64,000 nt of DNA from assembly GCA_032622095.1 (NCBI GenBank), contig CP136069.1:204274690-204338689 (forward strand), read 5' to 3'. The notes beneath the pieces are model-generated. The model saw only the letters and a list, made by a program, of their open reading frames with translations, ran no database searches and was not told the origin of the DNA. Origin of the DNA: Siphonodentalium dalli (taxonomy: Eukaryota; Mollusca; Scaphopoda; Gadilida; Siphonodentaliidae). The stretch's first letter is position 1, and each line of letters starts with the position of its first letter. The translations under genes were made by a program, and so were the position numbers. Below, one piece after another: positions 1-64,000 of this stretch.

Positions 1-3000
1 GGTGTACGGCGTTGAAAGTGGTCACCGCTAATACCTGCTTCAGTTGCATGTTTTTGATGTCTGCTACTTTCAGTGCCACCTGACCCAGATGGATGGGGGT
101 CGTTGCCCGCAGTCCCAGTCTTTCGCCGAAGAACGGGGCGTCTGTCTCTAGCAGCAGTCGGTCCAGCGGGACCGAGCGCAGGCCTTCTTTTTGGACAGGG
201 GAGAAGTCGTAGCAGGCAGCGGTGAAACCAAAATAGCTGGACGAGAAAACTCTGGACCAATCTGCCACCATCTCTGCATTCCCCATGAAACAGTGGATGT
301 GGAATTCCTGCATCGGGGAGCAGATTTGCCGACATTTTTCCAGAGCCAGATAGAAGACTCCCTCGTTCAGCTTGTCGTCCGGCGTTCCTCTGAGATGGAG
401 TATTATTGGTTTTCCGATCCTGGCTCCCATCTTAAGCAGCTGCTTAAAATGGTAGAGTTGAAGAGCCTGATCTGCTTCACTCAGTGGTAGAGATCTGTCC
501 AACCCAATTTCTCCAATCGCCGCGACATGTGGTAGACTGACCAACATCTCTAGATGTTGCCGGAAACCCTCATTTTCTAATAACTTAATCTTCTTAGGGT
601 GACAACCCACGGCGTTCCTCCAGTTAGAATCTCCGGGCAGCTGCGCGGAGGGATACTCTTCTGGGTCGCAGTGGATGTTAAGGCCTCCCAGCAAGGTGAT
701 CGGAACAGTGGAACTCGTTCTGTCCCGGAGGATTTCTAACGCTTCAGTGATAGATGCCGTCTGAATCTTGAAACGATTCGCCATTCTGTTCAGATGGAAA
801 TGGGAGTCTATCCCGGTAAGATAAGGCAAATCCATCAAAGATTGTATCGTTGCGGCATTGCAGTCATACGGAGGTTGATTTGGCACGGACGTCTGTGTTT
901 CCTGAATCGTTGGCTGATTCCTCGGCGACTGTTCCGTGGTCACGGTCCTTCTTTCCTCCGTCTGCTGTCTACCATTTACGCTTGATTCCTGTGATGTGCC
1001 TGGAATGGCTGCTGCCGTTTCCAGGGTACCTCTCACGGGACACGGATGCTCTATCCGCACGGTAATTTTCCTCTGCTCTGACCGGGGTATATTCTTTGGT
1101 TCGGCCCTGCTGGGTCGAACATCTGCGTTTGTTCTACTTGAGGACCTTTCCAGTTCGCCCCTGCTGGGACGAGAGTCAGGTCGCCTGGCCGCCTCCGAAT
1201 CTTCGCCTCTCCTCCTCTTTGGTGGATGGAGCAGCAGGGCAGCAGCGATCAATGGGTCCTTGGCCGATTCCGCATCAAACCCTCTTTTTGCGGTCTCAAG
1301 GGCCTTTTGGACCTCCTCTTTCGAGATCTTTCCCGACTTGATATGTCGCCGCTTCTTCTGTATTTCATTGGGTGGGATGTTTTGAGGGCCCATGAAATGG
1401 TTCAGCTGTGCCTGTGACAGATGGTTAATTAGCAGACATATAGGTCGATAATGTATCATACAGACCGGGTGATTCAGAGGTTGTAGGTCGAAACAGGGCG
1501 GCACCTGCCACCCCTGATCAATACAGAATTTTGTCATCGTCCGGTGATATCCTGCCGAAACTGTTGTTGTTTTAGGAATGATGTCAGTACATCCTCTTAG
1601 TTTACGGTTGGCCCACCGGACCAGCTTCTGCAGCGTTGCCCAATCTGACCTTCCTTTTGTGTGGGACAGCTCATCAGAAGATAACTCCTGCTCGAACAAA
1701 GCCTCGCTTATTTCTACGAGGTCTCTCATCATTTTCATTCTTTGGGACTCGGTCGGGACTTCATCTTCTTCCACCCACCAGCGGGTAGGTAGATGTGTAC
1801 AGAACATGTGTCGACGGAAAGGTTTCGGGTTAAAATTACACCCGATCACCGGACATCTTGCGTCTTGACTATTTGACGGTGCTGGGTGAAGTGTGACCCG
1901 AGGGTTAAACGCCACCCTCCTTTCCCTTGGTCCTGAAAAAGATCTTTCTCGAGACTTTGGAGAAGACTGTCTATACGGCATTGAGGAGGATCTTCGAGTT
2001 TCCGTCTTCTGACTGAAACTGCCCTTCCTTGAACGATATGTTGATGAGGGCCTTGGCGCTCCCGCCTGCTGGCTGAAACTCCGTCCCCTGATTTGTGGTT
2101 CTCTTGGCTTTTGAGTTTCCGTCTGCTGACTGAACCTCTTTTCTGTTGTGCTTGGATGGTCTGGAAAATAAGAGTATTGTTTCACATCAAGTATTTGTCT
2201 TCCCTTCTTGGAAGAGGATACCACCTGAGCATACGACTGTTTAGAATACTCTACTCTTTTGTAAGGGCTATTTCCTCGGAGTTGCTTGGGGGAATTGTCT
2301 TCCGAAAGTTCTGCTGAACTTTTACAGGTCCCCAATATTTTGTCAATTGATTCAACAATCCGGGCATCGGTATCAAAACTTACATCCAAATCATTTACAG
2401 TTATTACCGACTTATTTGAAACGCCCTTGACTACAGGTGTGGAAACCTTAGAGGGGGGTTGGTGGTTATTAGCTGACCTACCTGGAGCAAATGGTCCCAC
2501 GTTCCTGTCTATCCATTCAACGCTCCACTCCAGGAACTGATAGGCGCCCATCTTGGACTCCCGGAGCCAGTCCCCCATCTTCTTGGACTTGGCCAACCGC
2601 ACTTGCTTCTTAAAAGCTTCTTTTCTTTGATCTTCAGACCAGCTGGTCAGAAGAAGCGAAGCCGCCAAATGGTTTGGGCTGTGGTAGATGATGTTGTTTA
2701 GATTCTTTCCATCTATTTCAGCTTCCTTCAACAGGCTATCTTTTGCCTTGCTGTTGAAATCTTTCCATGCCCTTTTCTCGTCCGAATCGCTCTGGTTCTC
2801 TGTCCCCACATTCTGCAGAATCTGGGGTTGTTTTCTAATCACTTCCTCGGCTGACTCTTTGTCTTCGAGCACCATGGTGTTACTTTGCCTGTCTTCCCTC
2901 AGCGGAGGGGAGGTGTCAACCACCATGTTCTCCTTTTCCTCGTTTTCCTCGTCAGATTGTAATAGGATCTCGTCATCCCCGGCAGCTGCAAGGGAATCGG

Positions 3001-3025
3001 TCTCCATTCCTTCTTCCTGCGACAT
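1..3025 (-). CDS. Retrotransposon ORF3: zinc-finger-like motif plus TatD-family metal-dependent nuclease domain (runs off window)
   Basis: An uninterrupted minus-strand frame begins at ATG 3025-3023 and stays open to base 1, giving at least 1,008 codons. No stop codon falls inside the window. Seen: an acidic, Ser/Arg-rich N-terminal half; a Cys/His motif at residues 391-411 (C391, C396, H406, H411; C-X4-C-X9-H-X4-H); and from about residue 737 a TatD-type fold. The TatD hallmarks appear in order: DSHFH (H742, H744), GCHP (807-810), GEIGLD with E839, H877 in HLRG, H911 in HCF, and D962 in LETDAP. Known: TatD proteins are TIM-barrel Mg-dependent deoxyribonucleases, usually ~260-270 aa, using exactly these ligands. 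Inference: an active nuclease carried by the element. It is in the same frame as pol but separated from it by two TAA codons. The intronless frame directly behind pol argues against a host gene. The true C-terminus is unknown. Confidence 0.85.
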   Translation of the reverse strand, partial: MSQEEGMETDSLAAAGDDEILLQSDEENEEKENMVVDTSPPLREDRQSNTMVLEDKESAEEVIRKQPQILQNVGTENQSDSDEKRAWKDFNSKAKDSLLKEAEIDGKNLNNIIYHSPNHLAASLLLTSWSEDQRKEAFKKQVRLAKSKKMGDWLRESKMGAYQFLEWSVEWIDRNVGPFAPGRSANNHQPPSKVSTPVVKGVSNKSVITVNDLDVSFDTDARIVESIDKILGTCKSSAELSEDNSPKQLRGNSPYKRVEYSKQSYAQVVSSSKKGRQILDVKQYSYFPDHPSTTEKRFSQQTETQKPREPQIRGRSFSQQAGAPRPSSTYRSRKGSFSQKTETRRSSSMPYRQSSPKSRERSFSGPRERRVAFNPRVTLHPAPSNSQDARCPVIGCNFNPKPFRRHMFCTHLPTRWWVEEDEVPTESQRMKMMRDLVEISEALFEQELSSDELSHTKGRSDWATLQKLVRWANRKLRGCTDIIPKTTTVSAGYHRTMTKFCIDQGWQVPPCFDLQPLNHPVCMIHYRPICLLINHLSQAQLNHFMGPQNIPPNEIQKKRRHIKSGKISKEEVQKALETAKRGFDAESAKDPLIAAALLLHPPKRRRGEDSEAARRPDSRPSRGELERSSSRTNADVRPSRAEPKNIPRSEQRKITVRIEHPCPVRGTLETAAAIPGTSQESSVNGRQQTEERRTVTTEQSPRNQPTIQETQTSVPNQPPYDCNAATIQSLMDLPYLTGIDSHFHLNRMANRFKIQTASITEALEILRDRTSSTVPITLLGGLNIHCDPEEYPSAQLPGDSNWRNAVGCHPKKIKLLENEGFRQHLEMLVSLPHVAAIGEIGLDRSLPLSEADQALQLYHFKQLLKMGARIGKPIILHLRGTPDDKLNEGVFYLALEKCRQICSPMQEFHIHCFMGNAEMVADWSRVFSSSYFGFTAACYDFSPVQKEGLRSVPLDRLLLETDAPFFGERLGLRATTPIHLGQVALKVADIKNMQLKQVLAVTTFNAVH

Positions 3026-3034
3026 ACTGTATTA

Positions 3035-3058
3035 CTGGAATAGTGAAAAACTGAATTA
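3035..3058 (-). promoter_or_regulatory. Candidate 3' splice site ahead of ORF3, and pol stop
   Basis: Between the pol stop (TAA, 3058-3056) and the ORF3 ATG (3025) the minus strand reads TGCTAATT, then a pyrimidine-rich stretch ending in TTCCAG, with AG at 3036-3035. This gives a branch-point-like motif, a polypyrimidine tract and an acceptor, 9 nt before the ORF3 ATG. A second in-frame TAA (3034-3032) follows, so simple stop readthrough from pol would need two events. I infer a spliced subgenomic mRNA for ORF3, as retroviruses use for env; reinitiation is the alternative. Confidence 0.45.
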
Positions 3059-6000
3059 GCATGTGGGGCAAGTAAATGTATCCATTGCTTGACCAATTTC
3101 AGGTGAAATGTTAACGCATTTACCATGGTACCATTTACAACAATGGTCGCATTGAATCATAAATTGTCCCCGGTAAGCTTTCTGACAAAAACAATACGAC
3201 TTCGTGGATTTGGGGGTAGAGACTATGCCTGTAGTTTTAAAGTTTGTGACACATTTATCCAACCACGGTGGTAGAGTGTTCTCGTAACATCTCTTTAATC
3301 TATCATGGTTAGCTACGACAATAGCCGAATTCAGCAGAATTCTGAACAAGTAAGGGGTGAAAACCTCGGCAATTATCCCCGGACCTTTCCAAAATGGGGC
3401 CAATTTCCGGTTTTTCCCTTTCACTTTGGCCGTATCTAACATGTAGACTAAATCGCCCACCTCGTATGTGTGTTTAAGTATAGACACGTCATAATTTTTC
3501 TTCATTTTTTCTTGGGAGGACTTTAACGTCTTCCTGGCCATTTCGTGGCAAGTTTGCAATTCTTCCCCCAATTTCTGGACATACTCCGGAAACGTCTTAT
3601 CATTTTCATCATGTTTCAGCGGAAACATAATGTGCGTGGGGTGATTTACTTCTCTCCCCAACATTAATTTATTTGCAGTGAAACCCGTACTCGAATTAAC
3701 CGAGGAACGAAGTGCCCCAGCAAGTTGGGGGAGGTATTTATCCCAGTTTTTCTGTGCTTTCTCTACATAGCACCGCACCGCGTCCATCAACGTACGGTTT
3801 TGTCTTTCAATTTGACCGTTAGAACTTGGTCTGTACGGGGTAGAACGCGTCTTATGTATTTGTAGCAGTTCGCATACTGAAGAGAAAAGCTTGCTCTCAA
3901 AACACGGCCCTTGGTCAGTGTGTATATTAAACGGGCATCCAAACCTAGCGAAAAATTCATTAACAGCCGCCATCGCTGTGGTTTCCGCGGTTTGGTCGGG
4001 CAGAGCGATGCATTCCGTCCATTTTGTAAACTGATCGATTATCATTAAAATGTAACGGTTGTTTTTCCAACTTAGAGTAAGAGGGCCCAAAAAATCCATA
4101 TGAACGCGTTCCATGGGAGCTCCTGCATGGAATTTGGTGAGCTCCCACTTAGCATGTCGGGTAGGTTTTTTTCCCTGACTGCATTTTGAACACGCCTTCA
4201 CATACGTTTCCACATCTTTGTTTAGGCCAAACCAGTGGTAATTTTGTTTTATCCTACTCAAAGTTCTGGTTATCCCCTGATGACCAGAAGTTGGAATGTC
4301 ATGGGCTATCGCCAGAATTTCCTTAGCGAATTTCTTTGGAAGAATAGTGGCCAAGTTTCCATTTTTTCTGATTTTCTGGAGGATGCCATTGTTTAACTTA
4401 AAACGCGAGCGATTTATCCAAAAATACTTGGCCGCTGGACTGGCAATAAACATTTCGGCTTCGTTAGGTTCCACCCCCTTATCCAACCAATTTATTACTA
4501 TTAGTAGGTCGGGGTCAGCTAACTGTTCATTGGCCAATTCTCCCGTTTCGCAAATCTCTGCAAGCGAGACCTCATTGGAATCAGATACTGATTGAACCAA
4601 AATTAAAGGTTCAGCAGAATCTTTAATTTTCAGATCTAATTGAGTGTGGACCCAGCCACTTTGATTATCAATGGACCCATATTGAAATTTGGTTTCGGAC
4701 CATTGCTCTGTTACAGGCCATGGTAGAATTGATATTTCTTGAGGTAAACTGCTGTCTGCTGCCACTCTGCTTGTCTGCGATATTTCGGGCATTTCGTTCG
4801 AAAATTCTATGGAACCTTTAGTTAGAGGTATCGCGTAATCTACTTCTTCGTTAAAACGCGCCCAATTTTTGTGCACTCGGATGCAGTATTTACAAGCGTT
4901 GCAAGGCAATCCTGCAGGAATGTCGCCGGCGCTGTAATTATAACACATCTCGGTTAAAGGCGGTCGCGATAGTAGATCGGCATTTGCATGCTTTGCGCCA
5001 GGGCGATGTTGCACTATCATGTCGTACTGGCTCAATTCCTCTAACCAGCGAGCTAATTGGCCTTGGGGTTCTTTGAAACCTATTAACCACCTGAGGCTCC
5101 CATGATCTGTTCGCAATATGAAATGTCTACCCAACAGGTAATGTCGATATTGCCGCGTGAACCGTATTACCGCCAGCAATTCTTTTCGGGTGGTACAATA
5201 CCGGATCTGCTGACCCGATAATATAAAACTTCCATAGCATATGACTCTCTCTTTCCCATTTTGAATTTGGGAAAGCTGCCCACCGATCGCGAAGTTGCTC
5301 GCATCGCAATCTAAGAGAAAAGTGTCTTTTCGATTGGGTAGAGATAAAACCGGGGGGCTGGTTAAGACTATTTTTAATTTATCAAAAGCTTCCTGTTGCT
5401 CAGGCCCCCAGCTGAAAGCCCTTTTGCCTGTGATGGCATACAACGGTTGTGCCAACTCAGCGTAGTTTTCTATAAATTGACGATGGTAATTGAGAAAACC
5501 ACACAACCTTTGTACGTCTTTTGCGTTCTGAGGTTCTGGCCACTTTTTTATGACCTCTGTGGATGATTCCAGTATTTGAATTCCGTCTCTACTGATTTTT
5601 CGTCCCAGAAATTCGACAGTTTGTTGACAAAACACGCATTTAGCCGGTTTGAGCTTTAAATTGTATTGTCGGAATCTCTGCAGAACCGTGCGAATGTTTC
5701 GGAAGTGCGAGTTAATATCAGCACCCATGATCAAAACGTCGTCCAAGAAACATAACGAGATGGACCAAAGTAGGCCCTGAAGCACCAAATTCATTATTCG
5801 CGTGAACGTAAACGTGGCTCCACACAAACCGAATGCTAATTTCCGGAATTCGAACAATCCATATCTCGTTATGAATGCTGACTTGGGGCGGTCTGATACT
5901 TTTAAATTGACTTGATGGTACGCACTTATGCAATCGGCCTTACTTGCCCATACGTTTCCAGCAAGTGCATCTAATGTTTGGTCGATAAGAGGAAGTGGGT

Positions 6001-7288
6001 AGATTTCGCGCTTTGTCACAGCGTTTAACGCGCGATAATCTAAACACCAGCGAACTGAGGAATCTCGTTTACGAATGAGTACCGGTGCCGAACACCACTC
6101 CGAAACCGAGGGTTGAATGACGTTCGCTCCCAACATCTTTTTAAGATGTGCTTCTTCCTCATTTATAAAACACAGCGGTGTTCTACGCATGCGTTGGCGC
6201 ACCGGAGAAGCGTCTCCAGTGGGAATGGTATGCTCTATTTCCGAGAATTCGCCCAAATCAAATTCATGTTTCGCAAAAACGTCTTGGTATTCGCATAAAA
6301 TTTCGGCCATTTCTTCCGCTTCAGTTTGATCTAAAAGCATGATTGAACGATCGTATAGATCCTGTAAATGTGCCGGTATGCGACTTGTTTTGCGTACATG
6401 CCCCGTTATGTGCGAGTGTTGAAAGTTATTCGCTGCGTTGTCCTGGCCGCTGTCCGGACAAATATCAGGGGGTGATTCATCATGCGACGTCTCGGTACGG
6501 TCTTGACCGTCCTCATTTAACGGAAAAGTGGTCTCAATTTCTGACGCATGAGAAACTAACTCGTTGCGTCTCAACTCCACACTATTTTCGTTTAAATTTA
6601 GTATTCCAATTTTAGGTTTGCTACCTGCATCGTGTAATGTACTAAAAATGATCAAACCATGACGCGCAATTGGTTCAATTATATATGTGTTCAAATTCGG
6701 CTGAATTTGACACCGTAATAACATTACTGACCTAGGTGGAATTATCACGTTTTCCTCTATTGACACTCTAGCGACATAGGCTGGCAGAAATTTAACGTTT
6801 GTGATTGACGTGATTGTGTCTTGTCCCAGAGACAAAGTCCCATCACTTACATTGATTCGGGCCTGGTGTTTACTCAAAAAGTCAATCCCTAACAGCATCT
6901 CATCCACAATCGGTGCTACATAAATATTTTCCAAAAATGTAACCTTCCCGATTTTTAGTTCTACCGGACCAATTTGATTTGCTGACATTTGGCTTCCGCG
7001 TTCGGCTGTATTGAGGCGGATAGTCCGAATAGTTGGAGGTTTCGAAACTAGTTTGTTATAAATACCAACCGATAAAATAGTCACATCCGCAGCTGTGTCT
7101 ATTACTGCGGTTATATTTACGTCGGAAATCACAATTGGAATTTTGATGGTTGAGAACGATTTGACTCTGTTGATGGACAAACAACTGTCGCCTGGCGTGT
7201 CAGTAATGGTAGTAATTTGTGTAAGGTCATTCGTTGAAGATTTGTGGGTCGTAATCAGGCCTCGGGATCCGACCCCTTGTCTTTTAAA
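3056..7288 (-). CDS. pol: Ty3/gypsy Pol: protease, reverse transcriptase, RNase H, integrase, C-terminal PHD finger
   Basis: The pol frame is open from just after a TAA at 7303-7301 to the TAA at 3058-3056. The codon at 7180 is TTG, not ATG, so Pol is best read as a Gag-Pol fusion entered by -1 frameshift at 7288-7282. Residues below count from 7180. Seen in order: retropepsin-like DTAAD (~28-32); RT with ADCISAYHQ and the catalytic FLDD (~479); RNase H with DCDASN, KELLAV, TDHGSL and HANADLLSR; integrase with an H-H-C-C zinc module (HDIPTSGH...CSKC), then D in MDFLGP (~1027), D in HTDQG (~1087) and E in GQIERQN with 35 residues between the last two (DD35E); a GPY/F-like segment (WKGPGII); and a terminal C4HC3 PHD finger (~1328-1374) ending CPTC-stop. 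All polymerase and integrase catalytic residues looked for are present. Known: this order is Ty3/gypsy. Odd: a PHD finger rather than a chromodomain, and DTAA rather than the usual D[ST]GA. Confidence 0.95.
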   Translation of the reverse strand, partial: FKRQGVGSRGLITTHKSSTNDLTQITTITDTPGDSCLSINRVKSFSTIKIPIVISDVNITAVIDTAADVTILSVGIYNKLVSKPPTIRTIRLNTAERGSQMSANQIGPVELKIGKVTFLENIYVAPIVDEMLLGIDFLSKHQARINVSDGTLSLGQDTITSITNVKFLPAYVARVSIEENVIIPPRSVMLLRCQIQPNLNTYIIEPIARHGLIIFSTLHDAGSKPKIGILNLNENSVELRRNELVSHASEIETTFPLNEDGQDRTETSHDESPPDICPDSGQDNAANNFQHSHITGHVRKTSRIPAHLQDLYDRSIMLLDQTEAEEMAEILCEYQDVFAKHEFDLGEFSEIEHTIPTGDASPVRQRMRRTPLCFINEEEAHLKKMLGANVIQPSVSEWCSAPVLIRKRDSSVRWCLDYRALNAVTKREIYPLPLIDQTLDALAGNVWASKADCISAYHQVNLKVSDRPKSAFITRYGLFEFRKLAFGLCGATFTFTRIMNLVLQGLLWSISLCFLDDVLIMGADINSHFRNIRTVLQRFRQYNLKLKPAKCVFCQQTVEFLGRKISRDGIQILESSTEVIKKWPEPQNAKDVQRLCGFLNYHRQFIENYAELAQPLYAITGKRAFSWGPEQQEAFDKLKIVLTSPPVLSLPNRKDTFLLDCDASNFAIGGQLSQIQNGKERVICYGSFILSGQQIRYCTTRKELLAVIRFTRQYRHYLLGRHFILRTDHGSLRWLIGFKEPQGQLARWLEELSQYDMIVQHRPGAKHANADLLSRPPLTEMCYNYSAGDIPAGLPCNACKYCIRVHKNWARFNEEVDYAIPLTKGSIEFSNEMPEISQTSRVAADSSLPQEISILPWPVTEQWSETKFQYGSIDNQSGWVHTQLDLKIKDSAEPLILVQSVSDSNEVSLAEICETGELANEQLADPDLLIVINWLDKGVEPNEAEMFIASPAAKYFWINRSRFKLNNGILQKIRKNGNLATILPKKFAKEILAIAHDIPTSGHQGITRTLSRIKQNYHWFGLNKDVETYVKACSKCSQGKKPTRHAKWELTKFHAGAPMERVHMDFLGPLTLSWKNNRYILMIIDQFTKWTECIALPDQTAETTAMAAVNEFFARFGCPFNIHTDQGPCFESKLFSSVCELLQIHKTRSTPYRPSSNGQIERQNRTLMDAVRCYVEKAQKNWDKYLPQLAGALRSSVNSSTGFTANKLMLGREVNHPTHIMFPLKHDENDKTFPEYVQKLGEELQTCHEMARKTLKSSQEKMKKNYDVSILKHTYEVGDLVYMLDTAKVKGKNRKLAPFWKGPGIIAEVFTPYLFRILLNSAIVVANHDRLKRCYENTLPPWLDKCVTNFKTTGIVSTPKSTKSYCFCQKAYRGQFMIQCDHCCKWYHGKCVNISPEIGQAMDTFTCPTC

Positions 7289-10200
7289 TGTTTTTCGAAG
7301 TTAACTTTGGCCTCTTTATTGGGTTTGTTGTTAGCGTTCTTTACGGGGCACTCTCTAATCATGTGACCGTAATCGCGACAGAAAAAACATTGGATTGGTC
7401 GACTAGGCGAAGGCGACCGTGACATCGTTTTAACTGGCTGTTTACTAGCATTACTGAGCACCAATTTGTCTAATTTTCCAAAGACGGTTTCAATTTTTGT
7501 CTCCATAGATAGCATCCTTGACTTCAATGAATGTATATCATTGTTAGACGCGCCCCCTGGAGACTGGGAACGGGAGCCGCGGCCTTCGCGGTCTTGACTC
7601 CATCTAGGTCCAAACGATTGCGTTCTATTATCGTCTGTTTGTCTATTGGAACCCGGGCTCCGATTAAACCTGCGGTTATTTCGGTTAACGGTACGTGATC
7701 TATTTGGTGATTGTACTGCCCGGACATGGCGGAGTCCTTCGTCATCCGAATCTTCTGATTCGGATTTTACCCTCCGAACCCCGCGCCGCGTTCGGTCTGA
7801 GCCCCAAATCGCTACTTGGGTGCACGGGTAAAGTCGAACTTGGTTAATGGCGTCCTTTAGAGTCTCCGGTCTCGCGTTCGCAACATGCCCCCCTGCGTGC
7901 CGATCAGTGGCCCCTTGGCAGAAACGTTGAATGGCTTGCGCATTCACCTCCTGTGGGGGGTGACGTGGGAAAGCGCGTTGTGCCAATGACAAAACTTCCA
8001 GAGACTGGTCCGCCTCTTGCTTAAGTTGCATGAATTGCAACTGCACGGACTGCGGAAGATCGCTGGGTTCAAACCGGCTCGCCAGTAACTGTAAAAGTTC
8101 CAACGACTCGTAATTTGGATTTTGATGCAACATGAGAGTAAGATAATCTCCAGCCTGGCCTGTTAGACACCAACCCAAAGCGGATTTGCGGGTTGGTTCA
8201 TCCCAACGCTGAATGTTCGCCAAGGTATCGAACTTCATACGGAATGTCAGCCAGTTAGATATTCCGTCGTATGAAAAGTTATACGGCAATTTGGGAAACC
8301 AATTATTAGGTTGATCTTGAGCTGCAGCGGCAGGCTCAGGATTTGGGTACATGTTACCACCCATGACTTGTGGAATCAATTGTTGATTATTTGGAGGTAT
8401 GGGCGGTATGTTGCCCAAATAACCCAAATTTGGTGGCGGTATCGGTGGGGCGTTCCCACCTGGCGCAAGAAAACCTTGATTTTGCGGAGGTATTTGTGGC
8501 GCCATAAAAACCGGGTTCTGTGGCGGTACGGGAGGCGCGTTCCCACCTGGCGCAATAAAACCTGGATTCTGCATGTTTACTGGTGGCGCATTACCCCCTG
8601 CAGCAATAAAACCCAGATTTTGCTGCGGTACTAATGGTGCGTTCCCACCTGGCGCAATAAAAGCCTGATTTTGTGGCGGTACTGGTGGCGCAATCCCACC
8701 TGGCGCAATAAAAACCTGATTTTGTGGCGGTACCGGTGGCGCATTCCCGCCTGGCGCAACAAAAGCCTGATTTTGTGGCGGTACTGGTGGCGCAATCCCA
8801 CCTGGCGCAATAAAAACCTGATTTTGTGGCGGTACCGGTGGCGCATTTCCGCCTGGCGCAACAAAAGCCTGATTTTGTGGCGGTACCGGTGGCGCGTTCC
8901 AACCTGGTGCAACAAAAGCCTGATTTTGCTGCGGTACTGGTGGCGCGATCCCACCTGGCGTAATAAAAGCCTGATTTGGTGGCGGTACTGTTTGCACATT
9001 ACCACCTGCTGGTGGCGGCCAGGAATAAAACTGATTTTGCTCTACTCCCCCTTGCGTAACAACCATTTGTGGTGTTACCGGTGGAACATTCTGAGTAGAA
9101 ACTACACTCGGATTGCTCGAAACAACCATATTGGTGGGGTTAATTAATGCTTGGACTTGAGGTGCTGCTGCATTCGCAATATAATGGTTTGGCGGAACCG
9201 GGGGATTTGCCCCCATTAGCATTGCTACACTAGATGGTTGAATATTGGTTGGGTGTGGCGTCTGCTGACACGACTGTTGACTAACCACCGGAGTGTATGG
9301 AGGGTTTGTATTTGGTTGGCCCGTAATAGGAATATAAGGCACCATTTGACCCTGTGCATTCGTTATCATCCAAACAGTTTGCTGTTTGGTGTCATGTCCA
9401 CCCCATGGCGCTGTAACCAATTTACTGTTACTCATCGGAACAGGACTACTCGTTAGGGGATTGACTGTTTTCCCCACGGGGAGATTTTGCCCATTTCCTG
9501 TTGACGGAATTGGCGAAACTGTTTGCGCCCTCGCAAGCACGTTTGTTGCTGACTTTAAAGTTGTCTGATTAAAATCTGCCCCTGGCGGCAAATTATACCC
9601 TGGTGGTGGAGGCATGTTCATTGCCGGGTAAATTTGCAGTGCCTGAGCTTGATGTATTTCTCCGGGTTGGTTTATCACCGGTTTGCTAACTGATGACCCG
9701 AATGAGGTAAGAACCCCGGTTTGAGGTGCGTTTGGGGGCACAAAACCCGACACCGAGTACCCAAACCCAGCTTGACCCGTCGCTAGTGGCCCAGAAAATT
9801 TCCCTGAAACCATGCACGTATCGGAGGTCGGCATACCCCAAATCTTTGTATTAGTCCCCCATGGCGTCCGATCAGGGACATAGCCATGCGGTACTGACAT
9901 TGTGGGCATGGCCCAAGATGTCGGCTGTACTGGCGGTGTCTGAATTGTCTCGTGTTTTGTCCCATTCAGCGGAGCGGGATTAGTCACCAATCGGGATGTC
10001 TGACCCGTTCCTGTACTGGAACAGGTGTAAGTTGACATCGGCACTTGGGTGCCTTTCCAATTCGGCAATTCCCACTTCTCGGGGTCTGGTTTCCACGTTT
10101 TGGAAACTGGCTTCTCCCCCCTTGTGGTCCCCGGATTGGTGCCCACATTAACATGAACTATCCCATCTTTTGTTTTCGGTCTCACGACATCATGACTCTC

Positions 10201-10701
10201 CAATGAATGTTGTAAGCCCCCTTGATTTGAAAACGCGGTGGGAAGGTCATAGCCCCTATCAGCAGAAAGGGGAGGGGATGGTGGTGTGAACATCTCCCGA
10301 AATCTCGACCTATCTAGTCCATGTGGGGAACCCATTATGGCGTCAACCACTTTATTTATATCAGACACCTCTTCCTCTCTATAATCGTTCTGCTGAACAA
10401 TTGTGTGGTGGGAGGTGTTGAGAGGGTCACGCGTGCTCGGGATATAGTTATCCACGGGAGCCCCTTTTGGCGGTATGTGGAAATCCAACAACAACAATTG
10501 CTCTTTGGGTATTCGCATGTGCGATATACCCATCATGTCGTCTCTGGACACAAATCCCATCAACCGCCTTTTTTCAATGATGCTGGCTGCCAATTTGGGA
10601 CCAACACCCTGTATGCTCTGTAGCTCGGCAAAGGAAGCGATATTCACATTTGTCCGAGTAACCGTCGGTGAGTCCGTATTGGCTGCTGCCATCACCGACA
10701 T
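7255..10701 (-). CDS. gag: Ty3/gypsy Gag with N-terminal helix-hairpin-helix, proline-rich repeats, capsid domain and zinc knuckle
   Basis: 1,148 codons from ATG 10701-10699 (context ACAATGT) to TGA 7257-7255. Seen: residues 18-59 match the ComEA-type helix-hairpin-helix pattern (NVNIAS..EL..I.GVGPKLA..II..R), a DNA-binding fold rarely associated with Gag. Residues ~565-770 are tandem ~17-residue repeats built on APPVPPQNQAF(V/I)APGG. Residues ~800-960 contain a retrotransposon Gag/capsid-like region (YDGISNWLTFRMKF, then LASRFEP and QLKQEADQSLEVL). A basic Ser/Arg-rich linker follows, then a CCHC knuckle C-FF-C-RDYG-H-MIRE-C at ~1102-1117. Known: capsid plus CCHC defines Gag; HhH motifs bind DNA without sequence specificity. 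At over 1,100 residues it is large for Ty3/gypsy Gag, mainly because of the N-terminal Pro/Gln/Asn-rich half. Inference: the HhH may help bind cDNA or chromatin. No internal stop, so recently active or under selection. Confidence 0.93.
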   Translation of the reverse strand: MSVMAAANTDSPTVTRTNVNIASFAELQSIQGVGPKLAASIIEKRRLMGFVSRDDMMGISHMRIPKEQLLLLDFHIPPKGAPVDNYIPSTRDPLNTSHHTIVQQNDYREEEVSDINKVVDAIMGSPHGLDRSRFREMFTPPSPPLSADRGYDLPTAFSNQGGLQHSLESHDVVRPKTKDGIVHVNVGTNPGTTRGEKPVSKTWKPDPEKWELPNWKGTQVPMSTYTCSSTGTGQTSRLVTNPAPLNGTKHETIQTPPVQPTSWAMPTMSVPHGYVPDRTPWGTNTKIWGMPTSDTCMVSGKFSGPLATGQAGFGYSVSGFVPPNAPQTGVLTSFGSSVSKPVINQPGEIHQAQALQIYPAMNMPPPPGYNLPPGADFNQTTLKSATNVLARAQTVSPIPSTGNGQNLPVGKTVNPLTSSPVPMSNSKLVTAPWGGHDTKQQTVWMITNAQGQMVPYIPITGQPNTNPPYTPVVSQQSCQQTPHPTNIQPSSVAMLMGANPPVPPNHYIANAAAPQVQALINPTNMVVSSNPSVVSTQNVPPVTPQMVVTQGGVEQNQFYSWPPPAGGNVQTVPPPNQAFITPGGIAPPVPQQNQAFVAPGWNAPPVPPQNQAFVAPGGNAPPVPPQNQVFIAPGGIAPPVPPQNQAFVAPGGNAPPVPPQNQVFIAPGGIAPPVPPQNQAFIAPGGNAPLVPQQNLGFIAAGGNAPPVNMQNPGFIAPGGNAPPVPPQNPVFMAPQIPPQNQGFLAPGGNAPPIPPPNLGYLGNIPPIPPNNQQLIPQVMGGNMYPNPEPAAAAQDQPNNWFPKLPYNFSYDGISNWLTFRMKFDTLANIQRWDEPTRKSALGWCLTGQAGDYLTLMLHQNPNYESLELLQLLASRFEPSDLPQSVQLQFMQLKQEADQSLEVLSLAQRAFPRHPPQEVNAQAIQRFCQGATDRHAGGHVANARPETLKDAINQVRLYPCTQVAIWGSDRTRRGVRRVKSESEDSDDEGLRHVRAVQSPNRSRTVNRNNRRFNRSPGSNRQTDDNRTQSFGPRWSQDREGRGSRSQSPGGASNNDIHSLKSRMLSMETKIETVFGKLDKLVLSNASKQPVKTMSRSPSPSRPIQCFFCRDYGHMIRECPVKNANNKPNKEAKVNFEKHLKDKGSDPEA
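7282..7288 (-). promoter_or_regulatory. -1 ribosomal frameshift slippery site TTTAAAA between gag and pol
   Basis: The minus strand reads T TTA AAA with TTA and AAA in the gag frame, the canonical X XXY YYZ phase. The pol frame is -1 relative to gag. It becomes open only 12 nt upstream of the heptamer (TAA at 7303-7301), and gag stops 25-27 nt downstream of it, so the heptamer lies in the ~45-nt overlap. I did not identify a downstream pseudoknot by eye. Confidence 0.75.
8390..9000 (-). repeat. 51-bp coding minisatellite in gag (about 12 units)
   Basis: Near-identical 51-bp units (17 codons) encode APPVPPQNQAF-type repeats. Alternating unit types (NQAFVAPGGN and NQVFIAPGGI) recur as higher-order pairs, pointing to recent unequal exchange within gag. 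The length is a multiple of three throughout, so the Gag frame is kept. Confidence 0.85.
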
Positions 10702-11061
10702 TGTTTTTCACGTTCGGAAAAAGATGTGGCAAAAGCAATTGCCACCTCCAAAAAAAAAAAAATCCGACGGGCCACGGTGCAAAGAATTTTATGGTGCTAG
10801 ATACAAACACGGTGCGAAGAAATTATGTTGCGGCAAAAAAAAATCAATGGGGAGAAAATATCTAGAAAAGACACAGAAAACAGTGTTACATATAATTGAG
10901 ATGAAAAGAGAAAAGTGGATTGTAAAAATTATCAAAGATAATTACGGATTGAAAAAATGTGAAAAACTATCTGTGAGAAAATAGTGAAATTACCGGCGAG
11001 GAAAAAATATCAAACAGTGCTTCAAAAAGCGCCAAAGGTCCGTGTAAGGTCGACGACGCCA
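10702..11061 (-). other. Retrotransposon 5' leader between candidate PBS and gag
   Basis: A/T-rich, non-coding 5' untranslated region of the element, with an oligo-T tract just upstream of gag on the minus strand. I see no conserved ORF. The candidate primer-binding site lies at its far end. Confidence 0.5.
11044..11061 (-). promoter_or_regulatory. Candidate primer-binding site
   Basis: The minus strand downstream of the proposed LTR end reads TGGCGTCGTCGACC. TGG pairs with the CCA end of a tRNA, and a three-base AAA spacer separates it from the LTR. I cannot name the tRNA from sequence alone; the acceptor-stem complement has a Ser/Arg-tRNA-like look only. Confidence 0.4.
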
Positions 11062-11096
11062 TTTTGTAATGAATGTGCATATAATATTACAAATAA

Positions 11097-11103
11097 ACTC
11101 ACC
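11097..11103 (-). promoter_or_regulatory. Candidate 5' splice site in the LTR
   Basis: Minus-strand ATCG/GTGAGTTT is a near-consensus donor, about 165 nt downstream of a TATA-predicted start (~11,270). Paired with the acceptor at 3035 it would remove gag-pol and place a short leader in front of ORF3. Confidence 0.4.
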
Positions 11104-11297
11104 GATAGTAAAGTCTGTGCAGGTGTAGATAGTGTATGAATAACAATAATCATCAGCAAAAACATATACGTCTGTTTAATAAGTTGGTTTGGATTGAAGA
11201 GAGCGGGCGATGACGTATTTCCCACAATTCCGTAGTTCCGCTGAACTCCGTGAACATCCGCTCCTCTTCGTGTGTTTCCGGTGAAATCCGGCACCAT

Positions 11298-11307
11298 CTT
11301 TATAGAG
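11298..11307 (-). promoter_or_regulatory. TATA-like element in candidate LTR
   Basis: CTCTATAAAG on the minus strand inside the proposed LTR, in the expected promoter position and orientation for the retrotransposon. Confidence 0.4.
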
Positions 11308-11500
11308 TTACCTTTCTTCAGTTAGCTAACCAAAGTGGCCTCGCATTCCTCTATAGTATCAGGTTAAAATCTCTTCAGCGAGCGGAACAAACGCACGATA
11401 TTTACGCGCTATTTACTTAAAAACCCATAAATACAACATCAGTTATCAGAATTACAGATTTGTTAGTTTAATCCCGGATTGGAAAACATATCACCATTTT

Positions 11501-11702
11501 CAGTGACAGATGGTAAACCACAGACTAGTACCGGTACCCAGCCAGTGAACCACAGACTAGTACCGGTACCCAGCCAGTGACAGATAGTAAACCACAGATT
11601 AGTACCGGTACCCAGCCAGTGACAGAGTGATTAGTACCGGTACCCAGCCAGTGACAGATAGTAAACCACAGACTAGTACCGGTACCCAGCCAGTGACAGA
11701 GT
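11501..11702. repeat. Minisatellite with AGTACCGGTACCCAGCCAGTGA core (~5 copies)
   Basis: Units of about 29-43 bp share a TAGTACCGGTACCCAGCCAG core with a palindromic GTACCGGTAC centre. They lie just outside the candidate LTR in otherwise AT-rich DNA. The flanks at 11,439-11,500 and 11,703-12,204 show nothing else recognisable. Confidence 0.8.
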
Positions 11703-12212
11703 CGCTCTGGTAGAGATTATCCTTGTGTGTACAAAGGCAATCGTTATTTCTAATACATGCACCAAATATTCGTAATAATTCAAACCCGTCTACGCTAGCG
11801 AACACATACGAAAACGAAAGCACGCGCATACGTAATAGATCAGAAATCTGGGAAAACACGCGAAATTAACATAATTTATTTGTATTTGAAAATTTCTGTC
11901 GGTTGAGTTGTTATAAAATTATATGGATTAATAGTGACACAAATTTATGCTAGTTAGTTCAGTTATGATATTTAACATTCCAACAAAATTTTAAGGTATG
12001 TGTTTTTTATTTGTAGTTTTATTTGTGTCATTAGACGTGAACAATGTAAGTTAAAGGGGCATGTCCTTGCCAATCAAATTATCGGGTTCTATGCTTTGCA
12101 AGTGTTCACGTCCTTTGTTGGACGATGAGGGATTAAGACCACATAAATGTCCAAATATTAAAATAGGTCTTAATCCGAATCGTCTAATTTGTTGGACTAA
12201 CACACACCATAC

Positions 12213-13238
12213 TAGGGGTGCCACGATTAATCGTATAATCGATGAACCGTTGATAAAGCTGATAATCGATTACGATTTCCATCGTCGATTAATCTGCGTT
12301 CCTTATTTCGGACGTCGGAAAATGCTGGGTATTATTGAATACCGGATTTGTTTTTCACAGTTTAATCTATAATGGAAGGGTTAACAACCTTTGATCGTGT
12401 ATCAAAGAGATTCCGACAACATGAGTACTACTAACTTATGTTGCAAACAGTCAGCAGTTTATTTGATGATGCGACATGATTACTATTTGGGTCGTTGTAT
12501 ATTTTACAAATTGGCGGCACTGCAGATTTGAACTTATGGCGACGTCATTTTATATTTACTTGAAAGGCGGCACTGCGTCTTTGAAATGTGCCGACTGCCA
12601 CAGTGTTCAATAAACTGAATTCACTCGCCCTTGAATCTGACTGGACAAATGGGGAGTTGATTGACATTCTCTGGAAACCAGGAAACCTACAGCATTTTAA
12701 TCAGCGATGTTCTCTGCAACGTTATTTGCGAGTATACTATGTTTGCATAAGTATACATTGATGTTACTAGTACAGGCTATCGCGTATAATATGGTGAATG
12801 TTGAATGAAAATCGATATTATCAAATACTCGACTTATAGTTTCCGTAACATTAGATTCCCTTTTTAGGAATCGCCGGCCAGCCGTCATGCATTCCTTCTT
12901 TTATATTGTTTGTATGTTTGGCTATTCATAATATAACACTGAAATTAATCGCAACGTTCGTTCTAATGAACTTACAAATATTATAACCATACCATCGCTG
13001 AGAACTGTGCTGGTATTGAATACATTATGCTCATTGGTCATTAACAGTGGTTTATGATGCACTTTATTAAAAATTACACCAGCCAATGCCTCAAACAACC
13101 AGCAACAGTGCAGTTAACCAGCACCGAGCCAATAGGCCATATTACGGAATACTTCCACTAATATTATTTAGTATGATTAATCGATTATAGTCGATTATTG
13201 ACAATCGATTATCAAAATCAATAATCGTGGCACCTCTA
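12213..13238. mobile_element. Non-autonomous hAT-like transposon with 8-bp target duplication
   Basis: Termini are inverted: TAGGGGTGCCACGATTAATC at the left and the complement of TAGAGGTGCCACGATTATTG at the right. A perfect 8-bp direct repeat CACCATAC flanks it (12205-12212 and 13239-13246), as expected for hAT. The 1,026-bp body has subterminal ATCGATTA motifs but no transposase ORF. Confidence 0.8.
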
Positions 13239-13397
13239 CACCATACTTCATATATTACATGAATCTGGTACATTTTTCCTCCACTTAGGCATTTTGTAAC
13301 AGTGTTACAAGTTTTACAATTGTTTAGTTAGAGTATAATCCTTATTATCGGCAGAATTTACACACCCCTTATCATAAGTGAGAACCGCCCTATTTTC

Positions 13398-13748
13398 TGA
13401 GATACCAGAGAGACCACTCATAGACGGGTGTTACAAATGTTACAAATGATTTAAAGTCCCCAGTAGAAAACCGCAGCATATTTTATTCCTACCGTCTCAC
13501 TGTAGTGACATGTTACAATGCGTTACAAGTGTTACAATATGTTCTGAGATACCAGAGAGACCGCTCGTAGATGGGTGTTACAAATGATATAAAGTCCCCA
13601 GTAGAAAACCGCAGCATATTTTATTCCTATCGTCTCAGTGTAACGACATGCTACAATGCGTTACAAGTGTTACAATATTTCCTGAGATACCAGAGAGACC
13701 GCTCATAGACGGGTGTTACAATGTTACAAATGATTTAAAGTCCCCAGG
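13398..13748. repeat. ~140-bp tandem repeat, about 2.4 copies
   Basis: Units beginning CTGAGATACCAGAGAGACC start at 13398, 13544 and 13682. Each carries GTTACAA-type short repeats and a CCCCAGTAGAAAACCGCAGC segment. The DNA from 13,247 to 13,397 contains degenerate GTTACAA repeats only. Confidence 0.75.
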
Positions 13749-13771
13749 ATGTTTTTGTTGTGTGGGAAAAT

Positions 13772-14006
13772 GAGATAAAATGCATAATCGAGGTGACTAA
13801 GGGGTGAACATCACCAACCTCAACTGGGGAAAATCAATCTGATCCTAGGTCTCCAATAGCTGTTGAGGCATATAGGCAGAATGAGGTTCTCAGAGGGTGA
13901 ATTTGTTGACGCTAGCTCACCATGCGGGATAGCGTCACTAAATTCACCATCTAGGGACCTCATTCTGCAAATAACAGACAAATTATTTGCAGGCTTGCGA
14001 GTTGCA
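13772..14006. mobile_element. Family A palindromic element, right half only
   Basis: Shares with the full-length copies the segment around GATAAAATGCATAATCGAGG and the terminal hairpin GAATGAGG...CCTCATTC. It ends in CAGGCTTG. The left half is missing. Confidence 0.7.
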
Positions 14007-14184
14007 GACATTTGTGTGTCCTTACTGTCTTTTCTTTTGACATCTGTGCTCTATTCAAGTTTTTCCTGTTCTAATTTAAGGTATCTGACGTGATGGAGCT
14101 GTCGTTATGTGGAATCTAGCGACTGTCACATTATGGTGCTTGATTCAAGTTTTGCCACATGCCGTGTGCAGACAAATAATAATA

Positions 14185-14340
14185 AAGACAGGTATGCACT
14201 CAAGCCTGGATATAGTGTGTCTGACGGAATGAGGCCGAGGGTGAATTTGGTGATGCTAGCGTTACTAAATTCACCCTCTGGGGACCTAATTTTGCAAATG
14301 TCAGACACACTATATCCAGGCTTGAAGACAGGTATGCACT
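14185..14340. mobile_element. Short family A palindrome (14201-14324) with 16-bp flanking direct repeats
   Basis: A 124-bp near-perfect palindrome begins CAAGCCTGGATATAGTGTGT and ends with its complement. AAGACAGGTATGCACT occurs exactly on both sides (14185-14200 and 14325-14340). This is longer than the 8-9 bp repeats flanking other copies. Confidence 0.75.
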
Positions 14341-14499
14341 CATTACTACTCCCACATCAGAATATAAATCATCGCCAAATTATCGCTAAATCAGCACCAA
14401 ATTATAACTTTTCAGCAGCCAATAATATATAATTTGTCAAATGTTTCAATTTTCAAACCTAGAATCAGCTCTCCAAATTTTTATGTTTTTTATGAAAAT

Positions 14500-14998
14500 T
14501 TAAAGGTACGGGAGGCCTTGGCGGTGGGTATGCTGTGAAAATATTTCCACCGGTCAAAAATCGCCACAAACAGAAAGAATATTAATATGTAGACATATTT
14601 TGTCTGTATACAAATAAGAAATATCGCAGAAACAGTATGTTATTGTCATATGTTTGACCATTGTTATGTAAACAAAAAAATAAAAAGTTACTTTCCTGGT
14701 GTTTGTTTATATTATGATGGTAAACATAAAGAGCGTTCTTTGTTGCTGAATTCCTGATATGGAACTAATAAAGAGCGTTTATATCATTTGTGTGTGATTA
14801 GCCAGTAACACTGCTGTCTTCTGTAACACAATCAGGCTCTTGCTTGGGTAAAATATAGTAGGTCTTTATGATAGCATGCTGTTACGCGATTGTCATGGTA
14901 TATATGAACGAAACTGTATGCGTTTTAATGTTTTTCTGTTTACGGTGATTGGAATAAATATGAATATTTTCGACAACTAAGGCCTCCCATGCCTTTAA
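14500..14998. mobile_element. TTAA-flanked (piggyBac-like) MITE
   Basis: TTAA at both ends. The termini AGGTACGGGAGGCCT and AGGCCTCCCATGCCT are inverted repeats with one mismatch. The 499-bp AT-rich interior has no ORF. Confidence 0.65.
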
Positions 14999-15052
14999 CA
15001 AAACTCTTGAGCGTGTGTACATATTTTAGAGCTAAAACAGTAGCGCATTCCA

Positions 15053-15218
15053 TTAACCCTTTCATGACTGGAGCTTCCTGAAATGTTGCCTAAACCCTGT
15101 GCCATTGCATTCTCTTCTAAATGCAAGGCTCCCCAGGGAGACTCACATATATAAGAGAATGCACTGGCACAGGATCTTTAATGCTGCACCAGCGCAGCTC
15201 CCATCATGGAAGGGATAA
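15053..15218. mobile_element. Short TTAACCCTTTCATGACTGG MITE (family B2)
   Basis: Begins TTAACCCTTTCATGACTGGAG and ends with the degenerate complement CATCATGGAAGGGATAA. The centre is the AATGCA...AAGAGAATGCACTGGC palindrome shared with the larger copies at 31,148 and elsewhere. Confidence 0.6.
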
Positions 15219-15625
15219 TGGTCACAAGCCACACATAATTCCTGAAGTGACCAATAATCAAAGATATCTGAATTCATGAAATTCTGTCAACATTGGTGGT
15301 TGTTGGCTTTTGTTTATTTAAAAAAAAAGACCGTTGAAATTTCAAGATTATTTTCAAGAATGTTTTACTTATATTGAATTAAATATTTATAATTCTTTTT
15401 TATTGCACTCCACTGAAAACGCTGTTAATTAAAAATGGTAATGTCACTAGTGAATTATGTCATTTCTCGTGATTTCATTGATGTCACATCGCTTACTGAT
15501 CTAAACTGAATTTTTGATGGTTAATCTTTCTCCACATCGGGACTTTCGTGCATTAATTCTGGGTAATTTAATCATATTTGGTGAACCAAATTGAAGCAGA
15601 AGTGTAATAAATAGAGTAATTAATT
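15219..15625. other. No recognisable feature
   Basis: AT-rich sequence with no supportable ORF, exon or repeat boundary. An oligo-A run lies near 15,321. Confidence 0.5.
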
Positions 15626-15766
15626 AGTTCCGCGAATTACATTAAATAATTCAAATTCACTCGAGGCACGAAAAGTTTAGTTAAGAAACTCATGCGCTAA
15701 CATGTACTTGTTTCTTACCGACGTCTCTCGACCTCTCGTGAATTATTTAATGTAATTCTCGGAACC
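15626..15766. repeat. Hairpin-forming inverted repeat
   Basis: GAATTACATTAAATAATTCA near the left end is matched by TGAATTATTTAATGTAATTC near the right, enclosing about 70 nt. Probably a small MITE remnant. Confidence 0.6.
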
Positions 15767-15808
15767 ATTTGATTACTCTCTATATCTTTGACACTGCAAA
15801 TGCTCTGT

Positions 15809-16127
15809 GCAAGCCTGGATTTATTGTGTCTGACATTTGCAGAATGAGGTCCCCAGAGGGTGAATTTAGTGACCCTATCCCGCACAGTGGGCTAGCCTCA
15901 CCAAATTCGCCCTCTGGTGACTTCATTGTGCTTGGGCCTCATATTCTGGGAAGTATCTAATAATAAACTGATCCTAAGTCTTCCACAGCAGTTGAGGCCA
16001 CAGCAGAATGAGATTCCAAGAGGATGAATTTGGTGAAACTAGCCCGCCATTCGGGGTAGCATCACTAAACTAACCTCTGTGGACCTCATTATGCAAATGA
16101 CAGACATACTATTTCAATGCTTTACCA
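15809..16127. mobile_element. Family A element, two-hairpin form
   Basis: Two palindromic blocks (GAATGAGGTCCCCAGAGGGT...CATTGTGC, and the partly decayed GAATGAGATTCC...CCTCATTATGC) are joined by a spacer. Outer ends are CAAGCCTGGATTTATTGTG and a mutated complement. No clear target duplication. Confidence 0.65.
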
Positions 16128-16439
16128 TATCCAGCCTCAGTGATTTTCTGATTTGTTTTTTCTTCAGATTTTTCAGAAAGTTCATCTGATTGTGATGGAT
16201 TTAAAAAGCATTCTATAAACACAGAGCAGACCACATGGATATTGACCGGTAACGAGGATTCAGGAATTAATTGCGTCAAAACTTTCTTGACCTTGCATCA
16301 GCCATCAGTCTGCATCAGTATCGTGGAAGACTCGTATAATGGAACATCTGATTCCTGTCCATACAAGCTTATGGTATGGGAATCTGTGGGATACAGATAT
16401 AGTGGCATGGTATGTGTAGCATATATGTATATGGAGGGC

Positions 16440-16735
16440 CAAGCACGGTGAGCTAGCATCACCAAATTCACCCTCTGGGTAGCTCTTTCTGCTTAGGCCT
16501 CAACTACTATGGGAGGTCTAGGATCAGATTGAAGTTCTCCAGTTCAAGTTGGTGATGTTCACCCATTAGTCACCTCGATTTTATCATCTGCAAAATTAGG
16601 GGAAATAGAAACTGAACAGAAGGGAAAATGAGGTTCCCTGAGGGTGAATTTAGTGCACAGCAGGCTAGCATCATTTAATTCACCCTTTGGGGACCTCATT
16701 CTGCAAATGACAGACACACTATTTCAAGGATTGGG
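16440..16735. mobile_element. Family A element, degraded
   Basis: Contains the conserved CTAGGATCAGATTGAAGTTC spacer in reverse orientation and one intact hairpin (16,628-16,702), ending near TTTCAAGGATTGG. Confidence 0.6.
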
Positions 16736-16888
16736 GAGGGCCCGATGAAGCTTCAAAGATATAGATTTGGTGTTGACATCAGCGATATGATTCTGGTTTG
16801 ATACCGATTCATATCACCGATTGTAAATTATCTAATCAGTTTACGTTTGTAACTTGTTCCTTCATGAAGACAGTGGGCATCAATATGT

Positions 16889-17310
16889 TTAAAGGTACTC
16901 AATCCGATCAGACCCTCATAAATTACTATTTCTTTGGCTTCGGGGGTAAAAAATATTTGATTCGAGTCGAGGAACCTACCCATCAACATTCAGAGTGATC
17001 AGATATCAATTTTTGAAGTTTTGTTATTTCTATTGTTTGTGGCCCAGAAACACGCCGTCAAAAGGATGGTCTCGGTCAAAATTGCGTTATTATTACCACT
17101 TGATTTTAGAGTTATCCATCTTCGTCCGTTTGAATAAGTGTTTCTGGGGCAAATATTAGTACACATCTCGAGAAATAACAAACTTCAAAAATCAATATCT
17201 GATCACTGAGCTTTGATGGGTTTGTTCCTCGACTCGAATCAAATATTTTTGACCCCCGAAGCCAAAGAAATAGTTATTTAGGGGTGCTTAATCGGATTGA
17301 GTACCTTTAA
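16889..17310. mobile_element. TTAA-flanked MITE with ~115-bp inverted arms
   Basis: TTAA lies at both ends. Arms begin AGGTACTCAATCCGAT and close with ATCGGATTGAGTACCT, and similarity continues inward for about 115 bp (TTTCTTTGGCTTCGGGGG against CCCCGAAGCCAAAGAAA). This is a 422-bp palindromic element without a transposase. Confidence 0.75.
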
Positions 17311-17359
17311 TTGAGAGGTGAATGGAGATCAATGTCTGTTTATGTGGGGAACTTGAGAC

Positions 17360-17690
17360 AACCATAGGTCGCCTCGCATATATAAGAGAATGCATTGGCT
17401 TAACACATTAAAAATTATAAAATTGTTAAAGAATGTAAGAAAAAATGGTAAAAAAAGATTTTTTTTAGGCCAATGCATTCTCTTATATATGCGAGGCGAC
17501 TTATGGTCGACTCACATATATAAGAGAATGCATTGGCACAGGGCATAACTGTAACTATCACAATGTGGTCAAGGAGCCGGTTCCAATGACATCCATATTT
17601 GTATGGTTCTATTGAGACAGACCGAAGATATTTTAGGCTGTTGAAGCTTTATTTGGCCGGTTTTGGCCGGTTTGTTGGGTAAAGGGTTAA
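17360..17690. mobile_element. Family B1 TTAA MITE, left-truncated
   Basis: The right end TGTTGGGTAAAGGGTTAA and both internal AATGCATTCTCTTATATATG hairpins match the full copies. The left terminus up to the first hairpin is missing. Confidence 0.7.
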
Positions 17691-18568
17691 TGCAGTACAG
17701 GCATATATTATGAGAACAAACAGATTCCCATGATTCTAATACTTGTAACGGTAATGAATTGGTTTGAATTCCGGCCTCATGCGGCAGCATGATATTATCC
17801 ACTATATATGTAGTACTAAATGCCTTCCAATAATGATTATTGTGTCACGTGCAATGGGAAAATCTCAATCACTCTGGCTGGACTGGAGACAATACTGGAA
17901 TCGAAATCGAAATTCGTGATGCAAGCAAATGTTATCGCGTTTAAATTACCCTAATATTACATAGTACATACGTGAGTCTGATAATCCTCAGATATCCTTC
18001 TATTTTCATGAATCGACAAGAAACACATACTTATGAACAAAGGATAAAATACATTCAGGTTATCGCAAATTCGGTCGATGGTGAAAGCTACATGATGATG
18101 TTGTTCGTCATGTTTCGTTGAAATAGACATGATGGCATTTTTTGAAATCGACAAAGCTTCTTCGTATAGTACACATCTCAATCGGATTGCACACACAGTG
18201 TCAATATTATAATGCCGGGTTAATGTCAGTAAAATACTCCCTTCTAGACAACAACCAACAGTCTTGACTTTCGAAAACTTTCAGTTTGACGTTGGTAGTT
18301 TATATTCTGTAATAATTTGATCAAAAGGAATGGCTTTTAAGTTTTTATTTTTATTTAGGTTTTAAGTCTGAGTCGGTGAGTTTGACTTGTGAATCTCTGA
18401 TTTCTCACATGCCTTGATATATGATATGAATGACCTAATTTATACACGACGAACCCTTGTGTATGTATGGAGTGTAATATATCATCACACCATGATGTAA
18501 GGCCTAAGTTAATGTTATTTGATGGGAATACACATCTATGAAGTTTTTTTATAGGATTAAAAAGACAC
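17691..18568. other. No recognisable feature
   Basis: AT-rich sequence. I see no splice-bounded exon or repeat ends that I can support. Confidence 0.45.
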
Positions 18569-18577
18569 AAATATATC

Positions 18578-19935
18578 TAGTCCAAGTCTTCTCGTACTAA
18601 AGCCGGCTAAGATATTGGGATGGAGGTGCCGGTCTTTAGTCCGAGATCGCGCGCATAGCCGTCTTATGACACGAGTTAAGCGTTAATGACCCGCTCCAAT
18701 AAAACCACAATTATATGAAATAAAATATCACAATTGCGACAATAAAAGATATTTTCCGCAGAAGACATGCTATTTGATCTGAACCCCACATCAGTTGTGA
18801 ATTGAAAGCGGTAATTCAATGCAAAAAGAGACATTTACCGCAATGTTTACACATTTTTAAAAGTATGCGAACTCAGTTGACCTCGCGAATTCGGCATTTT
18901 CCGTTGAAAATATTCCGTAGATTTTCGACTGACAACGCAAATTACGACGAATTCTCCATTGTAATCGTAATTATGTGTGTCAATAAATAAAAAATAAATA
19001 GATTAATTAAACATTGAAGATATAAATGTAATACATTAAATAAATTACGGGGAATTACAACCCTCTCAAAGTTTAAAACAGTGTAAACACAACGAGCATT
19101 AGAATAAATAATATGGTGCTACATTTCCCACATTTGGTGGACTTCAGCGAAATTAAGATATATACTAAGCGAACAGAGCAATATACTGCTCTTGTTAAGC
19201 ACACAAAAAATCAAACAAAATTTGTATAAATTTTTAACCTTAAGTTTGAAAAGTCCCACTAAAACGGAAGAACTATATTTCGAAACTGTGTGATTCGGTT
19301 CTCCGATTATTTTATCAACACAAAAGTCAAAATGCACATGGATGAAAATCACACGCATGGCAAGTCAGACACAAGAGTTCTAATTTGCTCCAATTTTGAC
19401 AAGTTGCTTGCGAAAATTGTCAACAAAACTACCTTTCTGATCCTCCATTATGTCATTAAGTTTTTAGTGCGGGAATTGTTCTCAAAGCACATTGGAAACT
19501 GGACTTTGCGGCGATCGGTTTTCGCCATTTGTTCTGAAAACCCCCGCGCTATATATAGAAACGGAAACTAGAATACTCAGAACAAACACCGGACAATGCC
19601 GAAGTTCTTCGGAACCTGAGTTCGGCTTTCAGTTAAGTAAACAAACAGAAAAAACAACGATGTTTGTGGCAATCAACCGGAATATTCTATGTGTAATTTA
19701 ACATTAAAGTTAGATTATTATACACCATTCTGACCATAAGATGTCACTCTTTCCGACGTATATAGCATCATGTATTGCTTTGTTAGGTAAATCGAGTAAA
19801 ATACACCACAGATTCCCGCCACAGATCCTGGGCGTAACTCGTGCCATAAGAAGGCTATGCTCGCGATCTCGGACTAAAGACCGGCACCTCCATCCCAATA
19901 TCTTAGCCGGCTTTAGTACGAGAAGACTTGGACTA
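18578..19935. mobile_element. Non-autonomous Mutator-like element, ~105-bp TIRs, 9-bp target duplication
   Basis: The 1,358-bp element begins TAGTCCAAGTCTTCTCGTAC and ends with the exact complement. The arms stay nearly identical for about 105 bp, including AAAGCCGGCTAAGATATTGG. AAATATATC flanks both sides (18569-18577 and 19936-19944). Long TIRs with a 9-bp duplication are the usual signature of Mutator-like elements. The short internal frames resemble nothing I know. Confidence 0.8.
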
Positions 19936-20037
19936 AAATATATCCTACACAGATATATTATGCTAGCGTATGGTCCTATTATATTGTAACTACTTCACAA
20001 CTTATGAATAATTCACATGTGAATTAGGTCTATTAAT

Positions 20038-20668
20038 TATACCCCCACTTTCGAAGAAAATGGGGGGTATACTGGATTGACTGCGTCTGTCCGTCCGTCC
20101 GTCTGTCCGTCACGCTTTCTCCGTCCGTTTGTCCGTCCGTCCGTCCGTCCGATCTCATAACTCGAACAACTATGAACCGATTTCAATAATATTTTGTATG
20201 CAATCTCCTTAGGACGATCTCTCCGCATGATGCTAATTGCGGTTTGGTCCGACTTTTTTTTTTTCAAGTTACGCCTCTTTTTCGACTTATTTTGACTTAG
20301 AAAATTCTGTCCGACTTAATAACTTTAACAAATATGAACCGATTTCAATAATTTTTGGTGGTATACATGCTTCTCACAATACCCTCTCTACATGATGCGG
20401 CTAGGGATTGGCTCAGACTGTTTTTCGTAATGTTACACATCATTTTCGACTTATTTTGACTTAGAAAATTCTGTCTGACTTAATAACTTTAACAAATATG
20501 AACCGATTTGAATAATTTTTTCTGTAAAAGCTTCTTGTGACACCATATCAATATTATTAGTCAGAATTTTTCTTTAAAGTTAAAAATCTTTTTGGTTGAG
20601 TTTACGGATAATGCGGGTTGAATTTGCCACGGTGGGGGTATGCTAGCACTCGAGTGCACACCTCTTGT
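20038..20668. repeat. Pearl/HINE-style element with TATACCCCC hairpin head and (CCGT)n tract
   Basis: Starts with an inverted TATACCCCC...GGGGGGTATAC pair, followed by (TCCG)n, then about 2.5 tandem copies carrying AACAAATATGAACCGATTT, and ends around GTGGGGGTATGCTAGCACTC. This head/microsatellite/core-repeat design is common in bivalve genomes. Confidence 0.6.
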
Positions 20669-21304
20669 TTCATTTAGACCAATTTCGTTGGTTAGCTTAA
20701 TGAAAACGAGAAATGAAGAAGTCATTACGAGAATCCAGACAAGATTTTACAATCCACGACACGTCTTGTCAAGTTGGCATGTCGTCTCCGTCGTGACCAC
20801 TGCATGATGTTAATACATAAATTATTCTTAGCGTTATGTCGCCGAAAAAAAGGCAAATTTGAGGCACATCGTGTGTGGTTGCTCCACTACGTGTTATGTA
20901 CGATTCATATTATTTCAGCCTCCTCGAGACACATACTCTTGCGATACGCCAACGGAAGACGGTATTCGGGGATGGTATAGATGCTATAGCCTGTTAATTG
21001 TTGTACAATTACAACTCCTCGATAGCCAGAATAACACAGGACAAAACTTTACTCTTGAAGCAATTGTTGCCTCCAGTAAACATAAAGAATATGGGAATAC
21101 AGCCTCCAGTAGACATAAAGAATATGGGAATAAAACCAAAATTACAACAACAACACCGTGGCCAACATCATGTGAGTTCAGCTTCTTTTTCTGTAATTTC
21201 TTGGACTAATTTAGCGTTTAGATGAATCCATCGCATACTTATTTTGTCTTGGTAAATCGCGATGCCTTGATCAGTTGTCTGTGTTATGCCATGAAGCTGT
21301 TTAG
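20669..21304. other. No recognisable feature
   Basis: Contains one short tandem duplication (GCCTCCAGTAAACATAAAG and GCCTCCAGTAGACATAAAG near 21,070 and 21,100). No coding signal I can support. Confidence 0.45.
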
Positions 21305-21307
21305 ACT

Positions 21308-21749
21308 AAGGGTTAATCACACCGGGCACGAACGCACGATTTTTACCGCCGTTTTCTGTCGCTCGTAGCAGTTCAAAGCGCGAGATTTTTATATTCACAT
21401 CGAAAGCGACTGGATCGCTTCGTCGCATGCGATGGTTTGGGTAGATAATCCTTTGAGTGCATCATTTACAGGCAGGTCACAAAATTTAATGCAATGTATA
21501 TGAATGTGTCGCTTTCAAATAGAAGGAATACGCATGTATAAATATCCTATTTGACAGCGACCCAATTATCCCGCTGGTTTGCCACAAAGCAAAAAATCAA
21601 CGAAGCATTAAATCACTGCTGTAGTCGCCTCGTGGTCAGTGATTCAGTCGCTTGTGGTGTGAATATAAAAATCGCGCGCTTTGAACTGCTACGGACAACA
21701 GAAAACGGCTGTTATAATCGCGCGCTCGCGTCAAGTGTGGATTGACCTT
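21308..21749. mobile_element. TIR MITE of Harbinger-like appearance
   Basis: Outer ends TAAGGGTTAATCACACC and (complement of) TAAGGTCAATCCACAC pair imperfectly. The arms continue for about 110 bp through GCAGTTCAAAGCGCG and GATTTTTATATTCACA. The ends fit the GG(T/C)CAAT...CACAC style of PIF/Harbinger MITEs, but I could not prove a target duplication. Confidence 0.5.
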
Positions 21750-21792
21750 AAATGTGACCCAATAGCAACCGTGCATGAACTACATTCATTTC

Positions 21793-22165
21793 AAGATTAA
21801 AGTTTAGCAAGGGAAGCCTAACTGTCTTAGTATAGCGTTGGTCGAGTTCTCGTAAGTTGCTTGATAAGTATGATAACTTAGGTGATAAGTATGTGGTATA
21901 CTAGTACTATGTTTTATAGTTTAGAGGTTATACTGATTTCGCTTGGGTTAAGCTCTTCAGGTGTTTGTCACTAACACTAACACCACAAACACCTGAAGAG
22001 CTTAACCCAAGCGAAATCAGTATAACCTCTAAACTCTAAAACATAGTACTAGTATACCACATACTTATCACCTAAGTTATCATACTTAACAAGCAACTTA
22101 CGAGAACTCAACTCGACCAACGCTATACTAAGACAGTTAGGCTTCCCTTGCTAAACTTTAATCTT
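21793..22165. repeat. Inverted repeat, two ~177-bp arms, upstream of ORF1
   Basis: AAGATTAAAGTTTAGCAAGG runs inward to CACAAACACC-type sequence and returns as an almost exact complement ending CTAAACTTTAATCTT, with a loop of about 20 nt (CACTAACACTAACACC). The arms differ at only a few positions (e.g. TTTTATAGTTTAGAGG against CCTCTAAACTCTAAAA). It lies directly 5' of the 266-codon frame and may be an inverted pLTR. Confidence 0.8.
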
Positions 22166-22193
22166 ATAACTAATCACCCCAACTTCTTACTAT

Positions 22194-22994
22194 ATGGCTA
22201 CACATATTACACCCACATCATCATCCAGCGATTTATGGCTCACAGACACAGAAGTCGAACAATCCGACACTGGTGAACCAAACTCGAACACGGATAATAG
22301 GAACGCAAAACGAAGGCGTGTCCTATCAAATCCCGCCAAAAAACACGATAAAACTCCACACGTGAAAATCAATATCCCCCTAGACAAAATCCCTTTATAC
22401 AAGGCCACGAGAAATGTCCGAATTAAAATCGTCAAAGCGGAACAACACATAGACTTTCTTAACCGCTGCTTAACCGAACGACTCATACCTCTTAGTCAAC
22501 GAGTTAGTATCCAACCAACTAATATCTGCACACAGGAGCCACACGCACAAAGACAAAAAGAGACACTCCTTGAAGCTTCAATCAACATTATACAAATCAA
22601 CAAAGACCTCACACAATTCCGACTTGACCAAAACAAATCGGATTTCATTGCCAAAAGCACTGAACTTAATGCCTCATTCTCACTAACTGAAAGAAACGAG
22701 GCAGAAGAAGCAATAGGCACACTCCTAATAAGACTCAAATTGGAGCTAAGACAGAGGAATATGGTCAGACTAGAATCCCTAAAAAAGGAAAAGGTCAACG
22801 ACCCCTACTTCATTTCAGTCACTGAACTCAGATTGAACAAAGATACCCTACCACACAAACGCCCTCTAAAGGCCAAAAGACGTACGCTATGTCAAAGTAT
22901 TGATGCACCAAGCACAAGCACAAACAATCTAACAAATATACTCAACATTGCCAAAGCTCTGTCCAGTATACAACTCCCTAATACTGGCCAATAA
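22194..22994 (+). CDS. Putative Penelope-like element ORF1 (helical protein, partial element)
   Basis: 266 codons from ATG 22194 to TAA 22994. Seen: a Ser/Thr/Asn-rich, polar N-terminus with a basic KRRR patch at ~39-42, then a helical core with HIDFLNRCLTERLIPLSQR (~84-102), followed by heptad-like Leu/Ile repeats (~125-195) and a basic stretch (KRPLKAKRR). No reverse transcriptase or GIY-YIG domain follows before family A sequence at 23,355. From general recall, 'F(L/I)xxCLxxxxIPxxxR' N-terminal segments occur in Penelope-like and related element proteins, but I have no alignment. The 177-bp inverted repeats just upstream would fit the pLTR arrangement of such elements. Alternatives: ORF1 of another retroelement, or a transposon accessory protein. 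The intact frame argues it is young. Function unknown. Confidence 0.45.
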   Translation: MATHITPTSSSSDLWLTDTEVEQSDTGEPNSNTDNRNAKRRRVLSNPAKKHDKTPHVKINIPLDKIPLYKATRNVRIKIVKAEQHIDFLNRCLTERLIPLSQRVSIQPTNICTQEPHAQRQKETLLEASINIIQINKDLTQFRLDQNKSDFIAKSTELNASFSLTERNEAEEAIGTLLIRLKLELRQRNMVRLESLKKEKVNDPYFISVTELRLNKDTLPHKRPLKAKRRTLCQSIDAPSTSTNNLTNILNIAKALSSIQLPNTGQ

Positions 22995-23210
22995 CTTAGT
23001 GGTACACCCTCAGAAACCCGAAAGGACATAAACATCAAACACTTGACATTAGCACTCAACAAACAGTTTATAAAAAAATAAACCCACACCAAATATATTT
23101 TTAAACTCTTGCACCAAGAACCCATCAACACATTAGGGATACATCAAATGCTCACAAACAGCTAGTCAGTAAACACAACTACCTCTCACATCGTGTCACT
23201 AGCCTCACAC

Positions 23211-23256
23211 ACTGACTGAGACATCGAGAACAATCAATAATCGATGTCGGCGAAAC
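23211..23256 (+). ncRNA. Hairpin with hammerhead-like flanks downstream of ORF1
   Basis: CTGA (23216-23219) is followed by GACATCGA, a 12-nt loop, its complement TCGATGTC, then GGCGAAAC. The CTGA-stem-GAAA layout resembles the hammerhead ribozymes known in Penelope-like elements, but the core lacks one nucleotide of CUGANGA, so catalysis is unlikely as written. Confidence 0.25.
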
Positions 23257-23354
23257 AATACATAACTCGATTATCCAACTAAGGACTAAATATCCAGAGG
23301 GCATGAACAGGTCAGACACCTTATGGTGAATAATATTAATCTCTACATTCATTT

Positions 23355-23700
23355 CAAGCCTGGATATGGTGTGTCTGTCATTTGCAGAATGAGGTTCCCA
23401 GAGGGTGAATTTAGGAATGCTATCACACGCAGTGGACTAGCATCACCAAATTCACCCTCTGGAGACTTCATTCTGCTTAGGCCTCATCTTTTGGAAAGTA
23501 TCTAAAGTCTCAAATTAGCTTCAACTGGGTAACTTCAATCTGATCCCAGTTGTCCCATAGCAGTTGAGGCCTAAGGCAGCAGTATGAGGTCACCAGAGGG
23601 TGAATTTGGTGATGCTAGCCCACTATGCGGGGTAGCATCACTAAATTCACCCTCTGGGAACCTCATTCTGCAAATGACAGACACACTATTTCAAGGCTTG
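23355..23700. mobile_element. Family A element, full-length two-hairpin copy (346 bp)
   Basis: Outer inverted ends are CAAGCCTGGATATGGTGTGT and its approximate complement TATTTCAAGGCTTG. Each end is itself a palindrome (GAATGAGG...GGGTGAATTT...AAATTCACCCTCT...). A ~120-bp spacer contains CTTCAATCTGATCCCAG. No ORF. Confidence 0.8.
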
Positions 23701-24350
23701 GCTTTAATTATTCTTAATATGTTATATGATATTTCATAGCATTAGCTACAGTATGCAGATATAGACAGAACACAATGCACATCTTAATTGAGAATTTTTT
23801 TTCGCATGGGTTGTGGATGCGGATATATTTTGCAATAGGGTAGCTCGAGCTAAATGGAACTGTGCCGTTCACAATGAGTTTGATAAAAGATTTGAGATTA
23901 TGATGCAAGTTGTGTTCTGTATTTATTCTACACTGCTGTGTCAGATATGTTAAATCCATGACTGTCACCTTCATTGATGCTATAACTACCTTCATCATTA
24001 ACTCACAAAACCAGCTTCATAATTATTGGTAAGACACACATGTAATATTAGCGAAGTACCGTATATATTTTTAGTTACACAACTTTGATATTTATAACAT
24101 ATACTGTTTACAAACCATGGAAAATTCTAAATCAAATCGAAACGCATCGCGGTCCACATGGAGGAAATGCCAGAAAAAACAGTCAACCTACTTGTATTGT
24201 TAATTAATATTAAAGTAATTGGTTAGAAGCGTACGTACTTTAGCATTATATAATGAAACAATGACCTTGGCCGATTTGGCCTATGACTGTGTGAACCTTC
24301 AACGAAATTTGATTATTTACAGATTCTTAAATTGTTTCTTTTATATTCAG
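23701..24350. other. Intron-like sequence; no feature recognised
   Basis: AT-rich with no repeat ends I recognise. It ends in the pyrimidine tract TTTCTTTTATATTCAG immediately before the candidate exon. Confidence 0.4.
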
Positions 24351-24607
24351 ATTCCTACCTATTCTTCAATGCTTCAATAAGTTTCTCAAATAAGAACCAT
24401 TGTCAAAGATCTAGGTCTTTCGATGTACTCAAAACCTCGGTACTTTATGTTCACGGGAGCGGCGACGGATACACAGATGACTGTACACTGGAGTTCACAT
24501 CTCCCGGCTCAAGCAAGATATGTGTAACTGTCATCGCAGAGAGCATAAAAAGAAATCCTATTTGTGCATTTGTTTTAACCATTTACTACTCACAATATGG
24601 TCAGAAG
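24351..24607 (+). CDS. Candidate internal exon encoding a CUB-like domain segment
   Basis: Acceptor TTTCTTTTATATTCAG precedes base 24351 and donor AAG/GTAAGTATT follows 24607. The exon is 257 nt: two bases completing a codon, then 85 open codons ending in phase 0. The peptide has four cysteines (in NHC, DDC, KIC, PIC) and the pattern C-TLEF-SPG ... V-V ... C-AF-LTIYYS, which resembles the beta-strand and Cys pattern of extracellular CUB domains. Known: CUB domains are extracellular protein-interaction modules of ~110 aa. Inference: part of a secreted or membrane protein gene on the plus strand. Flanking exons were not recognised. The proline-rich tail exon at 48,805 needs a different phase, so at least one more exon would have to lie between them if both belong to one gene. 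Confidence 0.55.
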
Positions 24608-25393
24608 GTAAGTATTTTCTTTGCTTTATATGACCCACATTAGATCATGCCATGAATCTCTACTCTGCTATCATCTCTACCAAACATAATATTATCAGAA
24701 AGAACCCTACTCGACGGTTCACCCGAAAGTTCCATTAGGGAAAATCATAGTAATACTATATCACATGTCTTCTGCAATTGAGTCATATATAAAGTCATAT
24801 ATAACATCATAATTCGGAAAGCCTGACTGCACAGCTAACTCATGTAGTTTCTGTACGCCTAGTTATACACAATGGACCTATCCGTAGGTACCGCCCCAAT
24901 TTCAATTACAGCCAATGTGCCGATAGCTTAAACCCGGAAGCGACATATGCCTGCCTAGTGATATGAATCGCACCACAAGCGGTTCCCTAACTACCATTGT
25001 AAGCCATAGGGAATTTACGAACACGAGAGCAAAATAAGTGTTAAAAAGCTAAAATGGCGTTGAAATGTACATGGGGAACATGTCCGGTTGACGAACGATA
25101 TTTATACATGTTTTAGTTCGGTTTCCTAAATAAAAAAGTAACTAAGACATCTGTTTACGCTGGATTAAACAATGCCAAGGACCACACTCGGATCCTAGTG
25201 TTATTTAAATTTCAATATTTATATATTCAAACTAAAACGCGGAAATAGTAGTCCCGATCGATGATGCGTTATGAATATTAATTGTGCCGCGAGTATGTGT
25301 TTTATGAAGTGTTTTTCATTATATATGTATACATTTGTTGCTGTTATAACACCGTGGTAATATTGAGTTCAAATGTCTGATATTCACACTTAC
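24608..25393. other. No recognisable feature
   Basis: Low-repeat AT-rich sequence, intronic on either strand if the adjacent exon calls are right. Confidence 0.4.
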
Positions 25394-25453
25394 CTGTAGG
25401 ATCTCCTGCGAACGTTTTACTGAATCCATTTGAGAATCTAAAGCTTCCTCCAT
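25394..25453 (-). CDS. Candidate first coding exon of a minus-strand gene
   Basis: ATG at 25453-25451 opens 20 codons (MEEALDSQMDSVKRSQEILQ) ending exactly at a consensus donor, CTACAG/GTAAGTGTG (intron from 25393). The peptide is charged and heptad-like, as in small coiled-coil or adaptor proteins, but is too short to identify. The upstream sequence (25,454-25,660) has several CpGs and no repeat, as a promoter/5'UTR might. No downstream minus-strand exon was found, so this rests on start and donor signals only. Confidence 0.35.
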
Positions 25454-25985
25454 ATTATGCGACAATGTACGTATAAATGAGAATCAACACTGATGTTTTC
25501 CAAGAGAATTACACAAAATTTCACACATTGCACGTGCTTCGCGGTGTATACACGCAACCTTCACCGAACAAGTTCACTTTGTGCTATTGTTGCCTCATGG
25601 CAACATGTAACTGACTCCATGATAGTCGGCATTTTCTTTAATGTACTTTAGTGACGGCAAAATAGGATGTGGAATTTTAAAAGGCCATTGTTTGATAATC
25701 CTTTGCATCCGGTCTGTCACCGGAGCTCATTCAGGAGGCTCGTGGTAACTATTATGGTAAACTGATATCATTATATTTATTTCGACAAAAGAGGGATTAT
25801 AGATTAATTACCACATGCACACCTTCGTTTGGTTTATTTCATCAAGGTGTGAACCATTAGCATAGCTTCGATATTAAGTTTGCTATTTGATATTGAAGGT
25901 TCATAATGGCTTAATTAACAGTTTGATTCAACGTAAACATCTATCTTTGTTGGTTATCGGAAGTGGCCTAACGATCCCACCTGGT
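25454..25985. other. Possible promoter/5' UTR region, otherwise featureless
   Basis: Contains CACGTG-like and CpG-containing stretches near 25,530-25,600 next to the candidate first exon. No repeats or ORFs recognised. Confidence 0.3.
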
Positions 25986-25987
25986 TT

Positions 25988-26800
25988 TTAGCTCACCTGA
26001 GACGAAGTCTCCGGTTGAGCTACAGTCATCACTCCTCGTCCGTCCGTCCGTCTGTCCGTCCGTCAACTTTTTTTAAAAACATCTTCTCCTCTGAAACCAT
26101 CATACCGAATTGGTTCATATTTGGTGTGGATGTTCAAATGAGGTCACTGGGTCAAATAGTTGCGAAACCAGGGCCATAACTCTATTCCTCCATTGTAATT
26201 CTTACAACAACTTCTTGTCCATAACCATTGTTCCGATTTAGCTAATATTTGGTATGGAGGGTCCTTGGGTGACTGGTGTTCAGATTTATTCAAATGAGGT
26301 CACCCGGTCAATTACTAGTAGTTGAGAAACCAGGGCCTTAACTCATAGTAATTCTTACAATGACTTCTTCTAAAAAAACTATTGGGCCGATTTAGCTTAT
26401 ATTTGGTACCGAGGGACCTTGGGTGACTGGGAATCAGATTTGTTCAAATTGGGTCACTGGGTCAAATAGGGGCAGAGCCAGGGACATAACTCTAAAAACA
26501 AACAAAATACATTTTTGCATTTTGATCATATTTGGTGTGGATGTTCCCTAGGTGACTGTCATTCAGATTTGTTCAAATGAGGTCACTGTGTCAAATAGTT
26601 GCGAAAACAAGGGCCATAACTATATTCCTCCTTGGTAATTCTTATAACGACTTCTTGTCTAGAACCATTATGCCGATTTAGTTTATATTTGGTATGGGGG
26701 GGGGGGTCATTGAATGACTGGGGTTCAGATTTGTTCAAATGGGGTCACTGGGTCAAATAGGGGTGGAGCCAGGGCCATAATTCCAAAAAAAATAATAAAA
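25988..26800. repeat. Bivalve-style tandem-core element (AGCTCACCTGAG head)
   Basis: Begins AGCTCACCTGAGACGAAGTC with a short inverted GGTTGAGCT, then (CCGT)n, then about four degenerate ~200-bp units marked by CAGATTTGTTCAAATGAGGT and CAGGGCCATAACTC. Same architecture as the elements at 41,655 and 20,038. The 3' end is not clear. Confidence 0.65.
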
Positions 26801-27100
26801 AATTCAGGAACTCCTTGATCAATTTAACATACAAAAAGAAATTTATCACCCTCCCCCCACATGACCCAGAACCCCACCCTGCCCCCAACCAATAGCATTC
26901 CACCCTATCTCATCTCGCAGGATCTCTCCCACCAGCAGATTAAGTCAATTGTATTAGCTACAGACAGAGAGAGAGTTAATATAAATACACACACAGTCAT
27001 CAATTGAGATGTTTATCAGGCTGACAGGTGTGAACTAATGCTTAGCTAGCACTCATGCCAATGTGTGTTATTAAAATAAAATAAAAACAAATTATTGTTC
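26801..27100. other. No recognisable feature
   Basis: Low-complexity C-rich and A-rich patches (CCCTCCCCCCAC near 26,850). Confidence 0.4.
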
Positions 27101-27102
27101 TC

Positions 27103-27540
27103 TAACCTGAATTTAGTGTGTCTGGCATTTGCAGAATGAGGTTCCCAGAGGGTGAATTTAGTTATGCTACCCTGCACAGCAGTCTAGCATCACCAAATAC
27201 ACTAGCCAGGGTCCTCATTCTGCTTAGGCCTCATCTTCTGGGAAGTATATAGGCACTTAAATTGACATTTTTACTTACCTTTTCCCTTCTGTTTAGTTTC
27301 TATATCCCCTAATTTGTGAATATAAAATGCATAATTGAGGTGCCCAATGGGTGCACATCACCAACTTTAACTGGAGAACTTCAATCTAATGCTATGTCTC
27401 CCATAGCAGTTGGGGGCCTACACAGAATGAGTTCCCCAGAGGGTGAATTTGGTGATGCTAGCCTGCATTGCAGGATTGTGTCATTAAATTCACCCTTTGG
27501 GGACCTCATTCTGCAAATGTCAGACACTATGTTCAGACTT
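27103..27540. mobile_element. Family A element, two-hairpin copy
   Basis: Left end around CCTGAATTTAGTGTGTCTGG and right end CAAATGTCAGACACTATGTTCAGACTTG are inverted. Both hairpin blocks and the GCATAATTGAGGTGCCCAAT spacer are present. Confidence 0.7.
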
Positions 27541-27561
27541 GGCTGTTCGAATATTATGTTC

Positions 27562-29114
27562 TTAACCCTTTGAACCCTGGCGCCCCACAGTGATCGACAC
27601 CCTGACCCGGGGCTCCCAGTGGTATGTCCGCTTAAATTAGACAGTGTCTAGTAGCATGGTGTTGATTATGTTCAAATTGCGACACCGGTCTGAAACTTTA
27701 CAGGTTTGTCCCCCATGGATCAGCGATCATTATAAGATCGCGAGACTTTGCCTCGCGGCAACTCCTTGGTAACGGTTGCTAGGCAACTACCCGGAATTGA
27801 CTGGAAAATGTAAATATAGCTTATAGCGTCGTAATTCAACCTCAGTGATTGCGTTTTTTGAAGCAGGTACTACCCTAACGTGAAATTTGAGATATACCCG
27901 ACCAGAATAGTGAACAAAATATCCCATTTAAGGGTAGCAACGGTTGCTAAGCAAATACCACAACTGATCGAATGACATAATTGCACTAACCATTCAGTGG
28001 TATGTTTTGCCTTAATTTAGACAGTGTCTAGTCGCATGGTGTTGGTTATGTTGAAAGGGGACACCTACCTGAAACTGTGCAGGCATGATATATGCATGCA
28101 CGGACCACTGTAAGATCGGGAGAGTTTGCCACCCGATCTCGCCTTAGAAACGGTTACTAGGCAACTACCCGAAATTTGCAGGATAAACGAATTCTAGCTT
28201 ATAACGTTGTAATTATACATCAGCGAATTGCGTTTCGATGCAACCAATATCCTAATGTGAAATTAAGATATACCTGACCATGCGCGAGTAAGTCAACTTG
28301 ATATGCGATAGACTTTTTGCTCCATGTGGCACAACAGAGACTGACATTACAGAGACCAGAAACAACGTAATTTCCCGTAACCTATCGTGGCCCCATTGTT
28401 CAAGTAAGCTGTCTAGATTGTGTCTACTGTACTAACATGTGAAACATGCAACAAAATGTCATATATAGCGCCACATTTCACTTAAATGCATTTAAAAAAA
28501 TGAATTATAGCCTGCGCCCATGCGCATATTTTCCTAGCCGTTTCTAGCGGGCATATATACACCTTTGCCAGCGCTGACTTCAATAGGCCAATTTAAATAT
28601 ATATATTAGTGGGTATGTCGTGTATAAGTACGTTATAAACCATTTATTTGTCATTGCGCTAGTCTGCGCATGCGCGAATAAATCAACTCCATATGCGATA
28701 GACCCTTCCCCATATGTAGCAGAACACTGGTTAATATACGCGAGGGTAATTTAAACTGAAATTGTGTGTCTAAATTATGTCTGTTCTGTACACACACGGG
28801 GAACACGAAATTATATGCCGTAAATATAGCGGCACAGTTCGCTTAAAATATCGTATGTTTTTGTAGATTATATGCTATGCGCATGCGCATATATTTCTAC
28901 CCGATACTAGCGGTCAACCATTCCATACGCACCATGGGCGCCGCTGACATATGTGGGGGCAATTTAAATATAAATCAGTGGGTCAGACGCTCGTTATACT
29001 ATATATAAATTTGCTACCGAATCATGTCGTCGCTGCACCGAAATATCGGTGTTACGGGATATAGTCACGGTTCGTTTGCACCTAAATATCGGTGTTACGG
29101 GTTCAAAGGGTTAA
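27562..29114. mobile_element. TTAA-flanked piggyBac-like non-autonomous element (1.55 kb)
   Basis: TTAACCCTTTGAACCC at the left and GGGTTCAAAGGGTTAA at the right give TTAA duplications and 12-bp perfect TIRs. The interior has two diverged tandem segments sharing TTAGACAGTGTCTAGT and GGCAACTACCCG. No transposase frame is visible. Confidence 0.7.
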
Positions 29115-29528
29115 CCACCAGTATCCAGTTGAACTCATTATACCCTGATTTTGCAAAGAAAACTTGGGGGGTATATTGGATTGAATTTGTCAGTCTCTAT
29201 GTCAGACTGTTTTCCCATCCATCCATCTGTCATTATGTCTCTATCCATCCATCAATTGTTTTCTTCTCCAGATACATATTAAAGACCAAATGGGTTTATA
29301 TATTTAGGTGTGGATGTAAATCCTTGTTTTGATCACAGCTGTAGGAGTAACACAATACATTGGTATTGCTGGGCAAAATGTTTGTGCCATCATTAATTAT
29401 CTCCATGTCAACAGGTCTCCCAGACATTCTGGTAGCTGATAGTGGCTTTATGAATGGAATTTTATCCCATGTTTATCTCAGATACAAATTACCTGTTTGA
29501 CAGATAAAGATTATTTTTACTATTAATA
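29115..29528. other. Degraded TATACCCC-type element fragment and unannotated sequence
   Basis: TATACCCTGATTTTGC...GGGGGGTATATTGGATTG near 29,140-29,180 resembles the head at 20,038, followed by (CCAT)n-like repeats. Nothing coding. Confidence 0.4.
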
Positions 29529-29664
29529 TTAACCATTTCATGACCAGAGTTCTGCTGGTGAGAGCAATGAAGACCCTGTGCTTGTGCATTCTCTTATATA
29601 TGCTCCCATGGGAAGCCTCCCATATAAAAGAGAATGCACTGGCTTTCAAGGTCATGGTAATTTT
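29529..29664. mobile_element. Family B2 MITE, degraded
   Basis: Left TTAACCATTTCATGACCAG and right AAGGTCATGGTAA flank the GTGCATTCTCTTATATATGC...AAGAGAATGCACTGGC palindrome. Confidence 0.5.
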
Positions 29665-29729
29665 GTTAAGCCAATATGCATTCAAATAAATCATGTATGT
29701 CATATTCTTGCAGGGATGTCGCCACTGTG

Positions 29730-30480
29730 TTTGGGGGGGGGGGGGGGGTGATTTACAGATTTGTTCAATGAAATGTAATTTTTGAGCTCACATCTTCTCT
29801 AGACTGAATGGGTTCATATTTGGTGTGGATGTTCCCTAGGTAACTTTCATTCAGATTTGTTTAAATGAGGTCACTCTATCAAATGGTTATGAAGGCAGGG
29901 CCATAACTCTTGCCCTCCATAGTAATTCATAAAAACTACTTCTTCTGCTGTACCATCAGGTTGAATGGGTTCATATTTGGTATGAACAGTCCTTGGGTGA
30001 CCCGGAGTTCAGATTATTTTTCAAATGGGGTCATTGGTTTTAAATGGGGTCACCTGGTCAACTAGGGGTCAAGCAAAAGACAGTTTTCCTCTTAATATGC
30101 TTCCTTCACACAGACCATCAGGTCTATTTTACTGATATTTAGTATGAAGGGTTCTTTGGTGTCTGGGATTCAAATTTATTCAGATGGGGTCACCAGATTA
30201 AATAGAGTGGGACCAGGGACATAACTGTATGTCTCTATAGTAATACTTAAAAATGTCTTCTCAAGAAAGGTTGGACTATTTAGCTTACATATAGTATGGA
30301 GGATCCTTTAGTGACTGAGATTCAGATTTGTTAACATGAGGTCAACCTGTTAAGAAATGACGGGGCTATGGGGACTTCACTTAAAACATCTACCTTGGAA
30401 CTACCTGACTGATTAATCTGACATATATATGGTGTTTTCGGGTTCATGGATAATTGGGCTTCAAACATGTCTAAATAGTT
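29730..30480. repeat. Tandem core repeats related to 25,988-26,800, headless
   Basis: After a G17 run, about 3.5 diverged ~200-bp units repeat GGTTCATATTTGGTGTGGAT, CAGATTTGTT and AGGGCCATAACTC motifs. No (CCGT)n head is present. Confidence 0.55.
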
Positions 30481-31147
30481 TATAAAAAGGTGCTTGTGAG
30501 ATTGGAAATTTCAAACAATTGAGAAAGTTTGAGACGTCAGTTGTGAAATTCCAACCTAAGACTTGGGAATCTGGAGCCCGGTCAGGAGGGGATATGTTGA
30601 GCTGGAGGGGGGGGGGCGGGGGGGATCTGTAGTGTTCCATTGGTAATTTAAAGGTAGATATTCACTGATCGACATGAAGCCTCTCTAGCCACATATCCTG
30701 TTTAGATCCGCTTCTTTTAAATTGATTATGAAAAGTTCTGACTGTTATGGTCTCACGAGTCCCAGTCTTATCAGTCTTTGCAGTCTGGTGAGCGACCCCA
30801 CAGTCTTTGACTGTCTTGTTTGTTTAAAAACTGGTTCTATTTTTGTTTATTTCTAACGACAGTCACTTTTACAAGATGCATATATACACACAAAGGTATC
30901 TTCAAAAACGTGATATTCAGAAAGAAGCTATATTATCGTGTTACATGGCGTTTAACAACACAGTCCTTTCTCATCGGAAGCCATTTTAGCACTGAAGAGA
31001 TAGCGAAATTGGCTTGTGATGGCTTGTGGTGCGTAGTAACAGTAACCATGCAGTCTACTGGTGGGCAGGATAGGTCCATTGACATATAATTCAACAGCCG
31101 AATGTCTAACTAACCCCCCCCCCCCCATCCTAACTTTCTCACCCTTC
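30481..31147. other. No recognisable gene; homopolymer runs
   Basis: Contains a G-rich run near 30,608-30,624 and a C14 run near 31,115. No supportable exon. Confidence 0.4.
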
Positions 31148-31536
31148 TTAACCCTTTACCCAACAAAGCGGCCAAAAACGGCCAAATAAAGCTGCAACAG
31201 CCTAAATTATCTTGGGTCTGTCTCAATAAAACCATACAAATATGGATATCATTGGAACCGGCTCATTGACCACATTGTGATGGTTACAGTTATGCCCTGT
31301 GCCAATGCATTCTCTTATATATGCGAGTCGACCATAGGTCGCCTTGCATATATAAGAGAATGCATTGGCCTAAAAAAATCTTTTTTTAACATTTTTTCTT
31401 ACATTCTTTAACAATTTTATAATTTTTAATGTGTTAAGCCAATGCATTCTCTTATATATGCGAGGCGACCTATGGTCGACTCGCATATATAAGAGAATGC
31501 ATTGGCACAGGGCCGTTCTGTTGGGTTAAGGGTTAA
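31148..31536. mobile_element. Family B1 TTAA MITE with two internal hairpins
   Basis: TTAACCCTTTACCCAACA and TGTTGGGTTAAGGGTTAA termini. Inside lie two AATGCATTCTCTTATATATG palindromes in tandem, each centred on GTCGACCATAGGTCG-type sequence, separated by an oligo-A/T spacer. Confidence 0.8.
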
Positions 31537-32226
31537 ATCTAACTACTCTCCTTTCATCCCATTGGTTACCTTTAATTCCCTAATCACACCCCACTCCAGT
31601 TCTTATCTTATCTCTTGCTATCTGTTGTTGAGTGTGATCTATATTAAAATCACCACTAAGTTATCTAAACTACAAACCAGAAAAAATTCCCGCCTGACTC
31701 GCCCGACACGGCCTTATGTAATTCAGGAAATTTAAGCGATCTGGGAGAGGACTTACAAAAAAGCCTCTTTGGCTTAGCTGATATTAGTATATCATAGAAT
31801 TAAGTAAACGACTCTGTTTTAATGGCATAGTGATAAAGTTATCCAAATAATGTGAATCGTTTGTGGTTACTCATCACCACAGGTAATTGCGATTCCATAG
31901 CATACACCAATGACTCAGAATGTTAATTATAAGAAAAGATTATTCTGATGTAAACGACATGGCACGGCAGATGCATCAGGCGACCACCAGAATTCAGTTC
32001 CTTAACTGCCATCATCATGCATTATAATAATCAATATCATAAAAGGAATTCTTGGGTCGTGGTTGCATCTGCCGGGTCATCAGGTAGTTTGCATCCTCCT
32101 AAGATAACTCATCACTTTTCATACATACATATAACTCTAGTCACCATCATCTTATCATATTTTCAATGCGAAGCTTTATATATGTCTTGTTGTTTTTTTG
32201 GACTGTTATGTTTACATCATTGTTAT
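31537..32226. other. No recognisable feature
   Basis: AT-rich. Short frames here are not splice-bounded. Confidence 0.4.
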
Positions 32227-32345
32227 GCAGTATTGTGATCTGAGTCTCCATATCACGCCGAGTTGAGAAGGTGAGATCCCAGATCAGACGAGCTGCCGTG
32301 ATCTCACCTTCTCATCGAGACGTGATGTGGAGACTCCGATCACTT
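32227..32345. repeat. Palindromic hairpin element (~115 bp)
   Basis: GTGATCTGAGTCTCCATATC at the left is matched by GATGTGGAGACTCCGATCAC at the right. Inner arms GAGAAGGTGAGATC and GATCTCACCTTCTC also pair. No clear target duplication. Confidence 0.65.
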
Positions 32346-33415
32346 CACTGTAGTAATAATATGTTTATTATATGACCAATTGAACTTAATAATTCAACAA
32401 CCTCTGAAATTGTATTGCGAAAAAGGTGATAAGTTGAATTCAAATTTAATGAACGAATCGCAACAATTTAATCAACAACAACAATTTTAAGAAGAAGTGT
32501 CTCAATTGAAAATAGTTCAGGAGCCTCGTTCTGATTCAGACACGCATGGTATGGAATCGGATCACGATACTATCATGATCCGATTAATCGGAAAACCATC
32601 ACCAAACAATGGTGGTATTTAGTGAAAATAATGACAGTCATATAATAAATATTGTTTACACCAATCTCTACTCTTGCTAATGTCAGTAGAGATCATATAG
32701 ATACAAAAACATGTTTCAAAGTCAAATAAGAACCAAATTTGAGCATGTTAGTCATTGTCAAAGCTCAGACGTGATTTAACCAATGTTAGATCTTAGTAAA
32801 CGAAATGGTGCGTTGAAAAGATGTTTTTATCGTAGTGGATGCTAGTTTTTTTTTTTTATCAAATTCTGTCTTTCTGAAATTCTGTTTGTGACAACTTAAG
32901 TGATGTGAAACACTCCGGTAGGGTGATCAAATAGAAATTGAGAATAATCTTGCTCAAAGTATTTATATGTTACGAATATTAATTCAAATTGAAGATACAC
33001 ACTGTCATTCTTATATATTAATTAAATGCAATGATGACTCTCGATGGCGAAATCTTTTGTGTTAGATTATCGCCGATAGTTGTTCCGAATCGAGATGTAA
33101 ATATTTACAATAGGGGTGTATTTCAGACGATGTTTTCTATGGAGTGGTATGGTCAATTTCTTTGAAATTTTCGCCAATGTTAGTAGAATGCTATATTCCC
33201 AGGGTTGGCATAGCGCCAGAATACTAATTTATCAATTTCAAGCGCCCGAGCAAGTCCATAATATGTCTTGAGAATTTTTTTGGAATTGATCTGGATTTGA
33301 TGACGATTCATTGGATGAATTTTTTTTGGAATTGATCTGGATTTGATGACGATCCTTTACAGCAGGTGCTCTGCCTTTCATTAGCTTATGGCAGCTTCCG
33401 AAGAGCAACAAGCCT
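32346..33415. other. Mostly featureless; one short tandem duplication
   Basis: TTTTTTTGGAATTGATCTGG...GATGACGAT is repeated twice at about 33,276-33,354. No other structure seen. Confidence 0.4.
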
Positions 33416-33485
33416 TGAAATAGTGTGTTTCTCATTTGCAGAATGAGGTCCCCAGAGGGTGAATTTAGTGATGATATCTCGCATC
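33416..33485. mobile_element. Family A fragment
   Basis: Only the left end is present (CTTGAAATAGTGTGTTTCTC, GCAGAATGAGGTCCCCAGAG, GTGATGATATC). It stops at the hairpin centre. Confidence 0.65.
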
Positions 33486-33613
33486 TTACACATTGGTCAG
33501 AATATAAGATCTCGACAGAAGATTGATTTAAATGTTACTTTGATGGTAGTCTGAAATCTGAAACCTGGTAGTATCCAAATTTCCCGCTGGAATTTGATAT
33601 CAAGTTACATGTA

Positions 33614-34005
33614 TTAACCCTTTACCCAACAGAACGGCCCTGTGCCAATGCATTCTCTTATATATGCGAGTCGACCATAGGTCGCCTCGCATATATAAGA
33701 GAATGCATTGCATGGCTTAACACATTAAAAATTATAAATTGTTAAAGAATGTAAGAAAAAATGGTAAAAGTGTTAAAAAAAGATTTTTTTTAGGCCAATG
33801 CATTCTCTTATATATGCGAGGCGACCTATGGTCGACTCGCATATATAAGAGAATGCATTGGCACAGGGCATAACTGTAACCATCACAATGTGGTCAATGA
33901 GCCGGTTCCAATGATATCCATATTTGTATGGTTTTATTGAGACAGACCCAAGATAATTTAGGCTGTTGCAGCTTTATTTGGCCGGTTTGTTGGGTAAAGG
34001 GTTAA
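33614..34005. mobile_element. Family B1 TTAA MITE, full length
   Basis: TTAACCCTTTACCCAACAGA left and TTGTTGGGTAAAGGGTTAA right, with two tandem internal hairpins as in the other copies. 392 bp. Confidence 0.8.
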
Positions 34006-34355
34006 AATTATTGTATGTCAGTGGAGTTATTAAAGACCAGCTGAATAATACAATTAATTTAGCTCCAAACATATCTAAATATGTCTTAACTCATGCTAAA
34101 TAAGGTTTATAACATGTATCCTTTCCATTTTTTTCACATTTTTACAAAAAACTACTATTTCCAGACATTTGAATAAAACGGCTTCTTTGTTTACAATAGT
34201 CATTTTTGAATCGGGTGTTTCCGTCGCGACTCGGAAATGACGTCACCGAGGGTACACAGACGGAAGAAATTTTATGCGCCGTTTTTAAAATCACGTATTT
34301 TGAAATCGTCTTTTTTTATTGTTTATTTTTTGGAAGAATAAAACGTACTCGTCGC

Positions 34356-34560
34356 TGCATGGCTGCAAACTGTAGCCATAAATGTTCAAGTGACACAAGA
34401 ATTAATGCAGCCATTCGACAACAGTGGACGGCGTTTGTCCACAACGAGAGTTTGGAATGGGCTGTCACAATACAGCTGCTTGTGTTCCAAGCACTTTGAA
34501 GAAGGATCTTTCACAAATATTGTGAAATGCAAGCTGGGACATACAAAAGTGTGATTCACA
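34356..34560 (+). pseudogene. THAP zinc-finger domain fragment with a frameshift
   Basis: In one frame: C-MAAN-C followed by AAIRQQWTAFVHNES. After a one-base shift near 34,447 the next frame continues W-NGLSQYSCLCSKHFEEGSF before a stop. This fits the THAP pattern C-X4-C ... W ... C-X2-H-F, where Cys/Cys/Cys/His bind zinc. Known: THAP domains (~90 aa) bind DNA in host regulators and P-element-type transposases. The frameshift, a shortened N-terminal loop and no continuation after the domain indicate a decayed copy. A TGACGTCA motif lies ~120 bp upstream (34,238). Confidence 0.6.
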
Positions 34561-36217
34561 TTGTCAAACAAAATGTTTATCTACGTGAATACCGGTACCA
34601 ATAAACACCCATGCACTCACGGTCCTTGTGGGGGGGGGGGGGGTTCAGTAGACATACGGCTACGTCGTAGTACATGGATCATACATGAGGATTTACTTTC
34701 GGTGATGTGTGAATCGTGACTTGTTCTACTCAACTGTGAACACATAAATCGGCACCTTAACAATACAAAATGTCAGCTATGCATGACAATATGCAAAATT
34801 AAGCATGATTTACAAATTAAGGCTACCAATCAACAATCTGTGTAATATAAGTGACTGTTCTTCGTTAATTCTAGTCTAACGTGACGTAAACATCGATTAG
34901 AACCTGAACTTGAAATGTAACGATTCAATGAAAATCATTAGTAAGTCTACTCACCAGATTGAATTTTTCGAATAATTAAAATCCAATACGAATCACCAAT
35001 GTATTAATCCATTTGTGAAAGCATATAAATGAAATCAGACGAAAATGTACCGCACTGCATCCATGTGTTACGAGCTGTGTCGATCATGTCAGTTTGTCAC
35101 GATTTTTCGCCAATATTTCCACCAACAAAACATAAATTCCTTGTATTCCAATCGAATTGTTCAGAGAAATTCTTGACGGTACTTCGAATTATATACATTA
35201 AGCAGTAACCGAGCATTAACAAACTGGTATTTGAATTATAAACACAAACAAATATTAATTATTATGCAGGTGATGTGACCTATACATCTGACCTAACCTC
35301 AATGTCATACACGTGCGTGTGCATATCCATACTCGATAATAATGTGTCTAAAGTTGACTATGAAACACCTACTATCGTAAAAGATAGATCAATTATGGAA
35401 TTATGTTACGTTTTAACATGTCTTCAGTCCACTGTATGGGTATTATTTTTAAAATAAGAACAGCAATCGCGAGGGACTATTTTGTTATTGCGAATGTAGT
35501 ATGCGTAAAATATCGTTCGATTTGTGATCAAAGCGCAGTACCATTAGGCCTAGTAAGTACTGCGTTCGTCATATGCACAGGAACGCCCACATTTCCACCG
35601 AGTGTGGTAGATATAGGCCTATATAGGCCCTAGATAGTTGGTCCGTGTGGAGATTGTGCGTTACTGGTCTTGATTCATTTGAAACAATAAAGTGAATAAA
35701 CATAATACATACTGAAAATAATATATATATACGTACGCCTTTTGCGGTTTTTGTTTTGTTGACAGATTGTCAAAAAATGTGTTTTATATGATAATCTAAA
35801 GGCCATGCATGATACTGCATGTATAATTCAGGTCAGTATCGGTACGTAGACAGCAGTTTGGAAATTCTTGATAGTATAAAATGTTTGATGTTTCATACCT
35901 ACCTTCCATTAGTGACCATACATTCTCAGTGAGAACTTGGATGTCTATATAAAGCCAGTTGAAAAATTTAAACATAAAGAGCATTTAATTGGAGGATTAT
36001 AGGGACTACTAGTAATGGAATATATAGGTCAAACTTTTGCGGATTTCTGCTCACTACGTTCATGACTGACTAGATGAAATATAATTACATACCAACAAAT
36101 CTAATACCCAGTATCGTGAATATCAAGTTAAAACATAATTGTTTATTTAATCATGGAGCTATCTACTTGTGATATGCAAGAGGTTTCTGCATAAAATTAA
36201 TGGTGAAAGGATGTGTC

Positions 36218-36218
<1 letters not shown>
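34561..36218. other. No confident gene; one weak exon-like stretch
   Basis: A TTAATTATTATGCAG acceptor-like site at ~35,269 precedes an open stretch to 35,457 (+), but there is no donor and no recognisable domain. A G13 run lies near 34,632. The rest is AT-rich and unannotated. Confidence 0.3.

Positions 36219-36256
<38 letters not shown>
36219..36256. repeat. Homopolymer C38 tract
   Basis: Thirty-eight consecutive C on the plus strand (G on the minus), the longest homopolymer in the window. Confidence 0.95.
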
Positions 36257-36257
<1 letters not shown>

Positions 36258-36644
36258 CAATTAACTGCTTGCTTGACACAATATAAGTTGAAAATTATAC
36301 ACCACATACAGGCTGAACAGTCTATAACTATTTTAATTTCAATTCAATTATTGTTGAGGATTGGGAAATGTGTTGACGTTTAGACCGACGTACAGCAGCC
36401 TATCTTTCTACTTTTGGTCCGAAAGAGGGGGAACCGGTGCAAATGCATGGTCCATGGATGCGATGATTTATTGTCGGATCGTCGGTCAATGGTCTCTCGC
36501 CGATATGTGGAGGATCATTGTCATCAGGCTCGAATGCAGCAAGATCAAAATCATCTTTACAACGTTAGCGCTGACCTGCCATCGCCATTATAGCCGCACG
36601 TTGCCAATGACGCAAAGCAGAAATGTGCATTTGTGATCCCTCCG

Positions 36645-36665
36645 TGACGTCATGTCACGTGCTCC
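36645..36665. promoter_or_regulatory. CRE plus E-box cluster
   Basis: TGACGTCA (perfect CRE palindrome) is followed within 3 bp by TCACGTG (E-box). Such paired sites are typical of core promoters. On the minus strand an ATG-led frame lies ~60 bp downstream but hits a stop after seven codons, so any gene here is unproven. Confidence 0.35.
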
Positions 36666-36926
36666 TCCAGTAGCCATGTGCGCGCAGTGCAAAATGAAAA
36701 CAAATCTTCGGCGACTGTTTCGTTCCCAAGATATAAAAAATAATTGCAGGATATTTTGACGGGATTTTTTGCGGATTTGTGTTAAGGGGACTTAGATACA
36801 CACGGGGTGATATATCAATACTCAAATTAGGTTACAGTTCAGCTGGACTTTAAAGTTTTTGCAACAGAGGTCATTTTACCCAAATTTGTACTCTTTCATA
36901 TCATGGTTAATTGTTATAATGAAACT

Positions 36927-37362
36927 CAAGTCTGAGTTTAGTGTGCCTGTCATTTGCAGAATGAGGTCCCCAGAGGGTGAATTTAGTGAAGCTATCACTA
37001 AATTCACCCTCTGGGGACCTCATTCTGCTTAGGCCTCATCTTTTCTGGGAAGTTTCTGTATTATCATATTTTTATACTTTTTCACATGGATTCTACTTCT
37101 TTTTTAATTTAGTTTCTCTATATCCCCAAATTGGCAGACGACCTGTTGCATAATCGAGGTTCCCAATGGGTGTATATCACAATATTCACCGTTTGGGAAC
37201 TTCAATCTGAGTCTATGTCTCCCATAGCATATGAGGTCATGCAGAATGAGGTCCCCAGAGGGTGAATTTGCTGATGCTAGCCCACTATGCGGGATTGCAT
37301 CACTAAGTTCACCCTCTGGTGACCTCATTCTGCAAATGACAGGCACACTAAACTCAGGCTTG
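36927..37362. mobile_element. Family A element, full length with 8-bp flanking repeats
   Basis: CAAGTCTGAGTTTAGTGTGC and GCACACTAAACTCAGGCTTG form the termini. Flanks ATGAAACT (36919-36926) and ATGACACT (37363-37370) differ at one base and look like a target duplication. Both terminal hairpins are intact. Confidence 0.8.
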
Positions 37363-37439
37363 ATGACACTTGACAAATGTTTACCATCATGGAAACCTAT
37401 TCGCCTGTTTGTATTGGTTTGTTGGACACTGCTATGTCA

Positions 37440-37640
37440 GATCTAGGATCAGATTGAAGTTCCCCAGTTGAAAAAATAACTAAAACAGTGTTAATAACTT
37501 AATATGTGACTATAGATATTTCCCAGAAGATGAGGTCTAAGCAGAATGAGGTCCCCAGAGGGTGAAGTTGGTGTTGCTAGCCAGTGTGCAGGGTAGCATC
37601 ACTAAATTCACCCATTGGGGACCTCATATTTCAAGCCTTG
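37440..37640. mobile_element. Family A element, half copy
   Basis: Contains the spacer (CTAGGATCAGATTGAAGTTC), the AGAAGATGAGGTCTAAGCAG block, one hairpin and a terminus reading ATTTCAAGCCTTGC. Confidence 0.6.
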
Positions 37641-37649
37641 CATGTATAT

Positions 37650-37745
37650 ATACCTCTATAATCTTCACAGAAAGCTGATACATACAACTGTAGTCATTAT
37701 CTACCTCTATAATCTTTACAGAAAGCTGATACATACAAGTGTAGT
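37650..37745. repeat. 53-bp tandem duplication
   Basis: CCTCTATAATCTTCACAGAA and CCTCTATAATCTTTACAGAA head two adjacent copies ending TGTAGTCATTAT. Confidence 0.8.
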
Positions 37746-37967
37746 CATTATTTGTCTTACAAAAAGTGGAAAAGATGTTATGAGGACCGCGACATCTCAA
37801 TTAAACTTCATAGAAGGTCCTTCCACTACCTTATCCAAAGAGGCTTCACCGTCATGCTAGCTGTCGCATCATCAGAAAGCCATAGTTACGGGACAATAAC
37901 AACTGTAGGATACGACGAGAATGATAACTGGGATAATCATGATAATAATAGTCAGTATTCCAACTTA

Positions 37968-38193
37968 TACAGTAATGCCCTAAATAATCGACTCCTTAAC
38001 CACAGCAGAATTATGGGTAATTTTTCAGTATTTAGTCAGAAATATGGCTTGTTGCTATTAATCGGAAAGCTCTCAGTGAGAGCTTTCCGGATGAATGGCA
38101 ACAAGTAATATTTCCGACTAAACCTGATTAAATCCTGAAAAATTACCCATAATTCTGCTGTGTTTAAGGAGTCTTATTTAGGGCATTACTGTA
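37968..38193. mobile_element. Tc1/mariner-like palindromic MITE (family C)
   Basis: TA-CAGTAATGCCCTAAATAAT at the left and a matching inverted AGGGCATTACTG-TA at the right give TA duplications. Inner arms through GGGTAATTTTTCAG and GAAAGCTCTC make nearly the whole 226 bp one hairpin. Confidence 0.75.
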
Positions 38194-38929
38194 CCCGTAT
38201 ATAATGTTTGAGTTATATTTTGTATACTTTACAGGGTTCGTGCTTGCCAGAAAGTTATTTTGGCCAAACTAGGTACCAGAGAACCATTTATACTTCTTTG
38301 GTGGATCGGCCGTTATTTAGTTGCATGGAATGTTATTCATAATAATTATTTGAATCGGAGAAATTTGATTGGTGCAATGAATGCATGTGATGGAATGTCA
38401 TTCATAACAATTATTAGAATTGGACCGAATCAAATACTGTTGTGACATCACAATGTACGTACACATCATTTGACTCAGAGCAATTTCATTGGTGACATTG
38501 AAATCGTGCGGTCTTATGACAAAATTTTGGCAATACGTCACTGGGACAATTCTAAGGTGTTGAAAAGAACCAACCATGCCATAAATGCAACGTTCCCCAT
38601 CGAAAGATATACTTGGATATAATCTTGTTCACAAGGCTAAGAACGCAAAGATTATGGATGAAATTAAATAAAGCAAGTTGGGTATATTTGCAAATATGTA
38701 CCCTCTTGAATCTGAATTGTTTTTGGCCATTTTTCAGAGACTTCGGCGAAATATAAAAACCACAATATATCATTTAGAAAATGGTACCAAATCTAAAATG
38801 AAAAAGATATGACAAAATAAAATAAAAACAAGTAATGCAAAAGCAACTACAACATACTCACAAAAATAAATATACTTTGAGATGGACCTATAACAAACCA
38901 AATCTGACTTTGTGACATCAACATTTTTT
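38194..38929. other. No recognisable feature
   Basis: AT-rich. Nothing supportable on either strand. Confidence 0.4.
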
Positions 38930-39395
38930 ATACGCCCGTTTAAAAAAAAAATGGACATATTACGATATTGGTCGGCCTGTCTTGTCTGTTCGTTCGCTTT
39001 TGGTTTCCGGATGATAACTTTACATTGTCTCAACTAAATAGAATAATATTTGGTATGCAGTACAAAATAAAGCTCAAGTTCAAATTCTATTTTCACCCGC
39101 CAGTTTTCACCAGATATGGCCCTTTTTGTTGGAATTTGCACTCAATTTTCGTTTCTGGATTATAACTGAGTATATTGACATTGACATGTCGATGAGAAGA
39201 AACCATTTCGGAGTCATTTGGCAAAACAACATGGCTGCCAGCAGCCATCTTTGATATCAAAATTCAGTCCATTATCACAGGCTACAGTATGTATTTCAAC
39301 ATTCCGTATTCCTAAGCACTCCATTGAGTGTAACACATGAAATTATCCCCTCTCCAAGTTGAGTACAGTGTCATTATCACTTTCATTTATTAAGA
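38930..39395. repeat. Degraded pearl/HINE-like element
   Basis: Contains the ATGGCTGCCAGCAGCCATCT core motif and ends with AAGTTGAGTACAGTGTCATTATCACTTTCAT, the same 3' end as the element ending at 45,039. Core repeats reduced to about two. Confidence 0.6.
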
Positions 39396-39455
39396 GATTT
39401 TCTACATACCTACTTGCTGAATACACAGTATTGAAGGTGGCATATTGCAGTACTA

Positions 39456-39795
39456 AGCCTGCAATGAATGTGTCTGTCATTTTCAGAATGATGTTTCCAG
39501 AGGGTGAATTTAGTGATGCTATATCGCCCTCTGGGAACCTCATTCTGCTTAGGCCCTCAACTGCTATGGGAGACCTAGGATCACATTGAATTTCCCCAGT
39601 TGAAGTTGATGATGTTCACTCTTTAATTACCTCGATTAGATTGTGCATTTTATCTTCTGCAAATTAGGGGATATAGAAACTTCTCAGAAGGCAAAGAGTA
39701 ACTAAAAACAATGTTAATTTGAGACTATAGATACTTCCAAGAAGATGAGACCTAAGCAGATAGAGGTTTGCAAATGACAGACACACTATCTGCAG
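39456..39795. mobile_element. Family A element, degraded
   Basis: Left AAGCCTGCAATGAATGTGTC and right GACACACTATCTGCAGACTT are inverted ends. The left hairpin is shortened and the second block reduced. Confidence 0.6.
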
Positions 39796-39876
39796 ACTTG
39801 ACTAGTACTTTGTGTTATTTGCATCCCCCCTTTACTCATCCCCCCTTTACTCACATAATGTGGGTCACACAAAGCT

Positions 39877-41654
39877 CCGGTGTGCCTTTTATTGTTACAG
39901 ATGGCGTTCCATCCGGTGTGCCTTTTATTGTTACAGATGGCGTTCCATCCGGTGTGCCTTTTATTGTTACAGATGGCGTTCCATCCGGTGTGCCTTTTAT
40001 TGTTACAGATGGCGTTCCATCCGGTGTGCCTTTTATTGTTACAGATGGCGTTCCATCCGGTGTGCCTTTTATTGTTACAGATGGCGTTCCATCCGGTGTG
40101 CCTTTTATTGTTACAGATGGCGTTCCATCTGGTGTGCCTTTTATTGTTACAGATGGCGTTCCATCCGGTGTGCCTTTTATTGTTACAGATGGCGTTCCAT
40201 CCGGTGTGCCTTTTATTGTTACAGATGGCGTTCCATCCGGTGTGCCTTTTATTGTTACAGATGGCGTTCCATCCGGTGTGCCTTTTATTGTTACAGATGG
40301 CGTTCCATCCGGTGTGCCTTTTATTGTTACAGATGGCGTTCCATCCGGTGTGCCTTTTATTGTTACAGATGGCGTTCCATCCGGTGTGCCTTTTATTGTT
40401 ACAGATGGTGTTCCATCCGGTGTGCCTTTTATTGTTACAGATGGCGTTCCATCCGGTGTGCCTTTTATTGTTACAGATGGCATTCCATCCGGCGTGCCTT
40501 TTATTGTTACAGATGGCGTTCCATCCGGCGTGCCTTTTATTGTTACAGATGGCGTTCCATCCGGCGTGCCTTTTATTGTTACAGATGGCGTTCCATCCGG
40601 CGTGCCTTTTATTGTTACAGATGGCGTTCCATCCGGCGTGCCTTTTATTGTTACATATGGCGTTCCATCCGGCGTGCCTTTTATTGTTACAGATGGTGTT
40701 CCATCCGGTGTGCCTTTTATTGTTACAGATGGCGTTCCATCCGGTGTGCCTTTTATTGTTACAGATGGCGTTCCATCCGGTGTGCCTTTTATTGTTACAG
40801 ATGGCGTTCCATCCGGTGTGCCTTTTATTGTTACAGATGGCGTTCCATCCGGTGTGCCTTTTATTGTTACAGATGGCGTTCCATCCGGTGTGCCTTTTAT
40901 TGTTACAGATGGCGTTCCATCCGGTGTGCCTTTTATTGTTACAGATGGCGTTCCATCCGGTGTGCCTTTTATTGTTACAGATGGCGTTCCATCCGGTGTG
41001 CCTTTTATTGTTACAGATGGCGTTCCATCCAGTGTGCCTTTTATTGTTACAGATGGCGTTCCATCCGGTGTGCCTTTTATTGTTACAGATGGCGTTCCAT
41101 CCGGTGTGCCTTTTATTGTTACAGATGGCGTTCCATCCGGCGTGCCTTTTATTGTTACAGATGGCGTTCCATCCGGCGTGCCTTTTATTGTTACATATGG
41201 CGTTCCATCCGGCGTGCCTTTTATTGTTACAGATGGCGTTCCATCCGGCGTGCCTTTTATTGTTACAGATGGCGTTCCATCCGGTGTGCCTTTTATTGTT
41301 ACAGATGGCGTTCCATCCGGTGTGCCTTTTATTGTTACAGATGGCGTTCCATCCGGTGTGCCTTTTATTGTTACAGATGGCGTTCCATCCGGTGTGCCTT
41401 TTATTGTTACAGATGGCGTTCCATCCGGTGTGCCTTTTATTGTTACAGATGGCGTTCCATCCGGTGTGCCTTTTATTGTTACAGATGGCGTTCCATCCGG
41501 TGTGCCTTTTATTGTTACAGATGGCGTTCCATCCGGTGTGCCTTTTATTGTTACAGATGGCGTTCCATCCGGTGTGCCTTTTATTGTTACAGATGGCGTT
41601 CCATCCGGTGTGCCTTTTATTGTTACAGATGGCGTTCCATCCGGTGTGCCTTTT
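39877..41654. repeat. 36-bp satellite array, left half (49 units)
   Basis: Unit GGTGTGCCTTTTATTGTTAC followed by AGATGGCGTTCCATCC, repeated 49 times plus 12 nt with very few substitutions (e.g. GGTGTG to GGCGTG in runs of adjacent units). Because 36 is a multiple of three and the unit lacks stops in several frames, long ORFs appear on both strands. I regard these as artefacts, since no start, domain or codon bias supports a protein. Confidence 0.95.
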
Positions 41655-44600
41655 TAGCTCAACTTTACTTTGTTAAGTTTGAGCTATTGCCATGGCTTTG
41701 TCGTCCGTCGTCCGTGTGTGCGTGTGTACGGGCGGCGTCAACAATAGAGTCTACAGGTCGTACCTTTGATCGGATCATTATGAAATTTATCATAGCTGTT
41801 GACATCAACATTTGTACCGGAATGATTCATTTTGGGGTCATACGGAAAAAAAACATGGCCGCCAGTGGCCATCTTAGATTTCAAAATTCAATCCATTAGC
41901 ACGGGCTACAGGCCGTACTGTTCATCTGATCGTCATGAAATTTGTCATGGATGTTAATATTGACATGTAGATGGGAACGAGTAATTTTGAGGTCATTCGG
42001 CCAAAAAACATGGCCGCCAGCAGCCATCTTCGATTTTACTCTTTGCATGACTAAATCCTTTAGCACGGGCTACAGGTCGTACCTTTAGTCTGATCGTCAT
42101 AAAATTTGTCATGGATGTTAACAATGACATGTAGATGAGAACGAGTCATTTTTGGGTTATTCGGGCAAAAAACATGGCCGCCAGCAGCCATCTTGGATTT
42201 TACTCTTTGTATGACTAAATCCTTTAGCACGGGCTACAGGTCGTACCTTTAGTCTGATAATCATGAAATTTATCATGGCTGTTGATATTGGAATGTAGAT
42301 GGGAACGAGTCATTTTGGGGTCATTCGGACAAAAAACATGGCCGCCAGCGGCCATCTTGGATTTCAAAATTTAATCCATTAGCACGGGCCACAGGTCGTA
42401 CTGATTGTCTGATCATCATGAAATTTGTCATGGATGATAATATTTACATGTAGATGGGAACGAGTAATTTTGGGGTCATTCGGCCAAAAAACATGGCCAC
42501 CAGCAGCCATCTTAGATTTTACTCTTTGTATGAGTAAATTCTTTATCACGGGCTGCAGGTCGTACCTTTAGTCTGATCATCATAAAATTTGTCATGGATG
42601 TTAATAATGACATGTAGATGGGAACGAGTCATTTTGGGGTCATTCGGCCAAAAAAGATGGCCGCCAGCAGCCATCTTGGATTTTACTCTTTGTATGACTA
42701 AATCCTTTAGCACGGGCTACAGGTCGTACCTTTAGTCTGATCATCATAAATTTTTCATGGCTGTTGAAATTGGAATGTAAATGGGAACGAGTCATTTTGG
42801 GGTCATTCGGACAAAAAACATGGCCGCCAGCGGCCATCTTGGATTTCAAAATTTAATCCATTAGCACGGGCCACAGGTCGTACTATTCGTCTGATCATCA
42901 TGAAATTTGTCCTGGATGTTAATATTGATATGTAGATGGGAACGAGTAATTTTGGGGTCATTTGGCGAAAAAACGTGGCCGCCAGCAGCCATCTTGGATT
43001 TTACTCTTTGTATGACTAAATTCTTTAGCACGGGCTACAGGTCGTACCTTTAGTCTGATCATCATAAAATTTGTCATGGATGTTAACAATGACATGTAGA
43101 TTGGAACGAGTCATTTTGGGGTCAATCGGCCAAAAAACATGGCCACCAGCAGCCATCTTGGATTTTACTCTTTGTATGACTAAATTCTTTAGCATGGGCT
43201 ACAGGTCGTACCTTTAGTCTGATCGTCATAAAATTTGTCATTGATGTTAATGATGACATGTAGATGGGAACGACTCATTTTGGGGTCATTCGGCCGAAAA
43301 CATGGCCGCCAGCAGCCATCTTGGATTTTACTTTTCTCTTCATGTCTATAAACTAGTATTAGACATTCAACTTTCCACATTCCTAATCGCTCCATTGACT
43401 GTAATATATTAAATTATTCCCTTTCCAAGTTGAGCTACAGTGTCATTGACACTTTCATTGGGTCATTCGGCCAAAAAACATGACCGCCAGCTGCCATCTT
43501 GGATTTTACTCTTTGTATGACTAAATCCTTTAGCACGGGCTACAGGTCGTACCTTTAGTCTGATCATCATGAAATTTGTCATGGCTGTTGAAATTGGAAT
43601 GTAGATGGGAACGAGTCATGGGAACGAGTAATTTTGGGGTCAATCGGCCAAAAAACATGGCCGCCAGCAGCCATCTGGGATTTTACTCTTTGTATGACTA
43701 AATCCTTTAGCACGGGCTACAGGTGGTACCTTTAGTCTGATCATCCTAAAATTTATCATGAATGTTAATAATGACATGTAGATGAGAACGAGTCATTTTG
43801 GGGTCATTCGGCCAAAAAACATGGCCGCCAGCAGCCATATTGGATTTTACTCTTTGTATGACTAAATTCTTTAGCACAGGCTACAGGTTGTACCTTTAGT
43901 CTGATCATCATGAAATTTGGCTTGGATGTTAACAATGACATGTAGATGGGAACGAGTCATTTTGGGGCCATTCGGCCGAAAAACATGGCCGCCAGCGGCC
44001 ATCTTTGATTTCAAAATTCAATTCATTAGCACGGGCTACAGGTCGTACTGTTTGTCTGATCATCATGAAATTTGTCATGGATGTTAATATTGACATGTAG
44101 ATGGGAACGATTAATTTTGGGGTCATTCGGCCAAAAAACATGGCCGCTGGTGGCCATCTTAGATTTTACTCTTTGCATGACTAAATCCTTTAGCACGGGC
44201 TACAGGTCGTACCTTTGGTCAGATCATCATGAAATTTGTCATGGATTTTAACAATGACATCTAAATGGGAACGAGTCATTTTGGGGCCATTCGGCCAAAA
44301 AACATGGCCGCCAGCAGCCATCTTGGATTTTACTCTTTGTATGACTAAATCCTTTAGCACGGGCTACAGGTCGTACCTTTAGTCTGATCATCATAAAATT
44401 TGTCCTGGCTGTTGAAATTGGAATGTAGATGGGAACGAGTCATTTTGGGGTCATTCGGAAAAAAACATGGCCACCAGCGGCCATCTTGGATTTCAAAATT
44501 CAATCCATTAGCACGGGCTACAGGTCGTACTGGACATCTGATCATCATGACATTTGTCGTGGGTGTTAATATTGACTTGTAGATGGGAACGAGTAATTTT

Positions 44601-45039
44601 GGGGTCATTCGGCCAAAAAACATGGCCGCTGTCAGCCATCTTAGATTTTACTCTTTGTATGACTAAATCCTTTAGCACGGGCTACAGGTCGTACCTTTAG
44701 TCTGATCATCATAAAATTTGTCATGGCTGTTGAAATTGACATGTAGATGGGAACGAGTGATTTTGGGGTTATTACGCATTAAAACATGGCTGCCAGCAGC
44801 CATTTTGGATTCTACCTTTTGCATGACTAAAGCTATCAAATGTTTTTGAATTGTTTGAAAACATAGCCGCCAGCAACCATCTTAGATTTTACTTTTATAT
44901 ACATGTATATATATATATTTTCATGTTGATAAACTAGTATTAGACATTCAACTTTCCACATTCCTAATCACTCCATCGACAGTAACACATTAAATTATTC
45001 CCATTCCAAGTTGAGCTACAGTGTCATTGACACTTTCAT
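41655..45039. mobile_element. Pearl/HINE-like element with ~19 core repeats, inserted in the 36-bp satellite
   Basis: Head TAGCTCAACTTTACTTTGTT...TTTGAGCTATTGCCATGG with a GTCGTCCGTCGTCCGTGTG microsatellite, then about 19 tandem ~160-bp units (CTACAGGTCGTACCTTTAGT, AACATGGCCGCCAGCAGCCA). An internal copy of the 3' end lies at ~43,380-43,460. The 3' end is CCAAGTTGAGCTACAG plus hairpin GTGTCATTGACAC and CTTTCAT. Flanking satellite sequence joins in register with no duplication (TTTT/ATTG). Known: Helentron-derived HINEs and bivalve pearl elements share this design. No Rep/helicase ORF, so non-autonomous. Confidence 0.75.
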
Positions 45040-46703
45040 ATTGTTACAGATGCCGTTCCATCCGGTGTGCCTTTTATTGTTACAGATGCCGTTACATCCG
45101 GTGTGCCTTTTATTGTTACAGATGCCGTTCCATCCGGTGTGCCTTTTATTGTTACAGATGGCGTTCCATCCGGTGTGCCTTTTATTGTTACAGATGGCGT
45201 TCCATCCGGTGTGCCTTTTATTGTTACAGATGCCATTCCATCCGGTGTGCCTACTATTATTGTTACAGATGGCGTTCCATCCGGTGTGCCTTTTATTGTT
45301 ACAGATGCCGTTCCATCCGGTGTGCCTTTTATTGTTACAGATGGCGTTCCATCCGGTGTGCCTTTTATTGTTACAGATGGCGTTCCATCCGGTGTGCCTT
45401 TTATTGTTACAGATGGCGCTCCATCCGGTGTGCCTTTTATTATTACAGATGCCGTTCCATCCGGTGTGCCTTTTATTGTTACAGATGCCGTTCCATCCGG
45501 TGTGCCTTTTATTGTTACAGATGGCGTTCCATCCGGTGTGCCTTTTATTGTTACAGATGGTGCTCCATCCGGTGTGCCTTTTATTGTTACAGATGGTGCT
45601 CCATCCGGTGTGCCTTTTATTGTTACAGATGGCGTTCCATCCGGTGTGCCTTTTATTGTTACAGATGGCGCTCCATCCGGTGTGCCTTTTATTGTTACAG
45701 ATGCCGTTCCATCCGGTGTGCCTTTTATTGTTACAGATGCCGTTCCATCCGGTGTGCCTTTTATTGTTACAGATGGCGTTCCATCCGGTGTGCCTTTTAT
45801 TGTTACAGATGGTGCTCCATCCGGTGTGCCTTTTATTGTTACAGATGGCGTTCCATCCGGTGTGCCTTTTATTGTTACAGATGGCGCTCCATCCGGTGTG
45901 CCTTTTATTGTTACAGATGGCGCTCCATCCGGTGTGCCTTTTATTGTTACAGATGCCGTTCCATCCGGTGTGCCTTTTATTGTTACAGATGGCGTTCCAT
46001 CCGGTGTGCCTTTTATTGTTACAGATGGCGCTCCATCCGGTGTGCCTTTTATTGTTATAGATGGCGCTCCATCCGGTGTGCCTTTTATTGTTACAGATGC
46101 TGTTCCATCCGGTGTGCCTTTTATTGTTACAGATGGCGCTCCATCCGGTGTGCCTTTTATTGTTACAGATGGCGCTCCATCCGGTGTGCCTTTTATTGTT
46201 ACAGATGGCGCTCCATCCGGTGTGCCTTTTATTGTTACAGATGGCGTTCCATCCAGTGTGCCTTTTATTGTTACAGATGGCGTTCCATCCGGTGTGCCTT
46301 TTATTGTTACAGATGCCGTTCCATCCGGTGTGCCTTTTATTGTTACAGATGGCGCTCCATCCGGTGTGCCTTTTATTGTTACAGATGGCGTTCCATCCGG
46401 TGTGCCTTTTATTGTTACAGATGGCGCTCCATCCGGTGTGCCTTTTATTGTTACAGATGGCGTTCCATCCGGTGTGCCTTTTATTGTTACAGATGGCGCT
46501 CCATCCGGTGTGCCTTTTATTGTTACAGATGGCGTTCCATCCGGTGTGCCTTTTATTGTTACAGATGGCGCTCCATCCGGTGTGCCTTTTATTGTTACAG
46601 ATGGCGTTCCATCCGGTGTGCCTTTTATTGTTACAGATGGCGTTCCATCCGGTGTGCCTTTTATTGTTACAGATGGCGTTCCATCCGGTGTGCCTTTTAT
46701 TAG
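45040..46703. repeat. 36-bp satellite array, right half (~45 units)
   Basis: Continues the same unit exactly where the left half stops (24 nt completing the interrupted unit). Units are more varied than on the left: GATGCCGTT, GATGGCGTT and GATGGCGCT types intermix, and one unit near 45,249 has a 3-nt insertion. Confidence 0.95.
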
Positions 46704-46850
46704 TGGCATTATTATACCCCCTTTAAAAAAAAAAGGGGGGTATACTGTTTTGCACCTGTCCGTCCATCCGTCTAGCCGTATGTCCATCCGATGTCTGTTC
46801 ATGTCATAACTTGACCAGTAGTGCTCAGACCTCAATGAAATTAGGTATGG
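46704..46850. repeat. TATACCCCC/GGGGGTATA hairpin and (CCGT)-type tract
   Basis: TTATACCCCCTTT...AAAGGGGGGTATACTG followed by CTGTCCGTCCATCCG matches the element head seen at 20,038. It directly abuts the satellite. Confidence 0.6.
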
Positions 46851-46984
46851 ATGTTCACTACTATGAGGACATTAAATATAGGGTTCCATCGTTTTGTTCA
46901 GATCTTCCATTCTAGAGTTATTCATCTTTGTTTATCTGGAAATGTTGGCTTTTTGGTCTGTCTTGTGTCTGTTCATGTCGTAAT

Positions 46985-47530
46985 TGTCGCTGTCGGACTT
47001 ACAACATATTGCCGTTATTATTGTTACAGATGGTGTTCCATCCGGTGTGCCTATTATTGGTGGCATTATCGTCGCTCTCGGACTTACAACCTATTGCCGT
47101 TATTATTGTTACAGATGGCGTTCCATCCGGTGTGCCTATTATTGGTGGCATTATCGTCGCTCTCGGACTTACAACCTATTGCCGTTATTATTGTTACAGA
47201 TGGCGCTCCATCCGGCGTGCCTATTATTGTTACAGATGGCGTTCCATCCGGTGTGCCTTTTATTGGAGGCATTATTGTCGCTCTCAGACTTACAACCTAT
47301 TGCTGTTATTATTGTTACAGATGGCGCTCCATCCGGCATGCCTATTATTGTTACAGATGGCGTTCCATCCGGCGTGCCTTTTATTGGAGGCATTATTGTC
47401 GCTCTTGGACTTACAACCTATTGCTGTTATTATTGTTACAGATGGCGTTCCATCCGGTGTGCCTATTATTGGTGGCATTATCGTCACTCTTGGACTTACA
47501 ACCTATTGCTGTTATTATTGTTGCTGGAAA
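46985..47530. repeat. Higher-order repeat containing the 36-bp satellite motif
   Basis: About five units of ~85-121 bp combine CGGACTTACAACCTATTGCC with one or two copies of the GTTACAGATGGCGTTCCATC motif and GGTGGCATTATCGTCGCTCT. Probably the ancestral context from which the pure 36-bp array expanded. Confidence 0.7.
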
Positions 47531-47579
47531 ACTACGCTGGGAACTACAGGGAACTACGCTGAAAGCACTCAACTCAATC

Positions 47580-47815
47580 AAGGTAATGAGCCGAAACGTA
47601 ATGTATAGCACAGAGTCAGAAATCTGTAATGAGCCGAAACATAATGTATAGCACAGAGTCAAAAATCTGTAACGAGCTGAAACGTAAAATATGCCTCAGA
47701 GTCAGAAATCTGTAATTATCTGAAACATAATAAGGAACTGAAACGTAATGAATGTGAAATACACTTAGTATGGCACAGAGTCGGCAATATGTAAGGAGCT
47801 GAAACATAATGTACA
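47580..47815. repeat. ~50-bp degenerate tandem repeat
   Basis: Repeats of GAGCCGAAACGTAATGTATA and CACAGAGTCAGAAATCTGTAA, about four to five copies. Confidence 0.7.
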
Positions 47816-47820
47816 TGACA

Positions 47821-47979
47821 TACAGTAATGCCCTAAATAATCGGCTCCATAACCACAGGATTTAGTCGGAAATATGGCTTTCCGATGAATGGTAACAAGC
47901 CATATTTCCGACTAAATCCTGAAAAGTTACCCATAATTCTGCTGTGGTTAAGGAGTCGATTATTTAGGGCATTACTGTA
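47821..47979. mobile_element. Tc1/mariner-like MITE (family C), internally deleted
   Basis: TACAGTAATGCCCTAAATAA and TTATTTAGGGCATTACTGTA termini. The left arm has lost the GGGTAAC segment present on the right. Confidence 0.75.
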
Positions 47980-48346
47980 CGCTTAGTTAGGGACCAGCTT
48001 AGTTAGGGACCAGCTTAGTTAGGGACCAGCTTAGTTAGGGACCAGCTTAGTTAGGGACCAGCCTGGAGGGAGACTTAGTTAGGGACCAGCCTGGAGGGAG
48101 ACTTAGTTAGGGACCAGCCTGGAGGGAGACTTAGTTAGGGACCAGCTTAGTTAGGGACGAGCCTGGAGGGAGACTTAGTTAGGGACGAGCCTGGAGGGAG
48201 ACTTAGTTAGGGACCAGCCTGGAGGGAGACTTAGTTAGGGACCAGCCTGGAGGGAGACTTAGTTAGGGACGAGCCTGGAGGGAGACTTAGTTAGGGACGA
48301 GCCTGGAGGGAGACTTAGTTAGGGACGAGCCTGGAGGGAGACTTGA
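47980..48346. repeat. 28/16-bp compound minisatellite
   Basis: Alternates the short unit TTAGTTAGGGACCAGC with the longer form adding CTGGAGGGAGAC. About 16 units in all, with GACCAG/GACGAG variants grouped in neighbouring copies. Confidence 0.9.
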
Positions 48347-48529
48347 TACCTCTAGGTTGGTCCCTACAATTAGAATGTCACAGAGTCAGCAATCTGTAAT
48401 GAGTCGAAATGTAAACAATTGTTTTACCAAATGAAATTTTTGTTTACCATATTCCAAAAGGGCTTGCCAAATTGAGGGTCATACACATAAAAACATAAAA
48501 GTTCATAATAATTAATATATTGTCACCAG

Positions 48530-48699
48530 GGACCAGCCCAAGCCTTGAAATAGCGTGTCTGTCATTTGCAGAATGAGGTCCCCCAGAGGGTGAATTTGGT
48601 GATGCTAGCCCACTATGCGGGGTAGCATCACTAAATTCACCCTCTGGGGACCTCATTCTGCAAATGACAGACACACTATTTCAAGGCTTGGGACCAGCC
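48530..48699. mobile_element. Short family A palindrome (48539-48690) with 9-bp target duplication
   Basis: The 152-bp palindrome begins CAAGCCTTGAAATAG and ends CTATTTCAAGGCTTG. GGACCAGCC occurs immediately on both sides (48530-48538 and 48691-48699). The flanking word also occurs in the nearby minisatellite, so insertion was into a diverged minisatellite-like unit. Confidence 0.8.
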
Positions 48700-48804
48700 A
48701 AGAGGGCGACTTGACTTTATAGTTTCTTTCGCTGATCCCATCAGATCTGTCTCGCCCTGTCGCCACATACTGACAAACAAATGCTATTTTTTTTCTTTAT
48801 TCAG

Positions 48805-49097
48805 CAGCGTATATGGAACCATCATACCGCTATACTCCACCGTCACAAAATAACGAACAACAACAAAATGTCTTAGTTCATCCAGTTACCAGAAATGTGA
48901 CACCGCAGCAGAATGTTACGCCAGCACCACAGATTAATGAGACTCGGGCTGATCTGCCTCCACCTTCATATGATGATGTCATGCTGAACAACCCGGCTCC
49001 ACCCCCTCGTCCGATGTCGGATGGGTACAGTGCTCCTCAACTCCCTCCTACGGATGCCTCTGAGCCACCTCCTCCACCTTACTCGAGCTGTATATGA
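48805..49097 (+). CDS. Candidate terminal exon: proline-rich cytoplasmic-type tail with two PPxY motifs
   Basis: A strong acceptor (TTTTTTTTCTTTATTCAG, ending 48804) opens into a frame that reaches TGA at 49095-49097. The frame includes an internal ATG at 48813, from which 94 residues follow. Seen: Gln/Asn/Pro-rich start, then PPPSYDD (PPSY) and a C-terminal PPPPPYSS (PPPY). Known: PPxY motifs bind WW domains such as those of NEDD4-type ubiquitin ligases and are common in cytoplasmic tails of small membrane proteins. An AATAAA lies at about 49,695. Inference: last exon of a plus-strand host gene, possibly a single-pass membrane protein; upstream exons not identified. It starts needing one base from the previous exon, so it cannot directly follow the exon at 24,351. 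Confidence 0.6.
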
Positions 49098-49102
49098 TCT
49101 CT

Positions 49103-49319
49103 TTAACCCTTTCATGACTGGAGCTTCCTGAAATTCAGCAAAAACCCTGTGCCAAAGCATTCTCTTATATATAAATTTACCTAACGATACCTTTAACTTG
49201 TAAGCCAGTGCATTCTCTTATATGCGAGGCTCCCTATTAGAGACTCACAATATATGAAAGAATGCACTGGCACAGGATCTTTAATGCTGCACCAGCGCAT
49301 CCCGTCATGAAAGGGTTAA
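49103..49319. mobile_element. Family B2 TTAA MITE in the putative 3' UTR
   Basis: TTAACCCTTTCATGACTGGA and GTCATGAAAGGGTTAA termini with TTAA at both ends. It contains a degenerate AGAGAATGCACTGGCACAGG palindrome. It begins six bases after the stop codon of the upstream exon. Confidence 0.75.
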
Positions 49320-49553
49320 AAATTACAAAAGCACAACCTCTTTGACACTTTCTACTGAATGGATTAATGCACTCAGTTATAAATGTATACATTGGAATAG
49401 TCTATTATTCATCTGGAGGGTTTTTACAGAAAAATAAGCAGACGACAGATAATACAAGGGCAGAAGAAGTCCTATTTATTGGAGGGAAATGTTCAGACAA
49501 TATGTTCAACAAACGAATGGTTGAATTTATTATCTGTACATTTCCTAAGGGAT

Positions 49554-49620
49554 AACTACTCGTCAATGATAACTACTCGTCAATGATAACTACTCGTCAA
49601 TGATAACTACTCGTCAGTAA
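49554..49620. repeat. 17-bp minisatellite (4 copies)
   Basis: GATAACTACTCGTCAAT is repeated four times, the last with one change. Confidence 0.95.
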
Positions 49621-49869
49621 AGAAATTGTTAAAAAGGTTAACAATCCATTTGAGATTTATTAAAATTAATAATGTAAATATTTATTGTTGAAAAAAATAA
49701 AAGATGGTGTACCTCTTCTCTGAACCTTCTGTACTGAACCAAAGGTATAATCCCTAAATTTAGTTTCATGGACAGATTGTGCATATTAAATAACATAGTA
49801 ATTAATTAGTATATATATATAATAAAATATTAATTAATTAATATATATATATAATAAAATAGTAATTAA

Positions 49870-50495
49870 TCTATTATATATTTTGGAAGATCTGTGTGTG
49901 TGTCTGTCTGTTCGCGATGGACTCGAAAACGACCGAACCGATTTCGATGAAACTTGGTACGTGGGGGTACTTTCGGCCGTGGAGTGGCATGGGCCTGTTA
50001 ATTTGCCTGTGCGACGTGACCTTGACCTTGAAATCGGGTCATTTCAAGGTCGAACGCCCGAGTATCACGGGATTTCGATGAAAATTAGTGTTTGGGGATA
50101 CTTTCGTGTGGGGAGTGTCGTAAGCATATTCGTTTGCCCGTGCGACGTGACATTGACCTTGAAATCGGGTCGATTCAAGGTCAAATCGCGAATTTTGATG
50201 GGATTTCGACGAAATTTGATACGTGGTGTTACTTTTGTCCACTGAGTGTTTTGGACGGGTCGAGTCGTGACCCCGACCTGACCTTGACCTTCAAAATGAT
50301 CAATTCGAGGTCAAATCGGGTAAAACCGGATGGATTTCGACAGGTACTTTTGTCGGGTAATTTTGTCCGGGCAGTGTTTTGTCCGGGTCAAATCGTGACC
50401 TGACCTGACCTTGACCTTCAAAATGGACAATTCAAGGTCAATTCGCCGAAAAGCAGAGGGGAAACAGCCCGGACGAAGTCGGGTCCACCTGCTAG
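49870..50495 (+). mobile_element. Non-autonomous Helitron
   Basis: Starts TCTATTATATATTTTGG after an A and ends CCACCTGCTAG before a T: the 5'-TC, CTAG-3' ends and A/T insertion site of Helitrons. A 3' hairpin (CCCGGAC-GAA-GTCGGG) lies 11 nt before the end. The body holds about three degenerate ~125-bp units with TGACCTTGACCTTGA. No Rep/helicase ORF. Confidence 0.85.
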
Positions 50496-50519
50496 TATAT
50501 ATATATATATATATCTAAT

Positions 50520-50775
50520 AAAATTGTAATTTTTAGTCAGCGGAACTTCTGTCACCAAGAAATAATTTTGAAAATGTTACTAGTTTTAGAATATTACAAT
50601 TTTTATCAAATATCTCTCCTTTAAAGAAGCGTTCAGGGTTCGAGGCTCATTTTACGGATCTTATTTAAATTCTAGTGCGTGAAATAACATGTTTGTAACA
50701 GGAAGTGCCATTTGAAAGACACTATTTAAATTTTTTTATTTTCTATGCATTTATTTCTTACCATATTGTTTTGAT
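50520..50775. other. Unannotated spacer
   Basis: AT-rich sequence between the Helitron and the next large element; nothing recognised. Confidence 0.3.
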
Positions 50776-50777
50776 GT

Positions 50778-53700
50778 TCTAGAGTAGTGTGGTCGTCAGA
50801 GAGTTCGACCCGGAAGAAATTGGTATAGAAGCGGTTTTGGTGTCATTCGACGCGGGTGAATCTCGTGTATAACATATTCAAAATCCGCTAAAATCCGCTT
50901 TGGGCAAAATTCAGGATCCAAGATGGCGTCCAACATGGCTGCCGTTAGTCAAAAGATACTCTGACTGAGATTAATCCGATAACAGTGAGAACAAATGTTG
51001 TCATATGTATACAAATGTATACATTTTTGCAAAGGTAAAATGTTGTGCCACCTGTTTATGGCAAAAATGGAACCCATCGTCCCAGATGGCCGCCAAAATG
51101 GCGGCCTAAACTCGAACATTTAAAGTATTTGCCTAATATCTTAAAGATCAATTCCTGTTGTTTGATAATGGTTCAGACTGGCGACATTGATTAGTCATAT
51201 TCATGTTAATTCATCATTGGAGCAATGAAAGATACCATAAATGGGGTCCCAGACTCATCTACACCCTCAAAAATTCGATTTTACAGAACGCGGTATAAAA
51301 TTCCACAAAACTCTCCATTGTGATTACAGTCATATATCAACAAGAAATGGACAGAACTGTACAATGTAAGTTGGCCATACCAATATCTATAAATATTCCA
51401 ATTCAATGAAACCCAAATTGGCGCTTTGTCTCAAAATGGCGGTCAAAATATGGAAAATGGCGGATATTGATCACAGTGTCATTCAATCCATTATAAGTAG
51501 TGGTTGATGAATAAAATTGACTAAATAAATACGAATGTATACCTCTTTATGATGCCATTATGCTAGCTCTATGTAAAAACTTAAAAATCAGTACCAGAAA
51601 TGGCCACCCGATGTGAAAAATACAATTTTCTATCACTTCTGTTTATCACTTGTTGCTCTCTGAACTGGGAAACAATGGGTATATTCTTTCAATGATCATT
51701 ACAGCAATGACATTTCTAATAGATTAGATCATAGTTTACTCCGGTCCTTCACTAATAAGTTATAACGAATGCGGTATGAAATTTAACCAAAATCGACTTT
51801 GGGGTTCTGGTCACATTTGATATTTAGGGATGAGCAGATCTTGTCTACAAAATAATTGATCGTTTCTTTTATTTGTGAACATTCCATCTCAAATAGACCA
51901 AAAGAAACAATAAATTTTATCTAATATGGCTTCCAAAACGAAAATGGTAGACGCTGCCCAGCTTAGTGAGTGGTGGATGCAGTTGATAGTTGGCTCATAT
52001 ACATCAAAACTATTTATTTTCAATCTTTTGGTGGCTTCCCGCGGGTTGACAAAATCTCGACTCATCAGTGCTATAATGTCGTATATCCATTATGGCGGGA
52101 AATGAGTATTTGATACCATTCGAATCGTGAGAAAAAATCCAATCCGATGGGCCAAACTGTCCTTGCATTGGATGACAAATATTCGCACAAACCAGTGAAG
52201 CAAATGTCGTATCTCCAGCTATCTTTACAATTATTCGTGCTATGAGGTCGTATGTCCAACAGCAGCCAATCGGACGCTTCATGTTGTCCACGTGACTTCT
52301 GTTTTGTGTTTGTGAATTCTAAAATGTGTGCTATATGGCAGTATCTCCATGTTAGTCACGTGATCATTTGGTGATTTAAATTTTGTGATTGTTCCACACA
52401 TTTCTGTATGATGATGCACATGGGTGAATTTTCATAGTGTAGAATAGGCACTTTTTAGTTCATAGACACATGCGATTGCCACCATATTTAGCTTAATCTG
52501 CATTTATTAGCACAACTTCATTATAGCACGGAAACGAATCGTCGCTGGCATACGCAAAATGTCATATCTCCAAAAAAGCTATTGTTTTTTTAAAGAAAAC
52601 GAGGGAATAAACAGAAAACAATATGTGGTTCAATGAACAGCTAATGTCAGTTTTCATTGGGATAAATACAACAATACGTCATGCTTTGTCAACATTAGGA
52701 GAAATGTTGTCTAAAAACTTCAACCTTCATTTTCTCGGAAAGTTGAAAATGTGGGTTACATTATAGCACTGATGCGACGAAATATGAACTATTCGGGCTC
52801 GGCCATCATTTTCAAGTTTCAAACTGGAACTAAATGTAGCCCATGGATTCCCCATTTCGACATGTAAGAAAAGTAGTTTTACTCTGATCTCTTCCCAGAT
52901 ATCAACTCTCCGGTAAATGGTGATCTCTTATGTTCTAGAAAATACGTGTGCCAAATACATATATGTATGAAGAAACTATCCCCATACATTGTTTACACAT
53001 CGACTCCGTAAGTATGTGGAGGTTTTCTTGGACAAGCGGGATTTTCAAACCTCGAAACCGTCCGTACAAACAATAAAAGTTAATAGGAAATGACGTTGGA
53101 TGTAGGTCTAGAGTACGTCGTCCGCATGAAATAGTTTTTGTGTCATTAATTTGCACATATTTCGTGCTCTGATGAGCATGGATGAACGCCTTATGTGGCA
53201 GTTTGATTGTCTAACATCAGGAAAATAACATGTTCATTGTTCACATTTCTTAGACAAACATGTTGTTAATCACCATGTTCATGTGGCATTTCTATCCAAT
53301 GACAACCTTGAAATGCCAGTTAATCAAGCTAAATGGTTGATACCTTTACGCCTACGGGTCAGATCCAGCCGTGACGCACATTGTGTCTACATATCATTGA
53401 TGAAATTTACTAAATGTGTAGAAGATATAGGTGCGTCTATATATGTACTAGAATGTTTCTATCCACATGTATATACCCACAATCGCATGACACGGAATTG
53501 TCACATAAAGTTTGAAGGGTATACAATGTACGTGCGAATTTTCATTTTTCCTCTTGATATTGAAGAAAATAATTTTACTTTGAAACTCCCCAGCTCCGAT
53601 AAACAACTTGCCCACCAATTAAGTAAACCCCAGATTATTCGCTTTTCCCTCCTGTCCTTTTCACTTTCGCCAGCACTGGAAAACCTATTATAGCCTGATG

Positions 53701-55045
53701 CTTCCGGACTTAGACCACCGATGCCCATATATTTGATGTTCCGAATAGTCGTTATAAGTAGAAATGTTGACACTGTGTTTTCAAATAATCCAGATTCGTA
53801 GCAATTTAATTTCTTTTTAATTAATTTCCAGATAGTCCCTCGTAATAAGTGGACATCGTGTTGGATCCTGCAGTAGATACTGCTTAGTTGGAACATTTCG
53901 GGCTGAACTGATTGTGGTAGTAGATTATTGGCAACATGTTTAATAGGTCTGTCATCGTTAGCTCACAACCGAAGTGTTGTTTCGGCTTTCCTCTGAGCAG
54001 AACTTAAATTTCGACAATTTTCGGTGGCCATTTTGGTAGCCATCTTAGCATTTTGAATCGTGATTGGCTACTCATACCCACAAAAAACATTGATTTCAAT
54101 CAATGATGTGTTTTGGTGCCGAATTGGCGTTTTGTCGAATGGGTTTTCGTGAATAACTACATATTTGCCATTTTCATTATTATTGGCGACCATGTTGGAC
54201 GCCATCTTGAATTCTGTATTTTCCCCAAAGCGGATTTTAGCGGATTTTGGATATGTTATACACGAGATTCTCCCGTGTCGAATGACAACAAAACCGTTTC
54301 TTTACCAATTCCTTCTGGGTCTAACCCTCTGACGACCATTCTAAATATCTGCCATTTTCCATATTTTGACCGCCATTTTGGCAGCCATTTTAAGACAAAG
54401 CGCCAATTTGGGTTTCATTGAATTGGAGTAATTATAGATAATGGTATGCCCAACTTACATTGTACAGTTCTGTCCATTTCTTGTTGATATACGACTGGAA
54501 TCCCAATGGCGATTTTTGTGGAATTTTATACCGCGTTCTGTAAAATCAAATTTTTGAGGGTGTATATGAGGCTGGGACCCCATTTATGGTATCTTTCATT
54601 GCTCCAATGATGAATTAACATGAATATGACTAATCAATGTCGCCAGTCTGAACCATTATCAAACAACAGGAATTGATCTTTAAGATGTTAGGCAAACATT
54701 TCAAATTTTCGAGTTTAGGCCACCATTTTGGCAGCCATCTGGGGCGAGGGGTTCCATTTTTTCTATAGATATGTGGCATAATACTTTACCTTCGCAAAAA
54801 TGTATACATTTGTATTAATATGGCAACATTTGTTCTCATTATGTCGAATTAATCTCAGTCAGAATCTCTTTTGACTAAAGGTGGCCATGTTGGACGCCAT
54901 CTTGGATCCTGGATTTTGCCCAAAGCGGATTTTGGATATGTTGTAGCAGAGATTCTCCCGCGTTGAATGACGCCGAGATCGCTTCTATACCAATTTCTTC
55001 TGGGTTGACCCCTTTTTTTGCGTACCACGACCACACTAGAGGGAC
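50778..55045. mobile_element. Large foldback-type element with long inverted ends (~4.3 kb)
   Basis: CTAGAGTAGTGTGGTCG at the left pairs with CGACCACACTAGAG at the right. Similarity continues inward over ~700 bp (GAAGAAATTGGTATAGAAGC; GCTTCTATACCAATTTCTTC). A third diverged copy of the same arm lies at 53,990-54,500. The arms carry repeated CAAGATGGC/GCCATCTTG motifs. The centre (51,900-53,900) is unrelated AT-rich DNA with no convincing transposase; a 136-codon plus-strand frame at 53,283 has no recognisable domain. Class unknown. Confidence 0.6.
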
Positions 55046-55303
55046 ACCAGAGAGACCATGTTCAGAATTAATAGCATAATATATACTGTTAAAAAATTAA
55101 ATTTACAGTGCTATCTAATAGGTGATTAGATGTTATTGTAAATAATGATTGTTTAGTTAATATTTCTCTGTTTATTTCACTGGCTACTTGTTACACACTG
55201 CGCGATCATTAATACGTGTACAGCAATGCCAGTCCTGCTGAAAATTTGTCATGTTTTTATGTCAATACAGCTTGTCAAATTTTCTATTCATTCTGTTGTA
55301 TGT

Positions 55304-55349
55304 TTAACCCTTTGAACCCGAGAGACCGGAATACCGGTCCAATACTTAT
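55304..55349. mobile_element. piggyBac-type left terminus TTAACCCTTTGAACCC
   Basis: Same 12-bp TIR as the element at 27,562. An inverted partner (GGGTTCAAAGGGTTAA) ends at 62,591, so the two may bound one 7.3-kb element loaded with later insertions. Confidence 0.4.
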
Positions 55350-57174
55350 TAGCTCAACTTTACTTTGTAAAGTTTGAGTTATTGCCATGGCTTTGTCGTC
55401 CGTCGTCCGTGTGTGCGTAAGGCGTCAACAATAGAGGCTACAGGTCGTACCTTTGATCGGATCATTATGAAATTTGTCATAGCTGTTGACATCAACATTT
55501 GTACCGGAATGATTCATTTTGGGGTCATTCGGGTAAAAAACATGGCCGCCAGCGGCCATCTTGGATTTCAAAATTGAATCCATTAGCACGGGCCACAGGT
55601 CGTACTGTTTGTCTGATCATCATGAAATTTGTCATGGATGATAATATTGACATGTAGATGAGAACGAGTAATTTTGGGGTCATTCGGCCAAAACACATGG
55701 CCACCAGCAGCCATCTTGGATTTTACTCTTTGTATGACTAAATTCTTTTGCACGGGCTGCAGGTCGTACCTTTAGTATGATCATCATAAAATTTGTCATG
55801 GATGTTAACAAGGACATGTAGATGGGAACGAGTCATTTTGGGGTCATTCGGCCAAAAAACATGGTCGCCAGCAGCCGTCTTGGATTTTACTCTTTGTATG
55901 ACTAAATCCTTTAGCACGGGCTACAGGTTTTACCTTTAGTCTGATCATCATGAAATTTGTCATGGCTGTTGAAATAGGAATGTAAATGGGGACGAGTCAT
56001 TTTGGGGTCATTCGGACAAAAAACATGGCCACCAGCGGCCATCTTGGATTTCAAAATTTAATCCATTAGCACGGGCCACAGGTCGTACTGTTCATCTGAT
56101 CATCATGAAATTTGTCATGAAATTTGTCATGGATGATAATATTGACATGTAGATGAGAACGAGTAATTTTGGGGTCATTCGGCCAAAAAACATGGCCGCC
56201 AGCAGCCATCTTGGATTTTACTCTTTGTATGACTAAATTCTTTAGCACGGGCTACAGGTCGTACCTTTTGTCTGATCATCATAAAATTTGTCATGGATGT
56301 TAACAAGGACACGTAGATGGGAACGAGTAATTTTGGGGTCATTCGGCCAAACAACATGGTCGCCAGCAGCCGTCTTGGATTTTACTCTTTGTATGACTAA
56401 ATCCTTTAGCACGGGCTACAGGTTTTACCTTTAGTCTGATCATCATAAAAATTTTCATGAATGTTAATAATGACATGTAGATGGGAACGAGTCATTTTAG
56501 GGTTATTTGGCCAAAAAACATGGCCACCAGCAGCCATCTTGGATTTTACTCTTTGTATGACTAAATCCTTCAGCACGAGCTACAGGTCGTACCTTTAGTC
56601 TGATCATCATGAAATTTGTCATGGCTGTTGAAATTGGAATGTAGATGGGGACGAGTCATTTTGGGGTCATTCGGACAAAAAACATGGCCGCCAGCGGTCA
56701 TCTTGGATTTCAAAATTTAATCCATTAGCACGGGCCACAGGTCATACTGTTCATCTGATCATCATGAAATTTGTCATGGATGTTAATATTAACATGTAGA
56801 TGAGAACGAGTAATTTTGGGGTCATTCGGCCAAAAAACATGGCCGCCAGCAGCCATCTTGGATTTTACTCTTTGTATGACTAAATTCTTTAGCACGGGCT
56901 ACAGGTCGTACCTTTAGTCTGATCATCATAAAATTTGTCTTGGATGTTAACAATGCCATGTAGATGGGAACGACTCATTTTGGGGTCATTCGGCCAAAAA
57001 ACATGGCCGCCAGCAGCCATCTTGGATTTTACTCTTTGTATGACTAAATCCTTTAGCACGGGCTACAGGTCGTATTAGACATTCAACTTTCCACATTCCT
57101 AATCGCTCCATTGACTGTAATTCATTAAATTATTCCCTTTCCAAGTTGAGCTACAGTGTCATTGACACTTTCAT
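55350..57174. mobile_element. Pearl/HINE-like element, second copy (~10 core repeats)
   Basis: Same head (TTAGCTCAACTTTACTTTG), (CCGTCGT) tract, ~160-bp units and 3' end (AAGTTGAGCTACAG, hairpin GTGTCATTGACAC, CTTTCAT) as 41,655-45,039. Flanks read TTAT/ATTCC. About half the core-repeat number of the first copy. Confidence 0.75.
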
Positions 57175-58789
57175 ATTCCTATATCCCGGGAGACCGGAAT
57201 ACTGGTCCGGAAATCAGACGGTATTTGACACGAAATTACAGCTCAATAAACGCACCTATCAACTAGAGGTGTACTTCTACTTTGCGCACATGTTTACCGA
57301 TGTGACTTTGATAGACAACCTGGTGACAGAGGTTCTGTTTCTTCGCACATGCGCAGAGGCCTATTTTGAGAAAAAATCGTTTTTTTATCGCCCTAAAAGG
57401 GGAAGTATCTCGGTAGAAATTTCTCAATCAAAGCCCAAATTAACTAGAATTGTGCTTCTACTTTGCGCAAATGAGTATCATTCATGTTCATAGCTTTGAC
57501 TTTAGCAGCCAAATTGGAAACGGGGGTCTGTTTCTTTGCGCATGCACACAGGTGCATTTAGAGAAATGCATTTTATCGTAGTAGTCCAGGAGATCGACCC
57601 CAAGAAATAACAAATGTTGCTCATTTTGACGGACAAGTGCTATCCAGTCTAATTTTGTAGTAAAATATATGTAGATTACAAAAATCCATGATAGCAGTGG
57701 TGAATTTGTAGCTTAATTGGCGAAAAACATGTTTTTATTGACCTACCCGACGACCGAAAATAGAAGAATTTTCCGGCGACGTCATAGTACTACTAGTATT
57801 CCGGGAGCTAAAATTGGTACCCTTGACCCCTTGGGACTTAACTTCTCCCCACTCATTTTGTTCCTTATTATGTCCTTCAACTTTTAAGCAATGTTAACAA
57901 GAAAAAAAAGTGGCCATATAGACTCCAGACAAAATGGCGTCCATCATGGCCGCTGTTTTCCAGACCAGACTCCAAGTCAGTTTTATGCAAATTATAGCGG
58001 TAAAAAACTTGTAAAATGTATACAAATGTATATATTTTCGTGAAGGTAAGACATAATGTCACTTTTTTGGGGCAAAATTGAAACTCACCATCCAAGATGG
58101 CCGCCGGAAGTTGAAAATATTACTTTTTTTTACAAATATCTTCTAGATCGATTCATGCTGTTTTGGAACTTGTTGAGTAATGTGACTTTATTTTGTATTT
58201 TGTATATTAACTGATCATTGGGGCAATTCAATATGCACTTTTTGTGGTCCTAACCCCTTCCGTTCCCTCAAAAATACGAATTTACAGAATGCGGTATAAA
58301 ATTTCACACAAAAAAATCACAATTGGGATCTAGTCATATTTTAACAAGAAATGAACATAACTTTTTAATGTAAGTGATGCATATGATTACCTATGAATAT
58401 TCCAACTCAATGGACCCAAAATTCTTACTTTGGCTCATAACGGCTGCCAAAATGGCCGCCAAAATATGGAAAATGGTAAATATTACCCCAGCATGTCCTG
58501 CAATCGATTACAAGTTGTGGATGATGTACAAAATTGGCTATTCTGCCTTCTATACATTGAATACTAACATGTCTGATGTACCATGGTTAATTGTTACTAT
58601 TGTCACCACTAACATCACCAAAAATATTGGACTTTTCTCTCAAAAACTTGACTTAAATATCGGCAAAAATTTACTTTTCATGTTTGGACTATTTTTTCAA
58701 TTCAAATGTAACTATCTTTGGGTTGAAAGGTGTTTATTGTTTTGGTCTATCTTAAATGTGTCACCCTGCGGTATTTATAGACCAAATTG

Positions 58790-60350
58790 TTCGCCCGATT
58801 TTGACAACTGTATACTCTCATTAAGTAGACATGGATAAACTTTTTATATGCAGCCTGTGTCAGGGAGGACGCAGTTATATAGGAGTGGGTGTAATATAGG
58901 GTGTCATGTTGACGTATTTCTCGATGGGTTAATATATAATGCTAATTATGGTCTGAAATGACTAATATCGAGATTTCTGGTGACCATTCAACGTTTGATA
59001 CCATTTGATGTCCCGATGGGGTATATTCTTGGAGTTCTGACATGTCACGAAGCTTCGGTACATGTCACGAAGCTTCAGTACATAGGATAAAAAACCGCCA
59101 CAGATTTGGGGTTAATGATGCAAGGTCACATTTTTTTGCCAGATTTCGACAGAACTATATACTTTCATTAAGTAGACATGGATAAACGTCTTGTATGTAG
59201 CACTGTGTCAGGGCTGAAGCAGTTATATAGGGTGGGTGTAATATAGTGTGTCATTTTGACATAATTACACCATGGATTAATATATATTTCTATGATAGTT
59301 ACAATCTGAAATGACTGATATCGAAGTTTATGTTGACCATTCAACGTTTGATGCCATTTGACGTTACGTGTCACGAAGCTTCGGTAAATTGGATGAAAAA
59401 TCGCCACAGATTTGGGGTTAACGATGCGAGGTCACATATTTTGACGGAACTGTATAGTCTCATTAAGTAGACATCGATAATCTTCTTACATGTAGCCCTG
59501 TGTCAGAGAGGGAGCAGTTATATAGGGGTGGGTGTAATATAGTGTGTCATTATGGGTTAATATCGATGCTAATTATGATCTGAAATTATTAAAGATGGAT
59601 TATCTCTTTAAATAACAAATTTTAAATAGTTGTGTGGGTATAAAATAATAGACATGAACCGAAGACCCCTGTCCGGAAAAGCTTCTATCAATTAATATTG
59701 ATTTTATTGATTATACTAAATCGGGATAGTTTATGTGTCTATTTTTAGAATAGACCATTCGGATGATACCATATTGCGATATAGAGCACTGGGCTGCTCC
59801 TATGGCTACGCACCGAAAATTAAATGTCCCAGATTGATTGTTTGTATTGTTTTGTTCCACAGATATAAGCGACAATGAGTATAATTAACGTTTATTTGTG
59901 ACAAAAATTGTACAATAAAATTTCTGGTCTCTGTTAACAGTAACCACTATTGTTCGTTAGCTGAACAAACACACCTTTTTAGACTAGAAAATATTCGAAA
60001 TAAAATTAATATTAATCGATAGAAGCATTTCCGGACAGGAGTCTTCGATTCAAATCTAATATTTGATACCCCGGTAACTATATAATACATGTTTACAAAG
60101 AGATAATCCACCTTTAATATCCGGGTTTCTGGTCACCATTCAACGTTTGTTATCGGTGCCATATGATGTCCTGTGGTGGTATATTCCTGCAGTTCTGACA
60201 CGTCACGAAGCTTCGGTACATGGCACGAAGCTTCGGTACATTGGATGAAAAACCGCCACAGGTTTGGGTTTAAGAATACATTGTCATTTTTTTTGCCACA
60301 GCGCTGGGGGATAAGTACCCAAGGCCACATGATTCTTCTTATTTCGATAT
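58790..60350. repeat. ~290-bp tandem repeat (about 3.5 copies), interrupted
   Basis: Units share CTCATTAAGTAGACATGGAT, TGTGTCAGGG, GACCATTCAACGTTTGAT and CACGAAGCTTCGGTA. The array is split by the TTAA MITE at 59,589-60,117; unit sequence resumes on the other side (CTGAAATTATTAA then TATCCGGGTTTCTGG). Confidence 0.7.
59589..60117. mobile_element. TTAA-flanked MITE inserted in the 290-bp repeat
   Basis: TTAA at each end. AGATGGATTATCTCTTT at the left is inverted as AAAGAGATAATCCACCT at the right, and inner arms (CCTGTCCGGAAAAGCTTCTATC; GATAGAAGCATTTCCGGACAGG) extend the pairing. Confidence 0.75.
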
Positions 60351-60628
60351 TACTGTATACTGTTATTAATAACGATACACCTTGATTAACTTCATGTTGA
60401 ATGAAGCAGTCACAGTATAATTTTCTATTATTGAACATTTAACTTGAATGTTACGAATAATCGGTACATTCGTGTTTTTGTTTCGACGCCGACTATGCAT
60501 ACATCTGATTTAAATATAGTAATATATGAATAATAATTAATGTACCGAAGCTTCGTATCTATAGGTTACAAACACCTAATTATTTTCCATAGATGACAGT
60601 GTTAACTAAAAGTCCCTCCGGCCATGGG

Positions 60629-61007
60629 TTAACCCTTTACCCAACAAACCGGCCAAAACCAGCCAAATAAAGCTTCAACAGCCTAAAATATCTTCGGTCT
60701 GTCTCAATAGAACCATACAAATATGGATATCATTGGAACCGGCTCCTTGACCACATTGTGATAGTTACAGTTAGCCCTGTGCCAATGCATTCTCTTATAT
60801 ATGCGAGTCGCCTCGCATATATAAGAGAATGCATTGGCCTAAACAAAATCTTTTTTTTACCATTTTTTCTTACATTCTTTAACAATTTTATAATTTTTAA
60901 TGTGTTAAGCCAATGCATTCTCTTATATATGCGAGGCGACCTATGGTCGACTCGCATATATAAGAGAATGCATTGGCACAGGGCCCTTCTGTTGGTTAAA
61001 GGGTTAA
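60629..61007. mobile_element. Family B1 TTAA MITE, full length
   Basis: TTAACCCTTTACCCAACAAA left; CTGTTGGTTAAAGGGTTAA right. Two internal AATGCATTCTCTTATATATG hairpins; the first lacks the central GACCATAGGTC. Confidence 0.8.
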
Positions 61008-62220
61008 GCCTATTTGAACTTCAAGTGGTCAATTTTTCCTTAGAACGTCATCCGTTGCACCAGTATGTGACAACAAAAGCGCCCTTTTCGGTATTTTTTT
61101 TCAAACGATAATCTTGCATTTCTACAACTACCCCATTTACTGCACATAAATCAGCAGCATAAAAATATCCAGACCCCTTCCATATTTCCCTCAATGATAA
61201 TCAACCAATCAGCAGCCAGATTTTTTTGTTATGCTGACTCGAGTTTCCCTACACAAATTCAAGAAGCGTAACTCTATATTACTAGTTGCTTGTAACATAT
61301 TGTAAAGAAAATCGAACTTTTATCGTGTAAACCACGCCAATTTTACAAAAACAGCTTTACTGTGATACAATAGAAATATAGGAGTCATTGGACATCCTAT
61401 TATCTCCAAGTGGTCCTTTAACCCACATACCCCGTTTTAAAATTTATATGGGTAAGAAATAACACCGATACTCTATTCCTGATAACTCTGAAGCACAGTT
61501 TAGTAGAAAGATACTAATCGTGTCTCATGTCATGCTTGTCATATACATATATACTGCACAGTGTCGCATGCCCCATGTCCATCCACTCTATAATGGGAAT
61601 ATTATGACCACAAATGTGATCACACCCAAAATTCAGGGTTTTTCATCATAATTTAATTTGTCAAATCCGACTCGCGTCCATAACGCACATGATAGAAAGG
61701 CATATGTATAAGTTTTGAAAACTAGTTACGTATATCTACCATACGCCTTAAGAAATTTATCTAATTTTGAACATTACAATGTTTAATTGGATTTGAATTA
61801 GACCCCCCTCAACTTAGAAAACAAGTAGAAACCTTCTTAAATCCATTTAAAAACATTTTAGAAGAAAAGTTGTAAATTATTTAACACCATTAAAATAATT
61901 AATGGCGAATTTAACCATTAAAATCATATTAAGATGAAATGGTTGCAATTTGGACGATTTTGCATATAAAAAGTTTTTAAATGGTAAAAAAAAATGAAAT
62001 TCTTCAATTTTTTTTAGCACGATTAGTTATTTAACATTATTAACACAATTACTATTCAACTTAATCACCAAAATCATACTAAAATGAAATGGTTACAAAT
62101 TGAATTTTTTGTTTTTAAATTTGGGCTAAAAACGTAGAAAAATGCCCAAAAAATCTCAAAAACCAAAGAAGGCTACAAATTTGTTCTTGCTATCATAATT
62201 TTTTTTCATTACCATACCTA
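61008..62220. other. AT-rich interior, no feature recognised
   Basis: Part of the 57,578-62,293 element. Repeated TTTAACCATTAAAATCATA-like phrases near 61,890-62,090 suggest weak internal duplication. Confidence 0.4.
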
Positions 62221-62587
62221 AAACATCAAAAATAACATGGTCGCAGCTTGTCCGTCAATATGAGCAACATTACCTCCCGATCTCCTGGACTATAGGCAAA
62301 GGATAAGAATTTCATTATAAATATATAGCGCGACCAAAGGAAGCCGCATTATAATATACATGTATATTGGAAGTGGAATCGACTGTCTCATTGAAATTAA
62401 TACTGTGTGACATATTTCATCACAAACTAGTTCAGTTAGCATAGTATATTGCCATTTAGTCGAGCATGTATACATGTATATACGTCCCAGTTAAGAGCAT
62501 TATGAGTTACGTCGTGGGAAACACTATATAACGTCAGGCGCCTCGGGTTGGGGCCATTTAACATTCAGGACGTCAGGGTTCAAAGGG

Positions 62588-62987
62588 TTAACCCTTTACC
62601 CAACAGAACGGCCCTGTGCCAATGCATTCTCTTATATATGCGAGTCGACCATAGGTCGCCTCGCATATATAAGAGAATGCATTGGCTTAACACATTAAAA
62701 ATTATAAAATTGTTAAAGAATGTAAGAAAAAATGGTAAAAAGTGTTAAAAAAAGATTTTTTTTAGGCCAATGCATTCTCTTATATATGCGAGGCGACCTA
62801 TGGTCGACTCGCATATATAAGAGAATGCATTGGCACAGGGCATAACTGTAACCATCACAATGTGGTCAAGGAGCCGGTTCCAATGATATCCATATTTGTA
62901 TGGTTCTATTGAGACAGAACGAAGATATTTTAGGCTGTTGAAGCTTTATTTGGCCGGTTTTGGCCGGTTTGTTGGGTAAAGGGTTAA
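62588..62987. mobile_element. Family B1 TTAA MITE, full length, abutting another TTAA terminus
   Basis: TTAACCCTTTACCCAACAGA left and TTGTTGGGTAAAGGGTTAA right, with both hairpins. Its left TTAA is shared with the preceding GGGTTCAAAGGG terminus, so it probably inserted into the target site of the older element. Confidence 0.8.
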
Positions 62988-63098
62988 GGGGGACTGTACA
63001 CTAAATCTGGCTATTTATGGGACCATCTTCTTTTATACTCAACAGATAATATGCAACAAATGAATGAATTTGAGCCATGGATTAGTGCAAAATACACT

Positions 63099-63315
63099 TA
63101 CAGTAATGCTCTAATTAATCGACCTCTTAACCAAAGCAGAATTATGGGTAACTTTTCAGGATTTAGTCGGAAATATGGCTTGTTGCCATTCATCGGAAAG
63201 CTCTCCCCGAGAGCTTTCCGATGAATGGCAACAAGCCATATTTCCGACTAAATCCTGAAAAGTTACCCATAATTCTGCTTTGGTTAAGAGGTCGATTAAT
63301 TAGAGCATTACTGTA
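63099..63315. mobile_element. Tc1/mariner-like palindromic MITE (family C), best-preserved copy
   Basis: TA-CAGTAATGCTCTAATTAATC left and the exact complement right. Almost the entire 217 bp pairs with itself around GAAAGCTCTCCCCGAGAGCTTTC. Confidence 0.85.
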
Positions 63316-63662
63316 TGTGCACTATGAACGATGCCAACAGCATGGTAATTAAAACTAAATGAGTTTATAATTACCATTTTACAATGTTACAAGTTACACA
63401 TACATGTGGCTAAACCTAGCTAATAAGATGTTTCAATGGACGTCAATGTCCAGGATTAGGCTTGACTGCCACAAGCATGTAGAATGAATACAGAACACAA
63501 CTGATCTCATATCTTTTATCAAACTATTTTCGGACAGCGCGTAGTCACATTTCTCTACAGTCATTGGTTCTCGTCAAATATATCGTTCCAATTGTGTTTT
63601 GTCTATTTTGCATACACAGCAACGATAAAGTAATTTATTTATTACTATATATTATTCAACAT

Positions 63663-64000
63663 CAAGCCTTGAAATAGTGTGTCTGTCATTTGCAGAATGA
63701 GGTTCCCAGAAGGTGAATTTAGTGACTTTACCCCACACAGCAGGTTAGCATCACTAAATTCACCCTCTGGGGACCTCATTCTGCTTAGGTCTCATCATCT
63801 GGGAAGTGTCATTAATGACAAATTAACATTGTTTTTCTTTACTTTTTCCATTCTGTTCAGTTTGTAGATAAAATGCATAATTGAGGTGACCAATATCAAC
63901 TAGGAAACTTCAATCTGATCCTAGTTCTCCCATAGCAGTTGAGGCCTAAGCAGAATGAGGTTCCCAGTGGGTGAATCTGCCAATCTGGTGATGATATCCC
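63663..64000. mobile_element. Family A element, runs off the window
   Basis: Begins CAAGCCTTGAAATAGTGTGT. The first hairpin is complete, then the TAAAATGCATAATTGAGGTG spacer and the start of the second hairpin at the right edge. Confidence 0.75.

Follow-up and report, generated by a model that had tools for sequence, protein, structure and literature searches.

A TatD-domain gene behind pol in a Ty3/gypsy-type retrotransposon and its diverged relatives in the scaphopod Siphonodentalium dalli

The window analyzed here is a stretch of 64,000 nucleotides from Siphonodentalium dalli (contig CP136069.1, positions 204,274,690 to 204,338,689), and it covers most of the length of a 12,177-bp Ty3/gypsy-type LTR retrotransposon on the minus strand. 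From 5' to 3', the element consists of a 5' LTR, a tRNA-Ser primer site, gag, pol, a third open reading frame (ORF3), a purine tract and a 3' LTR. Its features are given below in window positions, or in contig positions where preceded by C9.

11065..11438, minus strand: 5' LTR, 374 nt, with TGTTG...TTACA ends
11097..11102, minus strand: splice-donor-like GTGAGT in the 5' LTR, a weak inference
11049..11061, minus strand: primer binding site, 13 nt, exact complement of the tRNA-Ser(AGA) 3' end with CCA added
7255..10701, minus strand: gag, 1,148 aa
10516..10650, minus strand: helix-hairpin-helix (PF12836) at the gag N-terminus, E 1.4e-7
8421..9057, minus strand: tandem repeats in gag with a 51-nt (17-aa) unit, families D1 and D2, two spacings other than 51
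7345..7392, minus strand: CCHC zinc knuckle in gag, scoring under Pfam's curated cut-off
3056..7300, minus strand: pol frame with protease, RT, RNase H, integrase and PHD finger, overlapping gag by 46 nt in the -1 frame
3059..3193, minus strand: PHD finger at the pol C-terminus, E 3.5e-8
3035..3054, minus strand: inferred splice-acceptor-like site ending 9 nt ahead of the ORF3 ATG
2..3025 and beyond base 1, minus strand: ORF3, 1,008 of 1,016 codons in the window, stop at C9:204274664-204274666
1793..1855, minus strand: C-x4-C...H...H zinc-finger-like motif of ORF3, aa 391-411
8..811, minus strand: TatD nuclease domain (PF01026) of ORF3, aa 739-1006
C9:204273951-204274327, left of the window: 3' LTR, 377 nt, beyond ORF3 and the purine tract

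The original prediction ended the element at 11438, which coincides with the outer boundary of the 5' LTR, and proposed extending the sequence left of base 1, where we found the ORF3 stop, the purine tract and the 3' LTR. The two LTRs of the window element differ by no substitution and one 3-nt gap. LTR substitutions were likewise absent from all four copies followed from LTR to LTR, three of which have 4-bp target duplications (ATAT, GATT, ATGA), the window copy being the one without. The order PR-RT-RH-IN, paired TG...CA LTRs, primer site, purine tract and short target duplication are those of Ty3/gypsy elements, and the window element is a complete, recently active retrotransposon of this type. 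The primer-site match was established for the window family; in families B and D the agreement is confined to the first bases. An Rfam scan of the window at gathering thresholds gave no match.

The predicted frames, gag and pol on the same strand followed by a long intronless ORF3, were confirmed. Two domains are additional to that prediction, the gag helix-hairpin-helix, which matched solved chains of EEPD1 and ComE operon protein 1, and the pol PHD finger, whose nearest solved relatives are BPTF, PHF2 and DIDO1. The PHD fingers of BPTF, PHF2, DIDO1 and PHF8 read H3K4me3, and at the sequence level the best relatives of the pol domain are such H3K4me3 readers. The finger may direct integration toward H3K4me3 chromatin. 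Chromodomain-bearing Ty3/gypsy elements have a histone-reader domain at the integrase C-terminus. The window pol resembles them in ending its integrase with a histone-reader-like domain, but has a BPTF/PHF2-like PHD finger instead.

The reading frame of ORF3 extends 26 bases past the left edge of the window, nine extra codons including the stop bringing it to its full length of 1,016 aa. Because the 3' LTR comes after this stop, ORF3 lies inside the element, between both LTRs and at the position of env in retroviruses; neither a 3' LTR nor introns place it outside. ORF3 has the zinc-finger-like motif listed above, and its TatD domain was borne out by a PF01026 match (E 1.1e-31, 110.5 bits against a curated cut-off of 27) with all six named metal ligands present (H742, H744, E839, H877, H911, D962). 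The N-terminal HxH motif of this domain consists of H742 and H744. By its motifs, this TatD is of class II (HxH), as that class is defined in the available text of PMC10085689, with a complete metal site, and it is very probably a catalytically active nuclease. A Foldseek search with an ORF3 model returned TatD structures as best matches, with pLDDT <40 over the first ~65 TatD residues, the HxH motif among them. The element TatDs fell below the curated cut-offs of the NCBIfam models TIGR00010, TatD, two metal-dependent hydrolases and QatD.

The whole 1,008-aa ORF3 query found five loci at 99-100% identity, including the window copy and one locus with an internal TGA, which argues that ORF3 is not a chance frame. 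A TatD frame lies behind pol in eleven families, plus a twelfth found later, and the TatD domains of the eleven are 22-53% identical. Families B, C and D have the order gag-pol-ORF3; pol is upstream of ORF3 in all seven further loci (frames of 513-2,082 aa); in family H, TatD is fused to pol; and at locus L046, the sequence placed ORF3 behind the pol match. The original prediction depended on a second linked copy, and gag-pol-TatD or pol-TatD indeed recurs in both copies and diverged families. LTR-like repeat pairs were found in three of six locus pairs of families B, C and D, one in each family, that of B being cut at the edge of the stretch compared and that of C having putative ends. ORF3 sequence lies downstream of at least 64 of 84 scored pol matches, many of them near-identical copies and not independent, the other 20 being outside the examination; two of the 64 (C4:217795045 and C8:186215626) have the N-terminal part of ORF3 only. 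None of the 84 has TatD upstream of pol or on the opposite strand. A count of 35 of these matches as lacking TatD among the matches listed was dropped, since 14 have an ORF3 match (12 reaching the TatD part), as does L046. ORF3 is almost certainly a conserved gene encoded by the element.

All six metal ligands are present in 11 of 11 families. The ligand table and trees were made before family L was found, whose frame has all six ligand motifs; P0004 stands outside the table and P0006 stops short of the last ligand. Locus L047 is a decayed copy in which HFQ replaces HFH and the frame is interrupted. Named relatives are from Dreissena polymorpha, Mytilus coruscus, Ostrea edulis and Pinctada imbricata, in keeping with the bivalve genomes that the original prediction proposed to search. 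A scan of viral contigs with an ORF3 profile gave 36 pattern matches, none of them confirmed.

The integrase and TatD trees have their main groups in common, the partner of family A differing between them with weak support. Following the proposal to compare copies, we obtained dN/dS values of 0.14-0.44 for ORF3 from seven whole-frame pairs within families; the TatD part alone gave noisy values from 0 to 0.81. In these comparisons, ORF3 bears the marks of purifying selection and of co-descent with pol. Since diverged relatives in the same genome have the TatD nuclease too, it seems to be a functional component that this retrotransposon group has retained for a long time.

A further enzymatic domain occurs in part of the group. 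Tpt1/KptA (PF01885) is present in ORF3 of families E, F and K, in pol of P0049, and directly upstream in 33 of 150 TatD matches. A profile search of the window's ORF3 did not find it and listed TatD as the sole domain. These ORF3s have the PF01885 domain in common with the RNA 2'-phosphotransferase Tpt1/KptA (PMC6333775, seen in part), and in several families it would remove RNA 2'-phosphates beside the TatD nuclease. Viral KptA carriers named in the accessible text of PMC9503650 are phages, sawfly nucleopolyhedrosis viruses, a mimivirus and a few RNA viruses; that text does not mention retrotransposons.

LTR-bounded copies, recurrent pol-ORF3 order, kept ligands and shared tree groups led us to favor, by a modest margin of confidence, a Ty3/gypsy-type lineage that has had a TatD ORF3 since before its families split and uses it to process nucleic-acid ends. 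A diverse lineage would have acquired the nuclease gene prior to the split and kept it as ORF3. The N-terminal ORF3 modules would recruit the nuclease into the nucleoprotein complex of the element, where TatD would trim or resolve RNA, DNA or RNA-DNA-hybrid ends, candidate substrates being primer remnants, cDNA 3' ends and damaged genomic RNA. The role of TatD would most likely be such end processing during reverse transcription; we give slightly less than even credence to the proposal that it works for the replication of the element itself and not against host defences. In the available parts of PMC12709183 and PMC10085689, TATDN2, of the HxH class, is reported to attack R-loops as an RNA 3' exo- and endonuclease, and 3'-5' exonucleases and AP endonucleases are reported among the other TatDs. 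With substrates this broad, sequence cannot decide between processing of the element's own cDNA or RNA and counter-defence. Conceivably, though this is rather doubtful, a repair and finishing kit for nucleic acids travels with the lineage itself: in ORF3, TatD for RNA/DNA 3' ends and hybrids and, in part of the lineage, Tpt1 for RNA 2'-phosphates, beside the gag helix-hairpin-helix and a PHD-guided integrase. Such a kit would act on primer tRNA, repair cleaved genomic RNA and complete the ends of the cDNA. In LTR retrotransposons, these steps are generally ascribed to RNase H, to integrase and to the host.

The strongest alternative, itself rather unlikely, is that ORF3 is a nuclease of counter-defence or rivalry, directed at host small RNAs, R-loops, sensor ligands or the cDNA of rival elements. 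ORF3 evolves faster than pol (identity to the window's in other families is 24-45% for TatD domains and 46-70% for integrase parts), as is common in conflict proteins, and the Qat anti-phage system includes TatD nucleases, although the QatD model matches far under its cut-off. Viral KptA domains have also been treated as RNA-repair enzymes in the conflict between virus and host (PMC9503650, in part). However, the catalytic site is kept, changes within families look purifying, the gene descends with pol and is not swapped, and the fusion to pol in family H is compatible with a role in the replication complex.

It is less probable still that TatD was captured more than once and marks no single lineage. 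The TatD of family J is a long branch placed together with a non-element TatD, that of locus L045, which would suit a separate capture there, and the pol of J gave no PHD match at E 0.01; yet ahead of its TatD, by pattern match, J has the zinc-finger-like and HWR-like motifs that ten other ORF3 rows have. Moreover, the TatDs of families A-I and K form one group (97/99), separate from J and L045, with inner groups mirrored in the integrase tree. An env-like or structural role for ORF3, with the TatD fold as a non-catalytic binding module, is very unlikely: ORF3 has the env position, the zinc-finger-like module and long stretches of low confidence in the model, but the ligands are kept in 11 of 11 families and the window's ORF3 has no membrane-type hydrophobic stretch (maximum 19-residue hydropathy 1.13); the highest value among twelve ORF3 rows, 1.74, belongs to family F and falls within its Tpt1 domain. 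On the missing stretch, ORF3 was rejected as env. A host gene or passenger adjoining the element by chance is practically ruled out, for although the genome also has TatD frames without pol nearby (L045, with no pol match within 3.3 kb; others of ~300 aa are listed), ORF3 has no introns, lies between the LTRs, is duplicated along with the element and follows pol in twelve families, and the 3' LTR lies beyond it in four copies.

The original prediction that no Ty3/gypsy lineage with TatD had been described holds within the literature that could be searched, in which TatD is a new addition among LTR retrotransposons with captured enzymes. Juno and Vesta of bdelloid rotifers also have an enzymatic ORF3 behind pol, either a DEDDy-exonuclease (a 3'-5' nuclease) or a GDSL-esterase, but the DEDDy nuclease is unrelated to TatD, the lineages are bdelloid and there were at least two independent acquisitions; the text of PMC5408684 does not mention TatD and has PHD a single time, in the title of a cited work about CR1-like non-LTR elements. 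Phalaenopsis Ty3/gypsy elements likewise have a captured nucleic-acid-modifying enzyme in an additional ORF, but in orchid hosts and of the AlkB-type m6A demethylase kind, and neither TatD nor PHD occurs in the available text of PMC9289625. TATDN2 and the class II TatDs share the HxH site and a long N-terminal extension before TatD (PMC10085689, PMC12709183, both in part), but they are genes of hosts, the scores of the element TatDs stay under the NCBIfam cut-offs, and the comparison with TATDN2 is one by description. An enzyme kept throughout a retroelement lineage hints at a life-cycle step under-supplied by the host, and the large number of diverged families with a nuclease and in part an RNA 2'-phosphotransferase, of which some have several intact copies that are nearly identical, makes that step accessible to experiment. 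These families also show env to be just one of several possible occupants of the ORF3 position. Such a lineage would also explain many TatD matches in the genome, which annotation could misread as a host gene expansion.

ORF3s in LTR retrotransposons are typically expressed from spliced messages, according to the portion of PMC5408684 seen, and there is about an even chance that translation of this ORF3 relies on a spliced subgenomic mRNA. Scored with an approximate matrix, the LTR GTGAGT is the top donor from the 5' LTR to 900 nt into gag but only ninth in the element stretch within the window; we lowered our estimate because eight donor-like sites score higher. Loose acceptor sites are present in 239 of the 706 background windows, and the pol-ORF3 gap is non-coding. 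Leaving aside family C (ORF3 start unclear) and family H (fused), acceptor-like sites lie ahead of ORF3 in eight of nine families, family J being the exception.

The element in the window carries gag, pol and a third frame (ORF3) encoding a TatD nuclease on one strand, as the original prediction had described. The parts and Pfam domains are:

11065-11438: 5' LTR (374 nt), paired with a 377-nt 3' LTR outside the window
10701-7255, minus strand: gag, 1,148 aa
10516-10650, minus strand: helix-hairpin-helix at the gag N-terminus (Pfam), matched also in the diverged families B, C and D
near the end of gag: CCHC knuckle (Pfam, below cut-off)
open from 7300, minus strand: pol frame, in the -1 frame relative to gag, with which it shares 46 nt; 30 nt separate its end from the ORF3 ATG; protease, reverse transcriptase, RNase H and integrase (Pfam)
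3059-3193, within pol: C-terminal PHD finger (Pfam)
3025 to beyond base 1, minus strand: ORF3, 1,016 aa in full
ORF3 aa 739-1006: TatD domain (PF01026; Pfam, E 1.1e-31)

Leftward extension in the assembly (2.23 Gb, nine contigs), in which the window is C9:204274690-204338689, placed ORF3 inside the element, as had been proposed. The frame continues for nine codons left of base 1, stop counted, and is followed by a purine tract, GTGGGGAAGAG, and then by the 377-nt LTR. The whole element covers 12,177 bp (C9:204273951-204286127), and pairwise comparison of its two LTRs revealed no substitutions and one 3-nt gap. Its 13-nt primer site is the exact complement of the 3' end of tRNA-Ser(AGA) with CCA added, the tRNA gene being on contig C8. 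A target duplication is absent at this copy. Three more full copies, of which C1 holds two and C8 one, are bounded by identical LTR pairs and by 4-bp target duplications (ATAT, GATT and ATGA). Several repeats were also observed in the window: a 51-nt (17-aa) unit tandemly repeated inside the gag frame (8421-9057), repeats adjoining the 5' LTR (11469-11722), a doubled 138-nt unit (13438-13713) and an inverted pair of 104 nt with 96% complementarity (18578-18681 and 19832-19935).

TatD is encoded by the element, behind pol, in twelve families of this genome (A, the window element, to L). Searching the genome with ORF3 yielded 62 matching stretches, several from one copy, five of which span the entire query at 99-100% identity (one of the five contains a TGA). 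Six diverged places, fetched with their flanks, made up families B, C and D and had gag-pol-ORF3 in the order and strand of the window; the linked arrangement was found, as anticipated, in both near-identical copies and diverged families. Uninterrupted copies of their pol were 56-57% identical to the window pol over the full length, while broken copies gave pieces of lower and higher identity, and LTR-like repeat pairs (98-99% identity) were present at three of the six places, one per family. In a genome search with PF01026, the best 150 of 529 candidates were scored, and 82 of these 150 sit in open frames of at least 600 aa. Eight further loci were fetched from this list; the frames of seven (L038-L044, families E to K) range from 513 to 2,082 aa, and that of the eighth (L045) has 301 aa. 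Gypsy pol lay upstream on the same strand in all of the first seven. The distance from the end of pol to the ORF3 ATG was 41-99 nt in E, F, I, J and K and 1,495 nt in G; in family H (C5:240191000-240198200), TatD is fused in frame to pol in one 2,082-aa frame. The 966-residue query from family I is matched from end to end by nine copies (99-100% identity), and family L (L046) has an 884-aa frame behind a pol match. At L045, no pol match was found within 3.3 kb and a CCCH-like stretch precedes TatD; it is one of seven open frames of about 300 aa with TatD (C6:103057155, C3:80495244, C7:145794264, C1:56547136, C1:9271635, C6:103415839, C5:96621661).

The association was also seen from the side of pol. 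The best 84 of 4,959 candidates from a search with the pol C-terminus were scored, many being copies of one family. Among the matches listed, one reaching TatD lay within 9 kb downstream at 49 of the 84, with none upstream and none on the opposite strand. Of the other 35, fourteen matched the ORF3 of either family I or the window family, and in 12 of these the match extends into the TatD part; with L046, ORF3 sequence is downstream of at least 64 of the 84.

The six metal ligands (H, H, E, H, H, D), all of them already noted in the window's ORF3, are complete in the 11 families A to K, the window family included, as well as in L045 and in the related database proteins P0001, P0002, P0003 and P0005; the sequence of P0006 stops short of the last one. 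Pairwise TatD domain identity among these families is 22-53%. Integrase and TatD trees were built separately and rooted at midpoints, with J as a long branch. Common to them are D+I, F+H (TatD-tree support 94/94 and 89/88) and a clade of A, B, C, D and I. E+K is recovered in the integrase tree and the larger TatD tree and left unresolved by the smaller one, and the trees differ on the partner of A (D+I versus B+C, support 83-87). The proposed dN/dS comparison across copies pointed to constraint for the whole ORF3 frame (0.14-0.44, seven within-family pairs), while the TatD part alone, with few changes, ranged from 0 to 0.81. In comparisons across families, synonymous change has reached saturation, and divergence is lower at the first two codon positions than at the third. 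These sequences have a complete catalytic site and show signs of purifying selection.

A structure model of ORF3 aa 385-1008, built on seven sequences, was weak overall (mean pLDDT 51). In blocks of ten, pLDDT was 62-94 at about aa 805-964, 31-71 beyond 964 and below 40 at about aa 739-804, where the TatD domain begins and the HxH motif lies. Weak as the model is, comparison with known structures agreed with the predicted fold: of sixteen Foldseek matches in PDB (E 0.001 or better), 11 are titled TatD or TATDN, human TATDN1 and TATDN3 among them. The remaining five matches, two each to 6l25 and 3e2v and one to 3gg7, are titled deoxyribonuclease, amidohydrolase or metalloprotein and are presumably TatD relatives. 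Given its HxH motif, we place the ORF3 enzyme in the class to which PMC10085689 assigns TATDN2 and TATDN3. TATDN2 reportedly works on R-loops as an RNA 3' exonuclease and endonuclease, and 3'-5' exonuclease and AP endonuclease activities are reported for other TatDs (PMC12709183, PMC10085689).

A second enzyme recurs beside TatD. The RNA 2'-phosphotransferase Tpt1/KptA (PF01885) is N-terminal to TatD in ORF3 of families E, F and K (L038, L039, L044; E 7e-32, 7.6e-48 and 2.5e-41), and in the pol relative P0049 it lies inside pol, between the integrase core and the PHD finger. Genome-wide, 33 of the 150 scored TatD matches are preceded on their own strand by a Tpt1 match no more than 6 kb away, and none has one downstream or on the opposite strand within that distance; 37 of 83 Tpt1 matches were so placed and 46 were not. 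Pfam detects the PHD finger in the pol of six families (A, E, F, G, I and K) and in neither H nor J, and the pol alignments of B, C and D extend to its end. Nearest to it in sequence are BPTF, PHF2 and DIDO1, with PHF8 also high, which we take to be H3K4me3 readers. ORF3 would process ends, whether RNA, DNA or hybrid, on intermediates made by the element itself and, more speculatively, the PHD finger may direct integration to promoters. An attack on host factors is a somewhat less favoured reading, because TatD is fused to pol in family H and Tpt1 is recurrently alongside.

Expression of ORF3 by splicing, in an env-like manner, is plausible from sequence signals. In eight of nine families, the ORF3 ATG is preceded at a distance of 2-29 nt by a YAG site rich in pyrimidines, a loose rule that also matches 239 of 706 background windows. 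With a scoring matrix, the acceptor outscored 95% of windows of the family's own sequence in five of nine families; A, F and G stood at 9-10% and J had none. The combined Fisher value of 2e-6 is too optimistic since the gap before ORF3 is non-coding. GTGAGT in the LTR is the best donor-like site from the 5' LTR to 900 nt into gag; eight sites of the element outscore it, six of them within the gag repeats. The LTRs of B and D also contain donor-like sites.

Enzymatic ORF3s in LTR elements are already known. Bdelloid elements are reported to encode a DEDDy exonuclease or GDSL esterase as ORF3 (PMC5408684) and orchid elements an AlkB demethylase (PMC9289625); the enzyme here is TatD. In agreement with the original prediction, no TatD-bearing retroelement appeared by title or abstract start in the searched literature, which leaves out most subscription-journal papers, and the word TatD occurs in neither of two surveys of mollusc elements. 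As far as this literature goes, TatD as an ORF3 enzyme is new. Likewise, no paper on KptA/Tpt1 in retrotransposons was seen by title or abstract start among the 15 of 56 matches listed.

Outside this genome, a single-sequence search with ORF3 had one match, in Dreissena polymorpha, and a profile of families A to D plus this protein added five, one from Mytilus coruscus. By eye, P0001, P0003 and P0006 share a zinc-finger stretch and P0001, P0003 and P0004 an N-terminal helical stretch. With the integrase-PHD part of pol as query, 502 proteins matched at an E-value no higher than 1e-60; PF00628 was present in 111 of the best 120, a share favoured by the query, which itself includes the PHD finger. 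Among the matches listed, pol proteins with the finger came from Ostrea, Pinctada, Haliotis, Nucella and Lytechinus, and those without it from Elysia, Gigantopelta and Ptychodera. Three pol relatives (P0021, P0027 and P0052) are labelled as bacterial MAGs (Sedimenticola, Thiodiazotropha); since the Thiodiazotropha MAGs carry clam-host names, host DNA in these bins is likely.
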